Positions 1 through 64,000 of a stretch of 64,000 bases of DNA are shown here, piece by piece. The stretch comes from a virus: the IMG/VR virus record IMGVR_UViG_3300045999_010503, positions 1 to 64,000 of that record; one strand, 5' to 3'. Within the stretch, counting starts at the first letter, position 1. Each line of letters opens with the position of its first letter. The notes below the pieces were generated by a model. That model was not told where the DNA came from, did no database searches, and was given only the letters and a program-made list of their open reading frames with translations. The position numbers and the translations under genes are program-made.

Positions 1-63
1 GAAGAGATGCGAGCTAAACTTACGAAATTAAGAGATTCCTTACCTCATGGTGGACCTTGTTTT

Positions 64-210
64 GCGTAAGTGAGACAAGCGCACGCTTATTGAGACAGAA
101 TTGAGACTGCTTACGTAAGTCGTTGCAAACCTTATTGAGACTGGCTGCGTAAGTCGTTGGAAACCTTATTGAGACTGCGTTGAGACTACCCACGTAAGTC
201 GTTGCAAATT
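64..210. repeat. Iteron-like direct repeat block
   Basis: Three copies of CGTAAGTCGTTG(C/G)AAA start at 114, 148 and 193, spaced 34 and 45 bp (34 plus an 11-bp insert). Between them are repeated (A/C)TTGAGAC units, for example around 88, 99, 134 and 168. GCGTAAGTGA at 64 recurs at 47330 in the other control region. Such short spaced direct repeats are typical of replication iterons or operator arrays; which one applies here is inference. The block ends about 10 bp before the first gene. Confidence 0.75.
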
Positions 211-220
211 GATTCAACCT

Positions 221-595
221 ATGACCAAAGAACAAACCAAGAAGGCCATCGCAGTGATGCAGGCCTTCGTCGACGGCAAGCGGATCGAGTTCGCCGGGGA
301 CTACAGCACCTGGCGGGAGGCCGGCGACCCGAACTGGTGCTGGAGCGGATCGGCCTCCACCTACCGCGTCAAGCCTGAGCCCAAGCTGCGTCCTTGGACG
401 CCGGTCGAAGCGGCGGCCTACCTGGGGCGCTCGGTCCGCAGCAACTCAGGCAGCTTCCAGTTCGTTCTAGCCTCCCTCAACCTCGAAGGGTTCGTGTCCA
501 AGTCGGGGTGCGGGCTCCCGTTCCAGCACCTCGCTGACGAATACACCCTCGAGCCCGACGGCCAGCCCTGTGGTGTGCGCGAGGAGCCCAAGTAA
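221..595 (+). CDS. Small phage protein, unknown function
   Basis: 124 residues from ATG at 221; an in-frame TTG at 209 is less likely. The pattern KAIAVMQAFVDGK, then a W-rich stretch (WREAGDPNWCW) and YRVKPEP, resembles a widespread family of small phage proteins of unknown role. The C-terminal half may be a second small domain (about residues 60-115). It is the first gene after the iteron block and is separated from the next gene by a 287-bp control region. No catalytic motif is visible. Confidence 0.75.
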   Translation: MTKEQTKKAIAVMQAFVDGKRIEFAGDYSTWREAGDPNWCWSGSASTYRVKPEPKLRPWTPVEAAAYLGRSVRSNSGSFQFVLASLNLEGFVSKSGCGLPFQHLADEYTLEPDGQPCGVREEPK

Positions 596-882
596 CTTCC
601 ACGTCAGACCACACCAAAGCCGATCTCTCAGATGCAGACGACGGCAAAGCCCAACCGCAACCGGTTTGCCGTTACGCCTTACACCTCGAAAACAGGTGTA
701 ATCGCATAACAGGTTGGACGTTCAACGACTTCTACGCCTGCACGCCTTTTCGGCATTTCCAACTTTCTCTGGGCGGCGTTTCCGGTTTTGGCCTTCTGTA
801 TATATATTTTCTTTTTCAGTTCAGTAAACTCATAGAAAGGGGTGTAAGGCGTAAGATTCTCCCCGAACTGCTTGACTCTGCA
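596..882. promoter_or_regulatory. Control module A (gene-free)
   Basis: There is no convincing gene here. TTACGCCTTACACC at 672-685 is exactly inverted at 841-854. TTACACCT (679-686) and AGGTGTAA (694-701) form a perfect 8-bp inverted repeat. CAACGACTT (723-731) is the complement of the AAGTCGTTG box seen in the iteron block. An AT-rich run near 798-835 with TATATATATT could hold a promoter or unwinding element. About 190 bp of this module recur at 46790-47030. It probably drives the gene at 883; the binding protein is unknown. Confidence 0.7.
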
Positions 883-1212
883 ATGACTTCCGTCGATTAC
901 ACCTCTGTTTTGACCACTGTAACGCGCCGTATCCTCTCCGCCTCCGCGCAAGCCTGGCTTGCTCGCTCCGGCTACCAGCCCCAGGTCTGGTCTGCCTTCC
1001 CTGAATGGCCCGCCGCTGACGCGGCCCCTGTCTGGATCGCCCAGGAACCGCCCCACTACGCCCATTTCCCGAACCCTGACCCCATGCTCCGTGCCTTGGC
1101 CCTGGATAGGCTCTACGACCCCCCGCCCGACGCCGCCTGGGCCTTTGTGCCCGGTCCCGAGGGTCAAGTGTGGCTCGTGAAGACCAAGGCCCTGGATTCT
1201 CAACGGAATTGA
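883..1212 (+). CDS. Hypothetical protein
   Basis: 109 residues, no recognised domain. It has a tryptophan and proline rich middle (QVWSAFPEWPAAD, then WIAQEPPHYAHFPNP). The start ATG overlaps a near-match to the inverted AAGTCGTTG box (CAATGACTT, 881-889) and is followed by TTACACC, so an operator may overlap the start of this gene. It is the first gene downstream of control module A. Rightward, 7 nt before the next gene. Confidence 0.6.
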   Translation: MTSVDYTSVLTTVTRRILSASAQAWLARSGYQPQVWSAFPEWPAADAAPVWIAQEPPHYAHFPNPDPMLRALALDRLYDPPPDAAWAFVPGPEGQVWLVKTKALDSQRN

Positions 1213-1219
1213 CCCTCTC

Positions 1220-1543
1220 ATGCGCTTCTACAAGACCGCCCACAACTACGTCTGCCCCACCCTGGCCCACGACGAGGAGACCGGGGTCGGCTACGCCGAC
1301 CCGTGCTACGTCGTCCCGGACGCGCGGAAAGCGGAGTTCCTGCCCCTCTGGATTGCCGCGTCCAAAACCGTGCCGAAAGGCCAGACCTACACGGTGTCGT
1401 TCGACAGCGTGACCCTCCGGTGCCAGGACACGGGCTCCGACGGGTTCTTCCCGCCCGGCGTTGCGGTCGACACTGGCTGCCTGGCGGAGTTTGACTTCGC
1501 GCAGATGGTCGCAGCTTGGGACCCCCTGCTGCTCCCCGCCTGA
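1220..1543 (+). CDS. Hypothetical protein
   Basis: 107 residues, soluble, no signal or membrane segment. It opens MRFYKTAHNYVCPTLAHDEETG and carries three cysteines. GC is high at third codon positions in this frame, which supports coding. It lies between two other short rightward genes with gaps of 7 and 10 nt, so it is probably part of the same transcript. Function unknown. Confidence 0.65.
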   Translation: MRFYKTAHNYVCPTLAHDEETGVGYADPCYVVPDARKAEFLPLWIAASKTVPKGQTYTVSFDSVTLRCQDTGSDGFFPPGVAVDTGCLAEFDFAQMVAAWDPLLLPA

Positions 1544-1553
1544 CCTGACCGCT

Positions 1554-1946
1554 ATGCCCACCAACCTCCGACGCTCTGGCCGGACGACCCGGATGCTGGA
1601 GGCGGCTGCCCAGGAGATCCGGGCCAGGAAGAGCGTCCTGGTCGTCGTGGCGCGTGGCCAGGTGACCGCGGTCTCCCAAACCCTGGTCGGTCTGCTCGAC
1701 GACCTCCCAAACTTCGAGTGCGTAGCCGCCCGCTTCGCGGTCGTCGGCTACGAGCCTAAAACAATCGACTGGGATACCTGGACCCACCGCAAGTATGGCC
1801 ACCTCTACCCCGTCCTTTTCACTGACCACTACGTCCTGGAGCGGGTCTTCGGCCGTATGCTGCACGAGCTGCACCGCTTCGACCCGCCCGTAACAACCCC
1901 CAACAAACTGCCCTTTGGCGCCGAGCCGCGCCGCATCCTGCCATGA
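1554..1946 (+). CDS. Possible degenerate P-loop protein
   Basis: 130 residues from ATG at 1554. The N-terminus has GRTTRMLEAA followed by a hydrophobic strand (SVLVVVA). Small phage proteins of this type carry such a shortened Walker-A-like GRTT segment, but no Walker B is clear here, so nucleotide binding is only a possibility. The stop overlaps the ATG of the next gene (ATGA). The longer upstream in-frame extension reads across the previous gene and is not credible. Confidence 0.65.
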   Translation: MPTNLRRSGRTTRMLEAAAQEIRARKSVLVVVARGQVTAVSQTLVGLLDDLPNFECVAARFAVVGYEPKTIDWDTWTHRKYGHLYPVLFTDHYVLERVFGRMLHELHRFDPPVTTPNKLPFGAEPRRILP

Positions 1947-2203
1947 CCATCGCCGCCTTCATCCTCGCCCTCGCGGTCTGCGTCTACCTCGCCCTCCGTT
2001 TGCGCGCCGAGACCCACTACGCCAAGGTCATGCACCGCGACACCGTTATCCGACGCCACGCCGACCTCCGCCGCGAGGAACGCTCCGCCTCTCTCGTTCG
2101 CGCAGGCACCCATCGCTGGGTGGTGTTCAACGAGTATGGCGACCTCCGCCTGGAGCGGATCACGGCCGCAGCGTCGGCTCGAACAGCTCCGGGTGGGGCT
2201 TGA
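1943..2203 (+). CDS. Small single-span membrane protein
   Basis: 86 residues. A hydrophobic N-terminal segment (about residues 3-20, IAAFILALAVCVYLAL) is followed by a basic, charged tail, as in a type II membrane anchor. It overlaps the previous gene by ATGA. Its last ~44 nt overlap the end of the convergent leftward gene at 2160-2555. Role unknown. Confidence 0.65.
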   Translation: MTIAAFILALAVCVYLALRLRAETHYAKVMHRDTVIRRHADLRREERSASLVRAGTHRWVVFNEYGDLRLERITAAASARTAPGGA

Positions 2204-2555
2204 TCCCCAACGCATGCTCCAGGCACGCCTTCACGTAGTAGCTTCGCCCCTCCCCGATCATCCTCTGGTGCGCGTCCAGCTCCGCCAACTCCCCGGCCGC
2301 AAACGCGAGCGACCGCGTCACGGTGGTCGGCTCCTTTTTCCGCATCGCCTTCTCCGCATGCCGGCGTAGCCGCTCCCGGTTCCCCGCGCTCGCCACGAAG
2401 GGCCAGCTCTTCCGCCGCATCGCCTCCTGCACCACCCCGAGCACGAACTCGGACCGCCCGCCGTCGCCGGCCAGGCCGTCCACCAACTCCAGGAGCGGGG
2501 TGGGGAAACTGATGCTCATGGGCTCCACGTCGGTTCTTGGTTTTGCGGTCTTCAT
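2160..2555 (-). CDS. Ribbon-helix-helix type DNA-binding protein, possible repressor
   Basis: 131 residues from ATG at 2555. The segment VEPMSISFPTPLLELVDGL followed by GGRSEFVLGVVQEAMRR (about residues 10-50) has the strand-helix-helix pattern of CopG/Arc-like proteins. A second half with REMIGE-like basic helices is unassigned. It is the only leftward gene in the left arm, divergent from another RHH-like gene at 2645, with two inverted repeats between them. That arrangement suggests an autoregulated switch or immunity function; this is inference. Confidence 0.7.
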   Translation of the reverse strand: MKTAKPRTDVEPMSISFPTPLLELVDGLAGDGGRSEFVLGVVQEAMRRKSWPFVASAGNRERLRRHAEKAMRKKEPTTVTRSLAFAAGELAELDAHQRMIGEGRSYYVKACLEHALGIKPHPELFEPTLRP

Positions 2556-2644
2556 CGAGGCGATTGATAACAACCATTAACAATCCGCAAGCCTAAATCT
2601 TTTCCTGCTTGATAACAAGTCCTGTTATTACCATCACCAAACCC
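2556..2644. promoter_or_regulatory. Divergent operator/promoter region
   Basis: The 89-bp gap between two divergent RHH-like genes holds ATAACA-N5-TGTTAT (2612-2628), a perfect inverted repeat, and an imperfect one, TTGATAA-N6-TTAACAA (about 2565-2583). The latter also contains two TAACAA units 10 bp apart (2568 and 2578). These look like operator sites for one or both flanking proteins. The TAACAA unit is the same one found before many rightward starts. Confidence 0.65.
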
Positions 2645-2842
2645 ATGCCCAAGCCCGCCCGATCACCCGCCAAACCCGCCCCCAAACGGAAACAGCCCAC
2701 CCGCACCTTCAGTCTGAGCAAGGAGCTCATCGACGAGACCGAGAAGGTCGCCACGCTCCTCGAGACCAACGCCAGCGACATCGCCCGCCGCGCGCTCCGC
2801 CTCTTCAACGGGAAGATTCTCACGAAGGGGGCTGGCCGATGA
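2645..2842 (+). CDS. Ribbon-helix-helix (CopG-like) protein
   Basis: 65 residues from ATG at 2645. After a basic Pro/Lys leader (PKPARSPAKPAPKRK) comes TRTFSLSKELIDETEKVA and then NASDIARRALRLF, a good match to the strand-helix-helix fold of small CopG/Arc DNA-binding proteins. It is divergent from the leftward RHH gene at 2160-2555. The stop overlaps the next start (ATGA). Confidence 0.7.
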   Translation: MPKPARSPAKPAPKRKQPTRTFSLSKELIDETEKVATLLETNASDIARRALRLFNGKILTKGAGR

Positions 2843-3135
2843 GCTTCCTGACACCCCCCGCCTGGTTTACTCAGCGCCAAGAGGCCCGCAAGGCTCGCAA
2901 GGCCGCGGAGGCGGCCGCGCTCGAAGAGGCCCGCCGCAAGGCCCATTCCGATCTGGTCCTAAGAATCCAGGTCGCCACCGACAAGTTCACTAAGCTGGGC
3001 GGGGTCTTCGCCGAGTTCAGCTACGCTGTTCCCGAGGACCCAGACAGCCCCCGTGCCGTAGGCTATTTTCTGCTGGCCCGCTGCCTCTACCGAATCGTGG
3101 CCACGCCGGACGGATTCAACGTCACCCGCGTATGA
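2839..3135 (+). CDS. Hypothetical protein with helical N-terminus
   Basis: 98 residues. Residues 12-40 form a charged Ala/Arg/Glu-rich helix (RQEARKARKAAEAAALEEARRK), followed by a more globular part. It overlaps both neighbours by ATGA junctions, so it is translationally coupled to the RHH gene upstream and the resolvase downstream. No family recognised. Confidence 0.65.
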   Translation: MSFLTPPAWFTQRQEARKARKAAEAAALEEARRKAHSDLVLRIQVATDKFTKLGGVFAEFSYAVPEDPDSPRAVGYFLLARCLYRIVATPDGFNVTRV

Positions 3136-3647
3136 GTCCCGTCACCACCATCGGCGTGGATAACGGTCCGACCGGATCGCTTGGCATTTTCCGCGACGGC
3201 ACGCCCGTCCACTTCGGCCCCATCCCCACGCAGCCCTACCTGCACTACGGCAAGGGCGGCACGATCAGCAACCGGCTCGACCGCGTAGGGCTGCGCGCCC
3301 TGGTAAAAACGTCGTGTGGCCACTTCGTCGCCGATCCGAAAGCCTCGGTCCGCGTCTACATCGAACGCCCCTTCACCGGCGCCCCGAACATGCTCAAGGC
3401 GATGCTCTCGGCGCATCGCTTCTTCGAGGCCACCATCATCACGCTCGAGGACCTGGGCCTCGGCTACGAGGTCATCGACAGCGGCGTCTGGCAGAAGCCC
3501 GTCCTCGGCGACGTGAAGGGCAGCAAGGAGCTCAAACTGGCCTCCAAACTGCGCGGCGTCCAGATGTATCCACAATTCAAGGACGCCATCACCAAGCAAG
3601 GCGACGCCGACGGCTTGCTCATCGCGCACCACTTCGCCCGCAAATGA
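3132..3647 (+). CDS. RuvC-like Holliday junction resolvase
   Basis: 171 residues with an RNase H-fold, RuvC-like pattern: TTIGVDNGPTGSLG (Asp10), VYIERPF (Glu78), a middle VIDSGVW strand (Asp116), and GDADGLLIAHH (Asp158/Asp160 with His166-167). These are the expected acidic metal-binding positions. Phage enzymes of this family resolve branched DNA made during replication and packaging. It sits in a run of DNA-metabolism genes and overlaps both neighbours by 4 nt. The C-terminus stops right after the last motif, so the protein is compact. Confidence 0.85.
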   Translation: MSPVTTIGVDNGPTGSLGIFRDGTPVHFGPIPTQPYLHYGKGGTISNRLDRVGLRALVKTSCGHFVADPKASVRVYIERPFTGAPNMLKAMLSAHRFFEATIITLEDLGLGYEVIDSGVWQKPVLGDVKGSKELKLASKLRGVQMYPQFKDAITKQGDADGLLIAHHFARK

Positions 3648-3931
3648 AAACCGTATACCTCGAACTACGTGAGTTCACGCCGCTTGACGGCAAGGAGTGC
3701 CAGGCAGCCTCCTACCCAGGCCCCGGTCTGTATCTCGGCCTCGTGTGGGGCGTGCGGAAGATCATTTCTGTCGGGTCGGGCGGCTGCGTGATGTTCGCCG
3801 ACCTCCCCATCGGAACCGAGCCGGCCTCCCTGGAGGCGCGAGCAGCGCCGTCGTCAGGCGTCTCCGAGACGACGCTCCTCAAGACCATCGCCATCCTCAC
3901 CGGCAAGTCGGTCGCGGAGGTCCGGCTATGA
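3644..3931 (+). CDS. Hypothetical protein
   Basis: 95 residues from ATG at 3644, overlapping the resolvase stop (ATGA). It has a Gly-rich hydrophobic middle (GPGLYLGLVWGVRKIISVGSGGCVMFADL) and a helical end (TTLLKTIAILTGKSVAEVRL). No recognised family. It also overlaps the HD-domain gene start by ATGA, with GGAGGT about 8 nt before that start. Confidence 0.65.
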   Translation: MKTVYLELREFTPLDGKECQAASYPGPGLYLGLVWGVRKIISVGSGGCVMFADLPIGTEPASLEARAAPSSGVSETTLLKTIAILTGKSVAEVRL

Positions 3932-4512
3932 AACCTACCCTTCAACCGCGCCGATCACGTTCCGAAGTCCGCGCGCTCCTCACCGACTACGCCATGTTCA
4001 TCGACGGGGTCGACAGCCGGCTCATCGCCCCGGTCGTCGCCGACGCCCGCTTCTGGGAGGCGCCCGCCTCGGTGAAGTGGCACCACAGCTATGACGGCGG
4101 CCTCGCCGAGCACACCCTCGAGGTGTTGGAAGCCTGCGACGTCATCGCCCACCTCTGCCACGTCCCGATCAGCCTCATCGACCTGCGCGTCGCCGCCTTC
4201 TGGCACGACTACGCCAAGGTCTGGGACTACGAGAAGGGGCCCGCCGCCTCCAACGACGGCGAGCGGGCTTGGACCTGCACCGACCACAGCGGCGACCACG
4301 GCCACCTTGTCCGCAGCTACGCCGAGTGGATGGCCCACGCCCGCACCACCGACATCGGCGAGGCCCGCATGCTGAAGATCGGCAGCATGCTCCTCAGCCA
4401 CCACGGCCAGAAGGCCTGGGGCAGCCCCGTCGAGCCCCGCGGCCCCGAGGCCTGGGCGCTGCACCTCGCCGACATGATCTCCGTCCACGTCGTATGCGAC
4501 CGCGTCGGGTAA
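3928..4512 (+). CDS. HD-domain phosphohydrolase
   Basis: 194 residues from ATG at 3928. It carries the ordered HD signature: HHSYDGGLAEHT (His62), FWHDYAK (His93-Asp94), LLSHHG (His158-His159) and LHLADMIS (Asp182). Such proteins hydrolyse nucleotides or the 3' ends of RNA using two metals. The GGLAEHT plus LSHHG spacing is closest to the YhaM/Cbf1-like group. The true substrate cannot be told from sequence. It is coupled to the upstream gene and followed after 21 nt by an HNH gene. Confidence 0.82.
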   Translation: MKPTLQPRRSRSEVRALLTDYAMFIDGVDSRLIAPVVADARFWEAPASVKWHHSYDGGLAEHTLEVLEACDVIAHLCHVPISLIDLRVAAFWHDYAKVWDYEKGPAASNDGERAWTCTDHSGDHGHLVRSYAEWMAHARTTDIGEARMLKIGSMLLSHHGQKAWGSPVEPRGPEAWALHLADMISVHVVCDRVG

Positions 4513-4533
4513 CAGAAACCAACAAGGCCGCCG

Positions 4534-4983
4534 ATGGACCCCTTCACCCTCGACCCGCGCCCCCGGCCCGGACGCTGCCGGGTGAAGGGGTGCCGCCACC
4601 ACGTCACCCCCGGCCAGCGCAGGAAGCAGGGCGGCTTCTGCCGGCGGTGTAAAGAGGACCGCTACAAGGTCCGCCACCCCTACACCTACGCCCTCAACAA
4701 GCTCCGCAACAACGCCCGTCGGCGTGGCCACGCCTTCGACCTTACCCTCGAGGAGTGGATCATGTTCTGCGACCTGACCGGCTACGTCGATGCGCGGGGC
4801 AGGGGAGCGGAAGACCTCAGCATCGACCGCATCCGCGACTCCGAAGGCTACACCCTCTCCAACATCCGCGTGCTCACTGTATCCGAAAACTCACGACGCG
4901 CCGCTGTCCGGCGCAAGATCGAGTCCTGGGACCGCGCTCATTGGGCCCGCATTGTCGACAGCCTCGTCTCAAATGCCGCGTAA
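4534..4983 (+). CDS. HNH-type endonuclease, possibly a free-standing homing nuclease
   Basis: 149 residues. Cys15/Cys20 and Cys36/Cys39 form a probable zinc site. Then YALNKLRNNARRRGHAF and SIDRIRDSEGYTLSNIRVLT (residues 96-115) match the C-terminal half of phage HNH proteins with the S-I-D-R-I...GY...NI signature. The leading His of a classic HNH is replaced, so activity is uncertain. Upstream lies TAACAGAAACCAACAA, repeated before the SSB-like gene at 9983. It looks like an inserted mobile gene between early genes. Confidence 0.75.
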   Translation: MDPFTLDPRPRPGRCRVKGCRHHVTPGQRRKQGGFCRRCKEDRYKVRHPYTYALNKLRNNARRRGHAFDLTLEEWIMFCDLTGYVDARGRGAEDLSIDRIRDSEGYTLSNIRVLTVSENSRRAAVRRKIESWDRAHWARIVDSLVSNAA

Positions 4984-5278
4984 GCCCTCCCTCCACAACG
5001 TCGAGCGCCAAGCCCTCGCCAAGGCCCTCGTGAAACGGTTCCCTAAGCACGTCGTCGCGAAGATGATTGGCATGGACCTGGCGGGGCTCACCCACCTCCT
5101 GCGCTACGAGTTCAAGTCAACCCTGCCGAGCGAGGCCAGCATCAGGCTCGGCCAGGCTCTTGGCGCTATCTTCGAGGCCTCGATCGAGGCCGGGCAGCGC
5201 GCGATGGCTCAGGCCCTCCGCGAGGCCGCGGACGCCCTCGACCGGGGTGCGGTGCCCGTCGCCGACAAGGACCTCTGA
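4973..5278 (+). CDS. Small helical protein, possible HTH
   Basis: 101 residues from ATG at 4973, overlapping the HNH gene by 11 nt. VVAKMIGMDLAGLTHLLR (about residues 23-40) could be a helix-turn-helix; the C-terminal half is a long Ala/Arg-rich helix (GQRAMAQALREAADALDRG). It looks like a small DNA-binding or adaptor protein, but the family is not recognised. Confidence 0.65.
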   Translation: MPRKPSLHNVERQALAKALVKRFPKHVVAKMIGMDLAGLTHLLRYEFKSTLPSEASIRLGQALGAIFEASIEAGQRAMAQALREAADALDRGAVPVADKDL

Positions 5279-5280
5279 CC

Positions 5281-5484
5281 ATGCCCTTCTGCCACGACTG
5301 CGCCCACTTCGGCGCCGCCTATCCCAAGCCCGCCTGCCACCTCAAACGGCCCAAGACCTGGTCGCCGCCGGAGCACGGCCTCGACCTCGCCTACGGCTAC
5401 ATCCCTGACCGCCCCTCCTGTTTCCAACCCAAAGCCCATGTCCCTAAGCCCGCAACAAATCGACCGCGCGCTCGTCGTCGCTGA
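5281..5484 (+). CDS. Small Cys-containing protein
   Basis: 67 residues. CHDCAHF at residues 4-10, AC at 20 and SCFQPK near 47 give four cysteines that could bind zinc. Phage early regions often encode such knuckles. The basic C-terminus overlaps the next possible gene in another frame. Function unknown. Confidence 0.6.
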   Translation: MPFCHDCAHFGAAYPKPACHLKRPKTWSPPEHGLDLAYGYIPDRPSCFQPKAHVPKPATNRPRARRR

Positions 5485-5653
5485 AGCCGTGGTCTCCCTC
5501 GCCGCCGATGTCTGGCAACACCGCAAGCAACGTGGAGGACGACTGGCTGGCCGAGTGGCCAGCGGACGCGCCGCTCCCCGCAAAGTGGGCGCCAGTCGTC
5601 GAGCCAAGACCCGTAACGCCGCCAAGCGCGCCGTCCCGGCCGAAGTTCAGTAA
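5438..5653 (+). CDS. Small basic protein (overlapping frame)
   Basis: 71 residues. It starts MSLSPQQIDRALVVAEAVVSLAADVW, a credible helix, and ends in a very basic Arg/Lys/Ala tail. It overlaps the preceding gene by 47 nt and the following gene by 146 nt. The following frame has the better protein signature, so only the N-terminal part of this gene, or none of it, may be real. Confidence 0.4.
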   Translation: MSLSPQQIDRALVVAEAVVSLAADVWQHRKQRGGRLAGRVASGRAAPRKVGASRRAKTRNAAKRAVPAEVQ

Positions 5654-5816
5654 GGCCCAGCGCCTCGCCTGCGAACGCAAGGAACGCTTCCCCAGCGCCG
5701 CCAAGGTGAAGGCCGAGGCGATCCGCCGACGCAGCGCCGGCGAGGCCGGCGTGAAGCTCCGCGGCTACCACTGCCCGGGGTGCGACGGCTACCACTTAAC
5801 GTCACAACCACTATGA
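5508..5816 (+). CDS. Small zinc-finger-like protein
   Basis: 102 residues. The C-terminal part, KFSKAQRLACERKERFPS...GVKLRGYHCPGCDGYHLTS, is typical of short phage and bacterial proteins in which a CPxC knuckle is followed by a YHLTS end. The Pro-rich N-terminus (about 1-45) is less constrained. It overlaps the start of the next gene by 4 nt. Function unknown. Confidence 0.65.
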   Translation: MSGNTASNVEDDWLAEWPADAPLPAKWAPVVEPRPVTPPSAPSRPKFSKAQRLACERKERFPSAAKVKAEAIRRRSAGEAGVKLRGYHCPGCDGYHLTSQPL

Positions 5817-5980
5817 CACCCGCACAGACCGCCTACCAAAAAGCCCGCGAAGCCTTCGACATGGCCGTCGAGGGGCTATCGCCCGCCGAATACCTCGAGG
5901 TCGTCCAGGAGATGGCCTCGCACGTTCAGGGTTGCGAGGACTGCCTCCGCGACGAGTCGCCCGAACTTTTCGAGCAATGA
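5813..5980 (+). CDS. Hypothetical small acidic protein
   Basis: 55 residues from ATG at 5813. Helical and acidic (YQKAREAFDMAVEGLSPAEYLEVVQEM), with CEDCLRDE near the end. Coupled by ATGA to both neighbours. No family recognised; an anti-host or anti-regulator role is possible but unsupported. Confidence 0.6.
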   Translation: MTPAQTAYQKAREAFDMAVEGLSPAEYLEVVQEMASHVQGCEDCLRDESPELFEQ

Positions 5981-6204
5981 ACCCTCCTTTCCGCGACATC
6001 CACCACGAGATGGCCTACGGGGTGCGCCGCCGCTCCGTCAGGGTCACCGACCTCAACGAGCAGGCTCTCGCCGCCGAGTTTTTCCTGAAGAACGGCGGAC
6101 AGCGCACCCGGACCCTCGCCGGCGCCATCGGCGTCACGGGCAAACGGGCACGGAAACTCATCAAGGCCGCCCGTCGCGCCAACGCTCAGGAGGGCTCGGC
6201 ATGA
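5977..6204 (+). CDS. Small helical protein, possible winged/HTH
   Basis: 75 residues from ATG at 5977. VTDLNEQALAAEFFLKNGGQRTRTLAGAIGVTGKRARKLIKAARR resembles a helix-turn-helix that senses sequence (LAGAIGVTGKRARKLI). A regulatory DNA-binding role is plausible. Overlaps neighbours by ATGA. Confidence 0.6.
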   Translation: MNPPFRDIHHEMAYGVRRRSVRVTDLNEQALAAEFFLKNGGQRTRTLAGAIGVTGKRARKLIKAARRANAQEGSA

Positions 6205-6422
6205 TGTCCTTCCGCGACATGACCTTCTGCCCGGGCGACGGCTGCGCCAAGTTCGACACCTGCCCGCGGGCGCTCACGACCGCCGTGCAGGACGCCGCGA
6301 AGCGTTGGTGGGGCGGTGACGGCGCGCCGATCAGCCGCTTCACCGATCCGCGGGCGCTGACGTGCTACGAAGCGACGGCGCCCTACTTCGACCCGACTGA
6401 TCCGACCATCCCACTCGAATGA
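6201..6422 (+). CDS. Hypothetical small Cys-rich protein
   Basis: 73 residues. FCPGDGCAKFDTCPR (residues 9-23) holds three closely spaced cysteines, possibly metal binding. A further Cys lies near residue 54. It is part of the run of ATGA-coupled genes before the helicase. Function unknown. Confidence 0.6.
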   Translation: MMSFRDMTFCPGDGCAKFDTCPRALTTAVQDAAKRWWGGDGAPISRFTDPRALTCYEATAPYFDPTDPTIPLE

Positions 6423-6799
6423 AACGCATCGAAGACACCTTCAACTTTATCGCCGACCGCGCGGCCGAGCTTGATCGCGTCCTCGCCTCCAGCGGACGCC
6501 CTGCGCTCGACGTTGTCGCCGACTTCCTCGTCAAACGCTTCCGCGAGACCGTTCCCAGCACCGTTTACGAGGCCTTCAGCCGCACAACCGGCTATGCGGT
6601 CCAGAGCCTCCAGAACGCCGTGTGCGTGTGCCGCAAATACCCGAAGAAGGGGCGGCCGTTGGTCCTGACCGTCGACCACCTCTCCGTCCTCGCCGGCGCC
6701 GACATCGCGCCCACCGCACTGAACTGGTGGGCGGATAAGATCGTCTCCGAGAACCTCACCGTCCGCGGGCTCCGTGCCCTGCTCGGCAGTCGCGCATGA
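6419..6799 (+). CDS. Hypothetical protein
   Basis: 126 residues, helical, no membrane segment. It contains CVCRKYPKKGRP near the middle and a repeated helical pattern around LSVLAGADIAPTALNWW. No recognised domain. Coupled to both neighbours by ATGA overlaps and lies just upstream of the helicase, so it may be a replication accessory factor. Confidence 0.6.
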   Translation: MKRIEDTFNFIADRAAELDRVLASSGRPALDVVADFLVKRFRETVPSTVYEAFSRTTGYAVQSLQNAVCVCRKYPKKGRPLVLTVDHLSVLAGADIAPTALNWWADKIVSENLTVRGLRALLGSRA

Positions 6800-6972
6800 A
6801 CGTCCTCCACTTCCTCGGCGCCACCTGCGCCGCGCTCACGTCGCTCGTGGCTCTCGTTCACATCGCGACCGGCCTAATTCCGCAGTCTTTCGCGAGGCTC
6901 TACGCGGCCTCGACTGGGATTCTCACCCTGCTGGCGGCCATCGAAGGCTACCGGAGGGTCTTTCTGGGATGA
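6796..6972 (+). CDS. Small two-span membrane protein
   Basis: 58 residues. Two hydrophobic stretches (about residues 3-25 and 36-50) with only short polar ends suggest a hairpin in the membrane. It overlaps the gene before and the helicase after by ATGA, so expression is coupled. GGAGGG lies 10-15 nt before the helicase ATG, inside this gene, and is one of the clearer Shine-Dalgarno sites here. Confidence 0.6.
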   Translation: MNVLHFLGATCAALTSLVALVHIATGLIPQSFARLYAASTGILTLLAAIEGYRRVFLG

Positions 6973-9836
6973 CCGTCGCCCTCTACGATTGGCAGCAGCC
7001 CTCCGCGGACGACCTGGCCTACTCCCTCGCCACCTACGGCGTGGCGGCCGACGGCTCCGAGATGGGCACCGGCAAGACGATCAAGTCATGCGTGGTCGCC
7101 AAGCGCCGCAACCGCCACCTTGTCGTCGTATGCCCCAAGGCGGTCGTCGCGGATTGGCGCTACTGGGCCGAGCAGGTCGGCGTGCCGATCGCCGTCTGCA
7201 ACTACGACAAGGTCCGCACCGGCAAGACCCCGCTCGGGCGCTGGAGCCACCACAAGACCGTCTACAAGGGCAAGGCCGCGAAGAAGGTCCCCGCCGTCTT
7301 TGAGTGGACGCTCCCGGCCGACGCCGACCTCGTGTTCGACGAGGCGCACAAGCTCTCTGGCATCGACACCCAGCAGAGCCTCCTGCTCATCGCCGCCAAG
7401 CGCCAGGGCATCCCCCATTCCCTGCTCTCAGGCACGCTCCTCGACTCCCCGCTGAAGTGCCGCGCCCTCGGCTACTCGCTCGGCCTGCACAACCTCCTGA
7501 ACTTCTGGCAGTGGGCCAAGGCCAAGGGCGTCACCCAGGGCACCTTCGGGATGGAGTGGCGCCCCACCGCCAAGCACGGCGCCGCCATCATGGAGGGCAT
7601 CCGGCAGGAGCTCGGCCGGAAGTTTACCCGCATCCGCAAGGCCGACGTCCCCAGCTTCCCCAAGAAACAGGTCATCCCGACTTTCGTCGAGACCGACGAG
7701 ATGCCCGACGAGGAGGCGCTCGATGGTGGGCGCTATGGCTACGAGGCGCGCATGAAAGTCGAGTTCCTCAAGGTGCCGGGCATCGTCGAGCGTGCGAAGG
7801 AGCTCATCAATGACGCCGGCCATAGCGTAGCGATCTTCGTCAACTATCTCGGCACCTTAAACGCGCTCCTCGAACATTTTCCCGAGGCGTCGGTCATTCG
7901 TGGTGGACAGAGCGAAAACGAGAGAATAACAGCTCTTAACAATTTCCAATCGAACAAAACTCACGTCGCGCTCGTCATGCTTCAGGCCGGCGGAACCGGG
8001 GTGAGTCTCCACGACCTGCACGGCCGCCCGCGCTCCTCCATAATCTGTCCCGGCAACAGCGCCATCGACTTCCTCCAAGCCATCGACCGCATCCACCGCG
8101 CCGCCGCCCTGAGCGACGCCACCATCTACGTCGCCTTCGCCAGCGGCGTCCCCGTCGAGCGCCGCATCCGCGGACGCCTCGAGTTCAAGACCAACAACCT
8201 CTCCGCCCTCAACGACGCCGATTTTGAGGCACCGATAACAACTTCCCACAATGCCCAACCCACAAACGATCAACCTGCTGGAGCTCTACCTCCAAGTCTC
8301 GGAACTACTCAACCGCCACTCGCCGGCCAGCCCGACCAACGTGGCCTCGGTGGCAATCAACCAGGAGGTCGACCCCAACGGCCGACCTCACGTCCAGATC
8401 GTGACGGTCACCGAAGCGGAGGCGCTCGCCCAGCTCGCCGTGCTGGAGGACAAACCGGCCTCGTCGGAACCCTCGAAGGCTTCGACGACGACCCCCTCCC
8501 CACAGCCGGCGAGGCCGAGGGAGTTCAACTGCCCGCCGAAAACTTCGTCGATCGCGAAGTCGGTGGCTCAGCAGACCTCAGCACCGCAGGAGGGGAACCA
8601 GAAATGGGAGTGAAGATCCTCATGCCGGAGGAGCCTGCGGTCGTTCCGGCCCCGGCCCCCACTACCGACGCCACGGGCAACCACGTCGTCCGCAAGCACG
8701 CCCGCTGCTCGCCCTCCAAGTTGAAGAACTTGGAGATCTGCCCGAGCTACGAGGGCGACAACGACGGCCCCGTCCACCCCGTCACCCTTCGTGGGACCGC
8801 GATGCACGAAGCCCTGGAGACTGGCAACGACAGCGGCCTCCTGACCGAGAACGACAACGAGGAGCTCCGCCTCGTGATGATGTGCCGCGAGTTCCAGGAC
8901 GCCGAGCGCGTGGAGGGCGAGGAGGTCATCACCGAGCCGCACCTCAAGACGCACGACCCCGACGTCATGGGCTTCGCCGACCGCGTCGTGCTGGAGCCTC
9001 CGCGGGAGGTCCTCGGGCACTCAGTCCGTCGGGCTCGCTGCCGCGACTACAAGATGGGGTTCAACGCCGTCGACGGCCCCGAGAACAACCCGCAGGCCAT
9101 CGCCTACACCGTCGCCATCTTCCTGCGTTGGGACGACGTCGCCGAGGTCGACTTCGCCTTCCTGATCCCGCGCCTCGACCTGGTGCTCCAGCACACGTTC
9201 AAGCGCGAGGACCTGCCCGCCCTCAAGCTGCGCCTCAGCCTCATTGCCGACCGCGTCCGCAAGCTGGCCGGCAAGGAGTTCAACCCGAACAACGAGAACT
9301 GCCTCTACTGCGGCCGCAAGGCCACCTGCAAGGCGCTCATCGACAAGACGCTCACCATCGCCCGCGGCTACGACGACGGCAGCAAGCTCCCGCTCCCCGC
9401 CGTCCTCGACCCCACGCAGATCGTCGACCCGCAGCAGATCGCCTACGCTCTGAACGTCGCCAGCGTCGCCGAGAGCTGGATCGAGCAGACCCGCAAGCGG
9501 GCCCACCAGATTCGCACCGAGCTCGGCTTGGAGATCCCCGGCTACGACCTCATCGAACGCCAGGCCAAGCGTGAGATCGCGAACGTCCCCGGCACCTTCG
9601 AGATCGTCACGAAAGAGTTCGGCGTCCCTCCCGAGGAGGTGCTCTCCGCCTGCAAGGTCAGCATCACCCAGCTCGAGAAGGTCGTCACCGACCGCGCGGG
9701 CCACGGCGAGAAGGCCAAGGTCGCCGAGAAGTTCACCGACCGCCTCATGGACGAGGGCTACCTCACCCGCGGCGCGTCGTTCCACGTCCTCCAACGCAGC
9801 CGCAAGAAGGCCCCGAAGAAGGTCGAGGCCGCCTAA
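6969..9836 (+). CDS. SNF2-type helicase fused in frame to a PD-(D/E)XK nuclease
   Basis: 955 residues as one open frame. Helicase part (1-~420): EMGTGKT at 31-37, DEAH at 124-127, then QAGGTGVSLHDL and QAIDRIHRAAA, which are SF2/SNF2 motifs. Nuclease part (from an internal ATG at 8604): SPSKLKNLEICPS, RGTAMHEALE, PDVMGFADRVV, CRDYKMGF and CLYCGRKATC, matching the Cas4/RecB-like phage nuclease family often labelled DUF2800. The joining stretch (about 8235-8460) has non-coding-like codon use, and another gene lies there in a different frame, so two separate proteins are likely. See the finding on 8221-8613. Confidence 0.8.
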   Translation: MTVALYDWQQPSADDLAYSLATYGVAADGSEMGTGKTIKSCVVAKRRNRHLVVVCPKAVVADWRYWAEQVGVPIAVCNYDKVRTGKTPLGRWSHHKTVYKGKAAKKVPAVFEWTLPADADLVFDEAHKLSGIDTQQSLLLIAAKRQGIPHSLLSGTLLDSPLKCRALGYSLGLHNLLNFWQWAKAKGVTQGTFGMEWRPTAKHGAAIMEGIRQELGRKFTRIRKADVPSFPKKQVIPTFVETDEMPDEEALDGGRYGYEARMKVEFLKVPGIVERAKELINDAGHSVAIFVNYLGTLNALLEHFPEASVIRGGQSENERITALNNFQSNKTHVALVMLQAGGTGVSLHDLHGRPRSSIICPGNSAIDFLQAIDRIHRAAALSDATIYVAFASGVPVERRIRGRLEFKTNNLSALNDADFEAPITTSHNAQPTNDQPAGALPPSLGTTQPPLAGQPDQRGLGGNQPGGRPQRPTSRPDRDGHRSGGARPARRAGGQTGLVGTLEGFDDDPLPTAGEAEGVQLPAENFVDREVGGSADLSTAGGEPEMGVKILMPEEPAVVPAPAPTTDATGNHVVRKHARCSPSKLKNLEICPSYEGDNDGPVHPVTLRGTAMHEALETGNDSGLLTENDNEELRLVMMCREFQDAERVEGEEVITEPHLKTHDPDVMGFADRVVLEPPREVLGHSVRRARCRDYKMGFNAVDGPENNPQAIAYTVAIFLRWDDVAEVDFAFLIPRLDLVLQHTFKREDLPALKLRLSLIADRVRKLAGKEFNPNNENCLYCGRKATCKALIDKTLTIARGYDDGSKLPLPAVLDPTQIVDPQQIAYALNVASVAESWIEQTRKRAHQIRTELGLEIPGYDLIERQAKREIANVPGTFEIVTKEFGVPPEEVLSACKVSITQLEKVVTDRAGHGEKAKVAEKFTDRLMDEGYLTRGASFHVLQRSRKKAPKKVEAA
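8251..8613 (+). CDS. Small protein in an alternative frame inside the helicase-nuclease frame
   Basis: 120 residues. The start is preceded by TAACAACTTCCCACAATG, the same leader seen before other rightward genes. The frame has high GC at third positions and a protein-like sequence (NLLELYLQVSELLNRHSP, then VDPNGRPHVQIVTVTEAEALAQLAVL), while the overlapping helicase frame becomes Pro/Gly/Gln-rich. The stop at 8611-8613 overlaps the nuclease ATG at 8604. This suggests the order helicase - small gene - nuclease. Function unknown. Confidence 0.6.
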   Translation: MPNPQTINLLELYLQVSELLNRHSPASPTNVASVAINQEVDPNGRPHVQIVTVTEAEALAQLAVLEDKPASSEPSKASTTTPSPQPARPREFNCPPKTSSIAKSVAQQTSAPQEGNQKWE

Positions 9837-9982
9837 ACCACCTTACGGGAGTCGCCGGCACGCATGAAAGAGCCCGGCGAGTAACACCACAAGCCTAACG
9901 ACCAGTCGTCAGACCGTCGGCGTCCCGTGCTCCCTCCCCTTTCCGATTCGTCGGATAACAGAAACCAACAATAGATCCCACC
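9837..9982. other. Short intergenic stretch with a hairpin
   Basis: TCGCCGG (9851-9857) and CCGGCGA (9873-9879 approximately) form a 7-bp stem just after the nuclease stop. There is no T-run, so it is not a standard terminator. The rest holds the TAACAGAAACCAACAA leader before the next gene. Confidence 0.45.
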
Positions 9983-10849
9983 ATGCCTAGCGTAACCTCA
10001 TTCCGCAAGTCTCCCGCCAACGCCACCGCCAACGCCGCTCCTGCCGCGGCCCAAACCCCCGCTCCGGCGCCTGCCAACGCCGCCGAAGTGGTCACCAAGG
10101 TCCCGGCCGCCGCGAAGGCCGTCGCGCCCGTCAAACCCGCCGCGACCCCTGTCGCCCAGCCCGAAGACACCGCGGTTGCCACCGTCGGCAGCACCGACGT
10201 CGTCCCCGCCGACTTCTACAACGGCGTCGGGGGCTTCGAGGGCGAGTTCACCTCGAACGACATCCGCATCCCCTACCTCTCGATCTGCGGCAAGACCTCC
10301 AAGATTTTCGACGAGCACCCCGAGTTCCTCGGCCAGTTCGTCTACAACAAGAACATCGCTCTCGGCGACGAGATCCGCGCCGTCTTCGCCAAGGTCACGA
10401 AGTTCTGGGTCGAGGACCTCCCCTTCGGCACCGAGGCGATCCCGCAGCGGTTCAAGTTCATGGACGACGCCCGCGCTGCCGGCTTCAACCCCTCCCAGAT
10501 GAAGGAGCAGGCCGAGCTCGACCTCCTCATCGAGCTCCCCCTGACCGACGAGAACGGGGAGGCGACTGGCGTTGACGAGTTCGCCGACCTCTTCGTCGGC
10601 GACAAGGCCTACCTGCTCACCCGCTACACCGTGCAGAGCAGCGCCTACGGCAAGACCGTGCCGACCCTCCGCACCGACATTGGCGGCTTCCTCAAAGGCA
10701 ACCTCGTCAACGGGTTCTACATCATCAAGACCCAGAAGGTCGAGGGCAAGAAGGGCACTTACTACGTGCCCGTCCTGAAGACCGACGGCCCCACGCCCCA
10801 GGAGCTCCGCACCGAGATCGTCAAGCGGTGCTCTCCGGTGGCGGTTTGA
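9983..10849 (+). CDS. Putative single-stranded DNA-binding protein (DUF2815-like)
   Basis: 288 residues. A low-complexity Ala/Pro tail at the N-terminus (about 1-60) is followed by a globular part with VVPADFYNGVGGFEGEF and IRIPYLSICGKTSK. Phage genomes commonly place an SSB-like DUF2815 protein between a DUF2800 nuclease and a family A polymerase, which is the order here; the assignment rests on that context plus general resemblance. Upstream TAACAGAAACCAACAA matches the leader of the HNH gene at 4534. Confidence 0.6.
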   Translation: MPSVTSFRKSPANATANAAPAAAQTPAPAPANAAEVVTKVPAAAKAVAPVKPAATPVAQPEDTAVATVGSTDVVPADFYNGVGGFEGEFTSNDIRIPYLSICGKTSKIFDEHPEFLGQFVYNKNIALGDEIRAVFAKVTKFWVEDLPFGTEAIPQRFKFMDDARAAGFNPSQMKEQAELDLLIELPLTDENGEATGVDEFADLFVGDKAYLLTRYTVQSSAYGKTVPTLRTDIGGFLKGNLVNGFYIIKTQKVEGKKGTYYVPVLKTDGPTPQELRTEIVKRCSPVAV

Positions 10850-10864
10850 CGCTTCGACTCACTC

Positions 10865-10971
10865 GAGAAGCGGGGCGCCCCGAACTAAGGAGCGCCCGCA
10901 AGGGCACTCATAGGCACGGCCAGACCGCGAAGCCTTGCGCCCCAGGTAACGGAGCCAGCGCCCCGCTTCTC
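10865..10971 (+). ncRNA. Candidate structured RNA
   Basis: GAGAAGCGGGGCGC (10865-10878) pairs perfectly over 14 bp with GCGCCCCGCTTCTC (10958-10971). Inside is GCCC-GCAA-GGGC (10894-10905), a stem closed by a GNRA tetraloop and extended by GAG/CTC. Further short pairings are possible around 10925-10945. The layout of a closing stem with internal arms is typical of riboswitches and other structured RNAs. It lies between the SSB-like gene and the polymerase. I do not recognise a known class. Strand is assumed from the neighbours. Confidence 0.6.
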
Positions 10972-11180
10972 TTTCACGACTCCATCTTCTAGGTGCCCAG
11001 GAACCCGTTTCTCAACGGGGAACGAGGCGGCGCAACCCCTCTGGAGTCTCCCACCCATTTTCCTGCTAGCGGGAAACGCACGTCACGCCGCTCACGGAAC
11101 AGTGCCTAAACGACAGTGAGCAGAGGAGCCTCATCTCAAGAGGCCGCCCGCCGGGAGCGTTATCCCGGCTCCATCTTCTC
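10972..11180 (+). promoter_or_regulatory. Leader of DNA polymerase gene with hairpins
   Basis: No gene found. CCCGT-ttctca-ACGGG (about 11004-11019) and CCGGGA-gcgtta-TCCCGG (11151-11168) are perfect stems. CTCCATCTTCT occurs at 10980-10990, just after the long stem, and again at 11169-11179, just after the last stem and one base before the polymerase ATG. This repeated 11-mer next to stems suggests a post-transcriptional control leader for the polymerase. Confidence 0.5.
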
Positions 11181-13040
11181 ATGCCCGAGACCTGCTCATC
11201 CACGCCCCACTGGCCCGCCACGACTTCCTTCGCGGTCGACTTTGAGTCGACCTACTCGAAAGGGAAGCGCGACATCTCCACGCTGGGCACGGCTCAGTAT
11301 CTCCGCCACCAAGAGACGAAGATCTACCTCGTCTCGATCTACGGCGTCTTCCCCGACGGCACCGCCATCAGCTACTCCGGCCCCGTCGAGCAGGCGCCCT
11401 GGCACCGCATCAACGGCCATCATTGGGTGAGCCACAACGCCGCCTTCGACGCCCAGGTATTCATCGAGTGCCTACGCCGCGGCCAGGCCCCCGAGGACGT
11501 CGCCCCGAGCGCGTGGGACTGCACCGCCGACCTCGCCGCCTTCCTCGGCTCCGGCCGATCCTTGGCCGCCGCCTGCGAGTTCCTCCTTGGCGTCACGGTC
11601 GACAAGACCGTGCGCGACGAGATGAACAACAAGACCTGGGAGACGATGACGCCTGAGTTCCGCCAGGCCGCCATCGACTACGCGCTCAACGACGCCAAGC
11701 GTTGCTGGGAACTGTGGCAGGGTTACGGCGCCCAGTGGCCGGCCAAGGAAGTCGCGATCAGCCGCCACACCGCCGACATGGTCATTCGCGGTATCCACGT
11801 CGACAGCGCCTACGTCGACGAGGGCATCAGCACCCTCAATAAGGCCATCTTCGAGGTCGAGGGCCGCATCCCCTGGCTCGACGAGAAGGACGCGAAGGGC
11901 AAGTTCTACACCGTCGGCAGCAAGAAGGCGATGGCCAAGGCTTGTGTCGCCGCCGGCATCCCGCCGCCCACGTCCACGGCCGACAAGAACGAGCTCTTCG
12001 ACCGCTGGTGCGAGCAGTTCGCCGACCGCGCGCCCTTCGTCGCCGCGGTGAAGGAACATCGCTCCATCAACCGCACGATCGACGTGCTGGAGAAGATCCG
12101 CGACCGCACGCTCGCCGACGGGCGGATGCCCTACGGGCTGAAGTATTTTGGGGCCCATACGGGGCGATTTTCGGGCGACTCCGGCCTCAACCTCCACAAC
12201 CTCACCAAGAAGAAGATCGCCGGCGTCGACCTCCGCGGCTGCCTCGTCCCCGCGCCCGGCAAGAAGTTCATCGTCGCCGACCTCAAGCAGATCGAGGCGC
12301 GCGTCTCCCTCTGGTTTGCCGAGGACTGGGCGCAGCTCGAACTCCTGCGCAACGGCATGGACGTCTACGAGGCCCACGCCCGCCAGACGATGGGCTACAA
12401 GGACCCGATGCCCTTGTCCGAGTGGGTGAAGTTGCCCGAGCGCACCGACGCCGAGAAGAACGTCCGCCAGATCGCCAAGGCGCGCGTCCTCGGCCTCGGC
12501 TTTGGTATGGGCCACGCCCGCCTCATCGACTATGCGAAGGCCCAACTCGGCCTCGAGCTGACCGTGCAGCAGGCCAAGGCGATCGTGAACGGCTTCCGCA
12601 ACGCCAACCGCGGCATTGTCCACCTCTGGAACAAGCTGGGCCGCGCGATGGAGACCCACGCTGGCGGCCCGAACCGCCACGCACCCTTCGTCATCGAACT
12701 CCCGAGCTGGCGCCAACTCGAGTATTACGACGTGAACTCGTCAGACGGGCTCCAAGCCCGCGACGAGATCGGCGGCCGGATGAATTACTACCACGGCCCG
12801 AAGCTCGCCGAGAACGTCGTCCAAGCCACCGCCCGCGACGTGCTCGTCGAGGCCATCCTCCGCATCGAATCGGTCTTCCCCGGCTCCGTCGTCCTCCACG
12901 TCCACGACGAAGTCGTCTGCGAGGTCGACCTGTCCGTCGACCCCGCCGAGATCGAGGCGCTCATGTCTGTCACCCCCGACTGGGTCGAGGGGCTGCCGGT
13001 AGGTTCCTCGGTCGAGGAAGCCGAACGCTATTTCAAGTAA
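11181..13040 (+). CDS. Family A DNA polymerase with 3'-5' exonuclease
   Basis: 619 residues. Exonuclease motifs: FAVDFES (Asp20, Glu22), HNAAFD (Asp90) and YALND (Tyr167, Asp171), the DEDDy set. Polymerase motifs: VADLKQIEAR (motif A, Asp367), ARVLGLGFGMG region (motif B, about 434-444), and LHVHDEV (motif C, His575-Asp576). Length matches phage PolA-like enzymes lacking the 5' nuclease. It replicates the phage genome together with the primase-helicase downstream. Translation starts after a structured leader. Confidence 0.93.
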   Translation: MPETCSSTPHWPATTSFAVDFESTYSKGKRDISTLGTAQYLRHQETKIYLVSIYGVFPDGTAISYSGPVEQAPWHRINGHHWVSHNAAFDAQVFIECLRRGQAPEDVAPSAWDCTADLAAFLGSGRSLAAACEFLLGVTVDKTVRDEMNNKTWETMTPEFRQAAIDYALNDAKRCWELWQGYGAQWPAKEVAISRHTADMVIRGIHVDSAYVDEGISTLNKAIFEVEGRIPWLDEKDAKGKFYTVGSKKAMAKACVAAGIPPPTSTADKNELFDRWCEQFADRAPFVAAVKEHRSINRTIDVLEKIRDRTLADGRMPYGLKYFGAHTGRFSGDSGLNLHNLTKKKIAGVDLRGCLVPAPGKKFIVADLKQIEARVSLWFAEDWAQLELLRNGMDVYEAHARQTMGYKDPMPLSEWVKLPERTDAEKNVRQIAKARVLGLGFGMGHARLIDYAKAQLGLELTVQQAKAIVNGFRNANRGIVHLWNKLGRAMETHAGGPNRHAPFVIELPSWRQLEYYDVNSSDGLQARDEIGGRMNYYHGPKLAENVVQATARDVLVEAILRIESVFPGSVVLHVHDEVVCEVDLSVDPAEIEALMSVTPDWVEGLPVGSSVEEAERYFK

Positions 13041-13052
13041 CAACTTCTAACA

Positions 13053-13334
13053 ATGCGTGCCACCCTTCGTCTCTACGCCCACTCACGACTCAGCCTCGCG
13101 AGCTCCCTCCACCTGAAGCGCGTCCTCGACGACGCCCCGCCCGTCCTCTTCCCCGGCGTCGGCGTCTGCCTCCACGTCGGCGGCCCGGTCCACAAGATCA
13201 AGTGGACCACCTACGATCCTGCGACGCGGTCCCTCTCGGTGAAGCTGGAGGATTTCTTGCTTCCTACCGGCCTCGGCGCGTGGCAGGACCGCCTGGCGGA
13301 GCTCTACGCCGAGGGCTGGGAGGACGACGTATGA
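13053..13334 (+). CDS. Hypothetical protein
   Basis: 93 residues, soluble. Start chosen because TAACAACTTCTAACAATG leads directly into it; the first TAA of that leader is the polymerase stop. LVFPGVGVCLHVGGPVHKIKWTTYD-like strands suggest a small beta-rich fold. It overlaps the RlpA-like gene by 4 nt. No family recognised. Confidence 0.65.
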   Translation: MRATLRLYAHSRLSLASSLHLKRVLDDAPPVLFPGVGVCLHVGGPVHKIKWTTYDPATRSLSVKLEDFLLPTGLGAWQDRLAELYAEGWEDDV

Positions 13335-13723
13335 TCCCGCAGTCCTGGCTGGTGCTCGGCACTGCCTCCGTTCTCGTGGGGTTCCTGCTCTACGACGTAT
13401 TCGGCCCTAAGGCGGGAGAGGGGGTAAACCCCGACGCGCTCGTCGGCAAGGCGTCTTGGTATGGCGAGGAGCTCCGAGGCCGCCCGATGGCGAACGGCAA
13501 GCCCTTCGACCCCGACCGCCTCACCTGCGCGTCCTGGCACTGGCCCCTCGGGGCGCGACTCCGGGTCACCCACGGCCAGCGCAGCATCGTCGTCACGGTC
13601 ACCGACCGCGGCCCGAACAGGCGTTTCCCCGACCGCATTGTTGACCTCTCCTATGGCGCCTTCGCCCACCTGGCGCATCCCGACGTCGGTTTGATCGAGG
13701 TGACGGTCGTCCAGGTTCCTTGA
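13331..13723 (+). CDS. RlpA-like lytic transglycosylase (double-psi beta-barrel)
   Basis: 130 residues from ATG at 13331. An N-terminal hydrophobic anchor (about 5-22) is followed by GKASWYGEELRGRPMANG, PDRLTCASWHWPLGARLRV and VTVTDRGP with DLSYGAF, the ordered RlpA/DPBB signature. RlpA cleaves denuded glycan strands of peptidoglycan at the septum. A phage copy could assist lysis or entry. It is unusual to find it between polymerase and primase genes. I saw no other clear endolysin, so it may be the main lysin. Confidence 0.8.
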   Translation: MIPQSWLVLGTASVLVGFLLYDVFGPKAGEGVNPDALVGKASWYGEELRGRPMANGKPFDPDRLTCASWHWPLGARLRVTHGQRSIVVTVTDRGPNRRFPDRIVDLSYGAFAHLAHPDVGLIEVTVVQVP

Positions 13724-13726
13724 CCC

Positions 13727-15886
13727 ATGTTCTTCTCCCTCCCCAATCTCTCAGCCCACTCCATCCAAAACGTCGACGCGCCCTGGGCGCTGGACCTGAC
13801 GCGCCCGCAGTTCGCGACGAAGGACGAGTTCCGTCTTTGGTGCAACAACCCCCAGACCGCTCACGCTTTCCTGTCCTGCGTCCAGGGCGTCCAGCCCGCG
13901 CTCCGCGTCAGCGAGGCCAACCCGCCCACCCGCATCACGGGGCTCATCCTCGACTACGACGCCCACCCCGGCGCCGACGCCGCCGCGATGGTGCTGACCA
14001 ACGCGCCCTCCGACTTCCGCCCCGCCTACGTCTGCCGCACCTTCAGCGGCCACGCCCGCGTCATCTACCGCTTCGAGGAGCCGATGCCGCTCTTCAACCT
14101 CGACTTCGCACGCGAGTTCCTGAAGCGCGTCGGCCGCGAACTCAAGCTGCGGAAGCTGCTCCCTGGATTCGAGAACGAGGCCCTGGCCGACCTCGCCAAG
14201 CACTACGAGCTCGGCACGCACTGGACCCCGGTCGGCGACGGCGCGGCCGTCATCCCGACAGCCAACCTCCTTGTCTGGCTCACCGAGGTCTCTCGCAAAT
14301 ACAAGTGGGACAAGGTCGACACCGTCGTCCCCATCGAGTTCGTCCGCGAGGAGGCCGAGAAGCGGTTCCCTGGCGGCTGGCCGGGCGGCTGGGATCTGTT
14401 TGCCGTCGGCGCTCGCGGACCTCGCTTCTGGGACGCCAGCGCGAGCGACCCGACCGCGGTCATCGTGCGCGAGAGCGGCTGCCAGTTCTTCAGTGACGGC
14501 GGCGGCTGGATGTCATGGGAGGCCATCTTCGGCGGCGACTTCATTCGTCGCTGGACCAGCGACCGGATCGGCAACGCGATCAAAGACCTCTGGTTCGACA
14601 GCAAGTATTACTGGCGTAAGACGCCGCTCGGCGACTGGCAAAACGTGACCAAGGAGGACATCCGCCTCGACCTGTTCACCCATCGGCGCCTCAGCAGCAA
14701 GAGCCCCAAGGCCGGCTGCCCGAGCGAGATCGACGAGGCCCTCTACGACATCCAAACTACCCACCATGTTCGCAAGGCGATGCCGTTCCTGTTCCGCCCG
14801 GACGGCCCCTACACCTACAACGGTAAGAGGTATTTGAATACATCCACCGTCCGACCGATCCCGCCCGTAGATCACTCGGTCGAGTGGGGCGAAGGTTTCC
14901 CCTGGCTCGCGCAGTTCCTCCTCACGCTCTTCGAGCCGGACGACCAGCTCGACTACTTCATGGCCTGGCTGAAGCATTTCTACCTGGGGGCCTACTCGCA
15001 GGACCCGGCGCGCGGTCTGGCGCTCTTCATCGCGGGCCCCGTCGGCGCGGGCAAGACCGTGCTGAACAAGGCCATCATCGGCCAGCTCATGGGCGGGCGC
15101 CAGGATGCCGGCGCCTACCTCACGGGCTCCGACAAGTTCAACGACGCGCTCTTCAGCGCGGCCGTTTGGAACGTGGACGACGAGATCGCGCCCGACGACA
15201 AAAAGCGCCCGGTCTACACCCAGATCCTCAAGAAGATCATCGCCAACGACAGCTTCACCTACCGGCCGATGCACGTCAGCGGCGAAGACATGGAGTGGGT
15301 CGGCCGCCCGGTGCTCACGCTCAACGACGACCCCGAGTCGCTCCAACTCCTGCCCGAGACCGAGCGCAACATCCTCGACAAGATCATGCTCCTCCGCTCG
15401 AAGAGCCCGGAGGTCGACTACTGGCCGAGCGACGCGGAGATCGCGGCCGAGCTGCCCTTCTTCGCCGCCTTCCTCCGGGACTGGACGCCGCCGCCCGAGA
15501 CCGTGCCGCCACCTAACAAGAAGCGGTTCGGCGTGAACAGCTACAAGCACCCCGACCTCCTGCTCGCCGCCAACGCCACCAACGCCACCAGCAGCTTCGA
15601 GGAGCTCCTCGAGCTCTGGCGGACCGAGTGGTTTGCCCCCGGTGGCGCGGGCGAGAGCCAGCTTTACTGGGAAGGCACGCCCACCGCCCTCAGCCAGGAC
15701 GTCAGCCGCAATGACACCCTCGCGAACATCCTCGACCGCAACTTCAGCAGCGTGACCGCGCTCGGCACCCATCTGACCAAGCTCGTGCGTCGCCACGAGG
15801 GTCGCCCGAACCCGCTTGTCACCCGCACCGGCCACCGCCGCTACCGCATCAGCCGACCCAATGCCGCTACCGATAACAACTCCTAA
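13727..15886 (+). CDS. Primase-helicase (AEP-like primase plus SF3-type ATPase)
   Basis: 719 residues. N-terminal part: GLILDYDAH (Asp76, Asp78) and RTFSGHARVIYRF (His109), which fit the hhhDhD and sxH motifs of archaeo-eukaryotic primases. C-terminal part: FIAGPVGAGKT (Walker A, 437-444), AAVWNVDDEIA (Walker B, about 484-486) and RPVLTLNDDP (sensor). Phage enzymes with this build unwind the origin and prime synthesis for the PolA-type polymerase. It ends in TAACAACTCC, which forms part of the leader motif of the next gene. Confidence 0.85.
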   Translation: MFFSLPNLSAHSIQNVDAPWALDLTRPQFATKDEFRLWCNNPQTAHAFLSCVQGVQPALRVSEANPPTRITGLILDYDAHPGADAAAMVLTNAPSDFRPAYVCRTFSGHARVIYRFEEPMPLFNLDFAREFLKRVGRELKLRKLLPGFENEALADLAKHYELGTHWTPVGDGAAVIPTANLLVWLTEVSRKYKWDKVDTVVPIEFVREEAEKRFPGGWPGGWDLFAVGARGPRFWDASASDPTAVIVRESGCQFFSDGGGWMSWEAIFGGDFIRRWTSDRIGNAIKDLWFDSKYYWRKTPLGDWQNVTKEDIRLDLFTHRRLSSKSPKAGCPSEIDEALYDIQTTHHVRKAMPFLFRPDGPYTYNGKRYLNTSTVRPIPPVDHSVEWGEGFPWLAQFLLTLFEPDDQLDYFMAWLKHFYLGAYSQDPARGLALFIAGPVGAGKTVLNKAIIGQLMGGRQDAGAYLTGSDKFNDALFSAAVWNVDDEIAPDDKKRPVYTQILKKIIANDSFTYRPMHVSGEDMEWVGRPVLTLNDDPESLQLLPETERNILDKIMLLRSKSPEVDYWPSDAEIAAELPFFAAFLRDWTPPPETVPPPNKKRFGVNSYKHPDLLLAANATNATSSFEELLELWRTEWFAPGGAGESQLYWEGTPTALSQDVSRNDTLANILDRNFSSVTALGTHLTKLVRRHEGRPNPLVTRTGHRRYRISRPNAATDNNS

Positions 15887-16298
15887 CAAACCGCAGCAGT
15901 TGACCTGCCCCTGCTGCCGCGGACCGATCGAGGTCTCCTCGTATCGAGACGAGTCGTTTAGGGCCGCGCAACGGGTCGTCGTGCGGCACCCGCGTCGGCG
16001 CGTGGCGCGGCCACGTCCGTCCATGCTCGCCGCCAATTACGACCCGTTCGACTGCACCGCCTCCGTTGCCGAGGTCCCCGAGCTCGCCCTCGCGTTCCAG
16101 GTCGACGACCTGCTCAGTCTGCACGCCATCGGCGCCTACACCGACCAAATGCTCACCGACGCGGTGAGGCAACTCGGGAAGCGGTGCTTCGAGGAGCTCC
16201 AGGGCATCGCCCAGCCCGTCGCCCCGACACACAAACCCGCGCCCGCGGCCAAACTGTCCACTGGCTTCGGCAAGGACGTTCGGAGGGTCCTGGTATGA
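15861..16298 (+). CDS. Zinc-ribbon-like small protein
   Basis: 145 residues from ATG at 15861. The leader motif TAACAACTCCTAACAA (15874-15889) falls inside the first codons, so the true start may be the in-frame TTG at 15900. LTCPCCRGPIE gives a CPxC knuckle. A helical middle follows, and the end is STGFGKDVRRVLV, shared with the next protein. GGAGG near its end serves as Shine-Dalgarno for the next gene. Possibly a DNA-binding accessory factor. Confidence 0.6.
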   Translation: MPLPITTPNKPQQLTCPCCRGPIEVSSYRDESFRAAQRVVVRHPRRRVARPRPSMLAANYDPFDCTASVAEVPELALAFQVDDLLSLHAIGAYTDQMLTDAVRQLGKRCFEELQGIAQPVAPTHKPAPAAKLSTGFGKDVRRVLV

Positions 16299-16669
16299 AG
16301 GTCGTCGACCTCACCATCGACTATCCCAGCCACCAGGCGGTCGACTGTTACGGCGACCACGTCGCGACGATGTATGGCCATGCGCGGGTCCGTGCGAGGG
16401 CGGCGCTCGACCCCGGCGAGGCGCCGCCTCTCGCGGGAACGGTAATCGACTTCCCCTCGTTCGGCCCGCTGCTCGTCACGCACGTCACCTATTCGCAATG
16501 GCCCTACGTCGACCTCATCGGCCAGAGCGCCGCTGGCTACGACGCCCTGCTTTTCCCGATGTCGTCGGCCAAGATCACACCACCTCAGCCTGCCCCATCC
16601 GCGCCCGTCGCGATGCCGAAAAACCCGACGCCGATTTTCGGCAAGGACACCCGGAGGATCACCGCATGA
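16295..16669 (+). CDS. Hypothetical protein with FGKDxRR tail
   Basis: 124 residues from ATG at 16295 with GGAGG 10 nt upstream. The beta-rich N-terminal part is unassigned. The C-terminus PTPIFGKDTRRITA resembles the tail of the upstream protein (FGKDVRR). The DNA for this tail again holds GGAGG before the next start, so the shared tail may partly reflect conserved initiation signals. Coupled to both neighbours. Confidence 0.6.
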   Translation: MKVVDLTIDYPSHQAVDCYGDHVATMYGHARVRARAALDPGEAPPLAGTVIDFPSFGPLLVTHVTYSQWPYVDLIGQSAAGYDALLFPMSSAKITPPQPAPSAPVAMPKNPTPIFGKDTRRITA

Positions 16670-16857
16670 CCGCGGACCGCCTGCTCACCGCCGACGAGGT
16701 GATGGCCCGCTACGGCTACAAGGCCCGATCATCCTTCTGGCAGTTCGTCCATGCCAAGGGGGTGCCGCACATCCAGCTCAACGCGCGCAAGATCGTGTTC
16801 AGCCCGGCCGCCCTCGAGGCGTGGGAAGCGAAGCGCACCGTGGGGGCCCGGAAATGA
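16666..16857 (+). CDS. Excisionase-like HTH protein
   Basis: 63 residues from ATG at 16666. RLLTADEVMARYGYKARSSFWQFVHAKGVPHIQLNARKIVFSPAALEAWEAKR is the pattern of MerR-like small HTH proteins used as excisionases or DNA-bending factors. It sits about 1 kb from the integrase, which supports a role in excision. It is preceded by GGAGG. Confidence 0.7.
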   Translation: MTADRLLTADEVMARYGYKARSSFWQFVHAKGVPHIQLNARKIVFSPAALEAWEAKRTVGARK

Positions 16858-17093
16858 GAGACCGCATCCGCTCCCTGCTCGCCGACGGCCGCGCCCGCAC
16901 CTGCCGAGAGATCGGCGCCGAACTCGGCATCATGGCCGCCCGCGCGCACTTCATTGTGCGGCATCTGGAGGACGTGCTCCGCATCCCCGGCCCGCCAACC
17001 TCCAAGCGCGCCCGCGAAGAGGGATACCGCCGTGGGCGGGGCTCCCTCTGGCGCATCGACCCCAATTTCCAATTCCGATCCTACCAACGATGA
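16854..17093 (+). CDS. Winged-helix-like DNA-binding protein
   Basis: 79 residues from ATG at 16854. MRDRIRSLLADGRARTCREIGAELGIMAARAHFIVRHLEDVL looks like a winged HTH, followed by a basic, hinge-like end. It is coupled by ATGA to the excisionase-like gene. A regulatory role in the lysis-lysogeny choice is possible. Confidence 0.65.
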   Translation: MRDRIRSLLADGRARTCREIGAELGIMAARAHFIVRHLEDVLRIPGPPTSKRAREEGYRRGRGSLWRIDPNFQFRSYQR

Positions 17094-17758
17094 ACCAACT
17101 ACCTACCATCTACATCGCCGGGCCCATGTCCGGCTTGCTCGACCACAACTTCCCCGCGTTCAACGCCGAGGCCTTGCGTCTTCGCGATGCCGGGCACCTC
17201 GTCCTGAACCCGGCGGAGAGTGATGGCGGCAGCACGGACAAGCCGTGGGCCTTCTACATGCGGAAGGCGCTGGCCATGCTCGTCCAGGCGGACGAGGTCC
17301 TCGCCCTGACGGGGTGGGAGCAGAGCCGGGGCGCCCGCATCGAGATACGCCTTGCTCTCTGGCTGGGGATGCCAGTTCGCCGTCAAGGCTCGGGACATCC
17401 CGTGTCGTCCTTCGACATTCCGCCGGAGGCTCACGCCCCGCGGGTTTACCTCGATCAACCTGCGCCTGCGCCCGAGCCAAGCTCGGAGACCGTGTGCCAG
17501 GAGGCCGACCGCCTCGTCTCTGGGGACCGCGGCTCCGCCTACGGGCACCCGCTCGACAACTTCACGCACACGGGCCGCCTCTGGGCGCCCATCCTCGGCC
17601 TCGACGAGGTCACGCCTGAGCAAGTGGCGCTCTGCATGATCGGCGTGAAGCTCTCGCGCGAGTGCCACAAATCGAAGCGCGACAATGCGACGGACATCGC
17701 CGGCTACGCCAAGTGCCTCGACCTGGTGCGCGAAGAGAAGGCGCGGAGGGCGTCGTGA
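17090..17758 (+). CDS. DUF4406 and DUF6378-like two-domain protein
   Basis: 222 residues from ATG at 17090. Residues 6-110: TIYIAGPMSG, DHNFPAFNAEA, VLNPAE and TGWEQSRGARIEI, the DUF4406 pattern, which has a nucleoside deoxyribosyltransferase-like fold. After a Pro-rich hinge (~125-150), ADRLVSGDRGSAYGHPLDNFTHTGRLWAPIL and KRDNATDIAGYAKCLDLV match the DUF6378-like phage domain. The pair is likely linked to nucleotide metabolism; activity is unproven. Confidence 0.75.
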   Translation: MNQLPTIYIAGPMSGLLDHNFPAFNAEALRLRDAGHLVLNPAESDGGSTDKPWAFYMRKALAMLVQADEVLALTGWEQSRGARIEIRLALWLGMPVRRQGSGHPVSSFDIPPEAHAPRVYLDQPAPAPEPSSETVCQEADRLVSGDRGSAYGHPLDNFTHTGRLWAPILGLDEVTPEQVALCMIGVKLSRECHKSKRDNATDIAGYAKCLDLVREEKARRAS

Positions 17759-17955
17759 AAATCTACCTTGTGGTCTCGCACGACCGATTGGAGCCGTGGA
17801 GCTCCGTCCACAAGCGCGCCTACCCGACCCGCGAGGCAGCGGCGAAGCGCGTAGCCCGGCTTGAAAACAGCGAAGCCGCAGAGGTCTCTTTCTTCAGAGT
17901 GGAGGAGGTTGAGTTGGTAGGGCAAACCACGCCTCTGCCTCGTCCTTCCGCATGA
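17755..17955 (+). CDS. Small hypothetical protein
   Basis: 66 residues from GTG at 17755, overlapping the previous stop (GTGA). It starts VKIYLVVSHDRLEPW and carries YPTREAAAKRVARLEN, a pattern common in short phage proteins. Its last ~60 nt overlap the end of the convergent integrase gene. It closes the left rightward arm. Confidence 0.6.
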   Translation: MKIYLVVSHDRLEPWSSVHKRAYPTREAAAKRVARLENSEAAEVSFFRVEEVELVGQTTPLPRPSA

Positions 17956-19054
17956 GCTCCCGGTAGTGGCGGTGCAGCACGCTCGGCGTGTTGCCCGCCT
18001 CGATCGAGGTCTCGTTCACGTTGCCCGTCACCGCCACTCGGGCCGAAATCCAGGAGTGGCGAAATCCGTTGTCGGCGAGGTCGAGCCCCGACGTCCGGCA
18101 AATATCCCTGATCCGGTCAATCGCGAGATTGGTGCAGATCGGGCCTTTCGTCGTGCCCGGACGCAACGCCCGAAGCCGCGCCACCGCCGCCGTGGGGATT
18201 GGCACCATCCGCCGCGCCGGTGTGCGCGGCTTGGCCTTGCTGACCCGCAGGAACGCGCGATCAAGGTCGATGTCGTCCCAGGTCTGGGCGTGGACCTCCG
18301 CGCGCCGTAGGCCGCAAGCAGAGGCCAAGATGAGGGCCGGCTCATACTCCGGCTTCGCCCGGCGAACCTCGACGTAGGCCAGGGCCAGCTCCGCTGGCGT
18401 CACGAGGCCGATCTGGACACGCTTCGCCCGGACGGTGTCAGTGCGCTCCGCGGCGGTGAGCGTGTCCAGCGGGAGGTAGTTCCGCTTCCGCGCCCACCGG
18501 AAAAGGGTGACGATGCGCTGGCGGTGGCTGTTGCGGCTGTTGGCGTTCGCGAACTGGCCGAGGTAGCCGTCGAGCTCCGCCAGCCCCAGCGACTCCAGGG
18601 CGCGCCCCCGGAAGTGATCCCGGAAGCGCGGCAAGGTGCGGTCGTAGCCGGCCGTCGTGTCGACGCCCACCGATTGCTTTTGCGCGTAGAACTTTGCCAC
18701 TACGTCCTCAACAAGGGCCTTGTGAGTAGAAGGTGACGCCTTGTCCCGGGCGGTTCGCCATTCGCGAATTGCGACGAGGAGCGGAGTGTCACCGGCGAGC
18801 CCCCGTGCCGCGGCGAGCTCGGCGCGGTCCTCGGAGGTCATGCCGGCGGCGTCGATCCGACCGGCGTTGAGCTGCTTGGCCTTCAGCCCGGCCTCCTCGA
18901 GCGCGGCGGCCTCGTCGGCGAACTTCTGTTTCTTGCGGCCCTCGGCGGTTTGCCAGACCAGGACGAAGGCCCAGCCGGTGCGGTTCGTCTCGTGTCTCAC
19001 GCGGTAGACCTTCACGCTCGCGTTGCCCTTCTTGATCGTCCTCGGCCAGGCCAT
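17894..19054 (-). CDS. int: Tyrosine-family integrase
   Basis: 386 residues. N-terminal arm-binding part, core-binding helices around residues 95-190, then the catalytic domain: SACGLRRAEV (first Arg), SKAKPRT (Lys), NGFRHSWIS (second Arg; the usual leading His is Asn) and NTPSVLHRHY (nucleophile Tyr, with Asn in place of the second His). Both substitutions are seen in active relatives. It would insert and excise the genome at att sites with help from the HTH gene at 16666. Confidence 0.9.
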   Translation of the reverse strand: MAWPRTIKKGNASVKVYRVRHETNRTGWAFVLVWQTAEGRKKQKFADEAAALEEAGLKAKQLNAGRIDAAGMTSEDRAELAAARGLAGDTPLLVAIREWRTARDKASPSTHKALVEDVVAKFYAQKQSVGVDTTAGYDRTLPRFRDHFRGRALESLGLAELDGYLGQFANANSRNSHRQRIVTLFRWARKRNYLPLDTLTAAERTDTVRAKRVQIGLVTPAELALAYVEVRRAKPEYEPALILASACGLRRAEVHAQTWDDIDLDRAFLRVSKAKPRTPARRMVPIPTAAVARLRALRPGTTKGPICTNLAIDRIRDICRTSGLDLADNGFRHSWISARVAVTGNVNETSIEAGNTPSVLHRHYRELMRKDEAEAWFALPTQPPPL

Positions 19055-19215
19055 CGGCAGGGACCAAAAGGGGACAGACCGAGGCGGACAACTCTATTCC
19101 ACGGCGGACGGGGTTCCTCTGGACGGGGCCAGCGGAAGGCCTGTTCTGGGCACCATTCTCCCTCTGAAGAGGGTTTCAGGGAACGGAAAGGGAACAAACC
19201 CGACGTCGGGAACCC
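19055..19215. other. Integrase upstream gap, possible attP region
   Basis: 161 bp with no gene. It holds CCCTCTGAAGAGGG (19160-19173), an inverted repeat, and CCCGACGTCGGG (19199-19210), one of the dispersed 12-bp palindromes. Direct repeats such as GGGAAC at 19180 and 19192 are present. An attachment site next to the integrase is expected from known phages but I cannot point to its core. Confidence 0.4.
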
Positions 19216-20088
19216 TTAGCGGGCCTCGGTGACCTCGAAGTCGATCTTGCCACCCTCGTCGTGGAAGATCCGCAGCCAAGCTGCGCCGACCGGCTTCGGC
19301 GGGGCGCCCCGCTCGATATGCCAGCCGCCGTGCCCGTCGCCATACTCCTCCTTGAAACCTGGCGTGCTGACGTGGACCTGGCGGCAATGCTCGACCCGAT
19401 TCGCCCGGTTGAGTCGGACGCGGGCGATGGGTAGAATGTAGCCGTCGTGGGTGTGCCCCGTGTGGCAGATGTCGGCGTCAGGGAGAAAGACCGCGTGGCG
19501 GTTGGTCTGGATGACGCCGCGAGTCACCGGGCCGCCGCCCCCGTGCCCGTGGTGATACCAGTAGGTGAGGCTGTGCTTGCTGGTGTGGTTGTAGGTGACG
19601 TGGAAGCGGACGTAGCCGCTGAAGCCCCCGGCCCGCGCCGGACTGCCCATCGCCTGAAGCCGCTCGGTCGTGCGTTCGACGAGGTCGGTCTCGTGCATGC
19701 GCTTCACCGCCGACTCGTGGTTCCCGACCCCCCGCAGGGTGATGATGTCCTTGTAGGGCTCGAGGTAGGCCGCGCCTGTCTCCACGAGGGAGTCGAAATA
19801 CTTGCTGGTCTGGTGCTCCTTGCGGATGTCGCTTTTGCTGCCGCGCTTATCGAACTTGCCCTGCATCGCGCAGAACCAGTCGCCGATGTCGAGGACGGGG
19901 CAGTCGTCCTTCTTCGCACGCTTCAGGAGCTTCTCGTAGAGCGCCCGGTCGCAATGGGGGTTGTCCCAGTGGACGTCGCTCGTGAGGAGTGCCCGGAACT
20001 CGTCACCCACCCGGGGCAACGTGAGGTCGAAGCGGTGGACGTTTCGACTGACCTCGTCGAAGACCCAGGGAGCGGACGCGCAGCTCAT
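19216..20088 (-). CDS. Calcineurin-like metallophosphoesterase
   Basis: 290 residues. The ordered metal-binding motifs are SDVHWD, DIGDWF, GVGNHE, YHHGHG and GHTHDG. This superfamily hydrolyses phosphoesters in nucleic acids or nucleotides. No nuclease partner such as SbcC is nearby, so it is a stand-alone enzyme at the end of the late operon. It overlaps the small membrane gene upstream by 4 nt. Confidence 0.85.
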   Translation of the reverse strand: MSCASAPWVFDEVSRNVHRFDLTLPRVGDEFRALLTSDVHWDNPHCDRALYEKLLKRAKKDDCPVLDIGDWFCAMQGKFDKRGSKSDIRKEHQTSKYFDSLVETGAAYLEPYKDIITLRGVGNHESAVKRMHETDLVERTTERLQAMGSPARAGGFSGYVRFHVTYNHTSKHSLTYWYHHGHGGGGPVTRGVIQTNRHAVFLPDADICHTGHTHDGYILPIARVRLNRANRVEHCRQVHVSTPGFKEEYGDGHGGWHIERGAPPKPVGAAWLRIFHDEGGKIDFEVTEAR

Positions 20089-20309
20089 TTGGAAGCACCA
20101 CGGCCCTCGATCTGCGCCAGCTTGATCTCAACGGCGGCCATGCGCTGTCGGAGGTCGAGAAGCTCGCGATCATTCGTCGACTTGGCTTCGACGAGCGCGG
20201 AGACCTTCTCGCCGGTCTCGCTGGTCTTGAAAGCCACCCACCCCGAGACGCCCAGGAGGACGGCGATCAGGATGGTGTTAAGGTTGGTTTCTTTGCCCAT
20301 GACGGTCAT
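20085..20309 (-). CDS. Small membrane protein with coiled coil
   Basis: 74 residues from ATG at 20309; a second ATG at 20300 is also possible. One membrane span (about residues 8-24, LNTILIAVLLGVSGWVAF) is followed by a heptad-rich helix (TGEKVSALVEAKSTNDRELLDLRQRMAAVEIKLAQIE). Its size and position beside a lipoprotein suggest a lysis-module membrane protein, but no holin family is recognised. Confidence 0.6.
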   Translation of the reverse strand: MTVMGKETNLNTILIAVLLGVSGWVAFKTSETGEKVSALVEAKSTNDRELLDLRQRMAAVEIKLAQIEGRGASK

Positions 20310-20320
20310 TGGTGTGTCAA

Positions 20321-21088
20321 TCAGATTTGAGCCTGGTCTTGCGCCGAGCGGAGCTGGGGCACGAGGGCCGCGATCTTGGCCTGCTGACTCTGCCAGAGCG
20401 GCGAGTCGGCCACGCCGCGCGCGACGGTGGACAGGAACGGCGCCTTGCGGTCGATCAGGGCGAGCAGCTCCCCCGTCGCGGCGGTGGCGTTGCCGGTGGC
20501 GAGCTTGAGGTAGATCCCGGCGGCCCACCCGAGCGCGGTGAGCACCGCCAGGCCGCCGGAGGCCCAGAGGGCTTTGGTGTAACGCCCCGCCAAGACGGCG
20601 TTGTGCGCGGCGATGCTGCGCGCGCGGGCCTCGGAGGCGGCGAGTTCTCCGCGCAGGGCGGTGAGCTGCGCGGAGGCGGACTCGTCGGCGGCGCGCTGCG
20701 CGGCACGCAACCGTTCGCCCTCGGCACGCAGGGCCTCGTTATCCGAGAGCAGGGCCTCGACCTGGGCGCGCACGCTGGCGAGCTGCGCAACGGTGAGCGG
20801 ACCGTTTACCTCGGCGAGCAGGGCGGATGCCTGGCCGGCGGCCTCGCTCGCCACTTCGACCGGGCGCGAGGCGGGCGCGGTGAGCAGGGCGATGACGGCC
20901 TCCTGCACGCGCTCCTGCGCGCGCCGCAGCACGTCGCCCTCCGTGGTCGCGACCTTCGCCTCGGCCTTGACCACGGCGCGCTCGCCACGTGCGGCCCACC
21001 AGCCGAAGGGGCCGGAGCCGCCCGTAGTGGAGCAGCCACTACCGACGAGGGCGAGCGTGATGAGCAGGAGGTGGGCGGCGGTTTTCAT
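20321..21088 (-). CDS. Lipoprotein with coiled coil and C-terminal span, spanin-like
   Basis: 255 residues. A signal peptide ends in the lipobox LVGSGC (Cys about residue 19). A long Ala/Glu/Arg helix spans about 35-165. A hydrophobic span follows near 172-195 (ALWASGGLAVLTALGWAAGIYL), and about 60 residues remain after it. A protein tied to both membranes and joined by a coiled coil fits a unimolecular spanin, which disrupts the outer membrane. The extra C-terminal part is unusual, so this is an inference. Confidence 0.6.
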   Translation of the reverse strand: MKTAAHLLLITLALVGSGCSTTGGSGPFGWWAARGERAVVKAEAKVATTEGDVLRRAQERVQEAVIALLTAPASRPVEVASEAAGQASALLAEVNGPLTVAQLASVRAQVEALLSDNEALRAEGERLRAAQRAADESASAQLTALRGELAASEARARSIAAHNAVLAGRYTKALWASGGLAVLTALGWAAGIYLKLATGNATAATGELLALIDRKAPFLSTVARGVADSPLWQSQQAKIAALVPQLRSAQDQAQI

Positions 21089-21219
21089 CGTGCGAGGTCG
21101 ATCCAGAGCGCGAGCCCGAGGCCGGCGAGGGCGAGCGCAAGCGCGACGTGCCAGAGCTCGATTTTCTTACGCGGGCTCATGCCGCGACGAGTCGGGACGA
21201 AGGGGTCGGTGTTTTTCAT
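21085..21219 (-). CDS. Tiny membrane protein
   Basis: 44 residues from ATG at 21219. A basic stretch (PTRRGMSPRKKIE) precedes one span (WHVALALALAGLGLALWI). It overlaps the lipoprotein gene by ATGA and the tail gene by 4 nt. It could be a holin or small lysis regulator; no family is recognised. Confidence 0.55.
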   Translation of the reverse strand: MKNTDPFVPTRRGMSPRKKIELWHVALALALAGLGLALWIDLAR

Positions 21220-22382
21220 GGCCGGCTAGTGAAGGCCGAAATGTTCGGGAATCGCAGAGCAGAAGAGGAGCCGGGCAGCAGGGTCTCCATCGCGGATTGG
21301 ATGGCTCCGGTTTTGCCAACGAGGGTCCCCATGCCGTCGTCGTTCACGCCTCCTCCGGTCCACCCCTTGCCGAGAAGCACAAGCTCTCCGTTGACCGGCA
21401 CTCCGACGAATGAACCTGAGTCACCGGAAACCCATTCGAGATACCACGGGGCGAGTTCAGATGGACGAGCCGTATTCGACACCCCGAGGCCGGAGTTCAG
21501 GAACCCGAGGCCAAGCTGGAATCCCTGCGAGCCTCCGAACTCACGTTTGCCTTTGACCACTGGCAACCGGGAGGACGCGACGGTTGATCCGGCGCGAAAC
21601 TTATCCGACCAGTTCGCGGGCGGGATGGCGATGGGAGTGATGTCTGTGAAGGGCGAGTCGAACATCACGAGCATCTGGTCACCGCCGAGGTCCACGCCTG
21701 CTGTCACGGTTCGGGTCTGGACTACGTTGCCGTTGGTGATGAGAGCGTGAGTCGAACCGACCACGTTCGCGACCACCCACGGCCAATGATGACACAGGAC
21801 GCTGAAACGGGGGTGGATCATCGCGCCTTGATGCCACCGCGCACCCACCGGACAGTGGATGGCCGACACGTCCCACGGCACCCAGAGGCTCGTGTTGCGG
21901 ATGTCACTCGGAGCGACATTCATCGTGGTCGGGCTTGGGGTCTTTCCAGCCACCGCCGCCTTGATCGCAGCGTCGATATGGTGAGCGAGTGTGCCGGGGG
22001 TCCATCCAGTTAGCTCGGAGTAGACTCCGCCGCTCACGGTGGAGACGAACGTCCCCGCCCGCTTCTTGATTCGGCCCACCTGCACGTTGACCGTGATATT
22101 GGACGAATAGGAAGTGGCGGTGACTCGACCGTTCGAGGCGATAGTGGCCGGCCCGACAACCGACCACTCAGGAGTAGTCGAAGTGCCTGAAACAACCCCT
22201 TGAACCTCTTGGACGACTGTGTCGGTGAACGAGGCATATTGGGAGTCAAAATCCGTAGCGGGGGCGAACCCGGGAGTGACGACTCGGGACACCGGATTCA
22301 GAGCAACGGTGAATGGGTCGTCCGAGACCAAAGGGCCGCGTGACGTGACGCCGGTAGGGGAGCCTCTTCGCGTCGTGCTCAT
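21216..22382 (-). CDS. Tail-associated protein with trypsin-like protease motif
   Basis: 388 residues. TTPEWSVVGPATIASNGRVTA resembles a Big2/Ig-like repeat in the N-terminal part. HPRFSVLCHHW (about 194-204) and VSGDSGSFVGVPV (about 325-337) fit the His and Ser segments of chymotrypsin-fold peptidases; the Asp is not certain. It lies between the lysis genes and the tail fibre genes. It could be a tail spike or a peptidase that digests a surface layer. The function is inferred from motifs only. Confidence 0.55.
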   Translation of the reverse strand: MSTTRRGSPTGVTSRGPLVSDDPFTVALNPVSRVVTPGFAPATDFDSQYASFTDTVVQEVQGVVSGTSTTPEWSVVGPATIASNGRVTATSYSSNITVNVQVGRIKKRAGTFVSTVSGGVYSELTGWTPGTLAHHIDAAIKAAVAGKTPSPTTMNVAPSDIRNTSLWVPWDVSAIHCPVGARWHQGAMIHPRFSVLCHHWPWVVANVVGSTHALITNGNVVQTRTVTAGVDLGGDQMLVMFDSPFTDITPIAIPPANWSDKFRAGSTVASSRLPVVKGKREFGGSQGFQLGLGFLNSGLGVSNTARPSELAPWYLEWVSGDSGSFVGVPVNGELVLLGKGWTGGGVNDDGMGTLVGKTGAIQSAMETLLPGSSSALRFPNISAFTSRP

Positions 22383-22780
22383 GGCGTGAAAATCGCGTCG
22401 CGCTCAGCTTGGGTGATGACTTGCGCCTGAACCAACGCAGCGAACCCGGCGATGGTCTGCGGATGATCCATGAACATCTCTCCCTGCCCCATCGCCTCCG
22501 AGAGCCAAATGAAGATTGCGGGGCTTTGTAGTGACGTGGCAACTACACGCTCATACACTCCCGGTGCCTTGGCCCGGCAGTGGCGAACGAACTCCAACCA
22601 GTTATCGAAGCGCAGAGGACCTGCCGGCGCGGACGGCTCACGTTGCCAGCCCTCGGGTAGTTGATCGGCGGATACGAGGGAGTAGCCCTCGGGCGGAGTC
22701 CAGTGCTCGGGGATGTCGGGACCGACGAAGGTCTGAACACGCCCGGTGGAGATGGAGACGAGTGCGAATTGAGTGCTCAT
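22379..22780 (-). CDS. Tail fibre accessory protein, hypothetical
   Basis: 133 residues. It starts MSTQFALVSISTGRVQTFVGPDIPEHWTPPEGY, typical of small proteins found downstream of phage tail fibres, and is helical in the second half (ERVVATSLQSPAIFIWLSEAM). It overlaps the next gene by 4 nt. A chaperone or fibre subunit role is likely from position. Confidence 0.6.
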   Translation of the reverse strand: MSTQFALVSISTGRVQTFVGPDIPEHWTPPEGYSLVSADQLPEGWQREPSAPAGPLRFDNWLEFVRHCRAKAPGVYERVVATSLQSPAIFIWLSEAMGQGEMFMDHPQTIAGFAALVQAQVITQAERDAIFTP

Positions 22781-22786
22781 GGTAGG

Positions 22787-25501
22787 TCAGTAACGGACGG
22801 TGAGTCGGAGGATACCGGCGGCTCCATTGCCGCCTCGCTTTCCGGTCGTGCCATTGGTGGATGCGCCCGCGCCCGCTCCCCCTCCTCCGGGGAAATAACC
22901 GTCCCCACCCTGCCCACCTCCACCGGCATTGTTACCGCCACCACCGGAAGCCGAGAACGCTCCCCACAAAACAAGGGGACCACCGTAGGTCGCGGTTACT
23001 CCGTCTCCGCCACCCGCCGCGCCAACAGTCGCAGTCCAATTGTTGTTCGTGATAAACGCTGCGGTGCTCGGACCTGATACGCCCCCGCCTGCGTAATGGT
23101 TGTTGCTGGCGTCGATGCCGCCACCCCCTGCGCCACCGCTACCTCCGGGGATTTCAAAGTCAGTCGATATGCCGATAGAGGAGCCCGCCGCGGAGACGCT
23201 ACCCGCGCCGCCTTGCGTCCCGGGGCGGTTGCAGTAACCCCCTCGGGTGCTCTGCGCTCCGCCAGTGGTCGTCCCGGCGCGTCCCCGTCCGTTACCGGTG
23301 GGGTATAACGTGCCCGGGGCAAGTATCTGCGTGCCTCCACCGGAAATACTGGTATCCCCACCATGAGTGCCGGGGTTGCCGTCCGTGTTATCAGTCGTGG
23401 GAGCCGCTCCGCCAAGCCCACCGGCACCGATGGTCGCCGTGATCGTCGCTCCGCCGCCCCCGAAGGTCGAAGCGGGCACCTCGATGTCGAGGCCGTTGCC
23501 GCCGCTCCCACCCCCGCCACCGCCCCGCGCCGTGCCAGCCGCGCCACGTCGGCCAGACCCAGCGCCAGAGCCGCCAGACAGAAGCTCGCAACGAATGGAG
23601 CGTGCGCGGATGGGGAGCGCCCACGTGAACGGACCGGGGAGCGCGCCGGTAGACCCGGCAGGACCGCCAGTGTCGCGACGGAAGATGAAGGACTCCTCCA
23701 TCGGCATACGTGAAACCAACGACCAGTTTGTGCCGTCGAACTGGCAACGCATGACCACCCGGCGAGCGGTCCCGTTGCCGATTGCCTCGTCAATCAGCGT
23801 CCCGCCGCTGGTGAGGTTGCGCAGTTCGATTCGCGGGTTGTTCGAGGCAGGCAGATCAACGTTGACCGTGATGAACGCGCCTGCGTGTGCGTTGGTCGAT
23901 TGGAGCGTGACCGTGTGGGTGTATCCACCCGCGCCAGCCCCGGCGGTGATCGTCGCCACCTCGTTCGGCTGAGTCGCCAGAAGCGCGAGATTTGTGTTGC
24001 CAGCGGCGGACACGGTGGCCGTGAACGCACCGGCTAGGACAACCTTCCCCGCGACCGTCGCGGTCGCGTCGGGGACGGTGCCACCAATCGGTTCCTGCGC
24101 GAGTTGAATGAAGCTGAACGCCCCGCCACCTTCATCGACAGTGTGAAACGTCACGATGGTCTGAGCGGGGATCAAAAGATCGTAACCGCCAATCGTGTCG
24201 GAGATGTAGGCCCAAACCGTCCCGATGTTCGCAACCCGGAGGCCCATCCGGGCAGAGTTCACGACAAACAGGGTATCACCGTCACCAAACAGGATCAATT
24301 GCGTGCCGTTCTCCACCGTAGCCCAATTCGTATCATATTTGAGGATACTGCTTCCGCCTCCTGCGGCGAGCACCCCAGCGGTGTTCACGCCGTCGCCGAT
24401 GCCGAGTTTCACGCGGGTAGGGGCGGTGAGACTATCGACTCGGGCGAAGAGGTGGCGCAGACCCGGGATCGTGGTCGTGTCACTCTCCAAGAGCATCTGC
24501 GGGATGATCGGGCCGACCAGTTCACCGTTCTCCAGTAGGGCAGGGGTCTTCCGCTCCAGCACCTCCAACCCGTAGAGCCCGCCTTGCGGAATGGAGCTAA
24601 ACTGGACGGCCTCGCCGGGGGCAATGACGATTGGACCACCGGTGCCGGAAGAGGTCAGAGTGAAGTCCTCAACACCGAGGTTGTGGACGAGAACAGCGGT
24701 GCGGATCGCCGTGGCTGCGCGACCGCCTCCGAAGACGACGTAGCTTTCCCCGTCCACAACCTCGGCCCACGCGGCGGGGAGGAGGATGGCGTCGCCCGAC
24801 GCCCCCGTCGTCAGCCGCACCCAGACCTTCTCATTGGTGCTGGCCGCGTAATCGTCGGGACGGACAACGCCGGCGCCGACGTCCTCGGCAGTCGTGCCCG
24901 CCTGGAGCTGCCAGGTCTGGAGCAGCCCCCCGATTAGGATCTGCACCAAGACTCCGACGCCTAATCCCGAAGTCGGGATTCCGTCGAGGGCGTCGGTGCC
25001 GCCGGTGAGGGCGGTGATCGTGCGGTAGAAGGTGAGCGTGGTCCCCGTGGGGTATGCGTTCGGCGTGGACTCGCTACCGCGGAACAGATCGTTCTCGATC
25101 ACGCAGCGCAGCGCACGGGTGGTCGTCTGGCGCCCGCTGGTGATGAACCCGATCTCCGCGGTGGCGGTGAGACTCGAGACGTCGGTCCCGCCGCCCAAGC
25201 CCAGCGCCGCATCGAGCGGGGTCGTGGCGAGGTTCGGCTGGCAAGTCCAGTAGGCCGTCGTGCCGCTGCCCGACTTCACGAAGTCCGTCGCCAGCACGAG
25301 GGGGTCCCCATCATGCACCCCCGCCGGCTTGACGCAGAAGAAGAGGCTGTCCGGGGTCGGGTCGACGACGACGTTGTTCTGGACGAACTGGATCTCCAGG
25401 TCGAGGGCGTCGCCGCGAGTCAGGTAGAGGCTGGCAACGGCTTGGCGGACGCCAGGGCCCGCGATGACTTGGCGAAGGTCGAGGTCAACGGTGAGACGCA
25501 T
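22787..25501 (-). CDS. Tail fibre protein with glycine-rich C-terminus
   Basis: 904 residues from ATG at 25501. The N-terminal ~110 residues (MRLTVDLDLRQVIAGPGVRQ, then LTRGDALDLEIQF) look like a baseplate-attachment domain. The middle is beta-rich. The last ~250 residues hold many glycine runs (GGGGGSGGNGL, GGGGATITATIGAGGLGG), as in the glycine-rich receptor-binding tips of phage fibres. GGTTGAC lies 16 nt before the start and CCCGACGTCGGG sits between them. Likely host-recognition fibre. Confidence 0.75.
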   Translation of the reverse strand: MRLTVDLDLRQVIAGPGVRQAVASLYLTRGDALDLEIQFVQNNVVVDPTPDSLFFCVKPAGVHDGDPLVLATDFVKSGSGTTAYWTCQPNLATTPLDAALGLGGGTDVSSLTATAEIGFITSGRQTTTRALRCVIENDLFRGSESTPNAYPTGTTLTFYRTITALTGGTDALDGIPTSGLGVGVLVQILIGGLLQTWQLQAGTTAEDVGAGVVRPDDYAASTNEKVWVRLTTGASGDAILLPAAWAEVVDGESYVVFGGGRAATAIRTAVLVHNLGVEDFTLTSSGTGGPIVIAPGEAVQFSSIPQGGLYGLEVLERKTPALLENGELVGPIIPQMLLESDTTTIPGLRHLFARVDSLTAPTRVKLGIGDGVNTAGVLAAGGGSSILKYDTNWATVENGTQLILFGDGDTLFVVNSARMGLRVANIGTVWAYISDTIGGYDLLIPAQTIVTFHTVDEGGGAFSFIQLAQEPIGGTVPDATATVAGKVVLAGAFTATVSAAGNTNLALLATQPNEVATITAGAGAGGYTHTVTLQSTNAHAGAFITVNVDLPASNNPRIELRNLTSGGTLIDEAIGNGTARRVVMRCQFDGTNWSLVSRMPMEESFIFRRDTGGPAGSTGALPGPFTWALPIRARSIRCELLSGGSGAGSGRRGAAGTARGGGGGGSGGNGLDIEVPASTFGGGGATITATIGAGGLGGAAPTTDNTDGNPGTHGGDTSISGGGTQILAPGTLYPTGNGRGRAGTTTGGAQSTRGGYCNRPGTQGGAGSVSAAGSSIGISTDFEIPGGSGGAGGGGIDASNNHYAGGGVSGPSTAAFITNNNWTATVGAAGGGDGVTATYGGPLVLWGAFSASGGGGNNAGGGGQGGDGYFPGGGGAGAGASTNGTTGKRGGNGAAGILRLTVRY

Positions 25502-25525
25502 ATCCCGACGTCGGGACGTCAACCT

Positions 25526-27463
25526 TCAGAGCACCGGCTCCATACGCACGACCGTCGCGGCCTCGAGGAACACGCTGGCTCCGCGAACGGCCGACGAGAC
25601 GTAGTAATCCGCGGCGAGCGCGTTGGCGGGCACCACCTCGGTTCGCTCGATCTCGGAAATGACGTCCCCCTCGGGGTCCGGCTCGTTCAGGGCTACCGGC
25701 CGATCCAGATACCAGCCGCCGGTCGGCGCATAGGTGAAGGTCCGCGTCCATTCACTCGGGGTCCGCGTCACCGTCACCGATCCGAGGCCGTCGCGATGCG
25801 AGTGGAAGACATTCACGATTCCATTGCACGTGCCCGTCTTCACCGTGACCACCCCGATGGTGGACGAGTCCCATTCGGGGAGACCCGTGGTCGCGGAGTA
25901 GGCGCGCACCGTGGTCAGGGTGGCGGTGCCGACGCAGGGCCAGCGATCCGCCGCGTGGTTCTGCGCAGTTCGGACGGTGGTGTCCGTCTCTACCCGGAAG
26001 CGAATCGGCACTAGGTCGGTGCTTGTTCCGTCGAGCGCCGCATGGCCTGCGATCCAGAGCCGGCGGCGCTGCCGGTAGAGCACCCGGAAACCGACTTGTG
26101 GGAGTTCTGTGCCGCCTGCGTCGATCACGTCGGCGTCGTAGAGGTATCCCGTGTCGGTCATGGCCGCCAGGACGACTTCGTGGATCGGGGTTTCTCCGTC
26201 GGCGGAGATGGGTAGGTCGATGTTGCCCGCCCCGGTGCGCAGTCGGAGCTTCATCCCACTCACCCACTCCGTCTTGTCGGCCAACAATCCGCGCACGCGC
26301 GTCGCCCATACGAAGCCTTGCGCGAGGCTCAAGCCTCCGACCAGTTGGAGGTTCCCGATCCCCTGCCCGTCGCGCCGGTAGCGGAATTGCTTCTCCGCGG
26401 TGGCACTCCACCTAAGATCGCTCGGCGACCACGCGCCAAACTCGTCGTGGTAGGGGTGTGTGATTGGCTCGCTGAGGAGCGTGCTTCGGCTGGCGACGAA
26501 GTAGCCGCCAGAGCTATCCGCGACGACCAGCATCCGGTTGCGTCGCGTGACCTCCTTCCATTTCACGCGGCGCGCGTAGGGCACTGCCGTCCCGCTCAAG
26601 CGGTATCGACCCGCAACCGAGAAAGCCCACCTATCGTCGGCTCCGCCTCCGCTGGCATCTGCGCTATTGGAAGCCACGGGACCATCTCCATTCCCCAGCG
26701 GCCCGACGTTCCCGCTAGCCGCAGCCGCCTGCGCGCGGGCGTAGCAGTCCGCCCACGTGCAGGGGTCGCTCAGTGTCACCGAAAACTCCTCGTCAGCGCA
26801 GTCCGGTTCCCGAGCGGCGGTCAGTCCGTCCGCCGTGGTCCAGGTCTGGCCGTAGCCGGAGTCGCGGAACGAAAAGGGCGCGTAGCGCCCCGGAGTTGAG
26901 CTGACAAACGTCCACCCGGACAGCGCGCACCCGCTGCCGTCCTCGTATCGCTCCAGCGTGTCCCCCGTGGGCAGCGCGCCGAGCCCCCACACAGTGCCGG
27001 TCCACACCAGCCCGGGGTGCGTCTGCGCCCCGCCCGCGACCCAGTGCTCGTAGTAGGACGTGAAGGGTGGCACACGCCGGGTAGTCCCCGAGCTGGTCCA
27101 CGTCTTGTAGAGCTTGTAGTCCACGGCCGGGAGCGGGGGCGGTGGGGGGTCAAAGTCGTAATTGTCCGGCGTAAACGCCTCGAATCCCCACGCTTGAAAC
27201 GTAACCGTCCGACGTTGGAAAAAAGCGGCCGTGGTTTCACTGGTCCCACCCACGGCGGTCACCGCGTTCCAGGCGCCGATCTCGGGGCCGAGGAACCCGG
27301 CGTCCGGGGCTTCCTCCAAGTCCGCCCCGTAGGTATGGTTCCCTGGGCGCGTGCCTGAGTGGGCAGCGTCGAAGCTCGCGTTCCAATCCCGCAAAGGGTT
27401 CGCGGAGTTAAACCACCGCGCCCGGCTGAACGGCGCCCGGTAGTCGTTAGGCAACCGCGGCAT
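25526..27463 (-). CDS. Tail tip/baseplate structural protein, unassigned
   Basis: 645 residues, no membrane span, rich in Trp/Tyr and beta-prone segments. Motifs such as FDPPPPPLPAVDYKLYKTW show a Pro linker near residue 105. Two Cys-rich spots (SDPCTWADCYARAQ) are present. It lies between the fibre and other tail genes, so it is probably part of the tail tip. No named family recognised. It overlaps the next gene upstream by 17 nt. Confidence 0.6.
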   Translation of the reverse strand: MPRLPNDYRAPFSRARWFNSANPLRDWNASFDAAHSGTRPGNHTYGADLEEAPDAGFLGPEIGAWNAVTAVGGTSETTAAFFQRRTVTFQAWGFEAFTPDNYDFDPPPPPLPAVDYKLYKTWTSSGTTRRVPPFTSYYEHWVAGGAQTHPGLVWTGTVWGLGALPTGDTLERYEDGSGCALSGWTFVSSTPGRYAPFSFRDSGYGQTWTTADGLTAAREPDCADEEFSVTLSDPCTWADCYARAQAAAASGNVGPLGNGDGPVASNSADASGGGADDRWAFSVAGRYRLSGTAVPYARRVKWKEVTRRNRMLVVADSSGGYFVASRSTLLSEPITHPYHDEFGAWSPSDLRWSATAEKQFRYRRDGQGIGNLQLVGGLSLAQGFVWATRVRGLLADKTEWVSGMKLRLRTGAGNIDLPISADGETPIHEVVLAAMTDTGYLYDADVIDAGGTELPQVGFRVLYRQRRRLWIAGHAALDGTSTDLVPIRFRVETDTTVRTAQNHAADRWPCVGTATLTTVRAYSATTGLPEWDSSTIGVVTVKTGTCNGIVNVFHSHRDGLGSVTVTRTPSEWTRTFTYAPTGGWYLDRPVALNEPDPEGDVISEIERTEVVPANALAADYYVSSAVRGASVFLEAATVVRMEPVL

Positions 27464-28088
27464 CGGGTGTCCTCCACCAAGACAGGGAGCGGGTGAAGTT
27501 CAGCACTTGCCCGAGGGCGTTGGTGCTGACGTTCGCCAAGTGGGTGGCGACCACGATGGACCCGCTGCCAGTGTTTTTGATCTCCGTGATCGCGCCACCC
27601 GTCCCGGAGACGACGTATCCGAGAGGCACATACAGGAACGCAGGCGGGGCGCCGGTCGTCTCGTCGAAAGGGGCCTGGGGATAGGCGGAGGGGTTGGTGT
27701 CGAAGACAAAGGCCAGACTCGTGCAAATCAGCGGTTGGGCTTGGTTGAGCCCGATCTTTGCCCACACGTAGACGGTGCCGGGGCCGTCGAGGTAGAAGAG
27801 CGCCGCCGTGAAGGCGCTCGGTGCGGGCACTACGCCGCCCGCCGTCCCCCAGGTCACCCAGACGGGGTTGCCGAGCTGGCCCCCGGGGCGCACCCAGCCC
27901 GGCGGCGCGGTCTTGGTCAGAGTCAGAGCGCCGGCCTCCGCGGCCGACGTCGCGCGACGCCGGGGCAGATCCGCGGTCAGGATGCGCCGGCCGCCGGGGA
28001 GGACCTGCACGCGCAGCCCCGGCCCGGCCAAGGAGACCGAGTCGATGCCGCTTGACCGACGGATGCCCCGCTCGCGTTTAAGGCCCAT
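27447..28088 (-). CDS. Tail structural protein, unassigned
   Basis: 213 residues. Basic N-terminus (MGLKRERGIRRSSG), then beta-rich sequence with many Thr/Ser/Gly, such as VYVWAKIGLNQAQPLICTSLAFVFDTNPSAYPQ. It overlaps both flanking tail genes by about 11-17 nt. No known family; placed as a tail tip protein from its position downstream of the tape measure. Confidence 0.6.
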   Translation of the reverse strand: MGLKRERGIRRSSGIDSVSLAGPGLRVQVLPGGRRILTADLPRRRATSAAEAGALTLTKTAPPGWVRPGGQLGNPVWVTWGTAGGVVPAPSAFTAALFYLDGPGTVYVWAKIGLNQAQPLICTSLAFVFDTNPSAYPQAPFDETTGAPPAFLYVPLGYVVSGTGGAITEIKNTGSGSIVVATHLANVSTNALGQVLNFTRSLSWWRTPDAAVA

Positions 28089-28761
28089 AGAGAGTTGAGT
28101 TCCAGCCCGCAGGGCCGCTTAGGAGCCACTCGCGGCGGATGGTGAACGTCTTGGCCTTCTGCTCGTAGCTCAGGCTGCCGAAAAGCCAATTCCGGCCGGA
28201 CGGGGTCGGCGGCGTCCCGTTGGGGCTGTCAATCTTGCCGATGCTCGCCAGCTCGCTCCCCGTCGGCCGGGTCTTGCTGACACGCGTCTCCCGCCACACG
28301 GCGCTGGCGTTCAGGTAGGCCTTCACGCCGATGAACTCGCCGGACTTGAAGCCGATGAAGAGGCCGTCCTCGTCAAACACCGCGCCCGCCGTGGTCGACC
28401 CGGGGGCGGGCGGAGGGCCGTCGAGACCCGCGAACGTAGCAAAATCGGGATTGGTCTCCAGCGGCTCCTGGCCGGTGCTGATGTCGAGCGCGTAGATTGG
28501 GTCAGGACTGCCCTGGACACCGAAGTAGTCGCCCACGATGTCCCACGAGCCGTCGTCGCGGCGGCTGATAGTGCGCTTGTCCATCTCGAGGAAGGACCAG
28601 CGGGGGTGATTGCTGAAGATGGCGACCTGCCCCTCGGGATTCGGGCCGTGATACCACCAGACGGCGCGGGCGGCGGACATGCCGTAGCGGTCGGTGACGA
28701 GCTGCCCGCCCGTGGTGAGGACAAGTTTGGAAGAGGCGTCGTCGTGGAGCGTGAGCGGCAC
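28078..28761 (-). CDS. Tail structural protein, unassigned
   Basis: 227 residues from GTG at 28761, preceded by GGTTGAC 14 nt upstream. It reads VPLTLHDDASSKLVLTTGGQL, with a Trp/Gly-rich middle (WWYHGPNPEGQVAIFSNHPRW). It lies directly after the divergent lipoprotein gene and the tape measure. Position suggests a distal tail protein. Confidence 0.6.
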   Translation of the reverse strand: MPLTLHDDASSKLVLTTGGQLVTDRYGMSAARAVWWYHGPNPEGQVAIFSNHPRWSFLEMDKRTISRRDDGSWDIVGDYFGVQGSPDPIYALDISTGQEPLETNPDFATFAGLDGPPPAPGSTTAGAVFDEDGLFIGFKSGEFIGVKAYLNASAVWRETRVSKTRPTGSELASIGKIDSPNGTPPTPSGRNWLFGSLSYEQKAKTFTIRREWLLSGPAGWNSTLYGP

Positions 28762-28805
28762 GCCGATTGGTTGACGTCAACCAGGGTAGCCGTAGGGTAG
28801 ACGGC
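28762..28805. promoter_or_regulatory. Divergent promoter with palindrome
   Basis: GGTTGACGTCAACC (28769-28782) is a perfect 14-bp palindrome between the leftward tail gene and the rightward lipoprotein gene. TTGACG (28771-28776), 17 nt later TAGGGT (28794-28799) and the ATG at 28806 would fit a sigma-70-like promoter for the lipoprotein gene with almost no leader. The palindrome also supplies the GGTTGAC box before the leftward gene. Confidence 0.5.
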
Positions 28806-29129
28806 ATGAAGAAGCTGATGCTGGTTCTGGCGATGCTGGCCTTGGTGGGGTGCGGCGGACCGAGCGCGGAGCAGCAAGCAAAGACGACGGAGCTCGTGGC
28901 GCTCATTATGGCCACCTCCCCGAAGGAGGACTGGGCCCCGGTCCACGCCCGCATCGCTGCCGCGGAACTCCCCGCGGATATCTCGAGGCGGCTGTGGTTG
29001 CTTGCCGGGGCTCGCGAGGACAGCCCCGACATCCTCGACGACCGCCCCTCGGCAAAAGAGCACCGAAGCCGGGTGGTCGCCGAGGCGAGCCGGCTCGCCC
29101 CCGATTTCCTCCAGCGCCCTGTCGACTAG
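28806..29129 (+). CDS. Lipoprotein (moron-like)
   Basis: 107 residues. A short signal peptide ends in LALVGCGG (lipobox Cys about 16). The mature part is charged and helical (AEQQAKTTELVALIMATSPKEDWAPVHARIAAAELPADISRRLW). It is the only rightward gene inside the late leftward block and overlaps the end of the tape measure gene by 4 nt. Such inserted, separately expressed lipoproteins in phages often block superinfection or change the host surface; that role is inferred. Confidence 0.75.
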   Translation: MKKLMLVLAMLALVGCGGPSAEQQAKTTELVALIMATSPKEDWAPVHARIAAAELPADISRRLWLLAGAREDSPDILDDRPSAKEHRSRVVAEASRLAPDFLQRPVD

Positions 29130-32100
29130 TCCTCGTCGGGCAGGCGGTCCCGGATCTCGCGGAGTAGACCGTTGGCCGTCTCGATGCCCCGGGCGGACCG
29201 CTCCTGAGCGGCGAGAATGGGGTCGCGGCCCTGGAAGGTGCCGCCACCGCCGCCGATGGACGCGCGCGAGTCGGACACGATCCCCGGCATACGGCCGGCG
29301 GCCTGGGCCATGAGCGACGTGGCGAAGTCGGCATCCGCCTGGCCGGAGGTCATGCCGGCGGCCGCATACTCCTCGCGCATCTTGCGCAGGCGCTCCGCAT
29401 CCTCGAGGGCCTGGGCGCCTCGGTTGTCGCCACGGGCCCGGGCATCGTCGATGGCGCGTTGCACCGCGGCGTCCTTGCGGAAGCTCTCCTGGTCGGCTTC
29501 GCGCTGGGCGGCGTTGAGCGCCTTCTGGGCGACGAGCGAGTCGGAAAGGGCCTGGTTCTTGTCCTCGATGGCGGCGGCGATCTGACGGTCGAGGTCGGCC
29601 TGTTGCTTCAGGAAACGCAGGCGCTCGACCTCGGCCTTGTTGCCGCTGGCAACCGCGGTGGCGATGTCCTGGTCGAACGCGGCGCTGGCCTCCAAGTCGG
29701 CCCGTTCACGCGCACGCAGGCGCGCGGAGAGCTCGGCATCCTGACGCGCGTCCTGGGCCTGCTGGCCCAGGTCATTCGCACCTTCCACCCGAGCTTGCGC
29801 GTTGGCGTAGTCGCGCTCGAGGCGGATGAGGTCCTCCCGGCTCGCGCCCTCCTTACGCGCGTCCTCAAGCCGCTGCTTGGCGGCGACACGCTCGTCCGTG
29901 GAGCGGAGGTTGATCTGGCGGATCTCCTCGTCCCGCGCCGCCGCGCGGGCCTTCTCCTCCGCGTCAATGGCGGCAAGGTCAGCCTGCTGACGAGCCTTGA
30001 AGGCGGCCTTCTGGCGGGCAATCTGGCGGGCAATCTCGGCGCCGCCCCTTCCCGCCCGGCCCCGACTGACGTTGGCCTTGAACGTCCGCCCGCGCACCGC
30101 GGCTCGACGAGAGTCGAAGGTCGCCTGGTCGAAGCCCGCTTCGTTACGGAGTTGCTCACGGCGGGCCGCGTCGGGGCCGGCGCCGGCGCTGCGCGCGGCG
30201 TCCTTCGAGGCCTGGGCCACGGCGGCTCGCGCCTCCAGTTCGGCGGCGCGTTGCTCCTGCATCCGAACGCGCGCGTCCGGGTCGGTGGTGGCATTGAGCC
30301 GGCGCTGGTAATCGCGCTCCTCGGCATCGCGGCGCTCCGCCTGGTCCTGCCGGAGGTCCTCAATCTCCTTCGGGGTGAGCCCAAGCTGGGACCTGTCTCG
30401 AGTGGCTTCGCTCGTGAGCTCCTTCCGCAAATCCCGGAGATAAGTCACGGTCTCCTCGTTCCGCCCAATCTGCTCCGCCGACTTGTCCTCACCTGCGGCG
30501 ACCTCGGCGTTGAACTTCGCGATGGCCTCGGCCGTCTCCAGGTATTCGGCGCGGAGCTTCTGCATACGGGCCTGCCAGTCGTCGAGGTTCTTCACTCCAT
30601 CGCGGCCCTTCTCGAGCTCCTTGCGCATGGCGGCGATGTTGGCGGCCGTCTGCGCGGCGACCCGGGCAGTCTCACGGGCGGCGGCAGTCCAACGGTAATA
30701 GGCCATCGCGGCAAGGGTGAGCGCCCCGATCAGGGCGGTCCACGGGTTGGTGAAGAGGGCGACGGTGGCGGCCTTGAGCTGACCGAGCACGAAGCCCAGG
30801 GCGACGCGGACCAAGCCGAGGCCCTTGGCGGCGACGACCGTGCTGACGCCGAGCGCGTAGTTGGCCACGGCGGCGAGGCCGGTCGCACCCGCGGCGGCCT
30901 TCATGCCGGCGGCGTGCAGGATCGACATGGTGGCGAGCAGGCCGTTCTTCGCCGCAGCGAGCCCGGCGCTGGCGGCCTCGAGAAACTGGAGACGGGTCAG
31001 GCTGGCAGTAACCGCCGAGAGCGACGCTTTGGCTTTGGTGAGCTGCTCGACCGCGGTCGCCGACTTGCTCGCGGCCGAGGCGGCGCCGAGCGTGGAGAGG
31101 AGGAACCCCTTCATCTCGGTGATGCCCTTGACGAAGCTGATCGCGGTCATCGCGGAGAGCACGGCGAGTGTGATCTTCACCGCCTCCCAGACGCCAAGCA
31201 GGGCCTTCTGCATACCCGGGAGGGCGAGAGTGTTCTCGACGATGCCGGTCTTGAAGTCGTGGACGAGCCCGCTGACGGCCGCCATGTCGCGACCGACCTG
31301 GGCGAGCACGGGGATCAGGTTGCGCGTGGCCTCGGTCATCACACGGATCGAGTTGGACTGGGCCTCGGTGAAGGGGGCGGCGAAGCCCTGCTCCATGAGG
31401 CGGCGGGACTCCTCGAGCTTCGCGTTCAGCGACTCCAAGGTCTCCATCTCCTTCTTCATGCCGCCCTCGGTGCGGGCGAGGACCTTCTCGACCTCCGCCC
31501 ACTTGTCGGAGAAGGACGCTCCGGTCAGTTCGAGATGTTGCAGCTTTTCCGCCAGCTCGTCGGTGACGACGCCCGTGCCCTGAAACTGGAAGAGCACGCG
31601 GTCGATGGAGCGCCCCCGCGCGAGCGCGTCGTAGAGCCGGCCGACGACGTGGGCCATGTCTTGGACCTGGTTGCCCGTGGCCGCAGCGGCGTCGCCGATC
31701 ATCTCCATCGCCCGGGCACCGGCGAAGGCGCCTTTCGTGAGCCGGAGCAGTTGCAGGTTGGCGTCGGCGACGGCGTCGAACTTGAAAGGGGAGTTCGCGG
31801 TGAAGGCGTAGAGCTCCTGGATGCGCTTCTTCGCCAGCTCGGCGCTGCGGAGCAGGGTCTCGAACTTGCCCTCAATGCCCTGGAGCTGGCTGATCGACTT
31901 GAGGCCGCGCTCCAGGATGCCCGACTCCCGGACGATCTTCCGCATCGTGAGTAGGATGCCCGCGAGGCCACCGGCGAAAAGGGCGGTCGGCCCCAGGAGC
32001 TTCTCCATGAAGGCGTCTTTCAGGACGTTGGCGGCGACCTGCATCTTGGACGCGCCTGCGGCAAGGTCGGCGGCCGGGCCGGCGATGGTGGCGGCCCCGG

Positions 32101-32152
32101 CGACGAGCTGGGAGTTGAGCCGGCTGCGGCCAGTGGAAAGGTTGTTGTCCAT
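29126..32152 (-). CDS. Tail tape measure protein
   Basis: 1008 residues, the longest helical protein of the late block. N-terminal motifs such as AGAATIAGPAADLAAGASKMQVAANVLKDAF, two or three hydrophobic stretches (about residues 330-345 and 420-500), and a very long charged Ala/Arg/Glu coiled-coil part (about 510-960) are typical. It sets tail length and takes part in DNA delivery. It is followed by fibre genes and preceded by tail tube and assembly genes, as in lambda-like siphoviruses. Confidence 0.88.
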   Translation of the reverse strand: MDNNLSTGRSRLNSQLVAGAATIAGPAADLAAGASKMQVAANVLKDAFMEKLLGPTALFAGGLAGILLTMRKIVRESGILERGLKSISQLQGIEGKFETLLRSAELAKKRIQELYAFTANSPFKFDAVADANLQLLRLTKGAFAGARAMEMIGDAAAATGNQVQDMAHVVGRLYDALARGRSIDRVLFQFQGTGVVTDELAEKLQHLELTGASFSDKWAEVEKVLARTEGGMKKEMETLESLNAKLEESRRLMEQGFAAPFTEAQSNSIRVMTEATRNLIPVLAQVGRDMAAVSGLVHDFKTGIVENTLALPGMQKALLGVWEAVKITLAVLSAMTAISFVKGITEMKGFLLSTLGAASAASKSATAVEQLTKAKASLSAVTASLTRLQFLEAASAGLAAAKNGLLATMSILHAAGMKAAAGATGLAAVANYALGVSTVVAAKGLGLVRVALGFVLGQLKAATVALFTNPWTALIGALTLAAMAYYRWTAAARETARVAAQTAANIAAMRKELEKGRDGVKNLDDWQARMQKLRAEYLETAEAIAKFNAEVAAGEDKSAEQIGRNEETVTYLRDLRKELTSEATRDRSQLGLTPKEIEDLRQDQAERRDAEERDYQRRLNATTDPDARVRMQEQRAAELEARAAVAQASKDAARSAGAGPDAARREQLRNEAGFDQATFDSRRAAVRGRTFKANVSRGRAGRGGAEIARQIARQKAAFKARQQADLAAIDAEEKARAAARDEEIRQINLRSTDERVAAKQRLEDARKEGASREDLIRLERDYANAQARVEGANDLGQQAQDARQDAELSARLRARERADLEASAAFDQDIATAVASGNKAEVERLRFLKQQADLDRQIAAAIEDKNQALSDSLVAQKALNAAQREADQESFRKDAAVQRAIDDARARGDNRGAQALEDAERLRKMREEYAAAGMTSGQADADFATSLMAQAAGRMPGIVSDSRASIGGGGGTFQGRDPILAAQERSARGIETANGLLREIRDRLPDED

Positions 32153-32153
32153 G

Positions 32154-32915
32154 TCAGAGTGGTTCGGCGGGCGGGGGCACGGGGCCTTGGTTGGTGAGAC
32201 GATTGAGGTTGGCCGCGGCCTTGGCCCTCAGCTCGTCCCGGGCGAGGCGCTCGGCGGTCTCGGGCGTCATGCGCGGGCGGGTGCGGACCAACTCGTCGGC
32301 ACGGGCCTTGATCGCGGCCTCCTGTTCCTTGCGGTGGGCCTCGGCGCGCTGCTCGTCCAGAGGCGTCCAGACGCGAAGGTCGCCACCCTTGATCCGGTTC
32401 AGGATCGCCGCGCGCCAACGGAGCTGCCCGAGGGGCATCGTCCAGACGGTCTCCGGCGACAGCTTGAACCCGTGCTCGATCATGCCGGCGAGCTCGAGGT
32501 TGTCGTCCAGGTCGCTGCCGGCGCGGTCGCAAGTGCCTTTGTGGTGGTTGGACCAGAAGCGCGGGCCAGTGGCGAAGTCCCGCATGTAGACCGCGAACTT
32601 GGCCGTCTCCATGCGAAGATCGTAGCGTTGGTAGCGCAGCGACCACGCGAGCCGGGCAAAGAGGCGGCGCGGGACGGCAAGATCGGGGCCGTAGTGGGCC
32701 GGGGTCCAGGGCGTGCTCGCGCACCGGACGGCGGCCCAGAGGTCGTGCAAAGTGGGCTCGCGGTGCCCGAGCAGGAACGGGGACTGGATGAGCTCGAGGT
32801 TGAACTGCGTCCAGAGCGAAAACGGCAAGAGCCGTTCCCCAAGGACCGTGTGCGGTCGGTTGAGGAACGGCTCTACGAAACGCTCGTCGTGGACGAACTG
32901 AACGGCCTCGGTCAT
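32154..32915 (-). CDS. Tail assembly protein, likely chaperone position
   Basis: 253 residues. HDERFVEPFLNRPHTVLGERLLPFSLW opens the protein; the end is an Ala/Glu/Arg-rich helix. It lies between the tube-like gene and the tape measure gene, the usual place of tail assembly chaperones. There is no clear second frame or slippery site for a frameshifted pair, so its role is inferred. GGTTGAC is 14 nt before the ATG. Confidence 0.55.
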   Translation of the reverse strand: MTEAVQFVHDERFVEPFLNRPHTVLGERLLPFSLWTQFNLELIQSPFLLGHREPTLHDLWAAVRCASTPWTPAHYGPDLAVPRRLFARLAWSLRYQRYDLRMETAKFAVYMRDFATGPRFWSNHHKGTCDRAGSDLDDNLELAGMIEHGFKLSPETVWTMPLGQLRWRAAILNRIKGGDLRVWTPLDEQRAEAHRKEQEAAIKARADELVRTRPRMTPETAERLARDELRAKAAANLNRLTNQGPVPPPAEPL

Positions 32916-32940
32916 GCCGAGGCGGAGGCGTCAACCCCTA

Positions 32941-33333
32941 TCAGGTGTAGGAGAGGCCCTCGTAGCCTTCGCAGTCCACCTTCACCATGAGCCAGTCCTC
33001 GTTGGAGGCGGTGACGGTGACGGACATGACCTTGGCGTATTTGCCGCGGATGACCGCCACGGCGCCGGCCACGGGGAGGGTGGCGGTGGTGGTGGCGTAG
33101 CCCTCGATGGAGCCGGAATACTTGAGGTTGCCGAAGGCGTGGGCGACGACATCGCCGTCCTCGTCCTTGGCGGTGATGTTGGTGTCGTAGCCGCCGGTGA
33201 AGTCGGCGGAGACGATGGTGGAGATGCCCGCGCAGAACGAGCCTTTGGCGGTGACGGCGGCCGCGGCGTCAGCCGCGGTGAGAACGCCGAACTCGAACTC
33301 CTTGCCCGTAGCGAAAACTTTGGAGATGGCCAT
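32941..33333 (-). CDS. Tail tube-like protein
   Basis: 130 residues, beta-rich with a repeated strand pattern (MAISKVFATGKEFEFGVLTA, GGYDTNITAKDEDG). Length and position upstream of the assembly and tape genes fit a small major tail tube protein. GGTTGAC lies 17 nt before the start. Not proven by a conserved motif. Confidence 0.6.
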   Translation of the reverse strand: MAISKVFATGKEFEFGVLTAADAAAAVTAKGSFCAGISTIVSADFTGGYDTNITAKDEDGDVVAHAFGNLKYSGSIEGYATTTATLPVAGAVAVIRGKYAKVMSVTVTASNEDWLMVKVDCEGYEGLSYT

Positions 33334-33366
33334 AGTGCCATCCCAGGTCTGTCAACCATCCCGACG

Positions 33367-33798
33367 TCAGGATGCGCAGGCCGCCACGCGAAGGGGGACG
33401 ACATCCATGACCTTCCGGTCGTTGGAATCCTCCTTGAGGGCGCCGAGGGACCAGGCGATGAGCTTGCAGCCAGTCAGGTAGTCGGGGGCGGGCTGCGGGG
33501 CGGCGGTGAGGGCCGTGAGGACGCGGTCGCGCCAGTCCTGGCGGACCGCCTCGCCGTGGTCGTCCATGTCGGTCACGAGGCCGATGGCGACGGTGGCGTT
33601 GCCGTTGGGCGTGCCGCGCGTGACCTGGGTGAAGTCGGTGCAGAGCACGAAGGCGTGTAGGGGCCCGACCAATACGTCGCGGTCGCTGGCCGCGACGATG
33701 TCGATGCCGGCCGCGAGGGCGGGGTCGGCGAGGAGGAGCGCCACGAAGGCCCGCTCGATGGCGAGCTTCGGGTCGGTGGTGATGGCGGGGGAGGACAC
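33367..33798 (-). CDS. Tail terminator-like protein
   Basis: 143 residues from GTG at 33798. It reads TDPKLAIERAFVALLLADPALAAGIDIVAASD and later GDATVAIGLVTDMDDHGEAVRQDWRDRVL-like sequence, with the pattern of short head-tail or tail-terminator proteins that bind the tube end. Position, before the tube-like gene, supports this. It overlaps none of its neighbours. Confidence 0.55.
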   Translation of the reverse strand: MSSPAITTDPKLAIERAFVALLLADPALAAGIDIVAASDRDVLVGPLHAFVLCTDFTQVTRGTPNGNATVAIGLVTDMDDHGEAVRQDWRDRVLTALTAAPQPAPDYLTGCKLIAWSLGALKEDSNDRKVMDVVPLRVAACAS

Positions 33799-33801
33799 GG
33801 A

Positions 33802-34317
33802 CTAGAACTTCAACCCCTTCGCCCATTCCTTGGCCGTGTCGCGGCGGCGACGGGACATCTTGACGTAGGCGGCGATGTTGTTCCGGGACTCCGCGGCGCC
33901 GGTCAGCGCGGCCCGAACCGCCCCGGGCTTCGACGTGGCGTGGGGGAGATCGGGCATCAGCTCCTTGATTACGTCGGGGCGCTGGGTAGGTAGCCACTTG
34001 GCGACTTGGTCGCCCCGGGCGAACTCGAGGAGGGCCGCACGGTCGGCGGCGGAGAGCATCTTGGTCTTGCGGTAGTTCCGCAGCATGCCTGCGGTGGTGG
34101 CGCGGGCGTCGACCTTGTCGCCGGCGTAGTAGGCCTTCGCCTCGGACGCCGTGCGGGCGGCGGCGTGGCTCATGCCGGTCTTCTTCAGCGCCTCCACCGT
34201 GGGGGCGACGCGGATGTCCCCGGCCATCGTGCGGCGCATGGCGAACGGGTTCTGGTAGGAGGTCTTGAGCGGGCGCTTGGCCGAGTTCTGGAGGGCTTTT
34301 TGGACGTTCGGGTTCAT
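33802..34317 (-). CDS. Head-tail connector or minor head protein
   Basis: 171 residues from ATG at 34317. Basic, with PNVQKALQNSAKRPLKTSYQNPF and a C-terminal YVKMSRRRRDTAKEW. It resembles small basic proteins at the HK97 gp10-like position between head completion and tail terminator genes. No conserved motif is decisive. Confidence 0.55.
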   Translation of the reverse strand: MNPNVQKALQNSAKRPLKTSYQNPFAMRRTMAGDIRVAPTVEALKKTGMSHAAARTASEAKAYYAGDKVDARATTAGMLRNYRKTKMLSAADRAALLEFARGDQVAKWLPTQRPDVIKELMPDLPHATSKPGAVRAALTGAAESRNNIAAYVKMSRRRRDTAKEWAKGLKF

Positions 34318-34322
34318 AGTGG

Positions 34323-34673
34323 TCAGGTGGTGAGTGGGCCGAGCTGGAGCTCGACGGTGTGGCTGTCGTAGCCGGCGTCCGGGTCGTTCAGGACGCGGAA
34401 GGTGCCGCCGGGGATGGTGATGTGGGCGCCCTTGGTCTTCTTGCCCTGGGCGACAAGGCGGGTCTTGGCGTCCTCCCATTGCGTGACGGAGAGGATGACG
34501 ACGCCGGCGGCCTCTTGGCTGCGGCCGGCGCTCTGGCCGGGGCGGATGCCCTCGCGGAGGTCGAAGCCGTGGATGACGCAGGTGTAGGTCTGCCCGGCGA
34601 TCGTGCAGGTGTCCCCGAAGACCGTCTGGGCGGCCTCGTAGGCGCTGGCGAAGGACTGGGCGAACTCGCTCAT
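34323..34673 (-). CDS. Head-tail joining protein (gpFII-like position)
   Basis: 116 residues. MSEFAQSFASAYEAAQTVFGDTCTIAGQTYTCVIHGFD and IPGGTFRVLNDPD match the general pattern of small head-tail joining proteins. GGTTGAC lies 17 nt before the ATG, inside the loop of the terminator-like stem that follows the capsid gene. Confidence 0.6.
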   Translation of the reverse strand: MSEFAQSFASAYEAAQTVFGDTCTIAGQTYTCVIHGFDLREGIRPGQSAGRSQEAAGVVILSVTQWEDAKTRLVAQGKKTKGAHITIPGGTFRVLNDPDAGYDSHTVELQLGPLTT

Positions 34674-34675
34674 GT

Positions 34676-34711
34676 AGCAGAAAGCCCCGAGTCAACCAGT
34701 GACTCGGGGCT
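34676..34711 (-). terminator. Terminator-like hairpin after the capsid gene
   Basis: In the leftward sense AGCCCCGAGTC and GACTCGGGGCT pair perfectly (11 bp, 7-nt loop) and are followed by TTTCT. It lies between the capsid gene and the head-tail gene, so it may lower transcription after the highly expressed capsid gene. The loop holds GGTTG of the GGTTGAC box. Confidence 0.75.
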
Positions 34712-34756
34712 CTCCATGCCTGCAAACCGGACCGCCCTGCCGGGGCGGCCAAGGGG

Positions 34757-35713
34757 TTACGCGAACTGCGTGGCGATCAGGGTGCCGCTGCGGGCCGAGA
34801 CGATTTTCTCGTCGGTGTTCGAGCGGACGCGGATCACGTCGGAGCGGATCTGCTCGTTGCGGTAGGTCTCCGTGACGAAGAGCTCGCCGCCGGTGTCCCC
34901 GGTCCAGATCAGGGTGCGGCCCGCGCCGCCGGCGGCGAAGTCGCCGCCCTGGACGTTGCCGATCCAGATGTAGTCGGGGGTCCAGATGCGGCTGAGGGAG
35001 GCGGTCTGGCCGTCCTGGGCGGTGTCGACCACGGCGTCGCCGATGCGGATGTTCGGGATCTCGAACTTCTCGGCGAACATCTGCGGGGTGATCTGCTGGC
35101 TGCCGCCGAGTTGGCCGAAGAAGAACTTGGCGAGCCGGTCGGAACGGCGGATGCGGTTCCAGGACTGGCGGCCGATGACGATGGTGTTGCACTCCTCGCC
35201 GCGGGCGCGGATGCGGTCGGTCGCGGCGATGATGTCCGCCGGGGCGTCCATCGTGGCGAGGTTGGCCTCGGTGTAGGCCGTGGTGGAGTTCACCGAGTCG
35301 AACGTGGACGTGTTGAAGAGGATCGCCTTGACGCGCTGCTCGTGGGCGAGACGAACGCGACGGAGCAGGAGCTTCGACGCCTGGGCCTCGATCGAGAAAG
35401 CGTGAGCGACGTCGGCGGCGACGACGTCGTCGATCTTCTGCTCGATGCCGCGGTCGACGGTCAGGTAGCTGTCCTTCGCCCAGGTCCAGTCGACCTCGGG
35501 GTAGCTACCCTTCGGGCCGCGCTTGAGGTCGCCGCCAGACTTGAGGAGCTTGGTGGCGTCGACCGTGAGCTTGCGGTATTCACCCGAAGAACGGTCGACG
35601 GTGAAGGCCGGGAGCAGGTCGAGGCCGATGAAGTAGCGGTCCGCGGCGAGCGCCTCCTCCAGGACGGAGTTCAGCTCGGGGCGGATTTCGGCGGCGGTGT
35701 TTTGGTAAGCCAT
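34757..35713 (-). CDS. Major capsid protein (lambda gpE-like)
   Basis: 318 residues. IRPELNSVLEEALAADRYFIGLDLLPAF begins a typical N-arm; later ARGEECNTIVIGRQSWNRIRRSD and WTPDYIWIGNVQGGD, with ETYRNEQIRSDVIRVRSNTDEKIV near the end, match gpE-type capsids. Its place after the decoration and protease-scaffold genes agrees. The leader contains TAACAACTCTCAACAA about 20 nt before ATG. It is followed by a strong hairpin. Confidence 0.85.
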   Translation of the reverse strand: MAYQNTAAEIRPELNSVLEEALAADRYFIGLDLLPAFTVDRSSGEYRKLTVDATKLLKSGGDLKRGPKGSYPEVDWTWAKDSYLTVDRGIEQKIDDVVAADVAHAFSIEAQASKLLLRRVRLAHEQRVKAILFNTSTFDSVNSTTAYTEANLATMDAPADIIAATDRIRARGEECNTIVIGRQSWNRIRRSDRLAKFFFGQLGGSQQITPQMFAEKFEIPNIRIGDAVVDTAQDGQTASLSRIWTPDYIWIGNVQGGDFAAGGAGRTLIWTGDTGGELFVTETYRNEQIRSDVIRVRSNTDEKIVSARSGTLIATQFA

Positions 35714-35753
35714 TGTGAGAGCGGGTCAGTTGTTGAGAGTTGTTATCCGGGCG

Positions 35754-36110
35754 TTAGGGGAGGAGGACCTCCACGATCGAGCCGGCGCCGGTGGCGGCCA
35801 CGAGGGCGGTGCCGGCGATGACGTTGCCGGAAGCGACGTCGTCGACCTGGCCGTTGGCCACGCCGTAGACGACGGCGTTGGCGGCGAAGGAGGTCGCGGC
35901 AGTCATGTAGCAGGTGCCGCCGGAGTTCTTCAGGCGGACGCTGACCGCGGCGTTGGCCTTGACCGGGGTCTCGGTGATGCCGATGTAGTCCTCGGTGGCA
36001 CCCGCGATGGCGACCGCGGCCTCACCGCCGATGGCGGTGGTGAGCTTGACGCGGGTGTAGATCGGGATGTCGACCGAGGCGATGAAGGAGCGATTGTGAG
36101 AGTTGAACAT
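35754..36110 (-). CDS. Capsid decoration protein (DUF2190-like)
   Basis: 118 residues, beta-rich and small: FIASVDIPIYTRVKLT, GATEDYIGITETPVKANAAVSVRLKN and AGTALVAATGAGSIVEVLLP. This is the pattern of DUF2190-type proteins found just before the major capsid gene. They are thought to sit on or stabilise the shell. Confidence 0.7.
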   Translation of the reverse strand: MFNSHNRSFIASVDIPIYTRVKLTTAIGGEAAVAIAGATEDYIGITETPVKANAAVSVRLKNSGGTCYMTAATSFAANAVVYGVANGQVDDVASGNVIAGTALVAATGAGSIVEVLLP

Positions 36111-36143
36111 AGTCGTGGGCGCTTGAGGGTTGGCGGTGCGGGG

Positions 36144-37526
36144 TTAGCCCTTGATGCCGCCGGTGCGGACGCGGTAGTCGCGGTAGGCCTCGGGGGCGTC
36201 CTTGATGACGGCGGCGAAGGCGGTGGCTTTGGTAGCCTTGGGGTTGGACTCGAGGTGCTCGATGACGAGAGTCTCGAACTCGCCGTGCTCCTTGGTGCCG
36301 AAGTTCACGACGACGCCGGACTTCGACTTGAAGCTGACGGTGCCGGCGCCGTGGGAGGCGGCCTTGCCGCCGGTCTTGAGCTGCTCCTGGAGCTGCTTGT
36401 TCTGCTCGACGAGGGCGTCGAACTTGGTGGCGAGCTCGCCGATGAGCTCGTCCTGGAGGGCCTGCTCGCGCTCGGTCTTGGCGGCGCGGAGCTCGGCGGC
36501 GAACTCGGTGAGCTGCTTGGAGACTTCGGCGGACATGCCGGTGGCGGCGCCCGCAGTCGCGGCACCCGCGGTGGCGGTGGCGGCTTCACCCTCGCCTTCA
36601 CCAGAGGCCTCGACTTCACCCACCTCTTCAGACTCGTCGGACTCGCCCGATTGGGCTTCCGCGATGGCCTCGGCGACGTCTTCGGCGGTGAGGCCGTAGC
36701 CGGCGAGCTCTTCGTCGCTCATGTTGGCGAGCTCCTCGAGGGAGGGGGGATTGGCGAGGAGACCTTGCTGGGCCTCGAGGGCGTCGATCTTCTCGGTGAG
36801 AGGCGCGACGGCCTCGGAGAGTAGACCCTTGATCTGTTCGAGTTGTTCGGGAGTGAAGGACATAGCGTTCGGAGTTGCGGTTTGGGTGCTGTCAACTTTC
36901 GCCGAGAACATTCCGTCAGGGTTCGCGGCAGGGAGGGTGACGTAATCAACGGAAAGGAGCTCGGAGCAGCGGGCGGCCTTCTTGCCGCTCTTGGTCTTCT
37001 CTTCCTTCTCGGGCGGGAGGAAGGAGGCGGAGAGGCCGACGCCGGCGGGCATGCGCTCGGCGACCTCGAGGATCGTGTCCTTCTGCGGGTGCGTCTTGAG
37101 GAGGTGCCAGTCGGCTTTGAGTTTGTTGCCGTCCAGGTGGAAGTTGGTGAGGAAGCCGCAAACGGCCTCGGCGCCGGACTTGTGATTGATCTTCACCGGC
37201 ACCTGACGCTTGGACTCGGCGCAGGTCTTCACCTGGTCGAGCGTCTTGCCGTCGACCTCGAGGTCGTGGCCGCGGGCGACGAGGCCCGAGGTCATCACGC
37301 TCACGCCGCGGATGATCGCGTTGGTCGTGTCGACCTTGTCGGCGGTGAAATCCGAGTAGAACTCGACGGGCGAGATCTGGGCGGAGAACTGGGTGAGAGG
37401 GGCAGGGGCAAGGGTGGGGCTCGTCCAGATCTTGCGGAGGAGCTTCGGGGTCAGGGTGCCGCGAGCGGCAAAGCTGCCATCGGAGGAGCGGAGGCGGGGT
37501 TTAGTGACGACGGGCTTCGTAGGCAT
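36144..37526 (-). CDS. Prohead protease-scaffold fusion
   Basis: 460 residues. The N-terminal part (~1-210) has a serine-type phage protease pattern with NHKSGAEAVCGFLTNFHLDGN and VGLSASF and LSVDYVTLPAANPDG. After about residue 220 comes an acidic, helical, Ala/Glu-rich scaffold-like part (SGESDESEEVGEVEASGEGEG). An internal ATG at 36863 (MSFTPEQLEQIKGLL) would give the scaffold alone, as in many phages. GGTTGAC is 17 nt before the ATG at 37526. Confidence 0.8.
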   Translation of the reverse strand: MPTKPVVTKPRLRSSDGSFAARGTLTPKLLRKIWTSPTLAPAPLTQFSAQISPVEFYSDFTADKVDTTNAIIRGVSVMTSGLVARGHDLEVDGKTLDQVKTCAESKRQVPVKINHKSGAEAVCGFLTNFHLDGNKLKADWHLLKTHPQKDTILEVAERMPAGVGLSASFLPPEKEEKTKSGKKAARCSELLSVDYVTLPAANPDGMFSAKVDSTQTATPNAMSFTPEQLEQIKGLLSEAVAPLTEKIDALEAQQGLLANPPSLEELANMSDEELAGYGLTAEDVAEAIAEAQSGESDESEEVGEVEASGEGEGEAATATAGAATAGAATGMSAEVSKQLTEFAAELRAAKTEREQALQDELIGELATKFDALVEQNKQLQEQLKTGGKAASHGAGTVSFKSKSGVVVNFGTKEHGEFETLVIEHLESNPKATKATAFAAVIKDAPEAYRDYRVRTGGIKG

Positions 37527-37534
37527 TTGCCAAG

Positions 37535-37572
37535 AAAAAGCCCGTCAACCCTTGGGAGGGCGGACGGGCTTT
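37535..37572 (-). terminator. Terminator-like hairpin before the protease gene
   Basis: In the leftward sense AAAGCCCGTC and GACGGGCTTT pair over 10 bp with a 16-nt loop, followed by further T residues (CTTTTTC). The GGTTGAC box of the protease gene lies within the loop and 3' arm. It separates the 37597-38271 gene from the head genes and may act as a partial terminator. Confidence 0.65.
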
Positions 37573-37596
37573 CGGGACGGACCTCTCTGGTGGAGA

Positions 37597-38271
37597 TTAC
37601 TGGAGGAGCAGCGGGGCCTTCGGGCGGAGGCGGTTGCGGAGGGCACCGGCGGCGCCCTTCACGTCGTTCACGGTCATGCCGGCGCCGCGCTTGATGTCGG
37701 AGGCGACCGAAGTGGCGGCGCCTTTGAGCCCGCCCATGCCGCCGTCGGCGTCGAGAACGCCGCGGACGCCGGTGCGGCCCCACTTGCCGCCGTTGCGGGC
37801 GAGACGACCGCGGGCGTAGAGGCCGCCGGCCGCGAGAGCGCCGACGCCAGCGACCTTGGCCGCGGTCTTCGCGCCGGAGTTCTCTTCGTCCTTACGCTGG
37901 GCGAAGCCGATTTCGTTGAGGCGGGAGTCGAAGTGAGCGTTCAGTTCGACGAGACGGGCGGTGGGGACGGTGTTCATGGAAAAGTTTTTGGATTCTTTGA
38001 GAGGCTGCTTGCGACGGATGAGGGTGCCCGCGGCCTCGCCGACCATCGCACCGCCGGCGGTGCCGAGCCCGGTGAGCGCGGCAACCCCGAGCGCGCCTCG
38101 GCGGCCCTTCGTGCCGTAGATCTTCTTGGCGGTCAGGCCGGAGGAGAGGCCCGCGGTGGCGCCGATCGCGGCGCCGATCGAGCGACCGCGATCCTGGTAG
38201 GTGCCGCGGCGGATATGTTTGTCGTGCGACGCGCGGACGTCGTCGGTGTAGCGGGTGAGCGGGTGGGCCAT
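37597..38271 (-). CDS. Glycine-zipper-like virion protein, unassigned
   Basis: 224 residues, basic. Glycine-zipper stretches (SIGAAIGATAGLSSGLTAKK and ALGVAALTGLGTAGGAMVGEAAGTL) at about 31-85 and AGVGALAAGGLYARG at about 140 suggest membrane insertion. Together with the next two genes it forms a basic group between portal and protease. An internal (ejected) protein is possible. GGTTGAC lies 17 nt before ATG. Confidence 0.6.
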   Translation of the reverse strand: MAHPLTRYTDDVRASHDKHIRRGTYQDRGRSIGAAIGATAGLSSGLTAKKIYGTKGRRGALGVAALTGLGTAGGAMVGEAAGTLIRRKQPLKESKNFSMNTVPTARLVELNAHFDSRLNEIGFAQRKDEENSGAKTAAKVAGVGALAAGGLYARGRLARNGGKWGRTGVRGVLDADGGMGGLKGAATSVASDIKRGAGMTVNDVKGAAGALRNRLRPKAPLLLQ

Positions 38272-38272
38272 G

Positions 38273-38407
38273 TTAGGGTTTTGGATTTGTCAACCTCGCC
38301 TTGCGGCGGAGCGCGGCCTTGGCGACGAGGTGGCAGAAGGCCCAGCCGCCGACGACAATCGCGACGAGGGACCAGAAGAGGATGCCGGTGAGGGTGAAGA
38401 AGATCAT
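38273..38407 (-). CDS. Tiny membrane protein
   Basis: 44 residues from ATG at 38407. One span (FTLTGILFWSLVAIVVGGWAF) then a basic tail. It overlaps the next upstream gene by 4 nt. Its 3' end encodes ARLTNPKP across the GGTTGAC box of the next gene. Role unknown. Confidence 0.55.
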   Translation of the reverse strand: MIFFTLTGILFWSLVAIVVGGWAFCHLVAKAALRRKARLTNPKP

Positions 38408-39741
38408 GCTTGCTTGGGCGGGTGCATACGACGGAAGTCGTCGGCGGTCATCGCGCCAGCCGCGGGCTTGGGAGATTTGAGCCGGCGAATCGTCCGGCCC
38501 TGGTAGATCGCGAGCCCTCCGAGACCCGCCGCGGTCACGAGCGCCGCGTTGCGCACGGCGCGGATGTTCTCGGTCTTCTCGCCCCACTCCTTCGGACGGC
38601 GCTCCCGACGTCGGGAACCGGGCGCGTAGACGCGGGCGCTGCGGCCGCGGGCGTCGCGAAGGTCCCAGCCGCGCTCGAGCGGGTCGACGGTGGCGAACTC
38701 CACCAGACGGGCGTGCGCGCGGAGCGCGATGATAAGCCTGTTGGGGCGGGCGGAGAAGGGCACCAGCTTCGAGACTCGGCCCGCGAGCTTCGATTTGCCG
38801 AGGCGCTCGTTGACCTTGCGGTCCCAGCCAGTGACGTCGTCAGCGTGGACGTCCCCGCGGGCGATGGCCCGGCCGCGGCGGTGGCCCTTGGCGACGAGGA
38901 GCGGCGCGCCGATCGCTGCGGTGAGCACGGCGTTCTTGAACCAGCTCTTTTTGTAGAAGGGGTCCTTGGGCTTCCGGCCGCTGGCGATGTCGCCGATGTC
39001 TCCGGCCGCGTGGCTGGCGCGCTTGGCCCAAGGCACGACGCGGCTGGCCTTGCGATAGACCGTGAGGGGCGCGGCGCTCTCGAGGAACTCGCCAGTCTGG
39101 GTGTGGCGGTCGTTGAACTGGACGGGGGTGACGCGGGCGATGAGCCCCTTGGTGCCGACGCGGACCGTTTTCGCCACCTTGGACTTCGACCGCTGGAGGA
39201 CAGCCTGGCTCGCCTGCTGGGCCTTGGTGAGGGCCTTGACCCGGACCGTCGGCTTCACGCCGTAGTCGAACTTGCCGCCGCCCGCGTAGCGGGTCTTCGG
39301 GGCCGGCGTGCGCTGCTTGAGTGTGTCCTCGTAGGTCATGCCGTAGTCAAACTTGCCGCCGCCCGCGTAGCGGGTCTTGGCGGGCTTCGGGGCGGGCGCG
39401 GAACGCAGCCCGCCGACATACTCGGCGGTCTTCACCTTGTTGCGGGCGTCAGTCTTCTCGGTCTTCGCCGCAATTCGGGTCTGGGCGACCGCCTCCTTGG
39501 CGGCGACGCGCTCGGTGCGGGCAGCCTCCTTGGAAGCGGCCTCGGCCTCGCGCATCGCGGCGGAGCGCGCCTTCTGGGAGGCCTTCTTGCGGGCCGCGCC
39601 GGCCCACATCTTGTAGACGCCGCCGACGACGAGCGCCGGGGCGACGACCGAGGCGACCTTGCCAGCTACGCTGCGGCCTTCCTCTTGCTCGGGTTGGCGA
39701 GCGCGGAACTCGATGACGGCACGGCGGAGGAGCGGGTTCAT
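38404..39741 (-). CDS. Large basic virion protein with internal repeat
   Basis: 445 residues, very basic. A possible membrane span (~30-45), a long Ala/Lys/Glu helix (50-100), and two copies of KTRYAGGGKFDYG (about residues 121-133 and 148-160). A second hydrophobic patch lies near 275-290 (LTAAIGAPLLVA) and a third near 410. No family recognised. Located right after the portal gene, it could be an internal or ejected protein. CCCGACGTCGGG lies inside at 38604-38615. GGTTGAC is 17 nt before the ATG. Confidence 0.65.
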   Translation of the reverse strand: MNPLLRRAVIEFRARQPEQEEGRSVAGKVASVVAPALVVGGVYKMWAGAARKKASQKARSAAMREAEAASKEAARTERVAAKEAVAQTRIAAKTEKTDARNKVKTAEYVGGLRSAPAPKPAKTRYAGGGKFDYGMTYEDTLKQRTPAPKTRYAGGGKFDYGVKPTVRVKALTKAQQASQAVLQRSKSKVAKTVRVGTKGLIARVTPVQFNDRHTQTGEFLESAAPLTVYRKASRVVPWAKRASHAAGDIGDIASGRKPKDPFYKKSWFKNAVLTAAIGAPLLVAKGHRRGRAIARGDVHADDVTGWDRKVNERLGKSKLAGRVSKLVPFSARPNRLIIALRAHARLVEFATVDPLERGWDLRDARGRSARVYAPGSRRRERRPKEWGEKTENIRAVRNAALVTAAGLGGLAIYQGRTIRRLKSPKPAAGAMTADDFRRMHPPKQA

Positions 39742-41522
39742 TCTTGCTTCGGCTTGGAGTCAACCGGCGCCCCGTCCCCGGACTCGCCCGGCGGCTTGGG
39801 CTCGGGCGGGAGATTGGCTTCGATGGCGACGGGCTGGGGTTCGGGCACGATCGCCTCGGCGACCGCAGGATCGAGCTCGTAGATGCCGACGAGCAGGTTG
39901 ATGACAGCGTCGCGGGGGAGGATGCCGCCGGCCACCTTCTCCAGGACGTCCGCCAGGATGCGGAGGGCGCCGTCGCCGATGTCGGCGGTGGTGGGCTGGG
40001 GCGGCTCGACCGCGGCAGCGGCGGCGGCGAGCTGGTTGGATGCGTCGGGGAATCGGCCGAGCGCGACCATCTCGACGGGCACGCCGGCCTGGGCGCACTT
40101 GTCGCGGACGATGATGGCCTCTTTGACCATCTGGTCGATGAGGTCCTCGAAGTCGTAGCCCTCTTCGCCGGCGATTTCGGACGCGGACTTGAGGCCGGCC
40201 TGGAGAAGCTCGAGGTTCGCGGTGGTGTCGTAGCCGGTGTCGGCGGTGAGGTGCTTGCCGAACTGCCAGCGGCCGTTGTCGAAGTTGATGCCCTTGGGCG
40301 GAGCGGGGAGCTCGCCGAGGGCGATGGCGTTGGAGAGGACGGCGCGCTTGATCTTGTTCAGGACGCTCGTGACCAGGATCTCCTGCCAACGCTCGAAGAG
40401 GCGCTGGAGCTGCATGGCCTCGAGGCGCACGGTCGCGCCGCCGAAGCGGCTCATGTCGAAGAAGCCGAAGGGCACGTTGAGGCCCATCGCGATGTCGCGG
40501 AGGGCGGCCTCGATGTAGGCGGCGAAGGCGCCGGCGGCGCGGGCGCCAGGGTTGAAGGGGGTGACGCCCTCGTTCGATTTGAGGCGGAGGAGCTTGTTGG
40601 GCTGGACCTGCTCGGTGGGGTTGCCGTTGGCGTCCTTGGAGACGCCGTCCCAGAGGCCGGCGCTACCCGCGCCCGCCTTGGCGAGCGGGTCGGTGACGGT
40701 GATGACGCCCGCGATGGACGCGGCCCACTTGGCAGCGCCGCGCTCGAAGGCGAACATCTCGTAGAGGTCGCGGGCCGGGCCGACGATAGGCGCGAGCCAG
40801 GAGACGCTGCGGTATTCGTCGGTGCGGAGCGGCTTGGAAAGGAGGAAGAAGTTCTGCGCGTCGGCGGTGACCTCGAACTCGTAGCGCGTGGTCTTCCGGT
40901 CGCGTTTGTAGATGTCGTAGCCGACGGGCTGGCCGAAGGCGTTGAGCCGGATGCCCTGGACGTAGTCGTCCTCGGTCTGCGTCGCGACGCGGTTCGGGTC
41001 GCCGATGCGGTCGGCCTCGATGCACTGGATCTGGAGCTTGGGGCCGTTGCGGACCAAGTAGAAGCCGAAGTCGCCGTCGCGGAGGGCGGAGCGGAAGCCG
41101 AGCTCGACGAGCATGCGGAAGTTCCGGCGGCCGGTGATGTCGGCGGTGTTCTCGCACCAGTTGTGCCAGTAGGTCTCGATCAGGGAGTCGTAGGCCGGGT
41201 CGCCGGACTGAGACTGGTAGAGGACCTGGGCGGTGACGTATTGGGAGATGCGGTCGAGAACACAGCGGACGATGGGCATGTTCCGCTCGAGGTCGCGGGC
41301 CTCCCAGATGAGCTTCAGGCGATCCTGCGCCATCTTGGCGGTCTCGCTGCTGGCGTTCTTCGTCATGCCACCACTACCGCCGCGGGCCATGCCGGGGTTG
41401 GCGGCGTCGTAGCCGAAGAGGGTGAGTCGGTCCTTCGCGATGGCACGCTGAAGGGCGTAGGTCGGGGCGATGGCCGCGATGGCGCGGTCCAGGAAGTTCG
41501 GTTTACGGGTGTCGGCGGCCAC
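39738..41522 (-). CDS. Portal protein (lambda gpB-like)
   Basis: 594 residues from GTG at 41522. RPNIVRCVLDRISQYV-type sequence, WCENTADITGRRNFRMLVELGFRSALRDGDFG, CIEADRI and GLNVPFGFFDMSRFGGATVRLEAMQLQRLFERWQE match gpB-type portals. It forms the DNA channel at one capsid vertex and binds terminase. A Pro-rich tail is added at the end. GGTTGAC lies 14 nt before the start. Confidence 0.87.
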   Translation of the reverse strand: MAADTRKPNFLDRAIAAIAPTYALQRAIAKDRLTLFGYDAANPGMARGGSGGMTKNASSETAKMAQDRLKLIWEARDLERNMPIVRCVLDRISQYVTAQVLYQSQSGDPAYDSLIETYWHNWCENTADITGRRNFRMLVELGFRSALRDGDFGFYLVRNGPKLQIQCIEADRIGDPNRVATQTEDDYVQGIRLNAFGQPVGYDIYKRDRKTTRYEFEVTADAQNFFLLSKPLRTDEYRSVSWLAPIVGPARDLYEMFAFERGAAKWAASIAGVITVTDPLAKAGAGSAGLWDGVSKDANGNPTEQVQPNKLLRLKSNEGVTPFNPGARAAGAFAAYIEAALRDIAMGLNVPFGFFDMSRFGGATVRLEAMQLQRLFERWQEILVTSVLNKIKRAVLSNAIALGELPAPPKGINFDNGRWQFGKHLTADTGYDTTANLELLQAGLKSASEIAGEEGYDFEDLIDQMVKEAIIVRDKCAQAGVPVEMVALGRFPDASNQLAAAAAAVEPPQPTTADIGDGALRILADVLEKVAGGILPRDAVINLLVGIYELDPAVAEAIVPEPQPVAIEANLPPEPKPPGESGDGAPVDSKPKQE

Positions 41523-41543
41523 GGCTCTGTGGCGCCGTCAACC

Positions 41544-41831
41544 TCAGAGCACGGACTTGCTGCCCTGGCACTTCCACTTCCGGCGAGAGAGGTTGTTCGG
41601 GCTGTTCGGATCGCTGCGCCAGTCGCCCTTGATTTTCGCGCTGCGCGCGCAATAAGAGTCCCCCTTGCTAGTCCCAGGACGGATGCGGTCGCCGCCGTCG
41701 GCCGCCTTGCCGGCCTGGCCGTAGCGGACGGTGCGCGTGCGCCCCGTCTCGGGGTTCTTCACGACTTTGGTGAAGCGTTTCCCGGTCGAAAACTCGATGA
41801 GGGCGAGGCGGGCTTCGATCTTCGGGTTCAC
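41544..41831 (-). CDS. Small basic protein (DUF6321-like)
   Basis: 95 residues from GTG at 41831. The end, GDSYCARSAKIKGDWRSDPNSPNNLSRRKWKC, is the pattern seen in a family of short phage proteins of unknown role. Basic throughout. It lies between the portal and the gpW-like gene, so a head or packaging accessory role is likely. Confidence 0.65.
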   Translation of the reverse strand: MNPKIEARLALIEFSTGKRFTKVVKNPETGRTRTVRYGQAGKAADGGDRIRPGTSKGDSYCARSAKIKGDWRSDPNSPNNLSRRKWKCQGSKSVL

Positions 41832-42091
41832 CAGTTACCTCCGATGCGGACGCCGCTGAAGTCGGGGATCAGGGGCTTGTTGCCGACGCCGTTGCTCGGG
41901 CTGCGCTCGTTCTTGACCTGGTAGGCCGCCTCGAGGCGGTCGCGGATCTCCGCGGTCGAGCGCGAGTAGGAACGGTTGCCCTCGGTCTGGGCGTTGAAGG
42001 TGTTACGGCTCTGCCCCTCCAGCCACGTGATCTCGGCGTCGAGCTTGGCGTCGTCGTAGTTGCGGTAGACCGAATACCATTCCGGGGACAT
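41828..42091 (-). CDS. gpW-like head-tail joining protein
   Basis: 87 residues from ATG at 42091. YDDAKLDAEITWLEGQSRNTFNAQTEGNRSYSRSTAEIRDRLEAA fits the helical gpW pattern of small head completion proteins. It is coupled to the next gene by 4 nt. GGTTGAC lies 14 nt before the ATG and includes the stop of the upstream gene. Confidence 0.65.
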   Translation of the reverse strand: MSPEWYSVYRNYDDAKLDAEITWLEGQSRNTFNAQTEGNRSYSRSTAEIRDRLEAAYQVKNERSPSNGVGNKPLIPDFSGVRIGGNW

Positions 42092-42106
42092 GCCTCGGCG
42101 CACGAG

Positions 42107-42307
42107 TCAACCCGCGCCAACCCTCGCCAGCGTGAAGGTCTTCTTGAACGCCTTCAAATCGCCGCGCCAGGTCATGCCCGCGCCGCCACCCGTGCCAACC
42201 TCGCTCCAAAGGACCATGTCCTGCGGATTGACCTCGACGACGCGGAAGACGTGGCCGGCCAGCGGGCCCGACTGAGACACGGCTTTGAAACGACGGTCCC
42301 AGTTCAT
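42107..42307 (-). CDS. Small hypothetical protein
   Basis: 66 residues, beta-rich: MNWDRRFKAVSQSGPLAGHVFRVVEVNPQDMVLW. Its stop TGA is part of the GGTTGAC box of the next gene. It overlaps the preceding gene by 4 nt. Function unknown. Confidence 0.6.
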   Translation of the reverse strand: MNWDRRFKAVSQSGPLAGHVFRVVEVNPQDMVLWSEVGTGGGAGMTWRGDLKAFKKTFTLARVGAG

Positions 42308-42945
42308 GCGAGGTCGCGGAAGATGGGGGCAAGAATCTTGCGGAGCTCGACGCGCATGACCGGGGTCATGCCCGAGCGCGCGGCATTGTAGTCGCGCGCG
42401 AACTGGCGCGTGGTCTCGAAGATCGAGGTGGTGCCGGCGTCGGCCCGCTCGGGGGCGTGCTCGGCGTGGTCGCGGCGGAGCCTGTCGCGGAGCTGGCGGA
42501 CGCTGACCCCGCCCTGGCTCACGTAGTCGACCCAGGCCTCGTGCTCATCGGGGTCGGCGCGGCCAACGATCTCGACGGCGTGGCTGAAGGTGACGTGGTC
42601 CCGACGTCGGGAAATGGGGAGCCGACGGCAGACGGTGGCGGCATTGCGGAGGGTCTGCTCGGCGAGGCCGGTCTTCTCGGATATGTCGGCGTAGAGCTCG
42701 GACGGCTCACGGTCGCCCCAGTGGCTCTTGCGGAAGCGGTCGTTGCCGTAGACCAGCCAATCACCGATGGCCCAGGTCGCCATGCGGTTCACGTCGACGA
42801 CGGCGCGGCCGACGCGCATCCAGTCGTCGTAGCTGAGGCCGTCAGGGATGACGAGGCCGTTGCGTTCGGGGATCACGCCCTCCGGGAGCGGCGCGATCGA
42901 GGCGGAGGGGGCTGCGGTTGGTGAGAGCGTATTGGCGGCTTGCAT
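42304..42945 (-). CDS. Helical protein with HTH-like segment
   Basis: 213 residues from ATG at 42945; an in-frame GTG at 43005 would lengthen it. LSYDDWMRVGRAVVDVNRMATWAIGDWLVYGNDRF, then YADISEKTGLAEQTLRNAATVCRRLP, looks like an HTH. CCCGACGTCGGG lies inside at 42600-42611. Its N-terminal coding part overlaps the end of the next gene. Possibly a DNA-binding packaging or regulatory factor. Confidence 0.6.
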   Translation of the reverse strand: MQAANTLSPTAAPSASIAPLPEGVIPERNGLVIPDGLSYDDWMRVGRAVVDVNRMATWAIGDWLVYGNDRFRKSHWGDREPSELYADISEKTGLAEQTLRNAATVCRRLPISRRRDHVTFSHAVEIVGRADPDEHEAWVDYVSQGGVSVRQLRDRLRRDHAEHAPERADAGTTSIFETTRQFARDYNAARSGMTPVMRVELRKILAPIFRDLA

Positions 42946-43270
42946 GGGCGGATTTGTTGTTGAACGACAGGGGGAGGTGGAGGTCGGCGCGGATCTTGCC
43001 GACACGCTTAGACACGGCGGCTTTGGTGATGCCGTGTCGGGCGCCTACGGTGGTCATGGTCTCGCCCTCCAGTTCGGCATCGCCGAGGGCGAGGTAGAGG
43101 CAGTCGACCGTCAGGCGGGCGCGAGGCTGGGAGCGGACGTAACTCACGAGCCTGCGAGCGAACTCGAGCGACTCGGCGGCGTGATTGGCGGTGGGCTGGG
43201 GCGGCTCCTCATCGACTTCGTCGTAAGGAAACTCGGTGGCCAGCTCCCGGGAGTTCTCATGCAGCGGCAT
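42842..43270 (-). CDS. HTH protein, possible regulator
   Basis: 142 residues from ATG at 43270. DCLYLALGDAELEGETMTTVGARHGITKAAVSKRVGKIRADLHL carries a sigma-70 region 4 like helix-turn-helix (GITKAAVSKRVGKI). It overlaps the preceding gene by about 100 nt at its 3' end, where codon use is less clear, so its C-terminus may be uncertain. It lies just after the terminase gene and could control late genes. Confidence 0.6.
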   Translation of the reverse strand: MPLHENSRELATEFPYDEVDEEPPQPTANHAAESLEFARRLVSYVRSQPRARLTVDCLYLALGDAELEGETMTTVGARHGITKAAVSKRVGKIRADLHLPLSFNNKSAHASRQYALTNRSPLRLDRAAPGGRDPRTQRPRHP

Positions 43271-43304
43271 CGGGACGATAGACCGCTGAGAACGAGACTC
43301 AGTG

Positions 43305-46238
43305 TCAAGAGCGATTGTTAGGAGTTGTTATCTCCATGAGGCCGGTGGCGCAGGCGGCGGCGAGGGCCATTCGGAGGCAGTTGCCGGCGATGCTCGGGAA
43401 TCCCTTGCGGCGGACGATCAAAGTGCCGTTGGGGACCGTCGCGCAGTAGACCGGGCCGGAGTAGGGCACCTTCTCGACGAGGAACTTGTTCTTGCAGTCG
43501 CGGAGGAGGACGTGAGGGATGTTGCGAACTGTTACCCGGTAGTGGGGTAGAGCCACGCCGGAGCGCCCAGCGATGTTCCAGACGCCCTCGGGCATCGCGA
43601 CCGTGCGCGAGGTGAGGCCAACCTTCAGAAGCAGTTCGGCCGTGTCGTCCGCGAGCTGCTTGCTCGTGGTGGAGAGAAGGCGCTTCTTGCCCAAGTGGCC
43701 GTCCCCGAGAAACAGGCCCGCGAGATAGGCAGAGATGACGCGGGGGGTGGCATCTTTGATCCACTGCGGAACTCGCTTGTTCTCGGCCAGATGACCGCAC
43801 TCGGAGACGAGCGCGGTGAGCTGCTGGTTTCCGGCGTAATAGGTGCCGCGCTTATTGCGACTGAACTTCCACGGGAGCCGGCTGAGGGTTTCGCGCCACA
43901 GCGCGCCATCGCGGACGGTGCCGACCTTCTGAGACACGTCGGTCTGGCTCGACCCGTCCCGACGTCGGTATAGGCAGCCCTCCGCGGTGAACCAGCCGAG
44001 GAATCGGGCCAACACCTCGCGATCCACTTCCGTCGCTTTCATGCAGCGGGTGGCGGGTATTTGAACTGGCCCAGTGAGGCCATCGCCCTCCCACACGGAC
44101 GCCGTGACCTTGATGCGGTCCCAAAGGGTGAGCTCATCGGCGCGCTTGATTGAGTCGACGAAGCGTTGGCGGAGCGTGCCGAACTCGTCGCGGAAATGCC
44201 GACGCTCCTCGACGACCATGCGGTGGTCGGGCGTGACCGCGAACGACATCGCGCGGTGCTTGCACTCGAGCAGGTGACCGTCGTGGTGCTTAGCGATGAG
44301 GGCCTCGGGGCGGTGGTATTCGATCTGGTCGCGGTCCAGGTTCACCGTCGCGAAAAGGCTGTCGTGGCTCACCTCGGTCCACTTCTTCCAGCCGTCGCGG
44401 GTAAGCACCTCAGTCTCGGGGTCAAAACACGAGCCCCAGTGATCGTCGGGGCGCTTCTGCACCCACTCGGTCTCGATCACGCCGTTGGCCTTCTCGTTGT
44501 CCCGGCGCTCGTAGGCGGTGAGCTGCATCTTGAACTCGTGGAGGTCATCGCCGTTGCCATTGATCTCAAACCGCGGGCCGACGCCGCGCATGCAGGCCTC
44601 CGCGCGGTCGAGCATGGAGGACTTGCTGAAGAGGAGCTGACGGAGCGGGGCGGCGCGGCCCGCCTGCTCGCTGCCGAGGTAGGGGTCGACGAAGGACCAG
44701 GTGTAGGGCAGGCGCAGGGTCTTGCCGTCGCCGAGCGCGAGGGTGTAGTGCGGGGCCTTGTCGCCCTTCATCGCTTTCCAGGCGTAGTTGCCGTCGGGGA
44801 GCTGGCCGCTCTCGAGGATGTAGCGGTAGACCTCCGCGGCCCAGTGGCCGCTGTCGATGCCGACGTTGGAAGCGGGGACGTGGTAGGTGGTCTGGAGGGC
44901 GCGCAGCTCCTCGACGCTCCAGGCCTTGCCCCAGGCGACGGCGCGGTGGGCGCCGCCCTGGGCAAAGTCGAAGACGCCCCAGTAGAAGTGCCGACCGCCC
45001 TTGCCCTGGACGTCGACCATCATAAAGCGCCGCGCGGGCACGAAGGGCGGCAGGGTGGCGTCGTTGAAGTCGACGACGCGGTCGTCGATGTAGCTGTCGG
45101 ATTTGCCGTAGCGCATCCGGTCGGTCCAGGGCTGACCGAGCTTCTCGGTGATGAAGGCCTTCAGCGGCTCGAAGTCGCCGTAGTCGTTGGCGATCTCGGC
45201 CTGGACGAACTGCTGCACGAGGGCCGACCATTTGATCCAGTAGGGTAGGAGGGCGTTCCAGGTGTAGCTGCGGCGCTCGGCGGGGGCGCTGGGGTTGTGC
45301 GGCACCCACTGACCGCGGTCGGCGAGCGTGCGGCGGATGTCCGGGCGGTCTTGGTGGAGGTGGCCGCAGCGGGGGCAGACGTAACGGACGTGCGGGGCGA
45401 GCTTGTCGAAGTCCCACTTGCCGTCGGGAGTCTTGGCGCCGAGCACGTCCGACCACTTCACGCAGCGGGGGCGGCCGGTCGCGTCGGTCTCGGTCGGGTG
45501 CGCGGCCTTCATGTTCGCCCAGTCGAGCGGGCCGGAGTAGTCGCAGGCCTCGTTCAGGCAGGGGACGTGGTAGTGCCGCTGGTCGCCGTTCAGAAACTCG
45601 TTGTGGACGGTGTCGCGCTCCTTCTCCGGTGTGGTCAGGATGACGATGCGGCTGTTCCAGAAGGTGGTGACGCGGGCCTTGGCCATCGGCAGCGCCCAGG
45701 CGGGCCAGTTGCGCACCTCGTCGCAGAGGAGAAATCGGCGGGGGCGGCTCTGGAGCTTCGCCTTGGCGTTGGCGCCGACCGCCTCCAGCATCATCGTCGG
45801 GAAGAGGATCTCAGTCGTCTTCGCCAAGGTGCGGTCGTCGGGGATGGAGGAGGCGACGGGCGGGCACGACCGCAGAGCGGGCATGAGGCGCTCGTTGCAG
45901 AACTTCAGGGCCTCGTCCTCCGACGACGTGATCCACATGGTCGGGGACGGGTCCTCGGCCACGATCCAGGAGAGGAGGGCCAGCATGGTCTCCGTCTTCG
46001 AGGACTGGGCGGAGCAGAGGACGGTGATCTGGCGGATCGAGTTGTCGGCGAAGGTCTCCATGACCTCGCGCACCCACGGGGAGGTTTCGCTGCGCCACTT
46101 GCCGCCGGCGGAGAGGGCCGAGACGGGCGGGACATAGTAGTCCTCGGCCCATTGCCACGGCGGACGGCGGTCGGCGGGCTTCCAAGCCAACGTGGCGGCC
46201 TTGGCGACCGGGTCGTAGGCGGGGGCAGGGGTGCTCAC
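43305..46238 (-). CDS. Terminase large subunit with intein (gpA-like)
   Basis: 977 residues from GTG at 46238. The ATPase part has the gpA-type loop LCSAQSSKTE and RRFLLCDEVRN (Walker B). The nuclease part shows MMVDVQGKGGRHFYWG and GIDSGHWAAEV. A 350-residue intein (residues 604-953) interrupts the nuclease at GS/CLRMALAAA. After splicing the terminase would be 627 residues, normal for this family. It packages DNA with the small subunit upstream. The last codons hold TAACAACTCCTAACAA. Confidence 0.9.
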   Translation of the reverse strand: MSTPAPAYDPVAKAATLAWKPADRRPPWQWAEDYYVPPVSALSAGGKWRSETSPWVREVMETFADNSIRQITVLCSAQSSKTETMLALLSWIVAEDPSPTMWITSSEDEALKFCNERLMPALRSCPPVASSIPDDRTLAKTTEILFPTMMLEAVGANAKAKLQSRPRRFLLCDEVRNWPAWALPMAKARVTTFWNSRIVILTTPEKERDTVHNEFLNGDQRHYHVPCLNEACDYSGPLDWANMKAAHPTETDATGRPRCVKWSDVLGAKTPDGKWDFDKLAPHVRYVCPRCGHLHQDRPDIRRTLADRGQWVPHNPSAPAERRSYTWNALLPYWIKWSALVQQFVQAEIANDYGDFEPLKAFITEKLGQPWTDRMRYGKSDSYIDDRVVDFNDATLPPFVPARRFMMVDVQGKGGRHFYWGVFDFAQGGAHRAVAWGKAWSVEELRALQTTYHVPASNVGIDSGHWAAEVYRYILESGQLPDGNYAWKAMKGDKAPHYTLALGDGKTLRLPYTWSFVDPYLGSEQAGRAAPLRQLLFSKSSMLDRAEACMRGVGPRFEINGNGDDLHEFKMQLTAYERRDNEKANGVIETEWVQKRPDDHWGSCFDPETEVLTRDGWKKWTEVSHDSLFATVNLDRDQIEYHRPEALIAKHHDGHLLECKHRAMSFAVTPDHRMVVEERRHFRDEFGTLRQRFVDSIKRADELTLWDRIKVTASVWEGDGLTGPVQIPATRCMKATEVDREVLARFLGWFTAEGCLYRRRDGSSQTDVSQKVGTVRDGALWRETLSRLPWKFSRNKRGTYYAGNQQLTALVSECGHLAENKRVPQWIKDATPRVISAYLAGLFLGDGHLGKKRLLSTTSKQLADDTAELLLKVGLTSRTVAMPEGVWNIAGRSGVALPHYRVTVRNIPHVLLRDCKNKFLVEKVPYSGPVYCATVPNGTLIVRRKGFPSIAGNCLRMALAAACATGLMEITTPNNRS
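43380..44429 (-). mobile_element. Intein with LAGLIDADG homing endonuclease
   Basis: The intein starts at Cys (CFDPETEVLTRDGWKKW, block A), has VTPDHRM in block B, LARFLGWFTAEGCLYRRR and SAYLAGLFLGDGHLGKKR as two LAGLIDADG motifs, and ends GPVYCATVPNGTLIVRRKGF followed by SIAGN before Cys+1. All blocks expected for a splicing and homing-capable intein are present; the penultimate residue is Gly instead of His, as in some phage inteins. It sits in a conserved terminase nuclease site. Length 1050 bp. Confidence 0.92.
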
Positions 46239-46729
46239 AGGGGGCTCGTGGAGAGGGCTTGGAGGGCCTCGTCGATCTCACGGCGGAGGCGGGTCTCGAT
46301 GTCGACCTCGCGGGTGAGGCCAATGAGCTGCGGGGCCATGCGCGCGGGGATGGCCTGAAGCTGCTGGCGGGCCTTCACGACCATCTTGCCCACCGACTGC
46401 TCGATCTCGGTGTTGAGGGTGTAGTCCTTGCGGCGGACCTGGAGCTCGAACTGGAGCTTCTCGTTCTGGAGTTTCAGCTTCTCCATCTCCAGCTTCGACT
46501 TGTCGGAGCCGCTACCGACGTTCGGGTCGATCAGGCTGCCGAAGTTGGCGTTGATGAAGGCCTGCCACTCGGCAATCTCGTAGCGGCCGTCCTTCGACCG
46601 GCCGGGGTTCCCTTCCAGCTTCAGGGCTTGCTGAATGATTTTCCGGTCACGGGGAGGGGCAAGGTAGCCCCCGAGCTCGGTTTGGCTTTTGGCGAACCGG
46701 GGGACGGTTCCAGGCTTGCGGCGTGGCAT
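46235..46729 (-). CDS. Terminase small subunit
   Basis: 164 residues. It has an N-terminal DNA-binding helical part (IIQQALKLEGNPGRSKDGRYEIAEWQAFINANFG), then a long coiled coil (KSKLEMEKLKLQNEKLQFELQVRRKDY) and a C-terminal helical part (ARQQLQAIPARMAPQLIGLTREVDIETRLRREIDEAL). Pattern and place directly before the large subunit support Nu1-like function. It is the first gene of the leftward late operon, with GGTTGAC 17 nt before ATG. Confidence 0.85.
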   Translation of the reverse strand: MPRRKPGTVPRFAKSQTELGGYLAPPRDRKIIQQALKLEGNPGRSKDGRYEIAEWQAFINANFGSLIDPNVGSGSDKSKLEMEKLKLQNEKLQFELQVRRKDYTLNTEIEQSVGKMVVKARQQLQAIPARMAPQLIGLTREVDIETRLRREIDEALQALSTSPL

Positions 46730-47183
46730 TTGGAAATGCCGGAACCGTCAACCGGAGCTTTGGCGCGAAAGATTTCTGAGAGTCTGGGCCGGGCTTTACG
46801 CCTCGAAAACAGGTGTAATGTCGGAAGTCGTTGATGGGTTAGCGGCTTCTACGCCTTTACGCCTTTTCGGCAGTTCCAAGTTTCTCTGGGTTGGCGGTGC
46901 GCTTTTGGCCTTCTGTATATATTTATTCTTCTTCAGTTCAGTAAACTAAGAGAAAGAGGTGTAAGGCGTAAAATCGCTGCGGAAGTCGTTGGTGGGAAGG
47001 GAGGTTGCGTCGGTTACACCTGTTTACCGCAAGTGTTTTGCCGTGCCGTTCTTTGATCGGGCGCAGTTCGGGTAACCCCTTGGGGGATTCACCTATGCGC
47101 GGCCCCTTGACGTTTCGCTCTCCGGCCACCACGGTGCGGACTCCGCAGTCTGGAGTGGTATCCTGCTGTGGTTATTTGAGTTG
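46730..47183. promoter_or_regulatory. Control module B and divergent promoter region
   Basis: No gene is supported. About 190 bp from 46790 match control module A (596-882): TTACGCCT-CGAAAAC-AGGTGTAA (46796-46818), the AT-rich CTGTATATATTTATTC run, and GGTGTAAGGCGTAA (46958-46971). AAGTCGTTG occurs at 46825-46833 and 46983-46991. TTACACC also lies near 47014. The region lies between the leftward late operon and the rightward early arm and probably holds their promoters and operators. Confidence 0.7.
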
Positions 47184-47224
47184 AAGCGCCGCCCGTTTTC
47201 TCGGGTGGCGCTTCTTCCGTTTTT
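47184..47224 (+). terminator. Rho-independent terminator upstream of the right arm
   Basis: AAGCGCCGCCCG and CGGGTGGCGCTT form a 12-bp stem (one G-T pair) with loop ttttct, followed by CTTCCGTTTTT. Because no gene lies upstream on this strand, it may end a short non-coding transcript that starts in control module B, or protect the leftward operon. Confidence 0.7.
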
Positions 47225-47430
47225 AGGCCATTTTCCGGCGCCACCACGGCCCAGGATCAAGTCGCTGAATGGTAGGGATTTGGGCGTTTTCGTATCCGGT
47301 TTGTGGATACACTTAATTATACATAAGTAAGCGTAAGTGAACGATTTAGAGCCTGTTTTTTGTGCTTCACGCGGGACGGGGCATCGGGTAAGGTATCGGT
47401 CCCGGGCAATTCCGCCCGGCTCAAATAACC
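47225..47430. other. Possible replication origin
   Basis: TGTGGATAC (47302-47310) matches the reverse complement of the DnaA box (TGTGGATAA) at 8 of 9 positions. It is flanked by GTATCC/GGATAC (47292-47310), and followed by an AT-rich ACTTAATTATACATAAGTAA and GCGTAAGTGA, the latter also in the left iteron block. CCGGGC-AATTCC-GCCCGG (47402-47419) is a perfect hairpin near the next start. No gene found. Origin function is inferred from these signals. Confidence 0.45.
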
Positions 47431-48453
47431 ATGAACACCCAGACCCAAACTCAGAACGAAGGCGCGACCATTGCGCGCGCCCTCTTGACGCATGAGCGCA
47501 ACGCACAAGCGCGGCGCGCGCTTTCCCCGATGAAAAGCCTTCGTCGATTCCCTGCGCGCGAGGCGCACCTTGAAACCCTACTTCCTCGCGCCCTCCGCTC
47601 GCTCGCCGTCGCCGTCGCCGACAAGCGCGGCCGGAAGGACGCGCGCGCCCTCGCCCTCCGCGCGGAGTTGGTGACGGAGGCGGAAAGCGCGGCGGGGGAA
47701 GCCGTCGCGCTTATTTGCGCGCGCTTCCCCTTCGCCCTCTCCGCCCTCTCCGCCCGCCTCGCGCTCGTGCGCGCGGGGTATCACAAGCGCGCGTCGTTCA
47801 TCGGTCCTATTGAGCCCCACTCTCTCGTGTCTGTTTTCCCTTTGCAGGTGTGGCGCGCCGCGCACAAGGCATGCGATCGCGCTTTACGAAAGATGGCGCG
47901 CGAGGTCGCGACGGAAGACCTTCCTGCCAAGTTTGACGCGGGCGCGCCTGTCTCTGAACCGGTCTTCACCGTTGGCGTGTGGATCAATCCTTGGCACGCT
48001 CGGGACGCGCGGATTGAAATGCAAGTAAGCGCGGAGACTACGCCTGAGGACACCGCCCTTGCCCTAACGGAAACGAAAATCCGCCTCCGCGCGGAACGTC
48101 TGCGCGCGGCAATCCGCGCGCGAGCGGAGGGTGGCAACGGTTATCTTGTCCGCTCAGCCTCCGCTTTCCTCCGGAGAGTTGACGCTTGGCAAGCGCGCGC
48201 GCTTGCCCTTGCTCGGGGAGAGGATTCCGCCCCGCTCCCCGTCCTCTCTTCCCGTCCTGAGAGGGAGCGCGAGACGGTGGAGACGCTGGCAATTTATGAC
48301 CGCTCGGGGCGCCCGGTTGCGACGGATGGACGGGGCGGAGTGAGTGGCACTCGCAAGCGCAAGGACGGCGAACGGTTCGCCGTTTACTCGCGCGCGTTCA
48401 AGGAAATTAAGCGTCTAGAATACTTCCTTGGCACGCGTCTGTCCGCCCTCTGA
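47431..48453 (+). CDS. Large early protein of unknown function with unusual base use
   Basis: 340 residues. It is Ala/Arg-rich and the DNA is very rich in GCGC steps, unlike other genes of the window. SMKSLRRFPAREAHLETLLPRALRSLAVAVADKRGRKDARALALR and FFSVFPLQVWRAAHKACDRALRKMAREV-like helices suggest a basic helical protein. The end (IYDRSGRPVATDGRGGVSGTRKRKDGERFAVYSRAFKEIKRL) is charged. It is followed by three tandem repeats. Possibly a replication initiator or DNA-binding protein; different codon use suggests recent transfer. Confidence 0.6.
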   Translation: MNTQTQTQNEGATIARALLTHERNAQARRALSPMKSLRRFPAREAHLETLLPRALRSLAVAVADKRGRKDARALALRAELVTEAESAAGEAVALICARFPFALSALSARLALVRAGYHKRASFIGPIEPHSLVSVFPLQVWRAAHKACDRALRKMAREVATEDLPAKFDAGAPVSEPVFTVGVWINPWHARDARIEMQVSAETTPEDTALALTETKIRLRAERLRAAIRARAEGGNGYLVRSASAFLRRVDAWQARALALARGEDSAPLPVLSSRPERERETVETLAIYDRSGRPVATDGRGGVSGTRKRKDGERFAVYSRAFKEIKRLEYFLGTRLSAL

Positions 48454-48454
48454 A

Positions 48455-48668
48455 GATAGCGGAATCACTCACGCAATACTAAGCGGAGGGGATGCGTTCT
48501 CCTCCGCTTTTTCGTGTAGCGGTTCCGCTGAAAGATAGCGGAATCACTCACGCAATACTAAGCGGAGGGGATGCGTTCCCCTCCGCTTCTTCGTGTAGCG
48601 GTTCCGCTGAAAAAGATAGCGGAATCACTCACGCAATACTAAGCGGAGGGGATGCGTTCCCCTCCGCG
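48455..48668 (+). repeat. Three tandem ~80-bp repeats with hairpins
   Basis: Copies begin at GATAGCGGAATC at 48455, 48534 and 48615 (steps of 79 and 81 bp). Each has AGCGGAGGGGA-tgcgt-TCCCCTCCGCT, an 11-bp stem; copy 1 has TCTCC in the 3' arm, keeping a G-T pair. Copy 1 is followed by TTTTT, so it can end transcription after the preceding gene. AGCGGTTCCGCT between copies is a smaller hairpin. They are not CRISPR: there are no unique spacers. Confidence 0.85.
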
Positions 48669-48699
48669 CAAGGGTTTTGGGTTGAATCCCACCTTGCGA

Positions 48700-48806
48700 A
48701 ACGTCGCCCGTAGTGGTGACGCCGATACGCTGCGATAGCGTATCCTATGAGTTAGTTTGAACGTCGCCCGTAGTGGCGGCGTCGATACGGTGCGATACCG
48801 TATCCT
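48700..48806 (+). ncRNA. Two 60-bp repeats with covarying hairpins
   Basis: Two copies of AACGTCGCCCGTAGTGG start at 48700 and 48760. Each ends in a hairpin: GATACGCT-gcgat-AGCGTATC (48724-48744) and GATACGGT-gcgat-ACCGTATC (48784-48804). The changed C/G base is compensated on the other arm, which is good evidence of an RNA or DNA structure under selection. CGATAGCGTATCCTGA at about 50407 is a third, partial copy. Function unknown. Confidence 0.7.
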
Positions 48807-48963
48807 GTTAAACTTTCGTGAGACGCGCCGAACGGCGCGCCGGGCGGGACTGCAAACCGCGGCGGTGCGCTAGGTGGGCCGTCTCCAACTTTCCCACAGC
48901 CCGACGAGGTGACGACGCGGCCATGACGCCGACTCGCGCACCGGGCTCTTTGTCTTTCCTCCT
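48807..48963 (+). other. Structured leader before gene 48964
   Basis: GGTGCGC (48864-48870) can pair with GCGCACC (48936-48942) to close a ~79-nt fold. GTGGG-CCGTCT...CTTT-CCCAC gives an inner 5-bp stem. CGGTGCGCTAGG (48863-48874) recurs at 50433-50444. The span is like a tRNA in length, but it has no T-arm or anticodon arm, so it is not called a tRNA. Confidence 0.45.
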
Positions 48964-49206
48964 ATGAACGCTCCTCTGTCCCCGTCTATGGCCCGGCACG
49001 GCCTTGGCCGCGCCTTTCTCATCCGGTCGCTTCCGGCCGGTCTCGTTCCCGAGGGCGAATCGCCCACTGTCGAGGACTACGGCATCGCCGCCCGCAATGA
49101 CGTCGTCTTCGCCCCGGATGCCGGCGAGGCGCTGCGCCTCTGGGGTGCGTGCAACGCGTCCACCGACCGCGCCTTTGCCATCGTTCTTCCGACCGTCCTG
49201 GTCTGA
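48964..49206 (+). CDS. Hypothetical protein
   Basis: 80 residues. MNAPLSPSMARHGLGRAFLIRSLPAGLVPEGESP, then VEDYGIAARNDVVFAPDAGEALRLWGACNAS. The ATG follows a strongly structured leader. It is soluble and has no recognised family. Codon use agrees with the neighbouring early genes. Confidence 0.6.
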   Translation: MNAPLSPSMARHGLGRAFLIRSLPAGLVPEGESPTVEDYGIAARNDVVFAPDAGEALRLWGACNASTDRAFAIVLPTVLV

Positions 49207-49290
49207 CCCGTCACCCGCTTCGTCGTCACGTCGAGCCCACGCTTTCCGCGTGGGCTCCCTCGTGCCTACGCACGTCATCAAATAACCACC
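49207..49290 (+). promoter_or_regulatory. Leader hairpin before gene 49291
   Basis: GAGCCCACGC (49233-49242), loop tttcc, GCGTGGGCTC (49248-49257) form a 10-bp stem. It is close to the stem at 50130-50158 and is followed by CCCTCGTGCC. No T-run follows, so this looks like a regulatory leader rather than a terminator. Confidence 0.55.
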
Positions 49291-50058
49291 ATGTCAATCG
49301 CCACAAAGTTCAACGTCTCGACCCTCCGGGCCATGCCCCGCGAGGACGTCGTCAACGAGGTCTGCATCAACCTCATCAGCACCGCCTACACCTACCTCAA
49401 CGCCGCCAAGGGCATCGTCGCCCTCGGCGACACCGAGGCCACCCGCGCCGAGCTCACCGCCGCGCTCACCGCCGACGGCTTCAAACCCGAGCGGATCAAG
49501 AACCTCATCAAGAACGCCAAGCCGGCCGTCGACGCCTGGGCCTCCATCGTGGAGCCGGGGCACGCGACGGAGGAGTGGTTCGACCGCTGCACCCGCGACG
49601 ACTTCATGGCCGCCAACAAGGCCGTATCCGCGGTGGGCGCCAAGGCGCTCGCCGACGAGGGCTACTTCAAGCTCTCGACCGGCGTCGCATACGGCAAGTT
49701 CGAGCTCGTCGTCGAGCGCGGCATGACGCAGGCCCAATATGAGGCCAAGCAAGCGGACGCGAGCCCCCCGGCCGCGGCATCCGAGTCCGGCACCCAGGAT
49801 GCCACCGAGTCCAAGACGACTTCCGAGAAGACGACCACGACCAAGCCCGCGAAGTCGGTGCGCCCGGCCACGGAGGTCTTGGAGGAGAAGGTCGCCGCCG
49901 CCGAGAAAGCGGCGCTCGAGCTCCTCAGCGTCACCGACGAGGTGACGGCGCAGAAGATCCTCACCCGCCTGGCGTCCATCAAGGTCGCCGCCGATGCGGT
50001 GGTCGCCAAGCGGTTCTCCGCCAAGGCGCCCGCCGAGCAGTTGGTCGGCGCGGCCTAA
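49291..50058 (+). CDS. Hypothetical early protein with Ala/Lys/Thr linker
   Basis: 255 residues. Helical N-terminal part (TLRAMPREDVVNEVCINLISTAYTYLNAAKGIVALGDTEATRAELTAAL), then a Pro/Ser/Thr/Lys-rich linker (about 148-190) and a helical C-terminal part (EEKVAAAEKAALELLSVTDEV). A modular binding protein is likely. Family not recognised. ATG follows ATAACCACC. Confidence 0.6.
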   Translation: MSIATKFNVSTLRAMPREDVVNEVCINLISTAYTYLNAAKGIVALGDTEATRAELTAALTADGFKPERIKNLIKNAKPAVDAWASIVEPGHATEEWFDRCTRDDFMAANKAVSAVGAKALADEGYFKLSTGVAYGKFELVVERGMTQAQYEAKQADASPPAAASESGTQDATESKTTSEKTTTTKPAKSVRPATEVLEEKVAAAEKAALELLSVTDEVTAQKILTRLASIKVAADAVVAKRFSAKAPAEQLVGAA

Positions 50059-50129
50059 GCCCCTCTGACGAGCACGTCGTCCGCACGCCTTCAGAGCGTG
50101 GTCCGGTCGACGGGGCTCGTCGGCATACC

Positions 50130-50158
50130 GAGCCCACGACGTTCGCCGTCGTGGGCTC
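50130..50158 (+). promoter_or_regulatory. Leader hairpin before gene 50163
   Basis: GAGCCCACGACG (50130-50141) and CGTCGTGGGCTC (50147-50158) form a perfect 12-bp stem. The ATG at 50163 lies 4 nt after it. The outer part GAGCCCAC/GTGGGCTC is shared with 49233-49257 while the inner part differs, suggesting a repeated, structure-conserved leader. A start this close to a stem would be hard for ribosomes to reach unless the stem opens. Confidence 0.6.
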
Positions 50159-50162
50159 CCTT

Positions 50163-50423
50163 ATGCCCTCAACCAAAATCAAAGTCGGCGACCTCGTGAA
50201 GGTGGTCGTCCCCGCGGACCAGCTCCGCGAGCGCGGCATCGTCGGCGCCCTCGCCGACGAGATGGCCGCCGCCCCGTCGCTCGAAGTGACGGAGGTCTGG
50301 GAGAAGTCCCTCTGGGTCCGGCACCCGGTCGTCGCGTCGAGCGAGTTCTCGCTCCCGCACCGATTCTTCCAGCGCACGTCGCCCGGGGTGTCGGCGCCGG
50401 TTTCGACCGATAGCGTATCCTGA
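50163..50423 (+). CDS. Small hypothetical protein
   Basis: 86 residues from ATG at 50163. TKIKVGDLVKVVVPADQLRERGIVGALADEMAAAPSLEVTEVWEKSLWVRH looks like a small SH3-like beta-barrel that may bind nucleic acid or protein. The stop lies in the partial copy of the hairpin repeat (GTATCCTGA). No named family. Confidence 0.6.
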   Translation: MPSTKIKVGDLVKVVVPADQLRERGIVGALADEMAAAPSLEVTEVWEKSLWVRHPVVASSEFSLPHRFFQRTSPGVSAPVSTDSVS

Positions 50424-50787
50424 TTTTCAATACGGTGCGCTAGGACGCCCACTTCTATGTTTCTCTCCCTTTTTCCGGGCGCCGCGCTGACCGTGCCGCG
50501 CCCTCAAGAACTTCCCGCGCCGGCATGCGACCCGCCGGCGCGGGAGACGGCGCCCCCCGAGGGCGATGATAGCCGCCACCCGTTTTCTGGAAAGGCCGCA
50601 GGTCTCTGGAACCTGAAGGGTCGCTAGGAAACTATGACTTGTGACTAAGCCACCCGGAGGCGTTTCCGGGCGCCCGGCGAGACCGCGATAACGCGGCGCC
50701 GGGCGTGTTTCTGGTGCGCACCGCGAGGCGCGGTCGGATGATAGCCCGTCGGGTTCGACTCCCGGCGCACCGCCAAACTTTCCCATC
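50424..50787 (+). ncRNA. Structured non-coding region with tRNA-like end
   Basis: 364 bp without a gene. CCCGCGCCGGC-N9-GCCGGCGCGGG (50514-50544, 11 bp); CGCCCGGCG (50671-50679) with CGCCGGGCG (50697-50705) around CCGCG-ataa-CGCGG; CCGGA-ggcgtt-TCCGG near 50654-50669. GGTGCGC (50713-50719) and GCGCACC (50765-50771) enclose CGGGTTCGACTCCCG and are followed by GCCA, like the T-arm and acceptor of a tRNA; but at 63 nt it lacks a proper anticodon arm. Possibly a degenerate tRNA or a regulatory RNA. Confidence 0.55.
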
Positions 50788-51123
50788 ATGTCCACCAAAT
50801 CCAAAGCCCGCAACGTCAAGAGCCCCACCGGCAGCGCCCGCGCCGAACTCAAAAAGACTCTCGCGAACATGCCCGCCCGGCAGGTCGCGGCCCGTCTCGA
50901 CGGCACCCGAAACGCGGTGCCGCCCGTCACGCTCGCCTTCAAGGACGAGCCCGGCCACCGGGACCTCGGCCTCATCCGCCGCAAGGTCAAAGGCATCCGC
51001 GTGGCGCCCGAGAAGCCCGCCACGAAGGGCGCCTTCGGCGGCGTTACCAAGACCGAGCGTCGGCGCCGTCAGGCCGCCAAGGAGCTCGCCGACCTGGAGA
51101 AGAACGCGGCCTTCGTCGCCTGA
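50788..51123 (+). CDS. Basic hypothetical protein
   Basis: 111 residues, strongly basic: MSTKSKARNVKSPTGSARAELKKTL and later LIRRKVKGIRVAPEKPATKGAFGGVTKTERRRRQAAKELADLEK. It could bind DNA or RNA. It follows the tRNA-like element by 12 nt. No family recognised. Confidence 0.6.
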   Translation: MSTKSKARNVKSPTGSARAELKKTLANMPARQVAARLDGTRNAVPPVTLAFKDEPGHRDLGLIRRKVKGIRVAPEKPATKGAFGGVTKTERRRRQAAKELADLEKNAAFVA

Positions 51124-51126
51124 GCC

Positions 51127-51498
51127 ATGAAAACCCACCTCCTCAACCTCTCACCGACCGAGTTCTGCGGCGCCACCGACGCGTGCAGCTCAGGTCGCGA
51201 CTTCGCCGTCGAGCACGCCACGATGGCCGACGTCTGGGACGCCTGCCCTCGCGTCGACTGGCTCTGCTGGATTCTCGAACGCCTCGAAATCGCCCCCGAC
51301 GAACGGAAGGTCCGCGAGTTCATGTGCTGGGCCGTGACCGACACGCCGCTCCACGACGGCCGCAAAACGCTCGACCTCCTCACCGACAAGCGTAGCCGAA
51401 ACGCGGTCAACGTCGCGCTTCGGTTCGCCCGCAACGAGGCGAACGCGGAGGAGCTCTCCGCCGCCGAGTCCGCCGCCCGGTCCGCCGCCGGTTCCTGA
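51127..51498 (+). CDS. Hypothetical protein
   Basis: 123 residues. TEFCGATDACSSGRDFAVEHATMADVWDACPRVDWLCWILERLEI is typical of short proteins in actinophage-like and other phage early regions, with a Trp/Cys-rich core. Helical C-terminal half. Function unknown. Confidence 0.65.
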   Translation: MKTHLLNLSPTEFCGATDACSSGRDFAVEHATMADVWDACPRVDWLCWILERLEIAPDERKVREFMCWAVTDTPLHDGRKTLDLLTDKRSRNAVNVALRFARNEANAEELSAAESAARSAAGS

Positions 51499-51511
51499 AC
51501 CCGTTCCGCTC

Positions 51512-51595
51512 GTGAAAGACGCCCTTCTCCTCGCCGCGCTGGCCGTCCTCTGGGTGGCCGCCGGCACCATCGACTTCTACTGGCAGCTCCCATGA
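51512..51595 (+). CDS. Micro membrane peptide 1
   Basis: 27 residues from GTG at 51512: one hydrophobic span (LLLAALAVLWVAAGTIDFYW). Its stop overlaps the ATG of the next peptide (ATGA). Small membrane peptides like this are easy to miss; this one is supported by coupling at both ends and by codon use, not by similarity. Confidence 0.45.
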   Translation: MKDALLLAALAVLWVAAGTIDFYWQLP

Positions 51596-51678
51596 GACCC
51601 ACCGCCTGGATCGCCTTCGTCATCGTCGCCGTCTTCGCCGTCGGCTGCACCCTCATCGCCCACGGGCTCCTGCCGTGA
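51592..51678 (+). CDS. Micro membrane peptide 2
   Basis: 28 residues from ATG at 51592, one hydrophobic span (AWIAFVIVAVFAVGCTLIA). Its stop overlaps the GTG start of the next gene (GTGA). Coupled tightly to the first peptide, so the two may form a pair. Confidence 0.45.
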   Translation: MRPTAWIAFVIVAVFAVGCTLIAHGLLP

Positions 51679-52382
51679 AAACCATCCCCGAAAGTTATCG
51701 CCTCAAGGTCACCGCCTGGGGCAAGGCCAGCAACCGCAACTGGTGCTGCCGTGTCGAAATGGGCCGGCTCGCCTTCGCCGCGACGGCCGCCGAGGTGGAC
51801 GCGATGATCGACGTGAAGTGGTCCTATGCCTTCACCGACATCTCACGCACCGTCCGCGCCTACCCGTGGTCGCTCACGGTCTTCGAGAACCCCGACGAGC
51901 CGCGCGAGCCCGGCGTCGTGCAGCACAGCGTCGTCAACACTCACTCGCTCCGGATCGACGTGCCGCACCTGTTCCGCGTCGCGCGGAAGCGGATATGGGA
52001 CGCCATCGGGCGGGCCTCCGCAATACACGAGGTCGACTTCGACTACTCACAGATCTTCGACGTCCGGCAATTCGCCAGCAAGCCCGTCACGGTGCCGATC
52101 CTCGGCATCCTGACGCTCATCGACCTCTTTCAGGCGCGCAACTGCATCGCCTACGGCTACTTCCGCCCGGACGACTGGCGCCGTGAGTGGGCGCGGTCGC
52201 TCGCACCCTTCCGCGCCACGAAACCCGAGGCGTGGGCGAACCTGCGCCACTTCCTCGGCCAGCGCCTCCTCAACGGCACCGACCTCGTCCGCCCCGCGGG
52301 TCCCGGTGAGCTGGCCTTCCGCATGGGCGGCATTCACGGCGCGATCATCTGCCGCGGCGACGACTGGAGTTCGCACACATGA
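51675..52382 (+). CDS. Hypothetical early protein
   Basis: 235 residues from GTG at 51675. GKASNRNWCCRVEMGRLAFAATAAEVDAMIDVKWSYAF and a Pro-rich middle, then VILGILTLIDLFQARNCIAYGYFRPDDWRREWARSLAPF. No recognised catalytic motif. Coupled to the micro-peptides and to the next gene by 4-nt overlaps. Confidence 0.6.
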   Translation: MKTIPESYRLKVTAWGKASNRNWCCRVEMGRLAFAATAAEVDAMIDVKWSYAFTDISRTVRAYPWSLTVFENPDEPREPGVVQHSVVNTHSLRIDVPHLFRVARKRIWDAIGRASAIHEVDFDYSQIFDVRQFASKPVTVPILGILTLIDLFQARNCIAYGYFRPDDWRREWARSLAPFRATKPEAWANLRHFLGQRLLNGTDLVRPAGPGELAFRMGGIHGAIICRGDDWSSHT

Positions 52383-52618
52383 GCTACCCGAAAGACATCT
52401 ATCTCGCCGTTGGCCGCGACGCCACCCGCGTCGAGAAGGGCCAGCTCGACCGCATCAACATCAAGCATCTCTGGCTCGCCTACACCGCGAAGTCAGAGAT
52501 CGAGGAACTGGCGTTCAAGGCCGGCGTCCGCACCGCAGTCGGCGGCTCCATCTCCCACTTCGCCTACCTGGAGCCTGAGACCGTCGCTCTGATGGCGATT
52601 CGGGAGGCGAAGGGGTGA
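52379..52618 (+). CDS. Small hypothetical protein
   Basis: 79 residues. MSYPKDIYLAVGRDATRVEKGQLDRINIKHLWLAY and FAYLEPETVALMAIREAKG show a mixed alpha/beta small protein. Overlaps neighbours by ATGA/GTGA. Function unknown. Confidence 0.6.
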   Translation: MSYPKDIYLAVGRDATRVEKGQLDRINIKHLWLAYTAKSEIEELAFKAGVRTAVGGSISHFAYLEPETVALMAIREAKG

Positions 52619-52932
52619 ACCCGCCCCTCCTTTTCAGGCTTGCCGAGGCCTCGCCGGGCGGGCGCTTCGGACTGGTTCGACCAAGCCACGTTCGGCTAGG
52701 CGAGTGGTGTCCGCACGTCTACCGTCAGACCTGCGCAGGCAGGGAATACTACGGCGCCGAGGCCCTTCGTTGGACGCTCGGGTCTGACGGGGTCACGGAG
52801 ACTTGCTGGCACCGCCAACTGCGCTACCGAGAGGACGTTCAGGCGCCCGGACCCGACGCGGACATCCCAAAACTGGTCGGCGACGCCGACTTGACCGTCC
52901 GCACGCTACTCGCCGCGGAGGGCATCGTATGA
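52615..52932 (+). CDS. Small hypothetical protein
   Basis: 105 residues from GTG at 52615. LFRLAEASPGGRFGLVRPSHVRLGEWCPHVYRQTCAG suggests a compact fold with two Cys. The stop overlaps the next ATG (ATGA). Function unknown. Confidence 0.6.
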   Translation: MNPPLLFRLAEASPGGRFGLVRPSHVRLGEWCPHVYRQTCAGREYYGAEALRWTLGSDGVTETCWHRQLRYREDVQAPGPDADIPKLVGDADLTVRTLLAAEGIV

Positions 52933-53438
52933 TCCCGCCCGCATCCACCTCGAAGCCCAACGCCTCGTCGCCGAGCGCAAAGCACCCAACTACCGCGCCG
53001 CCTGCTCGCTCATCGCGAAGCGTCGTGGTAACAAGAGTCAACAACCCGTCACCCCTCCTCGTGAAATCCCGTCAAACTACCGACTGCCCTACGCCGATTT
53101 TTAAGCGCCCGCCGATCACCAGCAAGCCCGTCACGAAGCTTACCAAGGCTCAACTCCGTGCGGTCTACCTGGAAGCCGCCGAGCGCATCCACGCCGGCGA
53201 GAACTACTACGCCTGCTCCGCTGCCAGCCATGCGGCCGGCGTCTATCAGGACGGCCCGGAACAGCCACAGACCCGCTTGATCTGGGAGACTTTCGCGCCC
53301 CATGACACCGAGCGAGACGGGGCGATATGGGCCAACCCATTCGACACGAAAGAGGACCAGGAGGCCCGTATCCTCGGTCTTCTGCTCCTCCGCGAGATGC
53401 TCCGGCCCGAACGTCGCCCGAGGTGTCGGCAAAAATAA
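52929..53438 (+). CDS. Hypothetical protein with a likely double frameshift
   Basis: 169 residues from ATG at 52929 as read. The first ~57 codons look non-coding here, while the +2 frame reads DPARIHLEAQRLVAERKAPNYRAACSLIAKRRG with good codon use up to a TAA at 53102. From 53103 this frame is coding-like (KRPPITSKPVTKLTKAQLRAVYLEAAERIHAGENYY). One extra base after ATG (ATGGATCCC) and one fewer T near 53098 would join the parts. So the gene is either mis-sequenced, mutated or frameshifted. Function unknown. Confidence 0.6.
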   Translation: MIPPASTSKPNASSPSAKHPTTAPPARSSRSVVVTRVNNPSPLLVKSRQTTDCPTPIFKRPPITSKPVTKLTKAQLRAVYLEAAERIHAGENYYACSAASHAAGVYQDGPEQPQTRLIWETFAPHDTERDGAIWANPFDTKEDQEARILGLLLLREMLRPERRPRCRQK

Positions 53439-53470
53439 CGCCGGTTACCTGTAACCAAAAGTTTAATACG

Positions 53471-54277
53471 ATGAGCCACGAAGCGCACAGCGAACACTAC
53501 AAGGGCTGCACGATCCGACTCGTCTACGACGAGTCGCCCGACTCGCCCCGCGAGTGGAGCAACGTCGGGACGATGGTGTGCTGGCACCGCCGCTACAACC
53601 TCGGCGACGAGCAGCCGGACAGTTCGCCCGACGACTACGTCCTCCAGCTCATCGAGCTGTCTACGTGGCGGGCCGAGCTCCTCCGCCGTCAAGAGGCCGT
53701 CCGCGCCGGCGAGCTTTGCTCGGAGACTTTCGAGACCGACGAGGACCGCGAAGCGGCCGAGCAGGAGTTGGAGAGATCCATCGACGCCGTCGAGTCCGAC
53801 ATGGAGGAGGATGCTGCTCTTTGCTGGCAACTCTTCGACAAGGACAACATCCGTCTCCCGCTCTACCTCTACGACCACAGCGGCATCAGCATCTCCACGG
53901 GCAGCTTCTCCTGCCCGTGGGACAGCGGGCAGGTCGGCTTCATCTACTGCTCCAAGGAGCATGCTCGCAAGGAGTGGGGTGAGAAATACAACCCCGGCAT
54001 CACCGAAGAGGAAATCTGGGAGAAGGCCGAGGCCTGCCTCCGCGGCGAAGTCAAAACCTACGACGACTACCTCACCGGGCAGGTCGTCGGCTACGTTGCC
54101 GAGGACCCCGACGGCGAGCAGATTCATTCCTGCTGGGGCTTCTACCCCGACGAGAAGGGCGACTGGCCTGACGCCATCGAGCAGGCCAAGGGCGAGATCG
54201 ACGCATGGGTTGAGCAGCAGGAACGCGAAGCCGCCGAGAAAGCGTATTGGGAAACCCGCGACGTGGAGACTGTATGA
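53471..54277 (+). CDS. Conserved phage protein of unknown function
   Basis: 268 residues from ATG at 53471. HYKGCTIRLVYDESPDSPREWSNVGTMVCWHRRYNLGDEQ is a sequence type common to many phages of unrelated hosts. It continues with an acidic helix (DREAAEQELERSIDAVESDMEEDA) and an aromatic beta part (LYDHSGISISTGSFSCPWDSGQVGFIYC). Function unknown; its wide spread suggests an early host-takeover role. Confidence 0.75.
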   Translation: MSHEAHSEHYKGCTIRLVYDESPDSPREWSNVGTMVCWHRRYNLGDEQPDSSPDDYVLQLIELSTWRAELLRRQEAVRAGELCSETFETDEDREAAEQELERSIDAVESDMEEDAALCWQLFDKDNIRLPLYLYDHSGISISTGSFSCPWDSGQVGFIYCSKEHARKEWGEKYNPGITEEEIWEKAEACLRGEVKTYDDYLTGQVVGYVAEDPDGEQIHSCWGFYPDEKGDWPDAIEQAKGEIDAWVEQQEREAAEKAYWETRDVETV

Positions 54278-54417
54278 CCTACTCCCTCGGCATCAACTTC
54301 GGCACCACCGTCCGGTGCGTCGGCCGCTTCCGCGGCTGCTGGGCGCACGGCGGCGGAGAGTTTCTGTTCACTGCCCGGCCGAACCTCATCCCCGCAAAGA
54401 CTGAGACCCTACCATGA
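54274..54417 (+). CDS. Small hypothetical protein
   Basis: 47 residues, Gly/Arg/Phe-rich (LGINFGTTVRCVGRFRGCWAHGGGEFLFTARP). It overlaps both neighbours by ATGA. Too short to assign. Confidence 0.5.
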   Translation: MTYSLGINFGTTVRCVGRFRGCWAHGGGEFLFTARPNLIPAKTETLP

Positions 54418-55088
54418 CCACCTACACCCCCAACCTCCAAACCTTCGCCACCTGGCTCCCCGTCTTCCCCGGCTTCTGCAACACGATCTGGGACGAGTCC
54501 GACCGCTACGTCGAATACGAGCTCGATAACGAGGAGGACTTCCGGCGCAACTACCCGGAGCTCGCCGCCGTCCCGTGGGACTTCATCAAGGAGCATTTCT
54601 GGGACGTCATCAACTACCCGTCCGCCAACGGCGCCGTCGCCCGGGCTGCCCTGGAGGCCCTCCCCCGCATCCTGCCTGACGGCATGGTCACGGCGACCGA
54701 GTTCGAGGAGCTGCGCTCGCCCCGCGAATACAACTTCGGCAACGACGCGGTGAACTGCAAAATCACCGTCGACCTGTCGAACCTCCAGGGCTACCTCGCG
54801 GACCACCGTGAGGCACTCGGCAAGTATCTGCGTCGCCGCTACACGTCCCGCGACGGCTTCTTCAGCAGCTACCCCAACTACGTCGAGGCGTGGGAGGCGG
54901 CCACTGCCGGCTGGACCGACCTTGGCGGCCACTACCTCGGGGCGCTGCTCAACTTCGTCGCCCACAACGAAGATTCCGACCCGGAGTATGTCCTCTACGA
55001 TGCGGCGAACGTCTCCGAGGCCTTCTCCAACTCCGCCAACCCCGACGTGGCGCGGCTGCTCGCCAAGTGGCAAGAGGTGTCGGAATAG
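54414..55088 (+). CDS. Conserved phage protein of unknown function
   Basis: 224 residues. LPVFPGFCNTIWDESDRYVEYELDNEEDFRRNYPELAAVPWDFI and VITVDLSNLQGYLADHREALGKYLRRRYTSRDGFFSSYPNYVEAW-like parts occur in a family seen in several phages with no known role. Acidic and soluble. It forms a series with the preceding genes. Confidence 0.7.
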   Translation: MTTYTPNLQTFATWLPVFPGFCNTIWDESDRYVEYELDNEEDFRRNYPELAAVPWDFIKEHFWDVINYPSANGAVARAALEALPRILPDGMVTATEFEELRSPREYNFGNDAVNCKITVDLSNLQGYLADHREALGKYLRRRYTSRDGFFSSYPNYVEAWEAATAGWTDLGGHYLGALLNFVAHNEDSDPEYVLYDAANVSEAFSNSANPDVARLLAKWQEVSE

Positions 55089-55113
55089 GGCGGGGCGGTT
55101 TCCTGTAACCAAC

Positions 55114-55296
55114 ATGCCCTCTGAACCCGAACCCACGCCCGACACCGGCCTCGACGAGTGGTGCAAGACCTATGCCCCGGCCCTCCCGGTCCGCGTCGAG
55201 GCCATCGTCAGCGAGTGGAACCTCTGCACACCCGGCGAGCGCGAGCTCGTCGTCCGCTCGTTACTGAACGCCGTCCGCCAATCTGTCGCTACATGA
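55114..55296 (+). CDS. Small hypothetical protein
   Basis: 60 residues from ATG at 55114, after TAACCAAC. SEPEPTPDTGLDEWCKTYAPALPVRVEAIVSEWNLCTPGERELVVRSLLNAV is mostly helical and acidic. It overlaps the next start by 4 nt. Function unknown. Confidence 0.55.
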   Translation: MPSEPEPTPDTGLDEWCKTYAPALPVRVEAIVSEWNLCTPGERELVVRSLLNAVRQSVAT

Positions 55297-55619
55297 TCTA
55301 CCCAGTCTCCCGCACCTCCGCCGGCTACGACTTCTCCGAAACGCCGCCCGTCCCCGGCGCCATCGAGCGCCGTTACTTTAGAGTGGTCTCCGTCCCGCCC
55401 GACTGCCCTGCGGCAAGCAACTGGCGCAGAGCCGGCACGGTCTTCACCACCGACGAGAAGGGCTGGCTGTCTCGCCTGGAAGAGACCAGGGAGTGGGCCG
55501 TCGAGACCCCCGACCTCGCCGCCTTCGTCCGCGAGCATGGCCAGTGTGTCGTCAAGTGGGACGCCGAGCGCGCCGACCCCTGCCTTTGCATCGAAATCTA
55601 CGACGACTACCGCGAGTAA
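55293..55619 (+). CDS. Hypothetical protein
   Basis: 108 residues from ATG at 55293. Mixed alpha/beta protein (RYFRVVSVPPDCPAASNWRRAGTVFTTDEKGW). The stop TAA is the first unit of the TAACAACACTCAACAC leader of the next gene. Function unknown. Confidence 0.6.
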   Translation: MIYPVSRTSAGYDFSETPPVPGAIERRYFRVVSVPPDCPAASNWRRAGTVFTTDEKGWLSRLEETREWAVETPDLAAFVREHGQCVVKWDAERADPCLCIEIYDDYRE

Positions 55620-55643
55620 CAACACTCAACACCCGAACCGACC

Positions 55644-56651
55644 ATGAGCCTGTCAAACAAAGTCCTCTGCATCAACCTCCGCACGAGCTGCCTCGGCACC
55701 TCGTTCGTCGATAGCACCCTTACCGCCCACCTCGAACACGTCACCGGCGCCGACAAGAAGAAGGTCAAGGGCTCCAAGAAGATCCTCGGCGACGCCCTCA
55801 AGGAGATCCAGTCCGAGCTCCGCGGCGTGAAGACCTTCGCCAAGGAGAACAGCCTCCCCGGCATCAGCGACGACCTCCGCATCATCACCCCGAAGCTCCT
55901 CGACAAGGTCCGCGCCGAGGTGCTCGCCACCGAGGAGCGCATCCAGGCGCTCGTCGCCAAGTTCTCCGAGGTCGTCTCGTTCACCCCGGCCACCGTCACC
56001 GATCAGGTCGACGAGCGCGGCCAGCGCATCGTCACGCTCCACGAGCCGATGACGATGACGCTCTGGCAGTCGCTCCAGGAGCAGGACAAGATCGACCTCA
56101 AGGGCGCCTTCGACCCGCACGACTACCCGCCGCTCGAAAACCTGCCGCAGTTCTTCAGCGTCCGCCTCACCACCTGCGACCTGCCGCAGGGCGACTTCTT
56201 CCGCGTCGAGGGTCTCACTGACGAGGCCGTGGAGAAGCTCAAGGCCGACCACGCCAAGATGATCGAGTCGATCAGCAGCGCGGCCCGCAACGACGTCCAC
56301 CGCAAGCTCGTGGAGATGGTCAACCGCGTCGCCGAGTCGCTCGCCAAGGAAGACATCAGCAAGCTCCACAACACCACCTTCACCAACCTGCTCGACTACC
56401 TCGACCAGGTGCCCGACCTCAACATCACCAACGACCCGCACCTCGACGCGATGGTCCGCGAGGTCCGCGAGAAGCTCAATTTCACGATGGCGCAGGTCAA
56501 GGCGTCCGCCGTGCTCAAGGAGCAGGCCGCGGCTGCCGCCAAGGACATCCTCAACCGCTTCGGCAAGTCCGAGCGCAAGGTCATCGTCGATCTGTCCCCC
56601 GAACCCGTGGCCGCCGAGTCTTGCCCCGCGTCGGTCGAGTCGGCCGCCTGA
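55644..56651 (+). CDS. DUF3150-like coiled-coil protein
   Basis: 335 residues. LSNKVLCINLRTSCLGTSFVDSTLTAHLEHVTGADKKKVKGSKKILGDALKEIQSEL begins a long helical protein with repeated heptads to about 310. The size and pattern resemble DUF3150-like phage proteins of unknown role. The leader carries TAACAACACTCAACAC about 15 nt before ATG. Soluble; a scaffold or DNA-related role is possible. Confidence 0.6.
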   Translation: MSLSNKVLCINLRTSCLGTSFVDSTLTAHLEHVTGADKKKVKGSKKILGDALKEIQSELRGVKTFAKENSLPGISDDLRIITPKLLDKVRAEVLATEERIQALVAKFSEVVSFTPATVTDQVDERGQRIVTLHEPMTMTLWQSLQEQDKIDLKGAFDPHDYPPLENLPQFFSVRLTTCDLPQGDFFRVEGLTDEAVEKLKADHAKMIESISSAARNDVHRKLVEMVNRVAESLAKEDISKLHNTTFTNLLDYLDQVPDLNITNDPHLDAMVREVREKLNFTMAQVKASAVLKEQAAAAAKDILNRFGKSERKVIVDLSPEPVAAESCPASVESAA

Positions 56652-56675
56652 TAACAACTAACAACACTTCATTCT

Positions 56676-57149
56676 ATGAGTCATGTTGAGACAGCACGCG
56701 TTACTATAACCGACCTCGATGCCCTGAAAGCCGCCTGCGCCCGCCTCGGCGTCGAGTTCGTCGAGAACAAGAAAACCTACAACTGGTATGGGCGGCACAT
56801 GGGCGACTACCCGCCGCCAGCCGGGTTCAACCCGTCTGACCTCGGCCACTGCGACCACGTCGTCCGCGTGCCGGGTGTCAACTACGAGATCGGCATCGTC
56901 AAAGCCCGCAACCCGGACGGCACGCCCGCCAAGGGTTACACCTGCCTGTTCGACTTCTGGGGAACGGGTGGCAGCAGCCGCCACGACGGCCAAAAGCTGC
57001 TCAAGCAGTTCGGCCAGGGCCTCGTGAAGCTCGTCGACGCCTATTCCGTCGAGGCGCTCAAGGCGGTCGCCCGCAAGAAGGGCTACACGACCAGCGAGTC
57101 CAAACTACCGAACGGCAAAACCAAGCTCCTCGTCACGGGGTTCGCGTAA
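56676..57149 (+). CDS. DUF1257 (Ycf35-like) protein
   Basis: 157 residues. MSHVETARVTITDLDALKAACARLGVEFVENKKTYNWYG matches the start of DUF1257 proteins, whose cyanobacterial and plastid relatives are called Ycf35. It is followed by a DUF2997-like gene and, further on, a Ycf46-like AAA+ gene, a grouping seen in cyanobacteria. Function of the family is unknown. The leader holds two TAACAAC units. Confidence 0.78.
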   Translation: MSHVETARVTITDLDALKAACARLGVEFVENKKTYNWYGRHMGDYPPPAGFNPSDLGHCDHVVRVPGVNYEIGIVKARNPDGTPAKGYTCLFDFWGTGGSSRHDGQKLLKQFGQGLVKLVDAYSVEALKAVARKKGYTTSESKLPNGKTKLLVTGFA

Positions 57150-57151
57150 CC

Positions 57152-57346
57152 ATGACCAACTTCACCGTAGTCGGGTTCTGGCCCGACACCGACGAACGCT
57201 TTGCGGACTCCGTCGACGCCGACACGCCCGCAGAAGCCGAAGCGAAGATAGGCCGCAGCCACCCGGGGGTCGCCATCGTCGCGGTTCTCAGTGGGCACGT
57301 CGTCGTGGAAGACGCCGACGTGCTCGTAAATTACACCACACCATGA
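57152..57346 (+). CDS. Small hypothetical protein
   Basis: 64 residues. TNFTVVGFWPDTDERFADSVDADTPAEAEAKIGRSHPGVAIVAVL with a VVEDADVLVNY end. It is a small mixed fold placed between the DUF1257 and DUF2997 genes and overlaps the latter by 4 nt. Function unknown. Confidence 0.6.
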   Translation: MTNFTVVGFWPDTDERFADSVDADTPAEAEAKIGRSHPGVAIVAVLSGHVVVEDADVLVNYTTP

Positions 57347-57552
57347 GCAATCTCAAAACCATCGAGTTCATCGTCGGCGACGGCGAAGTCGTCATCGAGG
57401 CCTCCGGCTTCAAGGGCGGCGCCTGCGAGGCCGCCAGCAAAGCCTTCGAGGACGCCCTCGGCGGCAACGTCACCGGCAAGAAACGCAAGGCCGAGTTCTA
57501 TCAGGCCGCGCCCACCCAGAAACTCACGACCGGAGGGAAATCAAATGGATGA
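57343..57552 (+). CDS. DUF2997-like protein
   Basis: 69 residues. IEFIVGDGEVVIEASGFKGGACEAASKAFEDALGG resembles the DUF2997 family, which accompanies DUF1257 and Ycf46 proteins in cyanobacteria. It may share a complex with them. The basic tail is typical. Overlaps the next gene by 8 nt. Confidence 0.75.
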   Translation: MSNLKTIEFIVGDGEVVIEASGFKGGACEAASKAFEDALGGNVTGKKRKAEFYQAAPTQKLTTGGKSNG

Positions 57553-57871
57553 CCACGAAAAGACCCTCGCCGAAATGCTCGGCCGCGCCTCAACCGACAT
57601 CATCAAGGCCGAGGTCCAACGGACGGCCTTCCTGGCCCAGCAGATGGCTGAAATGGGCCTCGGCACTACCCTCGCCGCACAGTTTGGCCGCCCACCAGAC
57701 GCCCCGGACACCGCAGCGACCACCGTGGTCATCCTCCTCAGCGGCCGCTTCCCGCAGGATCTTGTCGACGGGCTTATCAAGCACGTGAACGGCCTCATCC
57801 AAGACTTCCGGGCCGGCAACAAGGCGCACTTCGTCGACCTGAGACCCAAGAAGCATGAAACCCCCGAGTGA
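57545..57871 (+). CDS. Hypothetical protein in the Ycf-like cluster
   Basis: 108 residues. Helical acidic start (MDDHEKTLAEMLGRASTDIIKAEVQRTAFLAQQMAEMGL), then a strand-rich end. It lies between two DUF2997-like genes. Function unknown but probably linked to the same complex. Confidence 0.6.
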   Translation: MDDHEKTLAEMLGRASTDIIKAEVQRTAFLAQQMAEMGLGTTLAAQFGRPPDAPDTAATTVVILLSGRFPQDLVDGLIKHVNGLIQDFRAGNKAHFVDLRPKKHETPE

Positions 57872-58115
57872 GGTCACCCTGATCGTCGGCGACGGCGAGA
57901 TCACCGCCCTCGCCGGCGGCCCGATCAGCCTCGCCGACATGGGCGAGCGCAAGACGAAGCGCGTCTCCACGCTCGAGTTCAGCTCCATCGACAACCAGTG
58001 GCACGTCTTCGACGCCGCGACCGGCGCCGACCTGTATTCGCACCACGACTACGACGTCGCCCTCGCGTGGGAGATCGCCCACTTCAACCGCGTCCTCGAA
58101 ACCGTCGAGACGTGA
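57855..58115 (+). CDS. Second DUF2997-like or hypothetical protein
   Basis: 86 residues. VTLIVGDGEITALAGGPISLADMGERKTKRVSTLEFSSIDNQWHVFD starts like the DUF2997-like protein (VGDGE), then differs, with a C-terminal YDVALAWEIAHFNRVLETV helix. It is followed by a long non-coding region. It may be a diverged relative of the gene at 57343. Confidence 0.6.
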   Translation: MKPPSEVTLIVGDGEITALAGGPISLADMGERKTKRVSTLEFSSIDNQWHVFDAATGADLYSHHDYDVALAWEIAHFNRVLETVET

Positions 58116-58215
58116 CCCATCTTCGGAGTGCGTTCCGGCCCGCGTGAGCGGGTAGCCGGCGAGGGGCGACGGCCCCTGCCCAGGCGACGGCCTGGCGCGA
58201 ATCTCCACCAATTTC
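58116..58215 (+). ncRNA. Structured RNA before tRNA-Cys
   Basis: Three perfect stems: CCCGC-gtga-GCGGG (about 58139-58152, closed by a GNRA loop), AGGGGC-gacg-GCCCCT (about 58162-58177) and CCAGGC-gacg-GCCTGG (about 58179-58194), plus outer CCGG/CCGG pairing. No T-arm or anticodon arm, so not a tRNA. It immediately precedes tRNA-Cys and could be part of the same transcript. Confidence 0.55.
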
Positions 58216-58292
58216 CGCACCGTCTGGCCGAAGGTAGGCTGATCCGTCTGCAAAACGGGGAACAGAGGGTTCGATTCCCTCCGGTGCGTCCA
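58216..58292 (+). tRNA. tRNA-Cys (anticodon GCA)
   Basis: All arms are present: acceptor CGCACCG/CGGTGCG (7 bp), D-arm TGGC/GCTG with two wobble pairs, anticodon arm TCCGT-CTGCAAA-ACGGG with anticodon GCA, variable loop GAACA, T-arm GAGGG-TTCGATT-CCCTC, discriminator T and encoded CCA. Phages often carry tRNAs for codons rare in the host. It sits in a long non-coding region with other stems. Confidence 0.93.
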
Positions 58293-58757
58293 CTTTCCGG
58301 CAGCCCACGGGCTCCGGCAATAATACCAGCAGCCCTGCGTTGGGTCAAAGTCACCGAAGGTCTTCGGGCCACCGGGGTATCTCACTGTCCCGCCTCGTCC
58401 GCGGCGAGAGTCACACGCAGGCCTCGGGCAGGCTGGGTAAGGCGATGGAACCGAACTCGCCACCTCCAATTTCCGCCGCGCGTCGGCCAAAACCGGGTCT
58501 GTGGTTATTCCCGGCCCGGCGCGCGGCGGTTTCCACCTTTCCCTGCCAGGACGAGACTCAAATCCGCCGCATGCAGCGATATGTTGAAAGCCCCGCCTGC
58601 GTGGACCCACCGGCCAGATCACCGGCCACCCGTGGGGCGATAACTGGCAGGGAAACCCCAATCTCCCACCCCGGCGCAGGCGCAGTAGGGACGTCGTATC
58701 CATTCGACCACGACGTCCGCGATCCGCGTGCCCGGCGGTGGGCTCCTCTGTTCACCT
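58293..58757 (+). ncRNA. Multi-stem structured region after tRNA-Cys
   Basis: 465 bp with no gene. CCGCCGCGCG/CGCGCGGCGG (58473-58529) makes a 10-bp stem around CCGGG/CCCGG. TTTCCCTGCCA (58538-58548) and TGGCAGGGAAA (58645-58655) pair over 11 bp and enclose ~96 nt with GCCCCGC/GTGGGGC inside. GGACGTCGT/ACGACGTCC (58689-58718) is a 9-bp stem. The gene at 58758 follows a GTGGGCTCC segment like the other leaders. Possibly one or more RNAs or a control leader. Confidence 0.55.
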
Positions 58758-59000
58758 ATGGACGAAGAAACCTACTCCCTCTGCGAAGCCGTCGCCGATC
58801 TGGCGCTCTGGGCCGGGCACGACCTGGCGAAGGGGCTCTGGGAGCGCCCGCCCGACAGCCGAGAGCTCGTGCGCCTGCTCCTCGAGTGGGCGGAAGAGTT
58901 CGAGCGCGACAACGCCGGCCGTGAATGGGACGGCGAATACCTGGAAGCCATCGACAGCTTCTACCGGCAGAAAATCAAAGAACTCTCTCAAACCACATGA
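58758..59000 (+). CDS. Small acidic protein
   Basis: 80 residues from ATG at 58758. MDEETYSLCEAVADLALWAGHDLAKGLWERPPDSRELVRLLLEWAEEFERDNAGREWDGEYLEAIDSFY is a helical, acidic protein, overlapping the AAA+ gene by 4 nt. It may be a partner of the ATPase. No known family. Confidence 0.6.
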   Translation: MDEETYSLCEAVADLALWAGHDLAKGLWERPPDSRELVRLLLEWAEEFERDNAGREWDGEYLEAIDSFYRQKIKELSQTT

Positions 59001-60553
59001 CCGAACGCATCACCAACTACCTCCGGGCCGGCTATTCCGGCCTCTACGTCGTCAGCCACGAGGAGGCCCGCGCCGAGGCGGCCGTTGCCGACTCGATTGA
59101 GCGTCTCAACAGCAAACTCCCCAAGAACGACCCCAAGGTTCCGACCTTCAAGCTCTTCGCATGGTCCCTCACGCAGGGCACCGTGGACGCCCGCACCGGC
59201 GACGCCGTCGGCAAGGACCACGGCGTCGAGGAAGTGCTCGTCTGGTTCCAAGAACAGCCCGAGAGCAGCGTCCTCCTGCTCCGCGACTACCACCTGTTCG
59301 TCGAGGACAAGAACCCGGTCGTCTGGCGCCGTCTCCACGACGTCCTCCGCTCCGGCAAGGCCGCCAACAAGGCCGTCGTCATCCTCGCCTGCCGCCTCGC
59401 CATCCCGCCCGAGCTCGAAAAGGAGATCACGGTGCTGGATTTCTCGCTCCCGACCCGCGAGCAGCTCCGCGACACCCTCGCCGATCTCGTCGAGGGCAAC
59501 AAAATCAAGCCCGAGAAAGTCGAGGACGCCGGATTGCTCGCCGCCGCTGCCGCCGGCCTCACCGCGGCCGAGGCGGAGCAGGCTTTCGCGCTCTCCCTCG
59601 TCGAAACCGGGCGCATCACCCGCGAAATCGTCTTCCGCGAGAAGTGCCAGGCCGTCCGCAAGAACGGCATGCTCGAAATCGTCGAGGGCAAGGTGACCCT
59701 CGACGACATCGGCGGCCTCGAGAACCTGAAAAAGTGGCTCCTGGAGCGCCGTGACGCCTTCAGCGACGAGGCGCGGGCCTACAACCTCCCGGTTCCCCGC
59801 GGCTGCCTCGCCGTGGGCCAGCCCGGCACCGGCAAATCGCTCACCGCCAAGGCGACCGCGAGCGTATTCGGCGTTCCACTACTGCGCCTCGACGCCGCCA
59901 AGCTCTTCGGGTCGCTTGTCGGCCAGTCCGAGGCCAACTGGCGCGCCGTCCACGCCACCGCGAAGGCGATGGCGCCCTGCATCCTCTGGATCGACGAGGT
60001 CGACGGCGCGATGTCGGGCTCCGGCAGCAGCGGCCAGACCGACGGCGGCACCACCGCCCGCGTCGTCAAGTCCATCCTCCAGGACATGCAGGACAACAGC
60101 GAGGGCATCTTCTACATGCTCACTGCGAACGACGTGGACGCGTTGCCCTCGCCCCTCCTGCGCCGCATGGACGAGGTCTGGAACGTCGAGCTCCCCACCG
60201 CCGCCGAGCGCGAGATAATCTGGGGCATCCAGCTCCGGCGCGTGAAGCGCGACCCCGCGACGTTCGACCTCACCAAGCTCGCGACGGACAGCGTCGACTA
60301 CTCCGGCGCCGAGATCGAGAAGGCCGTGGCCCAGGCGCTCTACCGTGCGTTCCCCGAACGCCGCGAGCCGACGATGGAAGACTTCGCAGCCATCACCAAG
60401 GAGTTCATGCCCCTCGCCAAGACGATGAGCGCCGACATCGAACGCCGCCGCAAGCGTCTGGAGGGCGTCGCGAAGTTGGCCGGCGGCACGGTCAAGGTCG
60501 TGCAAGCGAAGCCGGCGCGGAAAATCCTGAGCGTGGGAGGGAAGGCCGCATGA
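58997..60553 (+). CDS. Ycf46-like AAA+ ATPase
   Basis: 518 residues from ATG at 58997. N-terminal ITNYLRAGYSGLYVVSHEEARAEAAV is typical of Ycf46-like proteins. Then DDIGGLENLKKWLLERR, AVGQPGTGKSLTAKATA (Walker A), CILWIDEVDGA (Walker B), ANDVDALPSPLLRRMDEVW (sensor/arginine finger) and YSGAEIEKAVAQALYRAF follow in order. The family is found in cyanobacteria and plastids with DUF1257 partners; its role is unknown. Here it would act on or with the upstream DUF1257 and DUF2997 proteins. Confidence 0.85.
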   Translation: MTERITNYLRAGYSGLYVVSHEEARAEAAVADSIERLNSKLPKNDPKVPTFKLFAWSLTQGTVDARTGDAVGKDHGVEEVLVWFQEQPESSVLLLRDYHLFVEDKNPVVWRRLHDVLRSGKAANKAVVILACRLAIPPELEKEITVLDFSLPTREQLRDTLADLVEGNKIKPEKVEDAGLLAAAAAGLTAAEAEQAFALSLVETGRITREIVFREKCQAVRKNGMLEIVEGKVTLDDIGGLENLKKWLLERRDAFSDEARAYNLPVPRGCLAVGQPGTGKSLTAKATASVFGVPLLRLDAAKLFGSLVGQSEANWRAVHATAKAMAPCILWIDEVDGAMSGSGSSGQTDGGTTARVVKSILQDMQDNSEGIFYMLTANDVDALPSPLLRRMDEVWNVELPTAAEREIIWGIQLRRVKRDPATFDLTKLATDSVDYSGAEIEKAVAQALYRAFPERREPTMEDFAAITKEFMPLAKTMSADIERRRKRLEGVAKLAGGTVKVVQAKPARKILSVGGKAA

Positions 60554-60840
60554 GGGCGCACACTCCGCTGCCGTGGGAAGTCGTAGTTCGCTGTGACCGA
60601 TACTACGACATCCTCGCAAGCGAGGGAGGGCCATCGTTCCCCGTCGCCAACCTGTCCGCCTGCTCGGAGCCCTCCGAGCGCAAGGCAAACGCCGCCCTCA
60701 TCTGCAAGGCCGTCAACCACCACGACGAACTCGTGGCGGCGCTGCGGGACGCGGTGCGCCTCATGCCACTCGGCGCCAAGGTCCGCGCAGAGTGGCTGGG
60801 CCGGGCCTCCGACGCCCTCAAGAAAATCGACACGCCATGA
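60550..60840 (+). CDS. Hypothetical protein
   Basis: 96 residues. MRAHTPLPWEVVVRCDRYYDILASEG...KANAALICKAVNHHDELVAALRDAVRL is the pattern of short phage proteins (HTPLPWE..., NHHDELV) found in many genomes; role unknown. Coupled to the AAA+ gene by 4 nt. Confidence 0.7.
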   Translation: MRAHTPLPWEVVVRCDRYYDILASEGGPSFPVANLSACSEPSERKANAALICKAVNHHDELVAALRDAVRLMPLGAKVRAEWLGRASDALKKIDTP

Positions 60841-61109
60841 GCGCCGCCCCGATCCGCGTCATCGTCCGCAGCGAACGTCGAAAAGACCCCGCGCCCAGCG
60901 TCGTGATCGCCACCCGCTGGTCCGACGCCGCGCCGCTCACCGTCTGGGACCCCGACTGCGGCCACGGTGGCGCGTCGCTCGCGTGGTATCGCCGCACCCG
61001 GCCCGCCACCCGGCGCGAGGCGGCCCCGCTCCTGGCGAAGCTGCGCCGTCAATACGCTCCCGAGTTCAAACTCGTCGTCGGAAAACGGCTCAACCTGAAG
61101 AAACTATGA
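60837..61109 (+). CDS. Hypothetical basic protein
   Basis: 90 residues from ATG at 60837. It has IRVIVRSERRKDPAPSVVIATRWSDAAPLTVWDPD and a basic helical end (ATRREAAPLLAKLRRQYAPEFKLVVGKRL). It overlaps neighbours by ATGA. Function unknown. Confidence 0.6.
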   Translation: MSAAPIRVIVRSERRKDPAPSVVIATRWSDAAPLTVWDPDCGHGGASLAWYRRTRPATRREAAPLLAKLRRQYAPEFKLVVGKRLNLKKL

Positions 61110-61504
61110 AACCCTTCAACAACACCCGCGCCGCCCGCGAGGGCTGGGGCCTCTTCAACCGCGACGTGCTCGGACGCGCGGAGATCCAGCGCGTCGACGG
61201 GGACGCCAAGTTCGTGTCCGACGCCGCTGCGGTCGCCTACGTGCGCCGCCAGGCCGAGGCCGGTTCCGCCTACCACCAGCGCGCCCTCGACACCCACCTC
61301 GCCAACCTGCCTGCGAAGTCGATGCGCGAGGTGCGGAAGCGCATCGCCCGGCTCTCCGACAAGCAGAAGAGCGACCTCATCGAAGACGTCGTCCGCGTGC
61401 TCTACTGCAACGACGAGGAGTTCGACCCGGAGGTCGAATGGACGTCCGAGACGGTCGAGTGGGTCGCGGCCTCCGTGAACGACTACCTCAAAGTAAAAGT
61501 ATGA
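61106..61504 (+). CDS. Hypothetical protein
   Basis: 132 residues from ATG at 61106. NNTRAAREGWGLFNRDVLGRAEIQRVDGDAKFVSDAAAVAYVRRQAEAGSAYHQRALDTH suggests a helical protein; the GWGLF...IQR start is common in short phage early proteins. An acidic end follows. Function unknown. Confidence 0.65.
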   Translation: MKPFNNTRAAREGWGLFNRDVLGRAEIQRVDGDAKFVSDAAAVAYVRRQAEAGSAYHQRALDTHLANLPAKSMREVRKRIARLSDKQKSDLIEDVVRVLYCNDEEFDPEVEWTSETVEWVAASVNDYLKVKV

Positions 61505-61632
61505 GCAACCCCTCTCCCACCATGAGCAACACCACCAAAATCGACCTCACCGACCTGCCCGAGGTGGAGCTCGACGAGACGGAGCCGCGCCCGGGTGGTG
61601 CCGCGGGGCACGCAAACCCCGGCTCGAGCTAA
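61501..61632 (+). CDS. Small acidic peptide
   Basis: 43 residues from ATG at 61501, or 36 from ATG at 61522. NTTKIDLTDLPEVELDETEPRPGG is acidic. It overlaps the previous stop by 4 nt. Too short to assign; expression is plausible by coupling. Confidence 0.45.
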   Translation: MSNPSPTMSNTTKIDLTDLPEVELDETEPRPGGAAGHANPGSS

Positions 61633-61636
61633 AGAT

Positions 61637-61945
61637 ATGAGACTCGTCCAATTCCCGCCGCTCTGCCCGTTCGGTAGCGAAGATGACGCGGCGCTGATCG
61701 AGTCGCCCGGCAGCCGATACTACATCATGCCGATCGCGGAGAAAGACATCTTCGTCCGCATCTGCATTCACGAGGGCGGCGAAGTCGCCTACAACATCGC
61801 CGAGCAGGTCGAAATCTCGGACCTCATGCACGACGCCGTCGCAGGTCTGGAGGACGTTTTCAGGGTCGACAAGACGAGTCGCGAACGGCTCCGCAAGTGG
61901 GGCTTCTGCTCGCTGCTGGGTCGAATAATCTATAACAACACCTAA
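61637..61945 (+). CDS. Hypothetical protein
   Basis: 102 residues from ATG at 61637. VQFPPLCPFGSEDDAALIESPGSRYYIMPIAEKDIFVRICIHEGG is a mixed fold. The stop lies inside the TAACAACACCTAACAA leader of the ligase gene (last residues RIIYNNT). Function unknown. Confidence 0.6.
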   Translation: MRLVQFPPLCPFGSEDDAALIESPGSRYYIMPIAEKDIFVRICIHEGGEVAYNIAEQVEISDLMHDAVAGLEDVFRVDKTSRERLRKWGFCSLLGRIIYNNT

Positions 61946-61950
61946 CAACC

Positions 61951-62949
61951 ATGCCCTTCAAACCTATGCTCGCCGCGCCGTGCGATGACCTCGGCGCCCT
62001 CCGCTACCCGCTCCTCGCCACACCCAAGATCGACGGCATCCGCTGCCTGATAATCGACGGTGTCGCGATGTCGCGCTCCCTGAAGCCGATCCCGAACCGC
62101 TTCATCCAGTCGGTCATCGGCAAGCCCGAGTTCAACGGCCTCGACGGTGAGCTCCTCGTCGGCACCACGTTCCAAGACGCGACGTCCGGCATCATGTCGG
62201 AGGACGGGCAGCCGGACTTTCGCTACTACGTGTTCGACATGTGGCGCAACGCGGACCGGCCCGGCGAATACAAGCATCGCGTCGCCTCCTTTATGACGCA
62301 GCTCGGGAATCTTGGCGACACGCCGGCCACTCGCCGGATTGTCCCGCTGCTCCCGAAGCACCTCAACACCCGCGCCGAGCTCGACACCTACTGTGCCGAA
62401 ATGCTCGCCGAGGGCCACGAGGGCATCATGGTCCGCAGCCCTGACGGCCCCTACAAGCACGGCCGCGCCACGTTCAAGGAGGGCTACCTGACGAAGATCA
62501 AGCCCTTCGAGGACGCCGAGGCTACGGTCGTCGGCTTCGAGGAGCGGATGCACAACGCCAACGAGGCGAAGACCAACGCGCTCGGCCGCACCGAGCGGTC
62601 GTCCCACAAGGAGAACCTTGTGCCGATGGGCACGCTCGGGGCGCTGGTCGTGAAGAACGAGAAGCTCTGGCCGGGGAAGACGTTCAATATCGGCACCGGG
62701 TTCACGGACGCGCAGCGGGCGGAGCTGTGGGCGCAAGCCGGCCACCCGCAACCGCGCGCATCGGGCAGACCCCCGATGGCGACTCTCGACGACGGCAGCC
62801 GCATCCGTCCCGGCCACCCTCCGGCACCGCCCCCCGGTCCTCCCCTGATCGGCCGCACCGTAAAGTTCAAATACCAAGCCATCGGCACGAAGGACGTCCC
62901 CAGGATTCCCGTGTTCCTGGGCTTCCGCGACGCGAGGGACATGTCGTGA
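61951..62949 (+). CDS. ATP-dependent DNA ligase
   Basis: 332 residues. ATPKIDGIRC carries the active-site Lys (26), then GLDGELLVG (motif III, Glu67), FRYYVFDMW, GHEGIMVRSPDGPYKHGR (motif IV) and GYLTKIKPFED (motif V). An OB-like part follows but is interrupted by a Pro/Arg-rich insert (RASGRPPMATLDDGSRIRPGH, then PAPPPGPP). It seals nicks in phage DNA. TAACAACACCTAACAACCATG leads into the start. Confidence 0.9.
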   Translation: MPFKPMLAAPCDDLGALRYPLLATPKIDGIRCLIIDGVAMSRSLKPIPNRFIQSVIGKPEFNGLDGELLVGTTFQDATSGIMSEDGQPDFRYYVFDMWRNADRPGEYKHRVASFMTQLGNLGDTPATRRIVPLLPKHLNTRAELDTYCAEMLAEGHEGIMVRSPDGPYKHGRATFKEGYLTKIKPFEDAEATVVGFEERMHNANEAKTNALGRTERSSHKENLVPMGTLGALVVKNEKLWPGKTFNIGTGFTDAQRAELWAQAGHPQPRASGRPPMATLDDGSRIRPGHPPAPPPGPPLIGRTVKFKYQAIGTKDVPRIPVFLGFRDARDMS

Positions 62950-63164
62950 GCCTGGAGAGCCGTCTCCGTCGCCGCTACGGGCGTCAGCGGCAGCGACTCG
63001 CGAAGCTGGAGAAGGAGTTCGACGCCTTCGTCCGCTCCAACATGGACGACCCGGAAGCCCGTGCGGCCTATGCCGCAGAGGCCAACCGCAAATACTTCAA
63101 GCTGACCGAGCAGATGGCCAGCACCCGCGAGCAGTATGCCCGCGCCAAGAACGGACCGCCGTGA
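62946..63164 (+). CDS. Small basic helical protein
   Basis: 72 residues from GTG at 62946, overlapping the ligase stop. SRLRRRYGRQRQRLAKLEKEFDAFVRSN is strongly basic and helical, followed by ANRKYFKLTEQMASTREQYARAKNG. Possibly nucleic-acid binding. Function unknown. Confidence 0.6.
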   Translation: MSLESRLRRRYGRQRQRLAKLEKEFDAFVRSNMDDPEARAAYAAEANRKYFKLTEQMASTREQYARAKNGPP

Positions 63165-63289
63165 AACCACAATACGAACGCACCTCCTGGGGCTGGCTCG
63201 CCTACGTCTGCCACGCCCGGTATCTCTACACCGGACGCGGCGGCACGAAGCGCGAGGCCCGGAGCGCGCTCAAAGCACGACTCGCATGA
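63161..63289 (+). CDS. Small hypothetical protein
   Basis: 42 residues from GTG at 63161. SWGWLAYVCHARYLYTGRGGTKREARSALKARLA. It overlaps both neighbours by 4 nt, so it is coupled. Too short to assign. Confidence 0.5.
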   Translation: MKPQYERTSWGWLAYVCHARYLYTGRGGTKREARSALKARLA

Positions 63290-63639
63290 AAACACTACGC
63301 ATCTGGGTTCCCGGCTACAACCCCTGGGTCATGGGCGGCCACGTCCACTACACGCTCGCCACCGACGTCGAGTGCGACGGCCCGTTCGAGGTCGGGAAGG
63401 GCCTCTGCGCCTACACGGCCAAGGCCCCGAACGGCACCGAGTTCGTGGTCGACAGCGTCAGCCTCGGCGTCGTCGGCGACTCCCTCGAAGCCGTCCGTAA
63501 GGACGTCGAGGAGGGCGCGCTCGACGTCATGCACCGGCAGCAGCGCGACGCCCTGGCTCGCTACGAACGGGACCGCGACCGGGGCGCGGTCGAAGTCCGG
63601 GAGCCCGGCTACTTCTGGGCGAAACTCAACGCGATCTGA
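63286..63639 (+). CDS. Hypothetical protein
   Basis: 117 residues from ATG at 63286. VPGYNPWVMGGHVHYTLATDVECDGPFEVG, a basic-acidic helical end (ERDRDRGAVEVREPGYFWAK). No recognised family. Ends 1 nt before the next start. Confidence 0.6.
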   Translation: MKTLRIWVPGYNPWVMGGHVHYTLATDVECDGPFEVGKGLCAYTAKAPNGTEFVVDSVSLGVVGDSLEAVRKDVEEGALDVMHRQQRDALARYERDRDRGAVEVREPGYFWAKLNAI

Positions 63640-63640
63640 A

Positions 63641-63862
63641 ATGACCACCTCCGAACAGATTGCCGCCATCGGCACCGTCGACCGCCCCAAGCATCGCTGG
63701 CGAGCCGAGAGCGACGGCGACCCGCACCGGAAAGTTTTCTACGTCATCGACTCCTTCACCCTCAACCGCCGCGACTGCGCCTCCATGAAGGACGCGCGGG
63801 GGCTGGCGAAGGAACTTAACGCACAATGCCAAACGTCCTCTACGACTCTCGCCATCCGCTGA
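63641..63862 (+). CDS. Small hypothetical protein
   Basis: 73 residues. PKHRWRAESDGDPHRKVFYVIDSFTLNRRDCASMKDARGLAKELN is typical of short phage early proteins. The 3' end overlaps the next start at 63826 by 37 nt in another frame. Function unknown. Confidence 0.55.
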   Translation: MTTSEQIAAIGTVDRPKHRWRAESDGDPHRKVFYVIDSFTLNRRDCASMKDARGLAKELNAQCQTSSTTLAIR

Positions 63863-64000
63863 CGACCTGCGAGTTCGCGAACCTCCACCGCCAGATCGGC
63901 GTCCTCGTCCACGCCCCGTTCCACCACGCCGGCCTGAACCGAGAGATGGTCGACGTCTCCTACGAGATCCCGACCCACAACACCCGCACCTTCGGCCGCT
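63826..64000 (+). CDS. Hypothetical protein, cut by the window edge
   Basis: 58 residues visible from ATG at 63826: MPNVLYDSRHPLTTCEFANLH then VDVSYEIPTHNTRTF. No stop before the edge at 64000. Too short to assign. It overlaps the preceding gene. Confidence 0.5.
   Translation, partial: MPNVLYDSRHPLTTCEFANLHRQIGVLVHAPFHHAGLNREMVDVSYEIPTHNTRTFGR

Follow-up and report, generated by a model that had tools for sequence, protein, structure and literature searches.

Genes and features of the locus

The window analysed here is a 64,000-nt stretch of a 66.3-kb virus record. Its minus strand encodes a gpA-type terminase, a portal, a major head protein, a tape measure and an integrase, as in a temperate-type tailed phage, and its plus strand encodes Pol A, a helicase/exonuclease and an ATP-dependent DNA ligase. 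The host is likely a member of the Verrucomicrobiota. The same plus strand carries five recurrent, co-directional genes (positions 55644-60553), which encode a DUF3150 protein, a DUF1257 (Ycf35-like) protein, a DUF2997 protein, a small protein with an RRASHV motif and a Ycf46-type AAA+ ATPase. The genes of this region mostly overlap or nearly touch, except at a tRNA-bearing block. The same order is kept in the closest relatives, L001 and L002/L124, whose AAA+ proteins are 67% and 63% identical to that of the window. The sequence-only reading had placed a Ycf35-like protein, a DUF2997 protein and a Ycf46-like ATPase together, and all three are present in tight order on one strand; their family membership is supported by PF11211 directly, by hhalign for DUF1257 and by PF00004 for the AAA core.

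The DUF3150 gene (55644-56651, plus strand; 335 aa) lies directly upstream of the DUF1257-like gene and had been overlooked. Its product has no direct match to PF11348 in Pfam. This model is matched by 10 of 14 family members (best E-value 2e-24), and hhalign of the window group against Pfam-type DUF3150 proteins gave 99.4% (E = 3.7e-21). On these profile comparisons the product is assigned to DUF3150 and counted as a module member, and it is predicted to be a client adaptor or co-factor of the AAA+ motor.

The DUF1257-like protein (56676-57149, plus strand; 157 aa) likewise lacks a direct match to its Pfam model, PF06868, which is matched by 17 of its 22 relatives. One homolog (phmmer, E = 2.3e-7), from Aeromonas phage HJ05, is itself a PF06868 protein (34.6 bits), and hhalign of the window protein and two relatives against phage DUF1257 proteins gave 99.9% (E = 1e-32). 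By this profile-profile comparison the product is a DUF1257 family protein. A tblastn search of phages with the window protein found nothing. Its AlphaFold2 model (pLDDT 88.7, pTM 0.85) matches a 147-aa viral protein in BFVD (probability 1.00, E = 3.3e-9); the record carries no name, and Rhizobium phage RHph_I4 has an annotated DUF1257 protein of the same length, which is suggestive only. In Foldseek searches of the PDB this model found no meaningful match and the DUF3150 model (pLDDT 89.9, pTM 0.80) no relative. Because these two confident models match no solved fold, no function can be borrowed from structure.

The DUF2997 protein (57343-57552, plus strand; 69 aa) scores 44.6 bits with PF11211, for which the curated cut-off is 24.1, and its Cys28 is identical in 63 of 63 sequences. 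DUF1257 and DUF2997 genes are adjacent in 91 of 104 loci and are fused as a single ORF in L075, where the DUF2997 half scores 49.2 bits in Pfam; L134 is perhaps a second such fusion, with a weak DUF2997 score (0.009).

The plus-strand gene at 57855-58115 (86 aa), suggested earlier to be a second DUF2997 gene, instead encodes a separate small protein of a recurrent phage family with an RRASHV-like motif (E = 5.4e-24). This fifth recurrent gene accompanies DUF1257 and DUF2997 in phage modules and is absent from cellular copies: all 24 groups that contain the family (70% linkage) also contain DUF1257/DUF2997, while all 18 groups with DUF3150 but no DUF1257/DUF2997 lack it. Three other small plus-strand ORFs have a narrower distribution. 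The 108-aa product of 57545-57871, which overlaps its neighbours, is conserved in the two closest relatives only (phmmer, 8e-13 and 4e-8 to L001 and L002) and is regarded as accessory, and the 80-aa product of 58758-59000, which overlaps the start of the AAA+ gene, has its sole relative among those compared in L002 (phmmer, 1e-16). The 64-aa ORF at 57152-57346 has no significant family in profile searches and no homolog in the relatives, and is probably not a conserved part.

The 642-nt intergenic block at 58116-58757 had been described as structured RNA accompanying the set. It does fold better than its shuffled versions (z = -3.3) and holds one recognisable element, a plus-strand tRNA-Cys (GCA) found by ARAGORN at 58216-58292. 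No Rfam family reaches threshold in the block, nine other copies scanned with ARAGORN yielded no tRNA, and Rfam detects a tRNA at the shared slot in L002 (31.6 bits). The block was thus set aside as a module component, since it is not conserved and matches no Rfam family at threshold.

The AAA+ ATPase (58997-60553, plus strand; 518 aa), which probably begins with the ATG at 58997 rather than at 58925, belongs to a type of motor originally recognised in cyanobacteria and plastids. It matches PF00004 (92 bits) and phrog_8638 (384 bits), and comprises an N-terminal part without a P-loop (residues ~1-225) and a core (~226-475) with Walker A (274-281), Walker B (329-334), sensor 1 (N378) and an Arg-finger region (R389/R390). 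K280, N378 and two glycines of Walker A are identical in all 79 relatives, and Walker A and B, sensor 1 and the Arg-finger region are conserved. With no curated Ycf46 model in the libraries searched, the protein is classed from its sequence features as Ycf46-type with a complete classical AAA active site: it combines a classical AAA core, intact catalytic motifs and a P-loop-free N-terminal part. Its nearest solved relatives by sequence are the AAA domains of CDC48/p97- and NSF-type proteins, which are protein-remodelling enzymes. Comparison with the AAA+ protein of a Nostoc plasmid, whose gene adjoins DUF1257/DUF2997, gave 1.8e-107. Three viral lineages have group I introns in the AAA+ gene, and in each of them the insertion falls within Walker B (query residue 333). 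As introns of this kind are typically found in genes that are needed and highly conserved, their presence suggests that the motor is important to the phage.

Recurrence in phages, plasmids and cellular genomes

Viral and genome scans were seeded with AAA+ proteins only and yielded 181 locus entries, some of them from the same contigs; other module genes were located by profiles within a few kb of the AAA+ gene. Searches of records with PF06868 and PF11348 were too insensitive, missing known members, so that alignment profiles were used instead, and the alignments of DUF1257 and DUF2997 vary too much to support pattern-based scanning of viral contigs. Viral sequences were grouped at 60% AAA+ identity; as many contigs are incomplete, the counts are minima. 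Among the resulting 44 independent clusters, 12 contain AAA+, DUF3150, DUF1257 and DUF2997, 10 the trio without DUF3150, 9 AAA+ and DUF3150 only and 7 AAA+ alone, and 6 are mixed. Four-gene loci on one strand, with a median span of 3.8 kb, number 56 when near-copies are included and comprise viral contigs and prophage-like genome loci, among them prophage-like loci of Verrucomicrobia (within L044-L060, and L064); of these Verrucomicrobia loci, only L059 has terminase genes shown beside it.

Among cultured phages the module occurs in those of Rhizobium, Agrobacterium, Aeromonas, Pseudomonas, Rhodobacter and Tunturiibacter, and it is also found on plasmids, including those of Manganitrophus. A Rhizobium-phage DUF2997 query against 50,697 phage records retrieved only 10 with DUF2997, representing at most seven distinct phage types. 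In the regions read, AAA+ and DUF1257 genes lie beside DUF2997 in L338C, HJ05, JP1, RcTiptonus, RHph_I4 and SM1, the last found through its AAA+ gene. An O-like or HTH protein, DnaB and Pol I are encoded downstream of the module in cultured phages. DUF3150 is not detectable in the alphaproteobacterial, Aeromonas and Pseudomonas phages. In Corndog-type phages AAA+ and DUF3150 are present, and the region read shows no DUF1257/DUF2997. Thus, the parts of the module are not strictly obligate.

The same genes lie within a few kb of one another in dozens of unrelated loci, a clustering beyond chance. Since gene order differs between lineages, descent from a single arrangement does not by itself account for their being kept together. 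Relatives carry several members of the set rather than a single one. The earlier suggestion of a portable system is borne out by the recurrence of the trio as neighbouring, same-strand genes in many unrelated phages and on some plasmids, while its outline of that system missed DUF3150, misread the RRASHV protein and took in an RNA block that lies outside the conserved set. Recurrence in so many unrelated phages and in plasmids, often by DNA-replication genes, therefore indicates a real portable machine.

Cellular copies (L061-L122, excluding the prophage-like L064) have neither DUF3150 nor the RRASHV family. A radical-SAM gene, detected with an iterated profile that reaches remote members, lies near the AAA+ gene in 32 of 62 cellular loci, in 25 of these no more than 400 nt upstream. 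In Clostridia, on a Paenibacillus plasmid and in several large phages the partner is an NrdG-like Fer4_12 radical SAM, which scores below the cut-off of the NrdG model (E = 2e-34 to 7e-22); in Verrucomicrobia and Planctomycetes it is a more generic radical SAM. No ORF of the window matches the radical-SAM profile. Across 56 independent groups, DUF3150 (24 groups) and radical SAM (7 groups) never occur together (Fisher p = 0.016, a value confounded by phage versus chromosome), and this exclusion for the most part mirrors the split between phages and chromosomes. In a quickly built AAA+ tree, the window protein falls together with L001, L002 and loci linked to Verrucomicrobia (SH-aLRT 100), and 19 chromosomal sequences form one clade inside the viral diversity (midpoint root, several long branches).

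Comparison with known systems

The module is a five-gene mobile-element module of known families. In the literature searched it is not described as a phage system, mentions of DUF1257 and DUF2997 included, and no mention of DUF3150 was found. Cyanobacteria and plastids have the same three families, Ycf46, Ycf35 (DUF1257) and DUF2997, and in cyanobacteria duf2997 and ycf35 are clustered (PMC4284462). The cyanobacterial cluster, however, includes the ferredoxin gene fed7 (PMC4284462), whereas the phage set instead adds DUF3150 and the RRASHV protein and lies near replication genes. Chromosomal loci of Verrucomicrobia, Planctomycetes, Myxococcales and Clostridia encode the same AAA+ protein, with DUF1257 and/or DUF2997 nearby in half of them; they differ from the phage module in lacking DUF3150 and RRASHV and in having a radical SAM near the AAA+ gene in about half.

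Sets of a MoxR/CobS-type AAA+, DUF3150 and VWA in IncC plasmids and cyanophages, and viral CobST, likewise place a motor and DUF3150 near recombination or replication genes. In IncC plasmids one set holds an AAA ATPase, ssb-bet-exo, DUF3150 (profile E = 2.8e-20) and VWA, and cyanophage MinM2 has DUF3150 together with a MoxR ATPase and VWA. The motor of these sets is of MoxR type and is paired with VWA, whereas the phage module pairs a Ycf46-type motor with DUF1257/DUF2997; it does not belong with the MoxR/CobS-VWA sets, as its AAA+ core is classical (PF00004) and no VWA occurs in the module genes. DUF3150 is thus common to two architectures of mobile elements whose motors and co-factors are different. 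MoxR-vWA ternary systems (Kaur et al. 2020, PMC7159879) share a working model of an AAA+ chaperone, a co-chaperone and a variable third component, but the phage module has a different AAA+ clade, no vWA and no effector domains found. IetAS and SgiAT of SGI1, in which an AAA+ protein acts with a subtilisin-like protease, have a related classical AAA domain; no protease partner was found in the phage module, and its score is far under the curated cut-off.

Predicted function and alternatives

A role of the module as a protein-remodelling machine is probable. With moderate confidence, we predict an ATP-driven machine of the early/replication phase, made up of an AAA+ motor, a DUF1257-DUF2997 co-factor pair and DUF3150 as an exchangeable client adaptor. 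The AAA+ protein would assemble into a ring that uses ATP to remodel a client protein; DUF1257 would bind DUF2997, and the pair would serve the motor as co-factor; and DUF3150, with the RRASHV protein, would link the ring to its client. Presumably expressed with early/replication genes, the module would most likely assemble, activate or dismantle an enzyme complex for phage DNA synthesis. Its position in early/replication gene blocks and the analogy with MoxR-DUF3150-VWA sets point to remodelling or maturing of a client complex, although the replication-gene neighbourhood may only reflect early transcription. No result favours the host takeover or stress response suggested earlier.

A possible but doubtful alternative is that the trio serves to load, activate or protect an enzyme of the iron-sulfur or radical type, such as ribonucleotide reductase, with the invariant Cys of DUF2997 as chemical group, through which phages would boost dNTP supply. 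Cys28, the two kinds of radical-SAM partner and the fed7 cluster are all consistent with this redox function, and viral CobST has been interpreted as an aid to cobalamin supply and hence to nucleotide synthesis (PMC8651126). However, profile searches found no radical-SAM gene in the window or in any DUF3150-bearing group, and no ribonucleotide reductase was found in the scanned subset of window genes. The exchange of radical SAM, ferredoxin and DUF3150 as partners, together with the DUF3150-VWA sets of IncC plasmids, suggests a common mechanism across mobile elements. On a more far-reaching reading, which we regard as unlikely, AAA+(Ycf46)-DUF1257-DUF2997 would be a general maturation engine with an interchangeable slot: chromosomes and some large phages would fill it with radical SAM, cyanobacteria with ferredoxin, and phages and plasmids with DUF3150 (together with RRASHV). 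The motor would load the Cys-bearing DUF2997 as carrier or substrate, the partner would modify or present it, and phages would have repurposed the engine for replication.

A conflict function of the kind proposed for MoxR-vWA and IetAS AAA+ systems, in which the module would counter a host defence, target host complexes or keep out other phages, is quite improbable. The AAA+ core matches the PADLOC IetA models (9e-26) and NCBIfam IteA, and MoxR-vWA ternary systems have been proposed as conflict systems (PMC7159879), but the IteA score of 83.9 bits against a cut-off of 510 reflects the shared AAA domain only, no effector, protease or toxin domain was found in the module genes, and the module of cultured phages lies beside core replication genes. 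Membership in IetAS was rejected on this score and on the lack of a protease in the module genes scanned. A role as auxiliary metabolic genes from cyanobacteria or plastids that tune host photosynthesis or carbon use was rejected as hardly credible: in Synechocystis, CO2 use is affected when Ycf46 is inactivated (Jiang 2015, as cited in PMC7496141), but most of the named hosts do not photosynthesise (Rhizobium, Aeromonas, Pseudomonas, Verrucomicrobia MAGs), and the phage AAA+ diversity is deep, with the chromosomal clade among phage sequences.

Because the module recurs in phages of Rhodobacter, Rhizobium, Agrobacterium, Aeromonas and Pseudomonas that can be grown on laboratory hosts, the job of the plastid and cyanobacterial set becomes testable by phage genetics; Corndog-type mycobacteriophages offer the same genetic access for AAA+ and DUF3150.

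Introns in the AAA+ gene and a possible insertion in the terminase gene

The Ycf46-like AAA+ gene is split by Group I introns (Rfam RF00028) in three viral lineages, represented by the loci L181 (8933-9715), L145 (8994-9881) and L039 (7677-8506). The insertion point in all three lies after the Walker B aspartate, which corresponds to residue 333 of the window's AAA+ protein, and all three loci code for related HNH proteins. L145 also contains a phage-encoded tmRNA near the module (11868-12285; Rfam, 108 bits). In the window, the gpA-type terminase protein (977 amino acids; 43305-46238, minus strand) has an additional stretch in which residues 834-882 match LAGLIDADG_3, suggesting that this stretch is an intein or a homing-endonuclease insertion.

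Structured intergenic block

The GC-rich intergenic block at 58116-58757 is strongly structured (z -3.3) and holds a tRNA-Cys and several long hairpins, including those with stems of 14 bp (58473-58529) and 12 bp (58538-58655). The equivalent slot in L002, a close relative of the window by AAA+, is occupied by a tRNA (Rfam, 31.6 bits).

Carriers and neighbors of the module

A radical-SAM gene adjoins many cellular AAA+-DUF1257-DUF2997 copies (among the loci L061-L121, L062, L011, L136 and L194); Clostridia carry an NrdG-like form of it, as do large phages and a Paenibacillus plasmid. In Acidianus tailed spindle virus (3853-6083), the AAA+ gene is followed by weak matches to DUF1257 (1e-4) and DUF2997 (1e-5), a hint that the module extends to archaeal viruses.

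In an IncC plasmid (L190) and cyanophage MinM2, the partners of DUF3150 are an ATPase of the AAA/MoxR kind and a VWA protein, and ssb-bet-exo adjoins this set in IncC plasmids. The three genes form a parallel set on multidrug-resistance plasmids, on which a literature search found no paper. In L001, the window's closest relative, a second AAA protein (395-2083; PF00004, 63 bits; also nSTAND3) is encoded immediately 5' of DUF3150; this upstream gene is absent from the window. L035 has a QueE-like (7-carboxy-7-deazaguanine synthase) gene (12270-13028) with AAA+-DUF3150 nearby, which suggests deazaguanine DNA modification in that phage.
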